A stretch of 16,147 nucleotides of DNA from Lysobacterales bacterium (GTDB lineage Bacteria > Pseudomonadota > Gammaproteobacteria > Xanthomonadales > Rhodanobacteraceae): positions 1-16,147 of the forward strand of contig JAAFHE010000011.1 of NCBI GenBank assembly GCA_013298265.1, written 5' to 3'. Of the stretch, positions 1 to 16,147 are shown piece by piece. The notes beneath the pieces are model-generated. The model was not told the DNA's origin and searched no databases. It was given only the letters and a program-made list of their open reading frames with translations. Numbering within the stretch: the first letter of the stretch is position 1; the number at the start of each line of letters is the position of its first letter. The position numbers and the translations under genes are program-made.

Positions 1-926
1 CTCCAACCATGGCACCCGCGCCGCTATTCGCTGTGAGCTTCATGACCGTAGTCGGTTCGCTTTTTTTCCCTATATGGATTTTCCAGGGATTGGAACTGAT
101 GCATTTCACAACACTGTGCAGTCTTGGGGGAAGACTGCTCGCCACCGCCGGCATCTTCGTATTCGTGGACGGTCCCGACGATGTGCTGATCGCAGCCCTG
201 CTGCAGTCATCCGGCACCTTCCTTTCCGGCGTGATGGCGCTGCCGATCATCTTGCGCCGTCTCCAAATCGTCTGGCCGCAGCACTGGCACGACGTGCGCG
301 ACGAGGTAGGTCTGGCCTGGAGCGAAGGCAGGAAGATGGCGCTTCCCGACTTCGCCAACCAGATGCTGACCAACTCGAGTGTCGTCGTACTCGGCTGGTT
401 CGCCGATGCCTCGACGGTAGGTACTTACGCCGCTCTGGAGAAGCTTGTGCGCGCCGGCAGCAGCGCCTTCACCCCGGTCGCGCAGGCGCTGTTCCCGCGG
501 GTGGCCCAGCGCCATCTGGCCGATCCGGTCGACGCCCGCGCCCTTCTCTGGCGCTGGAGTCTGCGGCTCGCCGCCGCGGCGGCTCTCGCGTCACTCGCGC
601 TTGCCGTGCTGGCCGAACCCGTGCTTGAGCTTCTGTTCGGACCTGCCTGGTCGGCGCAGGCTGGTGCGCTGGCACTGTTTGCCCCGTCGATCTTCTTTAG
701 TGTGGTTTCCACGGTGACGGCGCAGCTATGGCTGCTCGCGCGTGGACTTCAAGTCGCCTGGACGCAGACCATGTGGATCTGCGGCGCGCTGCGCGGGACG
801 GCACTGGCGACAGGGCCATTGCTGGGTGGCTACGTAGGCCTTGTCGTCGCGCAGTCCATTGCGGAATGCCTCGCTGCAACCGTCTTCCTGCGCGCCGCCC
901 GGCGCGGCGCGGGAGCATCGCCATGA
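1..926 (+). CDS. Polysaccharide flippase, Wzx/PST family (5' partial)
   Basis: Lipid-linked oligosaccharide flippase of the MATE-like polysaccharide transporter superfamily, expected in the inner membrane moving glycan repeat units to the periplasm. The visible part is about 307 residues. Family members usually have 400-480, so roughly the first 100 or more lie outside the window. The frame is open to the left edge, and the ATG at 9 is probably internal. An early FPIWIFQGLELM segment matches the conserved P-W-x-FQG-x-E-x-M motif of this family. Several hydrophobic segments follow, for example the Ala/Leu-rich stretch near 540-640 and the last 100 residues, around an amphipathic linker (EVGLAWSEGRKMALPDF). 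The stop overlaps the next ATG as ATGA at 923-926, indicating translational coupling with a glycosyltransferase. The polysaccharide cluster context supports the call. The substrate cannot be inferred. Confidence 0.85.
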   Translation, partial: PTMAPAPLFAVSFMTVVGSLFFPIWIFQGLELMHFTTLCSLGGRLLATAGIFVFVDGPDDVLIAALLQSSGTFLSGVMALPIILRRLQIVWPQHWHDVRDEVGLAWSEGRKMALPDFANQMLTNSSVVVLGWFADASTVGTYAALEKLVRAGSSAFTPVAQALFPRVAQRHLADPVDARALLWRWSLRLAAAAALASLALAVLAEPVLELLFGPAWSAQAGALALFAPSIFFSVVSTVTAQLWLLARGLQVAWTQTMWICGALRGTALATGPLLGGYVGLVVAQSIAECLAATVFLRAARRGAGASP

Positions 927-2158
927 AGATCTTGATCGTCGTCGCGCTGTATCCGCCCTGGAACATCGGCGGTGCCGAACTCGGCGTTCGCACGCTGGCC
1001 CTGGGCCTGACCGCACGCGGCTGGGATGTCCACATTGTTACATTGGCCCCGTCTGATGGCGGCGGGGAGCCGGCCGAAGCGCTGCAGGAGGGCGTGCGCG
1101 TACATCGCGTTCCGATGGCCAATCTCTATTGGCCGTATCGCCGCGATACGGCGCCGCCACCGGCTGCCAAGCGCGCCGCCTGGCATCTCATCGACACGTG
1201 GAACCCCCTGATGGCCGCGCGAGTGGGCCGCCTCGTTGATCGCATCAGACCCGACGCCGCAATCACACACACGCTGCAAGGTTTCTCCACCGCATTGTGG
1301 CCGGCGCTTGCCCGCCGTGGCGTTCCTGTGATGCACGTACTCAACGATTTCGCGCTGCTCTGCCCGCGCACGGTGCTGTTTCGCGACGGGCGCAACTGCG
1401 GCCACGGCAGCTTGCGCTGTCGTTCCTGTCGCTGGCTGACACGGCCGCGCTGGCGCCAGACCGTGCATTTGAGTCGGGTAGTCGGCGTCAGCCGCGCGGT
1501 GCTGCAGATTCACGAAGCCCACGGACTATTCCACGCGACACCGCGCGAAGTGATCTACAACGCATTGGCTCCCGGTGAGACGCCGCTGCCGGCGCTACCG
1601 GTGTGTGAGCCCCGGCACGAGCTGCGCTTTGGTTTTCTCGGCCGCGTGGATGAGCCCAAGGGCATCGAAACTCTGCTCGAGGCGGCGTCGCTCCTGTGCC
1701 AGCAAGGCAAGCGCTTTAGCCTGACTATCGGCGGTCGGGCCGGCTCTGACTATCTGACGACGCTGCAACAGCGCTGGCCGCTGTCAAACGTGGAATACCA
1801 GGGCTTCGTACAGCCGCAGGACTTTCTGGCCACGATCGACGTGCTGGTCTACCCGAGTCTCTCGCTCGAAGCGCTCGGCAACGCCGTCTTCGAGGCCTAC
1901 GCGAAAGGCGTGCCAGTGATTGGCTCGCGGCAGGGCGGCATCCCCGAAATGATCGAGCCTGGCGTGACCGGATTCACCTTCGCCAGCGGGGACGCGGCCA
2001 TGCTTGCCGAACACATGGCCATGCTGATCGACCAGCCAGGCCTGCGGGAGGCGATGGCCCGGGCCGCGCTGAATAAATCCCACGCCTTCCTGGCGCAGCG
2101 GCGCATCGACGAGTTCGAGCAGGCCATCCGTGCCATCGTGACAGACCGCTCGTCGTGA
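923..2158 (+). CDS. GT4-family glycosyltransferase with a Cys cluster
   Basis: Cytoplasmic GT-B fold, retaining glycosyltransferase of family GT4 (411 aa), expected to transfer a nucleotide-activated sugar to the growing lipid-linked glycan. The N-terminal domain opens MKILIVVALYPPWNIGGAEL, the classic acceptor-side start with the Gly loop. The C-terminal donor domain has FGFLGRVDEPKGIETLLEA near residue 245 and the E-x7-E signature (E316, E324) in SLEALGNAVFEAYAKGVPV. A cysteine group, C147-x11-C159-x6-C166-x2-C169, follows HVLNDFALLCP. Similar clusters occur in a subset of GT4 enzymes and could bind a metal. The start at 923 is preferred to an in-frame start at 728 because it overlaps the flippase stop as ATGA and begins exactly at the family N-terminus. 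The stop overlaps the next gene as GTGA. Donor and acceptor sugars are unknown. Confidence 0.9.
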   Translation: MKILIVVALYPPWNIGGAELGVRTLALGLTARGWDVHIVTLAPSDGGGEPAEALQEGVRVHRVPMANLYWPYRRDTAPPPAAKRAAWHLIDTWNPLMAARVGRLVDRIRPDAAITHTLQGFSTALWPALARRGVPVMHVLNDFALLCPRTVLFRDGRNCGHGSLRCRSCRWLTRPRWRQTVHLSRVVGVSRAVLQIHEAHGLFHATPREVIYNALAPGETPLPALPVCEPRHELRFGFLGRVDEPKGIETLLEAASLLCQQGKRFSLTIGGRAGSDYLTTLQQRWPLSNVEYQGFVQPQDFLATIDVLVYPSLSLEALGNAVFEAYAKGVPVIGSRQGGIPEMIEPGVTGFTFASGDAAMLAEHMAMLIDQPGLREAMARAALNKSHAFLAQRRIDEFEQAIRAIVTDRSS

Positions 2159-3420
2159 TCGGGACGGTGCGCACATCGGCATCGCTCCGACGTGAGAAGT
2201 TCGTTCTCTGGGCGGCGCTCGCGTTCTTCACCGCTACCATCGTGTCGGCGCCAATGCGCTGGATCTTCGCCCAGGCCGGCCTGACTCCGCTGATCTATCT
2301 CCCGAATGCCGCGCTGCTCACGGCAACGATCTGGCATACCGTTGCCGAAGTGCCGGCAGGCGAATACTCGCTGCAACGGTTCGGCGGACTCGCCGTCATC
2401 GCCGGCGGCTTGGCGATTGGACTGGCCCTTCTGCCGCCCAAGCAGGTGGCGCTCGGCGCCTATGCGTTGCTGCCGTTCTGGTTCGGCCTCGCCTGTGGTC
2501 CGCTGCTACTGCGCGCATGGCGGGTGATCGCGCCACTTCTGTGGCCTTTCTGGCTGATTTGCCTTGGCGGCGTGATTACCAATTCACTGGTCGACTATCC
2601 CTGGGAGGGCTTCGCCTATTCGGTCGGCGACGTTGACGTGGAGGGCGCGCGCGAATGGTATGCAACGGGCGGCGGCAAGCGCATCGCCGGCCTGGCGCGC
2701 GCGTCCTTCGACGCCGGCGTGCATGTGCTGATCCTCTCGCTGCTGCTCGCGATCGAAACGCGCTCTCGTCTGGTAGCGATTGCAGTCTGGGCGCTGGGCG
2801 CCTATGCGGTCGTACTGACGACCAGCAAGGGAGTGCTGATCGTCTTCCTGGTTCTCACCCCCTACGTGGCCGCGCGACGCTGGATTCCCGAGCCGGCATT
2901 GCGCGCGTTGCCGGTCGTAATCGGCGGTATCGGCATGCTGCTGCCGCTGGCGGCGCTGCTATTCGACGTGCGCTTTGACGTACGCGACGAGGCGCTCGCC
3001 AACATCACCTTCTCATTCGTCGACCGACTGCAGAACATGTGGCCGGAAGCCTGGCTGCTGCTGCATGAGCACGGCCACATGTTGTTTGGCCGCGGCATCG
3101 GCGGCATCGGCACGGCCCAGACCTATTTCGAGCCGGGCCGATTCAATGCGGCCGACAATCTGTTCATGTACTGGTGGGTCGTGTTTGGCTGGGCCATCTT
3201 TCCGCTGTTCCTGGGGACACTGCTGCGCAGCGTGCTGCTGCGCCCGCATCACGACGCAACCGATCGCCGCGTCTACGTGCTGTGGCTGGCCGCGCTAACC
3301 TACGGCATGACTACGAATATAGTGGAAAATGCTATGTTTGCTGCTTTTTGCGGACTGGCGATCCGACATGTACTGGCCCGGCCGGCCGGGTGGCCGCCAC
3401 CGCAGCCGGCGCAGGCGTAG
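2155..3420 (+). CDS. Wzy/WaaL-type O-antigen polymerase or ligase-like membrane protein
   Basis: Polytopic inner-membrane protein of 421 aa with about ten or more hydrophobic segments, of the length expected for O-antigen polymerases and ligases. Family-like marks are TTSKGVLIVFLVLTPY near residue 222 and the late motif GRGIGGIGTAQ (from about residue 312). The latter is followed by a soluble loop and AADNLFMYWWVVFGW. It resembles the G-x-G...N-x-(F/Y)-(L/M)...G pattern at the end of the large periplasmic loop in Wzy_C/O-antigen ligase proteins. The start is GTG at 2155, overlapping the preceding stop as GTGA. The position beside a flippase and glycosyltransferases suggests polymerisation of the repeat unit. 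Sequence conservation in this family is poor, so polymerase versus ligase cannot be decided. Confidence 0.72.
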   Translation: MIGTVRTSASLRREKFVLWAALAFFTATIVSAPMRWIFAQAGLTPLIYLPNAALLTATIWHTVAEVPAGEYSLQRFGGLAVIAGGLAIGLALLPPKQVALGAYALLPFWFGLACGPLLLRAWRVIAPLLWPFWLICLGGVITNSLVDYPWEGFAYSVGDVDVEGAREWYATGGGKRIAGLARASFDAGVHVLILSLLLAIETRSRLVAIAVWALGAYAVVLTTSKGVLIVFLVLTPYVAARRWIPEPALRALPVVIGGIGMLLPLAALLFDVRFDVRDEALANITFSFVDRLQNMWPEAWLLLHEHGHMLFGRGIGGIGTAQTYFEPGRFNAADNLFMYWWVVFGWAIFPLFLGTLLRSVLLRPHHDATDRRVYVLWLAALTYGMTTNIVENAMFAAFCGLAIRHVLARPAGWPPPQPAQA

Positions 3421-3442
3421 GCGCCGCGGCGCCGGAGGACAC

Positions 3443-4555
3443 ATGGAACGACAGCTACTGGTCAATGCACGATTCATCGACCGCCCGGTGACCGGTGTGG
3501 AGCGAGTCGCGCGCGAGGCGCTCGCTGCGATGGCACGCGACCATCTGGACGCGCAGGGAGGGTGGACCTCGCCCGGCGGCGACTATTGGCGCGTGTCGCT
3601 CGTAGCGCCGCGGGTAGCCGATACGCCCTCGCCCTGGCCCAACCTGCCGCTGCTCCGACACGGGCGGCTGCGGGGACATGCCTGGGAACAATTCGAGTTG
3701 CCGCGGCTGGTTGGCCGGCACTGGCTGCTCAGTCCCTGCAATACCGGTCCGCTGCTCAAGCGCCGCCATCTTCTGTTCCTGCACGACGCCCAGCCGTTTG
3801 CCTTTCCCGGCAACTTCACCTGGAGCTTCCGCACCTGGTATCGGCTGCTGTTCCATATCGCCGGCCGGCGCGCCGCCGGACTTCTGTGCAATTCGGTGTT
3901 TACTCGGGACGAACTCGTGCGGCGGGTTGGGCTGGATGCGCACAAAATCACAACCTGCCTGCTCGGCGGCGATCACGCGCTGCGGGGCACCGAGGTCGCA
4001 ACGTTGCCGCCGCTGCCCGACACGTTTCTGCTGGCCGTGTCCAGTCCAAGTCCGAACAAGAATTTCAGCGCTGTTGTCGCCGCTCTGGAAATCCTCGGCG
4101 ATGCTGCGCCCGCCTGCGTCATCGTAGGGGCGCCGAATGAGCGCATTTTCGCGCAGGCCCAGCTTGACAGTAAGCGTATCGTCCGGCTCGGCTATGTCAG
4201 CGACGCGCAGCTCTTCGCCCTGTATAGCCGCGCGCTGGCCCTGGTCTATCCCTCGTTCTACGAAGGATTCGGGCTACCGCCGCTCGAGGCCATGACAAGA
4301 GGCTGCCCGGTCGTTCTGGCACGCAGCAGCGCCCTGCCCGAAATCGGCGGCGATGCGGCGGAGTACTGCGACCCCGCCGACCCGGCTTCTGTCGCCGAGG
4401 CCATCGCGAGGGTCTGTACCTCGCCGCACCACCGCAACGTATTGCGTGAACGCGGCCATGCCCGGGCCAGCGAACTTACCTGGTCGCACACGGCCCGCAG
4501 CATGCTCGACGCGCTGGCGCGGACGGCGGGCGGCTCCCCACACACCGATCCATGA
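3443..4555 (+). CDS. GT4-family glycosyltransferase (mannosyltransferase-like)
   Basis: GT-B fold glycosyltransferase of 370 aa, cytoplasmic or membrane-associated. The N-terminus, MERQLLVNARFIDRPVTGVER, is typical of GT4 enzymes that start with an N-A-R-x5-(T/S)-G-(I/V)-x-R pattern. The donor domain shows AVSSPSPNKNFSAVVAALE, then YPSFYEGFGLPPLEAMTRG with the E-x7-E pair E274/E282, then GCPVVLARSSALPEIGGDAA. This C-terminal half resembles mannosyltransferases of O-antigen clusters, but the sugar is not proven. A purine-rich GGAGGA at 3434-3439 precedes the ATG by 3 nt. An in-frame start at 3329 would overlap the previous gene and lacks family similarity. The stop forms an ATGA junction at 4552-4555. 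Only 22 bp separate it from the upstream gene, so it belongs to the same operon. Confidence 0.9.
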   Translation: MERQLLVNARFIDRPVTGVERVAREALAAMARDHLDAQGGWTSPGGDYWRVSLVAPRVADTPSPWPNLPLLRHGRLRGHAWEQFELPRLVGRHWLLSPCNTGPLLKRRHLLFLHDAQPFAFPGNFTWSFRTWYRLLFHIAGRRAAGLLCNSVFTRDELVRRVGLDAHKITTCLLGGDHALRGTEVATLPPLPDTFLLAVSSPSPNKNFSAVVAALEILGDAAPACVIVGAPNERIFAQAQLDSKRIVRLGYVSDAQLFALYSRALALVYPSFYEGFGLPPLEAMTRGCPVVLARSSALPEIGGDAAEYCDPADPASVAEAIARVCTSPHHRNVLRERGHARASELTWSHTARSMLDALARTAGGSPHTDP

Positions 4556-4557
4556 GC

Positions 4558-4563
4558 AAGGAG
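4558..4563 (+). promoter_or_regulatory. Ribosome binding site deciding the start of the last glycosyltransferase
   Basis: AAGGAG lies 6 nt upstream of the ATG at 4570. The alternative ATG at 4552, inside the ATGA junction with the preceding gene, has only a C/A-rich upstream stretch and no Shine-Dalgarno. The 4570 start also gives the family-typical N-terminus MRVALVHDWL. Confidence 0.6.
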
Positions 4564-4569
4564 TCGTCC

Positions 4570-5703
4570 ATGCGTGTTGCTCTCGTCCATGACTGGCTCG
4601 TGATCTACGGCGGCGCGGAGCGCGTGCTGGAACAGCTGATCAACCTGTTTCCGTCTGCCGATATCTTCAGCCTTATCGATTTCGTCCCGGACGCCCAACG
4701 CGGCTTTCTGGGGGGACGTCGGCCACATACCAGCGCCATGCAGCGGATACCCGGCGTGGCGAAGCACTACCGCAAGCTGTTGCCACTGATGCCTTATCAC
4801 ATCGAGCAGTTCGACCTGTCGGCCTACGATCTCGTGATTTCGAGCAGCTATTGTGTGGCCAAGGGTGCGCTGACCGGCCCGAATCAGGTGCACCTGTGCT
4901 ACTGCCACTCGCCAATGCGCTACGCGTGGGACCACTACCACGAGTATCTGCGCGAGACGGGACTCGTCCGCGGTCCGGCCGCCTGGTTTGCACGTTGGCA
5001 GCTGCACCGCATCCGCACCTGGGACGTGCGTTCGGCCAATACGGTCGATCATTTCGTGGCGAACTCACGCTTCGTGCAGGCGCGCATCCGCAAGTTTTAC
5101 CGCCGCGACTCGGTCGTCGTGCCGCCGCCGGTGGATACCGGGCTGTTCGATCTCGAACCGGACAAGGACGACTACTACGTCGCGGCGGGCCGGTTCGTGC
5201 CGTTCAAGCGCCTCGATCTGGTTGCTGAGGCGTTTCGGCGCATGCCTTCACGACGCCTTGTGCTGGTCGGCGACGGCCCCGAAATGTCGCGCATCCGTGC
5301 CTGCGCAGGTCCCAATGTGGAATTTACCGGCTTTCTTTCGCCCGAAGGGGTGCGCGAGAAGCTACGCCGCGCAAAGGCCTTCGTGTTCCCGTCCGAGGAG
5401 GATTTCGGCATTGTGCCGGTCGAGGCCCAGGCATGTGGCACGCCCGTGATCGCCTACGCCTCGGGCGGTGCGCTGGAGACCGTCATCGGGCTGGACGACG
5501 GCTCCGGTCATGCGCCGACCGGCCTGTTCTTCAACGAGCAATCCGCCGACAGCATCATCGCGGCGGTGGAGCGGTTCGAAGCACAGTCGGCTTGCTTCGA
5601 CGCGACGGCCATCCGGCAACAGGCCGAACGGTTCTCGCCGGCCGTGTTCCGCGCCGCATTCGCCAGCGAGGTCGAGCACGCCCTGGCAGCGCTGCGCCGC
5701 TGA
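4570..5703 (+). CDS. GT4-family glycosyltransferase (WbaZ-like)
   Basis: GT-B fold glycosyltransferase of 377 aa and the last gene of the polysaccharide operon. The N-terminus MRVALVHDWLVIYGGAERVL is characteristic of WbaZ-type GT4 enzymes, many of which are mannosyltransferases. The middle carries CYCHSPMRYAWDHY, a signature of this subgroup, and HFVANSRFVQARIRKFYRR. The donor domain has YYVAAGRFVPFKRLDLVAEA and EEDFGIVPVEAQACGTPV, with catalytic-type E277-x7-E285. The start was placed at 4570 rather than 4552 because of the AAGGAG 6 nt upstream. If 4552 is used, six residues (MSKESS) are added and an ATGA overlap is created. The stop lies one base from the convergent stop of the minus-strand signalling gene. 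Which sugar it transfers is inference only. Confidence 0.9.
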   Translation: MRVALVHDWLVIYGGAERVLEQLINLFPSADIFSLIDFVPDAQRGFLGGRRPHTSAMQRIPGVAKHYRKLLPLMPYHIEQFDLSAYDLVISSSYCVAKGALTGPNQVHLCYCHSPMRYAWDHYHEYLRETGLVRGPAAWFARWQLHRIRTWDVRSANTVDHFVANSRFVQARIRKFYRRDSVVVPPPVDTGLFDLEPDKDDYYVAAGRFVPFKRLDLVAEAFRRMPSRRLVLVGDGPEMSRIRACAGPNVEFTGFLSPEGVREKLRRAKAFVFPSEEDFGIVPVEAQACGTPVIAYASGGALETVIGLDDGSGHAPTGLFFNEQSADSIIAAVERFEAQSACFDATAIRQQAERFSPAVFRAAFASEVEHALAALRR

Positions 5704-5704
5704 C

Positions 5705-7321
5705 TCATCCGGCAGAGGCCGGCTCCGCGCGAAACTTGACGAGCAACTGCGCCTGTCGCCGGTCGCGGTCGGCGAAATAGTGCACCCGGTCGAAACAGTG
5801 CTCGATCACGTACAAACCATATCCGCCCTCGCTATAGTCGGGCGGCAGCTCGGCTGGACGCTCCGGCCGGAACGGCACACCGCGGTAGACCAGCTCACAG
5901 GTCAGCATCTCGTCATTCCAGGCAATGGTCAGTGCAGCGCCCAGCGTTGGCTCGATCTCGCCGTGACGGAAGGCGTTGGTCACGGCCTCAACCACACCGG
6001 CCTCGACTGCAACGCGCCACGATTCGCTGGCCTCTCCGGCCGCCTGGTCAAGCACGGCAGCAATACGCTGACGCAACAGCGTCAATTGATCCACCGCGTC
6101 AAAGATCTGTAGCGTCTGCGCCACTGGGCCAACAGCGGGCGCCCATTCCAGCAGCAGCAGCGAACGATCATCGGCTGCATATGCATCGCTGGCGGCCACG
6201 ATCGCGTCGGCGAGGTCTCCGGCCATGCCGGGTGCGGTGCCTTCGATCAGGGCAAGCAGGCCCTCAAGGCCTCCCTGCTCGGGCGTCTCGAAGGCATCGA
6301 CGATCCCGTCAGACACGAGCAGCAGGCGGTCGCCACGCATAAGCACCAGCTCGCACGCCACATACCCGTCATCGCGCAGCACGCCCAACGGAAGGTTCTT
6401 GCCATTGAGCAGCAACGCACTCGAAGCGCCGGCGCGTTGGAGAACCGCTTTGGTATGTCCGCAGTCGACGAACCGGAACGTGCCGCTATACAGGCCTATT
6501 CGCCAGTATTGCAGCGTGATCAACCCCTCCAGCTGCTCAAGCACCGGCTGTAGTTCGCGCGACAGCCGGCAGCAGATGTCTTCTATCGACAACTCCGCAC
6601 GAGCTTCGATCAGCAGCCGCATCAGGGTCGCCTTCAGTCCCGCGCCCAGCATGGCGGCAGACAGCCCCTTGCCCATCGCGTCGCCAACGACAATATCCAG
6701 CGCGCCGTCGCTGCTGGCAAACCCGTCGACGAAATCACCGTTGACGCTGTGCACGGGATTCACTCGCTGGGTGCAGCGCAGTGCCCCCCATTGCGCCGGC
6801 AGCGACTGATACAGAATGTGCTGTTGTACATGTGCGCCAATGCGCTGCTCATAGTCGCGCAGCGTGCGCAGGCGCGCCTGCTGTTCGGCGATCTCCGCTT
6901 GCGCAGCGCGCAGCGCTTCGCGATCACGGATCTGCACGGACACCTTCTGTATCATCTGGCGCAACAGCACGCGTTGCGCGGGCTTGATGAGCACGTGGTC
7001 GACGCCCAGTTCGATGGCATGTACCAGCGCGTCCTGGTCGCCGAAAGCGGTAATCAGAATGATGGGGAAATCGACGGACCAAGCCCGTACGCGCTCAGCC
7101 AGATCCAGGCCCGTTTCCCGCCCCTCGAAACGCAGGTCGGTCACCAGTACGTTGACCTGTCGTGATTCGATCAGCGGCCAGGCATCTTCGGGACGCTCCA
7201 CCACGAATAGCGCCTGCGCATGCGGCTGCAACCAGCGCTGCAGCATCAGACGGCTGACAGGGTCGTCTTCCGCCACGGCGATAAACAGCGGGCTGCCGCC
7301 AGCATTGTCGAAAATGCTCAT
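5705..7321 (-). CDS. Response regulator with PP2C phosphatase and RsbW-like kinase domains (HsbR/CrsR-like)
   Basis: Cytoplasmic three-domain switch protein of 538 aa. Residues 12-125 form a CheY-like receiver with acidic E18/D19/D20, phospho-acceptor D62, T91 and K113. A coiled-coil linker (REALRAAQAEIAEQQARLRTL) leads to a SpoIIE/PP2C phosphatase domain at about 160-385, with metal-binding D196 (NGDF), D214 (VGDAMGKG), DCGHTK and VSDG. Residues from about 405 to 530 form a GHKL/RsbW-type ATPase with N-box VEAVTNAFRHGE and G-box EGGYGLYVIEH. The order matches Pseudomonas HsbR and Shewanella CrsR. These dephosphorylate or phosphorylate a STAS anti-anti-sigma protein depending on receiver phosphorylation. 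No STAS gene is visible here. The start at 7321 is chosen over an in-frame GTG at 7384: it has GGAG 8 nt upstream, and the extra 21 residues are Arg/Ala/Pro-rich and resemble no domain. Divergent from the hybrid kinase, a likely partner. Confidence 0.9.
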   Translation of the reverse strand: MSIFDNAGGSPLFIAVAEDDPVSRLMLQRWLQPHAQALFVVERPEDAWPLIESRQVNVLVTDLRFEGRETGLDLAERVRAWSVDFPIILITAFGDQDALVHAIELGVDHVLIKPAQRVLLRQMIQKVSVQIRDREALRAAQAEIAEQQARLRTLRDYEQRIGAHVQQHILYQSLPAQWGALRCTQRVNPVHSVNGDFVDGFASSDGALDIVVGDAMGKGLSAAMLGAGLKATLMRLLIEARAELSIEDICCRLSRELQPVLEQLEGLITLQYWRIGLYSGTFRFVDCGHTKAVLQRAGASSALLLNGKNLPLGVLRDDGYVACELVLMRGDRLLLVSDGIVDAFETPEQGGLEGLLALIEGTAPGMAGDLADAIVAASDAYAADDRSLLLLEWAPAVGPVAQTLQIFDAVDQLTLLRQRIAAVLDQAAGEASESWRVAVEAGVVEAVTNAFRHGEIEPTLGAALTIAWNDEMLTCELVYRGVPFRPERPAELPPDYSEGGYGLYVIEHCFDRVHYFADRDRRQAQLLVKFRAEPASAG

Positions 7322-7369
7322 CACACCTGCTCCGCGCGCTGCCGGCGCCAGGGGCCGCCGGACGGGACG

Positions 7370-7378
7370 ACTATAGCA
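7370..7378 (-). promoter_or_regulatory. Candidate extended -10 promoter of the HsbR-like gene
   Basis: Read on the minus strand, this is TGCTATAGT, a TG-n-TATAGT extended -10 element one base from consensus. Transcription would start near 7363, giving a leader of about 40 nt before the ATG at 7321. No good -35 hexamer lies 17 nt upstream (CAGATT), which extended -10 promoters tolerate. Prediction by eye. Confidence 0.4.
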
Positions 7379-7380
7379 AC

Positions 7381-7393
7381 TCACACATTGTGA
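7381..7393. repeat. Inverted repeat TCACA-CAT-TGTGA in a divergent promoter region
   Basis: Perfect 5-bp arms around a 3-bp centre in the 151-bp region between two divergent signalling genes. It lies just upstream of the extended -10 element of the minus-strand gene, within the spacer between its -10 and -35 positions. A bound regulator there would block that promoter. The order TCACA-TGTGA is the reverse of a CRP site. The short arms mean it could be chance. Confidence 0.3.
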
Positions 7394-7472
7394 ATCTGCG
7401 CGCGTAATAGACTGGGCAACGCCACATCAGCCGCCGGATTTTCCAACGCTAGCCAGAGCAGGGCGACAACGC

Positions 7473-9737
7473 ATGGCCGACCGACAAACCATTCTCCTGC
7501 GCATGCGCTCGGTGATCCTGCTGTCGCTGATGACCTGCACGTCGGTCGTCCTTGTCCTCAGCGGCGTCGTGTTTGTCCGTGGGGAGTCGGCACGCCAAGC
7601 GGTGATGCACCGCAGCCTGCTCGATTCCTCTGCCCGTCGCATCGCGCTTTCCGTCGATCAGTTTCTCTCACTGCATTCCGCCGCCCTCACCCTGGTCGCC
7701 GAATCATTGAACCGCGGCGACTGCACCTCTCCCCTATGCCACGCGCAGAAGATTGCTGACCTGCAGCGCTGCTTTCCGGCATTCCAGGCAGTATCGGAAA
7801 ACGATGCCGCGGCGACAGGCAAGTTATACTTTGTCGCACTCCCACTTCCCGGCGCCGCTACCGACACGCTGCCAGTGCAGGTTTCCGTGGCGCGCACGTC
7901 GGCGGATGACCAGTCGCGCGGGTCTCTCGTCGGAATACTGCGCGTGCCGCTGCCGCATCTGTTTTCTGTGTCGTCGGACAACCCTGAGCGGACCGGCGGC
8001 AATCTGCTGTTGATCGATCGAGCCGGCGCCGTGCTGTTTTCGTCGGCCGGCACTTCCATTTCAACCTTGCCCGCGCCCGCCGCACTACTCGCGGCAATAC
8101 GGGACGGCACCGGCGAAGTTCAGCTGAATGATCAGGCGCTGCTGATACAGACCGGCGCGGTGGCCGCAGCAGACTGGCGCGTAGTCGTGATGGTGCCGCG
8201 GGAGCGTAGTGTGCCCGGCCTCACTACGCTGGTCAGCCACGCGGGACTCGCACTGCTGATCGCGTTGCTGATCGCCGTCCCGGCAAGCCTGTGGATTTCA
8301 CGCGTGGTGCTGCGCATGCTCGATGGCCTCGCGCACACGATGCGCCGCCCTGATCCGAACCGGCTTGACGAGCCCCCCATTGGCGAGGGTTTGGCACGCC
8401 CGAGCCGCGGCGAAGCGGACGAGTCCGCGGCAGCAACGCAGCCGATCTGCGATCAGACGGTGACCGAGGTGGACATGCAGCACCTCGCGCATGCCGGTCC
8501 TGACGGCGCCCATCGCGAACTCGCCGCGCGGGCGCGGCAGCGCGAGGCAGAGGTCGACGAGCAAACGGCTGATCTCAAGAACGCGCTGAATTTTGCCAAT
8601 GAAGCCATACGCGCCCGCGACACATTGCTGGCCAATACGAGCCATGAAATCCGCACGCCGCTTTACGGGATCATCGGCGGCATCGAGCTGTTGAGGCCGA
8701 ACCTCACCGATGCGGAGGATCTGAATAACCTCAACGCGATCATGCAGTCCGCCGAGAGCCTGACTCAGCTGATCAACGATCTGCTCGACTTCAGCCGGAT
8801 CAATGCCGGCGCACTCCAGCTCGCCCCTCAGCCGTTTTCGGTGAGCGAACTCGCGCGCGAGGTCGTCGCCAGCGTGCAGCCGCTGTCCGCCAAGCGCGGC
8901 ATCGGCATCCGCCTGACGGACGAACTCACCACGGGCATCCGCCGCGGCGACGCGCTGCGCGTGCGCCAGATTCTGTTCAACCTGCTTGGCAATGCCGTGA
9001 AGTTCACGGAGAAAGGCGAAGTGAGGCTATCCCTGCAGGACGACGGCACCGGCATCCGCATTGTCATAGCGGATACCGGCGTCGGCATCGCGATCGAGGA
9101 TCTGCAACGTATCTTCAAGCCATTTGAGCAGGCTGACCTTTCGATGCGGCGACGCTTCCAGGGCACCGGCCTGGGGCTTGCCATTGTCGACGGGCTGGTG
9201 TCCGCCATGGGCGGCAGCATCGCGATTGCCTCGCAGTTGGGCAAGGGCACAACCTTCACGCTCAGCTTGCCGCTGCCGCCAAGTGCGGCCCTGAATCGCG
9301 ATGACGACCAGGCGCCGGCGCCGATGGGTAGTTTCGCGGGCCTTCGCGTGCTGGTCGTCGACGATGTCGAGATCAATCGCACGCTCCTCAGTGCCCAGCT
9401 CAAGCGACTCGGTGCCGAGGCGATTTGCGCCGAGGACGGCTATGCCGCGCTTACCCTGCTGTCCCGCGAGACCGTCGACCTGGTGTTGCTGGATTTGCAG
9501 ATGCCCGGTATCGACGGCCTGGAAACCGCTGGCCGCATGCGCGCATTGCCGAATGGTCGCTGCGTACGAATCGTCGCGGTCACCGCGAACGTTCAGCCCG
9601 GCGAACGGGAAAACTGCCTTGCCGCGAGCATGGACGACTACGCGACCAAGCCGCTGCGCATGGCCGGACTGCGGCAGCTCCTGGCCGACACGATGGCGTA
9701 TGCCGGACGGGATCTGCGCGGCCAGGCCGAGATCTGA
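7473..9737 (+). CDS. Membrane hybrid sensor histidine kinase / response regulator
   Basis: Inner-membrane sensor kinase of 754 aa. TM1 is at about 12-34. A periplasmic sensor of about 220 residues (CACHE-like size) carries C84, C89 and C100. TM2 is at about 256-279. A long charged, coiled-coil-prone linker follows (about 330-375). The dimerisation/phosphoacceptor domain has H391 in NTSHEIRTPLYGIIGGIELL. The ATPase domain has the N-box NLLGNAVKFTEKGE, DTGVGI and GTGLGLAIV. The C-terminal receiver (about 622-740) has D630/D631, phospho-acceptor D674 in LLDLQMPGIDG, and K726. There is no HPt domain, so onward phosphotransfer needs a separate HPt protein. The ligand is unknown. The ATG at 7473 is preceded only by a weak GCAGGG; another ATG lies at 7503. 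The divergent HsbR-like protein is a plausible final target. Confidence 0.93.
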   Translation: MADRQTILLRMRSVILLSLMTCTSVVLVLSGVVFVRGESARQAVMHRSLLDSSARRIALSVDQFLSLHSAALTLVAESLNRGDCTSPLCHAQKIADLQRCFPAFQAVSENDAAATGKLYFVALPLPGAATDTLPVQVSVARTSADDQSRGSLVGILRVPLPHLFSVSSDNPERTGGNLLLIDRAGAVLFSSAGTSISTLPAPAALLAAIRDGTGEVQLNDQALLIQTGAVAAADWRVVVMVPRERSVPGLTTLVSHAGLALLIALLIAVPASLWISRVVLRMLDGLAHTMRRPDPNRLDEPPIGEGLARPSRGEADESAAATQPICDQTVTEVDMQHLAHAGPDGAHRELAARARQREAEVDEQTADLKNALNFANEAIRARDTLLANTSHEIRTPLYGIIGGIELLRPNLTDAEDLNNLNAIMQSAESLTQLINDLLDFSRINAGALQLAPQPFSVSELAREVVASVQPLSAKRGIGIRLTDELTTGIRRGDALRVRQILFNLLGNAVKFTEKGEVRLSLQDDGTGIRIVIADTGVGIAIEDLQRIFKPFEQADLSMRRRFQGTGLGLAIVDGLVSAMGGSIAIASQLGKGTTFTLSLPLPPSAALNRDDDQAPAPMGSFAGLRVLVVDDVEINRTLLSAQLKRLGAEAICAEDGYAALTLLSRETVDLVLLDLQMPGIDGLETAGRMRALPNGRCVRIVAVTANVQPGERENCLAASMDDYATKPLRMAGLRQLLADTMAYAGRDLRGQAEI

Positions 9738-9870
9738 CTGCGCTCTGCGGCCGGTCCGGTCCATGGCGCAACCGTGTGCGGAGCTTTCGGCGTCGCGGGA
9801 TGCATTCACCGTGGCCGAAGCGGCTGCGCGAACAGGCCCAGGACCAGCGGGCGCTCAGGTCAAAGCACCC

Positions 9871-9934
9871 ACGACGCGCAGAGGGATGGTGCAGCACGAA
9901 AAGCGAGCTGCCTGCTGATCCCTCTGCGCGCCGT
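9871..9934. terminator. Long inverted repeat between convergent genes, probable bidirectional terminator
   Basis: Perfect 13-bp arms, CGCGCAGAGGGAT at 9875-9887 and its complement at 9918-9930, are extended by 3 further pairs after a single mismatch (9871-9873 with 9932-9934). The 30-nt loop holds a nested GCAGC/GCTGC pair (9891-9895 with 9906-9910). It sits 10 bp past the minus-strand BNR gene stop and 133 bp past the kinase stop. No U-tract follows on either strand, so a processing or mRNA-end structure is also possible. The rest of 9738-9944 holds nothing I recognise. Confidence 0.5.
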
Positions 9935-9944
9935 CAGGCGTTCA

Positions 9945-12803
9945 TTACGGCTCGAACCCGTTCTTGAACAGGATGTCCGATGGCGTAAAGCTGCCGGTGA
10001 TGGCCTGGTTGGTCAGCGGCGAGTACGCGAGCACGATGGCGAGGTAGGTGCCTGGTGCCGGCGGATTCGGGATGTTGCAGGTTTCGTTCGCGTTCGCACC
10101 GGCCGACTCGCAGATCGTCTCGTCGTTGAGCTTGATGGTCAGGTCGGCATCTTCGCTGCCCGGCCCGGTCGTGACGAAGCTCAGGTTGGTCGCGCCCGGC
10201 GGCACGACGAGCGAATAGCGCAGTTCGTCGTTCTGCGCGGCGCTCAGACCAGACACAGTAACCCCGTTGACCAGCGGCGTCGGCGGAGCGAACAGGCGCA
10301 CGACGCGCGAGAAGCTGCTGCTCGCGGCGTCGTCATCAGTGACCGTCAGCACGGCGGTGAAGGAGCCGTAGGTTGCGTAGGTGTGACTGGAGTCGGCCGT
10401 CGTCACCGCGGGACTGCCGTCGCCGAAATTCCAGCTATACGAGGCAATGCTGCCGTCGAAGTCGATCGACGACTCGTCGAAGGTGGCGGTGCGGTCGTTG
10501 ACGGTGTAGACGAAATCCGGCGTCGGCGGTGCGTTGGCGCTGGGGCCGAGCACGACGCGCCAGGCGCCGCGGCTGTAGGTGCCGGCGGTCAGCACATGCG
10601 GCACATCGTCGATTTCGAGATCGCTGACGACGACGCCGAGCGGCAGGCCGGCCGAGTACGCACTGAAGTTGTCGCCGCCATCGGTACTTTCGTATACGCC
10701 GATATCGGTCGCGACGAAGATGCGGTTGGTATTGAGCGGATCGACGGCGACGCTGTTCGCCGGCACGTTCGGCAGGCCCGCGCCAGCCGCTGTCCAGGTC
10801 GTGCCACCCGTGGTCGAGCGATAGAAGCGCGAGGCGCCGAAGCCCGCACGCGTGATGAACACGCGCTGCGCATTGGTCGGATCCATCGCGACATCGGAGA
10901 CGTTGCCGCCGGGATAGTCGCCGGTGACGTTGGTGAACGTCGGCGTCGGAATCGAGGCATCGGGACTGAAGTAGATGCGACCGCCCGAGGTGCCGACGTA
11001 GGTCGGCATCAGCACACCGATCAGCTGCGGCGTGACCACCGACGCGGCGCTGCCCATGTTCGGCGATACCGCCGTCCAGGTGCTGCCGTTGGTCGTCGTG
11101 CGGTACAGCGTGTTGGACGAGGCAAACAGCAGGTTGCCGGCAGTAGCCATCGGCGTGACCCAGGGAAAGGTCGACGAAGCCGTCATGCCGGTAGTCGGCA
11201 TGAGTTCGTAGCTGCCGAGGCTACCGCTCGCGTTCGAGCGCACGATGCTCGGCAGGTTGCCGCTCGGATAGCTGGTCTGGAACACGCGCGAGGGCGTGCT
11301 CGGGTCGACCGCATTCATGAATCCGTCGCCGCTGGCGAAGGTCAGGCCCCACTGCAGGCTGGTGCGGCGACCCGACGAACCGTTGTCCTGCGCGCCGCCG
11401 AAGACGATGTTGGCGTCGTTCGGATGTACCGCGATGTCGTAGAACTGCGTGACATTGAGGTTGGAATTCATGTTGACGTACGACAGGCCGCCGTTGTCAG
11501 TACGCCACAGGCCGCCGTCGGTGCCGACCCAGAAGCGATTCGGATTGGTCGGCGAATAGCGCACGACATGCGTGTCCTGATGCACTTTCTGTGACGTGCC
11601 CCAGGTGCTGGTCATTGCCGTGAGCGCCGTGCCGCCATTGGTCGAGCGGTGGTGACGGATCGTGCCGAGCAGGATCGTCGACGGATCGGTCGGATGCACG
11701 GCGACGGTAAGGTTGTAGCCGCACTGTCCCTCGCAGGCCGCCGCGTTGGTCTGGCTCCAGTTCGTGCCGCCGTCGGTGGTGCGATAGAGGCGTGATCCGA
11801 TCAGCGCGTACAGCGTGTTGCTGTCGCTCGGCGACATGGCCAGGCGCATGCGCGAACCTGCCGGGTTCAGTCCGGTGCTGACGCTGGTCCAGTTCACGCC
11901 GCCGTCGGTGGACTTGGACACGCCCGTGTTGATGAGGCCAGCGTAGACCGTGCTGGTGCCCGGCACGAACACGATGTCCTCGACATTGGTGCTGAGTACG
12001 CGCGCCCAGGTCAGGCCTCCGTCGGCGCTGCGGAACACGCCGGCGCCGCTCAACGCGCCGGTCGGGCCGCAGGCACCGGCACCGCCGGCGAGAATGACAT
12101 TGCTGTCGGTCGGCTGCACCGCAACCGCGTTGACGATGGACAGCGGCATCTGGGTCCCGGTGCCGCCATTGCGGGCAGACCAGCTCGCGCCGGCATTCTC
12201 GGAAAGGAATACGCCCTGGCCGAAATAGCCAGCACAGCCGCCGCCGTTCTTGTCGCCGGTACCGACCCAGACGCGATTCGAATTATTCGGATCCAGTGTC
12301 ACCGCGCCGATCGGCAGCGTGCCGACCTGATCGAAGACCGGCGTCCAGCTCGCACCGGCATCGGTGGTTTTCCACACGCCGCCCGCGGCGCTGCCGACAT
12401 AGACCGTGTCATCGTTGCCCGGCACCGGGGTCACCGCGTTGAGACGACCGGAAACTTTGCCCATGATCCAGTCGGTCATGCTCATCGATGACGGACCGAC
12501 CGGAGCCCAGGTTTCGCCGCTGAGCTCCTGTGCCGGATCCTTGCTGCGGCGCTGCTGCCGGAGCGCCTCGACCGACGCGGCACGCTGCAACGATGCATCG
12601 GGAGTCGTACGCAGGGCGCGCGTGCGCTCGAACCAGAGCTGGCGCTGTTCGATCTGCCACGACTCCTCGCGGCCCTCGCCGTTCTCCCTGAGGCCTCCGA
12701 TCTGCCCGGCCTCGTCGGGTGAGGCAAGGGCCGCGCCGGTGGGCAGCACCAGGAAACCCGCGAGCGCGCTCCACGCGCGCCAGCCGTGTATCGACTTGAC
12801 CAT
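9945..12803 (-). CDS. Secreted BNR/sortilin-like beta-propeller protein with PKD and PPC domains
   Basis: Exported protein of 952 aa. A Sec signal peptide (VKSIHGWR, then a hydrophobic core) has a likely cut after ALA-27. A Gln/Arg-rich spacer follows. Then come at least eight Asp-box/BNR-type units from about 115 to 740, such as KTTDAGASWTP, RSADGGLTWARV, KSTDGGVNWTS, RTTDGGTNWSQ and ESTDGGDNFSAY. These are interleaved with (H/D)P(N/T)(D/N) turns, as in VPS10/YVTN-type propellers. A PKD domain at about 760-840 has DFDGSIASYSWNFGDG. A PPC-like domain at about 850-940 has DADLTIKLN and TYLAIVLAYSP. The protein ends DILFKNGFEP. The start at 12803 has GGGAG 6 nt upstream and directly precedes the signal peptide; an in-frame start at 12824 would add seven residues. 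The role is probably extracellular binding or an accessory function; no catalytic residues are recognised. It is transcribed from its own region. Confidence 0.9.
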   Translation of the reverse strand: MVKSIHGWRAWSALAGFLVLPTGAALASPDEAGQIGGLRENGEGREESWQIEQRQLWFERTRALRTTPDASLQRAASVEALRQQRRSKDPAQELSGETWAPVGPSSMSMTDWIMGKVSGRLNAVTPVPGNDDTVYVGSAAGGVWKTTDAGASWTPVFDQVGTLPIGAVTLDPNNSNRVWVGTGDKNGGGCAGYFGQGVFLSENAGASWSARNGGTGTQMPLSIVNAVAVQPTDSNVILAGGAGACGPTGALSGAGVFRSADGGLTWARVLSTNVEDIVFVPGTSTVYAGLINTGVSKSTDGGVNWTSVSTGLNPAGSRMRLAMSPSDSNTLYALIGSRLYRTTDGGTNWSQTNAAACEGQCGYNLTVAVHPTDPSTILLGTIRHHRSTNGGTALTAMTSTWGTSQKVHQDTHVVRYSPTNPNRFWVGTDGGLWRTDNGGLSYVNMNSNLNVTQFYDIAVHPNDANIVFGGAQDNGSSGRRTSLQWGLTFASGDGFMNAVDPSTPSRVFQTSYPSGNLPSIVRSNASGSLGSYELMPTTGMTASSTFPWVTPMATAGNLLFASSNTLYRTTTNGSTWTAVSPNMGSAASVVTPQLIGVLMPTYVGTSGGRIYFSPDASIPTPTFTNVTGDYPGGNVSDVAMDPTNAQRVFITRAGFGASRFYRSTTGGTTWTAAGAGLPNVPANSVAVDPLNTNRIFVATDIGVYESTDGGDNFSAYSAGLPLGVVVSDLEIDDVPHVLTAGTYSRGAWRVVLGPSANAPPTPDFVYTVNDRTATFDESSIDFDGSIASYSWNFGDGSPAVTTADSSHTYATYGSFTAVLTVTDDDAASSSFSRVVRLFAPPTPLVNGVTVSGLSAAQNDELRYSLVVPPGATNLSFVTTGPGSEDADLTIKLNDETICESAGANANETCNIPNPPAPGTYLAIVLAYSPLTNQAITGSFTPSDILFKNGFEP

Positions 12804-12809
12804 CTCACT

Positions 12810-12814
12810 CTCCC
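12810..12814 (-). promoter_or_regulatory. Ribosome binding site of the BNR/PKD gene
   Basis: Minus-strand GGGAG followed by 6 nt (AGTGAG) and the ATG at 12803. It selects this start over the in-frame ATG at 12824, which would place seven polar residues before the signal peptide. Confidence 0.6.
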
Positions 12815-12824
12815 GAGGAAGCAT

Positions 12825-12912
12825 CAGGACCGCAGGACGCGGAACCGCAGACCGGCGATCGTAAGGCGGATCGGTGCTGGTCAGATAGACCGAAAGTCAC
12901 GGAACCGCGGAC
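12825..12912 (-). repeat. Three near-copies of a GTC-YGCGGTTCC element upstream of the BNR/PKD gene
   Basis: On the minus strand, GTCCGCGGTTCCG (12912-12900) and GTCTGCGGTTCCG (12852-12840) are 12/13 identical and start 60 bp apart. A weaker GTCCTGCGGTCCTG (12838-12825) lies closer to the gene. They fill the otherwise featureless 253-bp region 12804-13056 and may be regulator sites. No clear sigma-70 promoter was seen. Chance similarity in GC-rich DNA is possible. Confidence 0.3.
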
Positions 12913-13003
12913 GGAAAGTTCGATCGGACCTGAGTACGGTTGCGGCGGCGGTTGGTGCGCGGCCGCCGGGTCAACCGTTGCGGGCGAAATGACGAAAAGG
13001 CAT

Positions 13004-13056
13004 GAGAAGCGAGTGAACGTGTAACGATCTTCGCACCCACTCGTTTCTCGCTTCTC
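13004..13056 (-). terminator. Probable intrinsic terminator of the sigma/anti-sigma operon, with alternative stems
   Basis: Just past the anti-sigma stop (13057), plus-strand GAGAAGCGAGTG (13004-13015) can pair with CACTCGTTTCTC (13038-13049) with one G-T mismatch. Alternatively its first ten bases, GAGAAGCGAG, pair perfectly with CTCGCTTCTC (13047-13056). On the minus transcript the hairpin is followed by ATGCCTTTTCG, a short U-rich run, as expected for a weak Rho-independent terminator. Confidence 0.5.
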
Positions 13057-13487
13057 TCACTGCTTTCCTGACGACGCGCCGCGCCCCAACGGCCAGTGTG
13101 CCGCGCCGATGCCGAGCAGCAGCAACAGTCCCCAGCCGTTGACCACGCGCGGCAGCGAGGGCAGCGTCGCGAGCAACCCCGCGAGCCAGCCGGCCCCCTC
13201 CAGCACCAGGCCGGCGACCCCCAGCGCGAACAGCACCAGCAGCAGCACGACGATCCAGCGCTGTGGCCAGCGCGCGTCGAGCAGGGCCGCACGCTCGGCG
13301 CGCCGCGCCACGCGGCGCGCGAAGCCATCAGGCAGGCCTAGGGGCAGCGGCTCGCGCAACGCGCGCGCGACCAGGCGGTACGAGGCGGGCACGTTCTCCG
13401 CATCGGCGCGGCCGCCCTCGATGTCGATAGCACGCTGTTGTAGCGTCCATTCGCGTTCCTGTTCCGGCGACAGCGGCGGCAAGGTCG

Positions 13488-13491
<4 letters not shown>
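13057..13491 (-). CDS. Putative membrane anti-sigma factor
   Basis: Protein of 144 aa encoded directly after the ECF sigma factor, with an ATGA overlap (13488-13491). The cytoplasmic N-terminal part (1-78) carries YRLVARALREPLPLGLPDGFARRVARRAE, similar in style to small anti-sigma factors of Lysobacterales. Strong hydrophobic segments follow at about 80-98 and 118-133, and a weaker one lies between. It lacks the zinc-binding H-x3-C-x2-C motif of ZAS-type anti-sigma factors, so the call rests on position, size and topology. It would tether the sigma factor at the inner membrane. The frame stays open upstream to 13968, but that stretch is out of frame over the sigma gene and is an artefact. The start at 13491 is fixed by the coupling. 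A hairpin follows the stop. Confidence 0.65.
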
Positions 13492-14066
<575 letters not shown>

Positions 14067-14080
14067 TCCATCCGTTGCAA

Positions 14081-14107
14081 GATACGGAATCCGAGCGGGC
14101 GGTTGCA
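14081..14107 (-). promoter_or_regulatory. Putative ECF-type promoter of the sigma factor gene
   Basis: Minus strand: TGCAACC (14107-14101), 14 nt, CGTATC (14086-14081). The 12 nt TGCAACCGCCCG, the CGTATC box and the 14-nt spacing are all repeated in the divergent promoter at 14147-14173. This bipartite layout, a -35-like box with a C-G-T core in the -10, is usual for ECF promoters. It suggests positive autoregulation. A transcript would start around 14074. Confidence 0.65.
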
Positions 14108-14146
14108 GCCTTCGCGGTGGATCGGCGTCAGCGCCATGAAATTCCT

Positions 14147-14173
14147 TGCAACCGCCCGGCACCGGCGCGTATC
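14147..14173 (+). promoter_or_regulatory. Putative ECF-type promoter of the small membrane protein gene
   Basis: Plus strand: TGCAACC (14147-14153), 14 nt, CGTATC (14168-14173). It matches the element driving the sigma gene in both boxes, in the first five spacer bases (GCCCG) and in spacing. The predicted start is near 14180, giving a leader of about 38 nt to the ATG at 14218. It makes the downstream gene a likely member of the sigma factor's own regulon. Confidence 0.65.
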
Positions 14174-14217
14174 CCTTAGCCCGACCGGCCCTGCGGCCGA
14201 CGCATCGCGGAGTACCC

Positions 14218-14562
14218 ATGGACCACCGAGTGCTGGTGCCGATCGCCCTGTTCGGCAGCGTCATCTACGTGATCAAGCTGCTGATCGACGCGCGCATGCG
14301 CATCCTGTTGCTGCGCGCCGGCGATCCGGAGGAGTTGCGCTCGCTGCTGCAGGCCGAAGCCATCCAGCGCCGCCACGCCTCGCTGCGGTCGGGCATCACC
14401 CTGGGCATGCTCGCGCTGGGCTTCGCGCTGATCCAGCTACTGGGCTGGAACGACATCACCCCGGGCGCGATCGCGGTGCTGGCCGCAGCCGCAAGTCTCG
14501 GCAACCTCGGCTACTACGCGCTGACCCGGCGCGACAGCCAGGCGCCCGGCGAGACCCGCTGA
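14218..14562 (+). CDS. Small three-helix membrane protein (DUF6249-like)
   Basis: Protein of 114 aa with hydrophobic segments at about 5-23, 59-76 and 82-101. A charged cytoplasmic-type loop lies between the first two (DARMRILLLRAGDPEELRSLLQAEAIQRRH). The helix / charged L-x-R-x(G/A)-x-P-x-E loop / two-helix layout is reminiscent of the DUF6249 family, often seen next to ECF sigma factors in Lysobacterales. This is recalled resemblance, not a search result. The start at 14218 has GGAG 5 nt upstream; an in-frame start at 14146 would run through the promoter. Divergent from the sigma factor and preceded by a matching promoter, so likely co-regulated with it and possibly part of its sensing or feedback. 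Function unknown. Confidence 0.75.
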   Translation: MDHRVLVPIALFGSVIYVIKLLIDARMRILLLRAGDPEELRSLLQAEAIQRRHASLRSGITLGMLALGFALIQLLGWNDITPGAIAVLAAAASLGNLGYYALTRRDSQAPGETR

Positions 14563-14569
14563 ACGCGGC

Positions 14570-14585
14570 CGCCGCGCTTGCGGCG
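14570..14585 (+). terminator. Weak hairpin after the small membrane protein gene
   Basis: CGCCGC-GCTT-GCGGCG, a perfect 6-bp GC stem with a 4-nt loop, begins 8 nt after the stop at 14562. No T-run follows. It may only attenuate read-through into the YjbR-domain gene at 14640. Confidence 0.3.
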
Positions 14586-14639
14586 ACTGCGGGTGCGTGT
14601 TGAGCTACAGCGCATTCTCGGCGCACCGGAGAAACCATC

Positions 14640-15419
14640 ATGGCCAACGACATTCCGTCCGCTGTGCGGGAAATCTGCCTGTCGTTTCCCGAGGCCGAGG
14701 AATACCTGTCGCACGGCGCGCCGAATTTCCGCGTGCGCGGCCGGCCGTTCGCCAGCTATCTCGTCAACCACCATGGCGACGGGCGCATCGCGCTGTGGCT
14801 GGGCTCGCCGGCGGGTGCGCAGGAACACCATGTCGGCCACGAACCGGCGTATTTCTTCATCCCGCCCTACGTCGGCAAGTCCGGCTGGCTCGGTGTACAT
14901 CTGGACAAAGGACTTGACTGGAAACGTATAGTCGGCCTCGTGCGCGAGGCCTACGAACGCGTCGCGCCACCGCCTCTGATCAAACAGATCGGCAAGCCTC
15001 CCGTCATCGTGCCGCCGGAGCGGGCGCCCAGTGCCGAGGAACGCGATCCGCTGAGCGCACCGGCCCTGCAGAAACTGATCCGGCCGCTGCGCGAATTCTG
15101 CCTGTCGCTGCCCGAAGTCACCGAAGACCCGCGCTTCGGCGCGCCGTCCTGGCAGGCGGGCAAGCGCACGTTCGCAAACGCGTACCGCTACGACGAAAAC
15201 CTCACGTTCGGCTTCTGGGTCGGCGTCGAGCAGCAAGGCCTCTATACGGTCGACCAGCGCTATTCGATTCCGCCCTACATGGGCCACAACGGCTGGATCG
15301 CGCTGAAGGTCGGCGCGAAGCCGAACGCGAAAGAGATCCGCAGCCTGGCGCTGCACAGCTACCGGCATTTCGCGCTCAAGCGCATGCTCGCGAAACTCGA
15401 CGCCACACCGCCCGCCTGA
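14640..15419 (+). CDS. Tandem YjbR/MmcQ-domain protein
   Basis: Protein of 259 aa made of two copies of the YjbR (CyaY-like fold, 'MmcQ') domain, about 1-115 and 143-255, joined by a Pro-rich linker (KPPVIVPPERAPSAEE). Both copies have the opening helix (VREICLSFPEAEE and LREFCLSLPEVTE), then G-A-P-(N/S)-(F/W)-x-x-(R/A)-G-(R/K), then IPPYVGKSGWLGVHLD and IPPYMGHNGWIALKVG, and a closing Leu-rich helix (LVREAYERV and LALHSYRHF). Most YjbR proteins are single-domain, about 110-130 aa, so this is a duplication. Family members are called DNA-binding by structure, but the role is not well established. GGAG lies 8 nt before the ATG. It converges on the M23 peptidase gene across a strong hairpin. Confidence 0.85.
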   Translation: MANDIPSAVREICLSFPEAEEYLSHGAPNFRVRGRPFASYLVNHHGDGRIALWLGSPAGAQEHHVGHEPAYFFIPPYVGKSGWLGVHLDKGLDWKRIVGLVREAYERVAPPPLIKQIGKPPVIVPPERAPSAEERDPLSAPALQKLIRPLREFCLSLPEVTEDPRFGAPSWQAGKRTFANAYRYDENLTFGFWVGVEQQGLYTVDQRYSIPPYMGHNGWIALKVGAKPNAKEIRSLALHSYRHFALKRMLAKLDATPPA

Positions 15420-15428
15420 ACGCACAAG

Positions 15429-15458
15429 CCGGGTTCGCCGCCGAAGTGGCGAACCCGG
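15429..15458. terminator. Bidirectional hairpin terminator
   Basis: Perfect 11-bp arms, CCGGGTTCGCC (15429-15439) and GGCGAACCCGG (15448-15458), with an 8-nt loop, sit in the 47 bp between two convergent stop codons (15419 and 15467). The position suits terminating both genes. No long T-run is present on either side. Confidence 0.65.
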
Positions 15459-15466
15459 ACCGTCAA

Positions 15467-16147
15467 CTACAGCGATCCCGGCGCATCACAGCCGGCGATG
15501 TTCGCCGAGAAATACCCGTTCGCGCGCACGCGGAAGCCCGGCCCCATCACGACGCGCGTCTGCGCCTGCAGCGCTTCCCCGGCGCCGGACAGAACCTCAT
15601 GGTTCGGGCCGGTCGTGATGACGTTGGCCTGCAGATGCCGCACGCTGCCCGCACCCAGCACGATGCCCGGCGCACTCGACGGATCGCAGTCGGCCGGACA
15701 GTTGGCCGCGACGATACCCTCGGTGCTGCCGAGCCAGATGCCATTGCTGCCACCGAGGCAGAACGCCGGTACGCGGTTCTGCCGGTTGTAGTCGCTGGTC
15801 GTCGCGTCGCCGTCCTCGACAAGAAAGCCGGTGCTGCCGATCGAGGCTATGCCGTTGTGCGGCCGTGCCACCTCGAAATGCAGGTGATTGCCGCCGGCGA
15901 ATCCGATCCGGCCTTCCTGGCCGAGCACGGTCCCGCCCTGGATGAAATCGCCGACCTGATGGCCGCGGCCGGTCACGCTGTTGGTCGGAAAGTGGGTGTA
16001 CTTGGTCCACTCGCCATTGGCATGTTCCATCCAGACGTAGTTGTTGCGGCAGCCGCCGCTGCAGGCCGCATTGTCCTGACCGCAGCAGACCGTGGTCGGC
16101 AATGCGCCACAGCTACTGGTGTTGGTCGGGCACCACAGCGTGTTGTC
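15467..16147 (-). CDS. Secreted M23-family (LytM-type) metallopeptidase, C-terminal part
   Basis: Visible fragment of 226 aa. The frame stays open to the right edge, so the N-terminus, signal peptide and first zinc motif (H-x-n-D) are missing. The rest of a LytM domain is clear: NNYVWMEHANGEWTKYTHFPTN, then a GRGHQVGDFIQGGTVLGQEG stretch and GGNHLHFEVARP, whose H-L-H supplies the second zinc-site/catalytic His pair. The fragment is Cys-rich (WCP, SCG, VCCGQ, ACSGGC), suggesting disulfides in the periplasm or outside. After the peptidase a further region of about 110 residues ends in VVMGPGFRVRANGYFSANI, a beta-rich repeat-like tail common in secreted proteins. The probable substrate is peptidoglycan or protein cross-bridges, unproven. 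Any apparent start at 16102 is a TTG inside the gene. Confidence 0.85.
   Translation of the reverse strand, partial: DNTLWCPTNTSSCGALPTTVCCGQDNAACSGGCRNNYVWMEHANGEWTKYTHFPTNSVTGRGHQVGDFIQGGTVLGQEGRIGFAGGNHLHFEVARPHNGIASIGSTGFLVEDGDATTSDYNRQNRVPAFCLGGSNGIWLGSTEGIVAANCPADCDPSSAPGIVLGAGSVRHLQANVITTGPNHEVLSGAGEALQAQTRVVMGPGFRVRANGYFSANIAGCDAPGSL

Follow-up and report, generated by a model that had tools for sequence, protein, structure and literature searches.

The bipartite element TGCAACC-N14-CGTATC stands twice, in opposite orientations, between an ECF sigma factor gene and a divergent gene for a small membrane protein in the window (the whole 16,147-nt stretch of DNA analyzed here, which is one whole contig of the host assembly). 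Both copies are very probably promoters recognized by the product of the ECF sigma gene at 13488-14054; one would drive the operon of the sigma factor and its putative anti-sigma factor and the other the divergent DUF6249-like gene. This reading draws on comparison across related loci, from which the boxes, their 14-nt spacing, the three-gene unit, and the direction and distance of the elements to their candidate target genes can be read off.

Twin elements in the window

Scanning the window with the pattern TGCAACC-N{13,15}-CGTATC returned exactly two matches, both with a 14-nt spacer, against a mean of 0.01 matches in shuffled sequences; none of 200 shuffles contained two. The features of the locus are the following.

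13057..13491, minus strand: putative anti-sigma factor of 144 aa with C-terminal hydrophobic segments; its start overlaps the sigma stop by 4 bp, and weak family matches are found in some of its homologues but not in the protein itself
13488..14054, minus strand: ECF sigma factor of 188 aa, with regions 2 and 4 only (PF04542, PF08281; solved matches 6in7 and 1or7)
14051..14071, minus strand: six-codon ORF MECPRS followed by TGA, predicted to be leaderless; it starts 9 nt past the -10 box, and its stop overlaps the sigma ATG (ATGA, 14054-14051)
14081..14107, minus strand: promoter element toward the sigma gene (-35 box TGCAACC at 14101-14107, 14-nt spacer, -10 box CGTATC at 14081-14086), kept in orthologues
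14108..14146, no strand: gap of 39 bp between the two -35 boxes, outside the 10/21/31-bp register of 82/109 loci
14147..14173, plus strand: promoter element toward the DUF6249-like gene (-35 box TGCAACC at 14147-14153, 14-nt spacer, -10 box CGTATC at 14168-14173), kept in orthologues
14218..14562, plus strand: small DUF6249-like membrane protein of 114 aa, itself under the Pfam cut-off

As the sequence-only reading had reported, the element was matched base for base at 14081-14107 (minus strand) and 14147-14173 (plus strand), in divergent orientation, and each copy is directed at its own gene: the minus element faces the sigma gene (ATG at 14054), and the plus element faces the DUF6249-like gene (ATG at 14218). 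Two finer points of that reading held in part. The 12 identical bases described on the -35 side are present in the window, but positions 9 to 12 (CCCG) are weakly conserved across loci (0.05 to 0.46 bits), and their identity here is probably a local coincidence or a product of base composition. Likewise, the "identical 14-nt spacer" is identical in length but differs in sequence.

A TTG-started ORF in the DUF6249 frame (window 14146-14562) starts beside the -35 box, and automatic annotation could set the start of the DUF6249 gene too far upstream. Elsewhere in the window, positions 14640-15419 encode a 259-aa protein with two YjbR-type stretches, and the ORFs at 9-9737, judged by eye only, resemble genes for polysaccharide export, glycosyltransferases, a response-regulator phosphatase, and a hybrid histidine kinase.

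The 188-aa sigma protein scores above cut-off for PF04542, PF08281, and PF04545, with no further domain above cut-off. Its best solved-structure matches are a sigma-H factor (6in7), which we take to be AlgU, and E. coli sigma-E, RpoE (1or7). An AAC in the -35 box and a CGT in the -10 box are present before the sigma factor's own operon, and the conserved promoter stands before that operon in the orthologous loci. According to PMC8103513, classical ECF systems are marked by AAC/CGT boxes, by autoregulation of the sigma factor, and by an anti-sigma factor transcribed together with it. We infer that the window sigma factor recognizes these AAC/CGT boxes.

The twin element accompanies the sigma gene across relatives

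We defined a strict site as TGCAACC-N14-YGTATC and a sigma orthologue by at least 49% identity, and looked among 61 related genomes for orthologous loci without both boxes, a check that the sequence-only reading came through. In all 27 genomes that have an orthologue, one or more strict sites were present (anywhere in the genome), versus 4 of the 34 that lack one, and a reversed control pattern was present in 5/27 and 7/34, respectively. In one of the 27 (G039), the strict sites lie away from the orthologue, one at a second sigma paralogue and the other elsewhere; this paralogue (L166), which is 42% identical, has a strict site that faces its own DUF6249-like gene. Three weaker sigma matches (30 to 38% identity) had no site within 400 nt.

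A set of 126 orthologous loci was selected solely on the encoded protein; it excludes the weak sigma matches L031-L033 and the second paralogue of G039. Both sites were found at 109 of these loci when up to 2 of the 26 positions were allowed to mismatch. For the other 17, both sites within 2 mismatches were not found in the scanned stretch: 8 of these are rearranged loci, and the other nine (L030, L216, L224, L242, L255, L264, L265, L267, and L268) have degenerate sites or none that we found. When spacers of 12 to 18 nt were allowed in the first 30 loci from the sigma protein search, all matches had 14 nt.

At the level of the order, the sigma gene was found in 119 of 398 genomes (E up to 1e-40) and a strict twin (gap of 0 to 61 bp) in 66; by list comparison, all 66 are among the 119, and in each the twin adjoins the sigma gene. 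The reversed-pattern control gave no twin in any of the 398. A search for the twin by DNA only (gap of 6 to 36 bp) in 84,980 species genomes yielded 90 loci, 89 of which have a sigma homologue beside the twin and 89 a DUF6249-like gene; in the exceptions, L074 and L083, the locus ends near the twin. Among the 80 twin loci with listed taxonomy, nearly all belong to Lysobacterales genera, together with a few metagenome-assembled genomes bearing broader labels and one labeled Burkholderiales. In these 90 loci plus the window, conservation was read only beyond the boxes, whose bases the search itself had fixed. A G predominates at position 8 (71/91 and 84/91 on the two sides), and the other spacer positions vary freely. 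Selection on the boxes, proposed earlier from the window itself, is supported: boxes and 14-nt spacing persist in loci whose spacers diverge.

The two membrane proteins of the unit

In 121 of the 126 loci, the sigma gene is followed by an ORF with a hydrophobic segment, and the two share exactly 4 bp at the sigma stop. Among 72 of these 121 proteins, which we aligned, weak matches to RseA_N were seen in 11 (E up to 0.1, best 5e-4) and to "anti-sigma factor" families in 5 (E up to 0.1). The window's own 144-aa protein matched no Pfam or NCBIfam family, RseA_N included; its predicted model (mean pLDDT 85.5, pTM 0.45) gave no credible fold match in the PDB, and a search of solved structures with the profile of the 72 homologues turned up no anti-sigma factor. 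We label the protein a putative anti-sigma factor because of its position, the overlap, its hydrophobicity, and the weak family matches; as such, it would hold the sigma factor inactive until released by an envelope signal.

The divergent protein of the window does not reach the cut-off of DUF6249 (PF19762), with 21.2 bits versus 33. The start of the DUF6249 gene could be placed in 68 of the 126 loci, 50 of which passed the length filter, and 47 were aligned with the window protein; 46 of these 48 aligned rows, that of the window included, match the DUF6249 profile at E up to 0.001. The model of the window protein shows three long helices (mean pLDDT 79.6), and a fold search with it gave no credible match. 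The gene adjoins the sigma gene in all 126 loci, divergently in 118 and on the same strand in 8. In the 8 rearranged loci, the DUF6249 gene lies between the sigma gene and the promoter, a strict site in seven of them and a one-mismatch site in the eighth, so that the membrane gene remains behind the promoter despite the rearrangement. The DUF6249-like protein would take part in sensing or feedback.

In two of these eight, G045 (L028/L171) and G095 (L318), the DUF6249 gene is within the operon, and the divergent strict site faces a gene for a serine hydrolase of the beta-lactamase fold, a layout that ties a candidate regulon enzyme to the sigma locus itself. Separately, at the rearranged loci L319 (G370) and L321 (G258), from the same genus, a one-mismatch site (CGCATC) faces a gene for a small protein (about 100 aa).

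Spacing between the two -35 boxes

In the 109 loci with both sites, the gap between the -35 boxes measures 8 to 13 bp in 58, 20 to 24 bp in 13, and 30 to 33 bp in 11 (82/109 in total), and no gap occurs at 6-7, 14-19, 25-29, or 34-37 bp. The remaining gaps comprise 13 at -4 to 5 or 38 to 53 bp and 14 beyond 60 bp, with a full range of -4 to 302 bp. Among the 90 loci found by DNA, for which gaps were limited to 6 to 36 bp, lengths of 29 and 34 bp do occur, and none is found at 14-19, 25-28, or 35-36 bp. Periodicity was evaluated on 21 independent clusters with gaps of 0 to 60 bp, a range that excludes the -4 case and the 14 gaps above 60 bp: for a period near 10.5 bp, R was 0.557 (p=0.0009), and p was 0.013 when any period from 6 to 16 was allowed. 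With the 14 clusters of 6 to 36 bp, R rose to 0.889, a value reached in 0 of 20,000 draws.

These figures make it likely that the gap is kept in a register of one, two, or three helical turns across loci, with the caveats that the class limits were drawn after inspection of the data, that 50 of the 122 inner branches of the sigma tree are weak, and that the 39-bp gap of the window itself falls outside the register. One may instead regard the one-, two-, and three-turn gaps as inherited accidents of a few ancestral spacings under no constraint, an explanation that we doubt but take seriously. It would accommodate the off-register gaps that exist (-4, 5, 38, 39, 44, 46, 47, 49 bp, and others, the window among them), and it gains from the post hoc class limits and the open tree branches. 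It does not sit easily with the three classes having interchanged at least 13 times on that same partly weak tree, with the empty stretches at 14-19 and 25-29 bp in the 109 loci, or with a periodic signal that was obtained from independent clusters.

The start of the sigma message

An ATG lies 9 to 10 nt past the sigma-side -10 box in 92 of the 110 loci with a clear sigma-side promoter, compared with 2 of 109 on the other side; 18/110 have no ATG at offset 9 or 10. In 61 loci, this ATG shares the frame of the sigma gene and is its likely translation start. In the 31 loci where it is out of frame, 29 (the window included) open an ORF of six codons whose stop lies on the sigma start, through an overlap that reads ATGA in 26 and GTGA in 3. 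The in-frame and six-codon kinds interchange at least 5 times on the sigma tree.

On the DUF6249 side, a pyrimidine-purine step occupies positions 36-37 of the promoter (85/91 at each position), which suggests the same initiation distance and hence a sigma transcript that is leaderless or carries at most about 3 nt ahead of its start codon. We therefore predict, from position only, that the sigma mRNA is leaderless or nearly so, with its 5' end at or within about 3 nt of the AUG.

The conserved ATG might instead reflect a preference of the initiator region for transcription and not a translation start, which we consider rather unlikely. A purine is indeed favored at the corresponding position of the opposite promoter (A23 and G62 of 91), and the ATG is kept whether in or out of frame, as such a preference would allow. 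What is retained on the sigma side, however, is the full ATG and not a mere purine, and a preference at the initiator would hardly lead nearly all of the out-of-frame ATGs to give exactly six codons with a stop on the sigma start.

Additional sites and hydrolase genes

At least 51 strict sites lie outside the locus in sigma-bearing genomes, including 23 further genomes that were queried individually. Six of the 51 have no downstream ORF, and the ORFs at six others (L284, L286, L287, L288, L303, and L310) were excluded by eye as unlikely frames; 51 is kept as the denominator throughout. The remaining 39 downstream proteins were scanned with Pfam: 15 match PF00144, the family of serine hydrolases with a beta-lactamase/PBP fold (E up to 0.001), 6 match DUF4440, 4 match Hydrolase_4 (S33), and one each matches Peptidase_S41, Peptidase_M23, and an aspartyl protease. 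When scanned singly, four PF00144 matches were found among ten, all above cut-off. Many of the target proteins start with an apparent signal peptide (by eye).

The serine hydrolase match starts 28 to 55 nt past the -10 box in 12 of the 15 sites. A serine hydrolase profile matched only downstream on the strand of the site and never on the other side; as it was built from the 15 targets themselves, it bears on direction and control and is not an independent find. The same profile found no match at 10 sites from genomes without a sigma orthologue, one of which (G060) has a weak sigma match of 31%; these 10 are a subset of such sites, and this control covers serine hydrolases only, not DUF4440 or S33. 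Since each of six Tahibacter-group genomes contains 8 to 27 PF00144 genes, the position of 6 of the 8 extra Tahibacter-group sites just before a PF00144 gene is far beyond chance.

The host assembly, which is 87.6% complete, has a single further strict site (C21:4995-5021), which precedes a gene for a DUF4440 protein with an apparent signal peptide (by eye). No promoter with up to 2 mismatches was found upstream of the best PF00144 gene of the host genome (G000 C597). The earlier suggestion that the pattern could serve as a genome-wide search tool was useful to a degree: 15/51 extra sites precede serine hydrolase genes, but about 23/51 have no convincing target, and we did not treat all extra sites as regulon.

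Repeats of the form ...ACGGGCC..ATGCGTATC in G325, G396, G368, and G258 resemble one conserved coding stretch and were rejected as part of the regulon. A one-mismatch search of eight Tahibacter-group genomes was set aside because the reversed control gave more matches (116 versus 102). Five Tahibacter-group genomes (G002:C8:88578, G003:C1:295833, G005:C655:5757, G006:C45:172261, and G007:C20:643448) share a one-mismatch variant, TGCATCCGA...CGTATC, which could be either a weaker target common to them or part of a conserved coding sequence.

Other readings of the twin element

The two TGCAACC boxes form a perfect inverted repeat, and their gap tends to whole helical turns, as is the case with dimeric or looping regulators. 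The repeat could accordingly be an operator for a dimeric transcription factor, with the distance to CGTATC being incidental. We think this highly improbable, as genes are also preceded by lone sites that point one way: one-directional sites with the N14-YGTATC half stand 28 to 108 nt before serine hydrolase sequence, and single sites precede DUF6249 in the rearranged loci. Gaps as different as -4 and 302 bp also argue against an operator of this kind.

Just as improbable in our view is that the elements serve a different ECF sigma factor encoded by the host, with this locus as a target and not as the source. ECF promoters do resemble each other, and a first-look sigma search gave 7 to 45 candidates per genome. 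The motif nevertheless tracks this sigma gene, both in the 61 related genomes (27/27 versus 4/34) and among the 398 genomes of the order, where 66/66 strict twins are beside it, rearranged forms included. This association suggests that the boxes are read by the window sigma factor rather than by another. Lastly, a recent functionless inverted duplication of the intergenic region, to which the 12 shared bases on the -35 side might have pointed, is refuted by conservation, given that the spacer and gap sequences differ and diverge among species while the boxes stay and that the layout is common to many genera; the sequence-only reading had likewise argued against a simple recent duplication.

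Discussion

The conserved twin elements, together with the same sequence before hydrolase genes, most likely describe one small self-regulated circuit, in which both elements act as promoters of the sigma factor. Its minus-side promoter would drive the sigma/anti-sigma operon, amounting to positive autoregulation, and its plus-side promoter would drive the divergent DUF6249-like gene; the three components of the signaling unit would thereby increase together. In relatives, the same promoter would drive one or a few hydrolases with apparent signal peptides, chiefly of the beta-lactamase/PBP fold, as the output. The AUG of the window would open the six-codon ORF that overlaps the sigma start, the sigma factor thereby being made by termination-reinitiation, and the anti-sigma factor would be made via the same ATGA device.

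Compared with known systems, the locus is reminiscent of the RpoE/AlgU and RseA type. It encodes a two-domain sigma factor whose best solved matches are a sigma-H factor (6in7) and sigma-E, it has an adjacent membrane ORF with weak RseA_N similarity in 11/72 homologues, and its -35 box is of the AAC type. It differs by its divergent DUF6249 partner and by the next gene in the window, which encodes a 959-aa protein. The sigma-E promoter consensus also differs from TGCAACC-N14-CGTATC. With autoregulated ECFs in general, as described in PMC8103513, it shares the AAC/CGT boxes, an operon behind what is probably its own promoter, and a putative anti-sigma gene that may be co-transcribed; the fixed DUF6249 triad (126/126), the candidate hydrolase regulon, the predicted leaderless start, and the likely helical-register spacing set it apart from that description.

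The sigma-P/RsiP response of Bacillus thuringiensis to beta-lactams similarly links an ECF to beta-lactamase-type enzymes; it belongs to another phylum, and the enzymes found here are serine hydrolases assigned by family match. Closer in taxonomy is sigma-P of Stenotrophomonas maltophilia (Smlt3514), a Lysobacterales ECF whose next gene, according to PMC9769791, overlaps by 4 bp and is without recognized anti-sigma similarity. The lengths given there differ (192, 177, and 293 aa, with a third gene), and orthology between this factor and the window sigma factor is only a lead.

Among the papers listed by our literature searches, none concerned a TGCAACC-N14-CGTATC promoter, DUF6249 together with an ECF, or a six-codon leader ORF; a search on DUF6249/PF19762 returned a single paper, on a plant gene family, and one on divergent promoters with helical phasing gave no match. 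As far as we have seen, the combination of a constant DUF6249 partner, a probable serine hydrolase output, a predicted leaderless or six-codon start, and likely helical spacing is new. The sequence-only reading had foreseen neither the predicted leaderless start and the hexapeptide ORF nor the spacing by helical turns and the hydrolase genes.

Taking these elements together, we tentatively propose, as a possibility still on the doubtful side, a Lysobacterales ECF module that consists of an obligate sigma/anti-sigma/DUF6249 triad under one promoter type, with a leaderless sigma mRNA read directly or via a six-codon ATGA leader and with divergent promoters kept in helical register. If this is true, the hand-over of ribosomes at ATGA would couple production of the sigma factor to ribosome state, and the helical register would let two polymerases act on one another. 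The fixed hexapeptide ORF before the sigma gene would offer a clean test of leaderless starts in regulation, and the stepwise promoter spacing would offer one of whether adjacent divergent promoters interact through DNA geometry. In the literature searched, this ECF was without a described regulon; it now gains a candidate promoter code, a partner family (DUF6249), and an enzyme output, all of which can be tested in soil bacteria.
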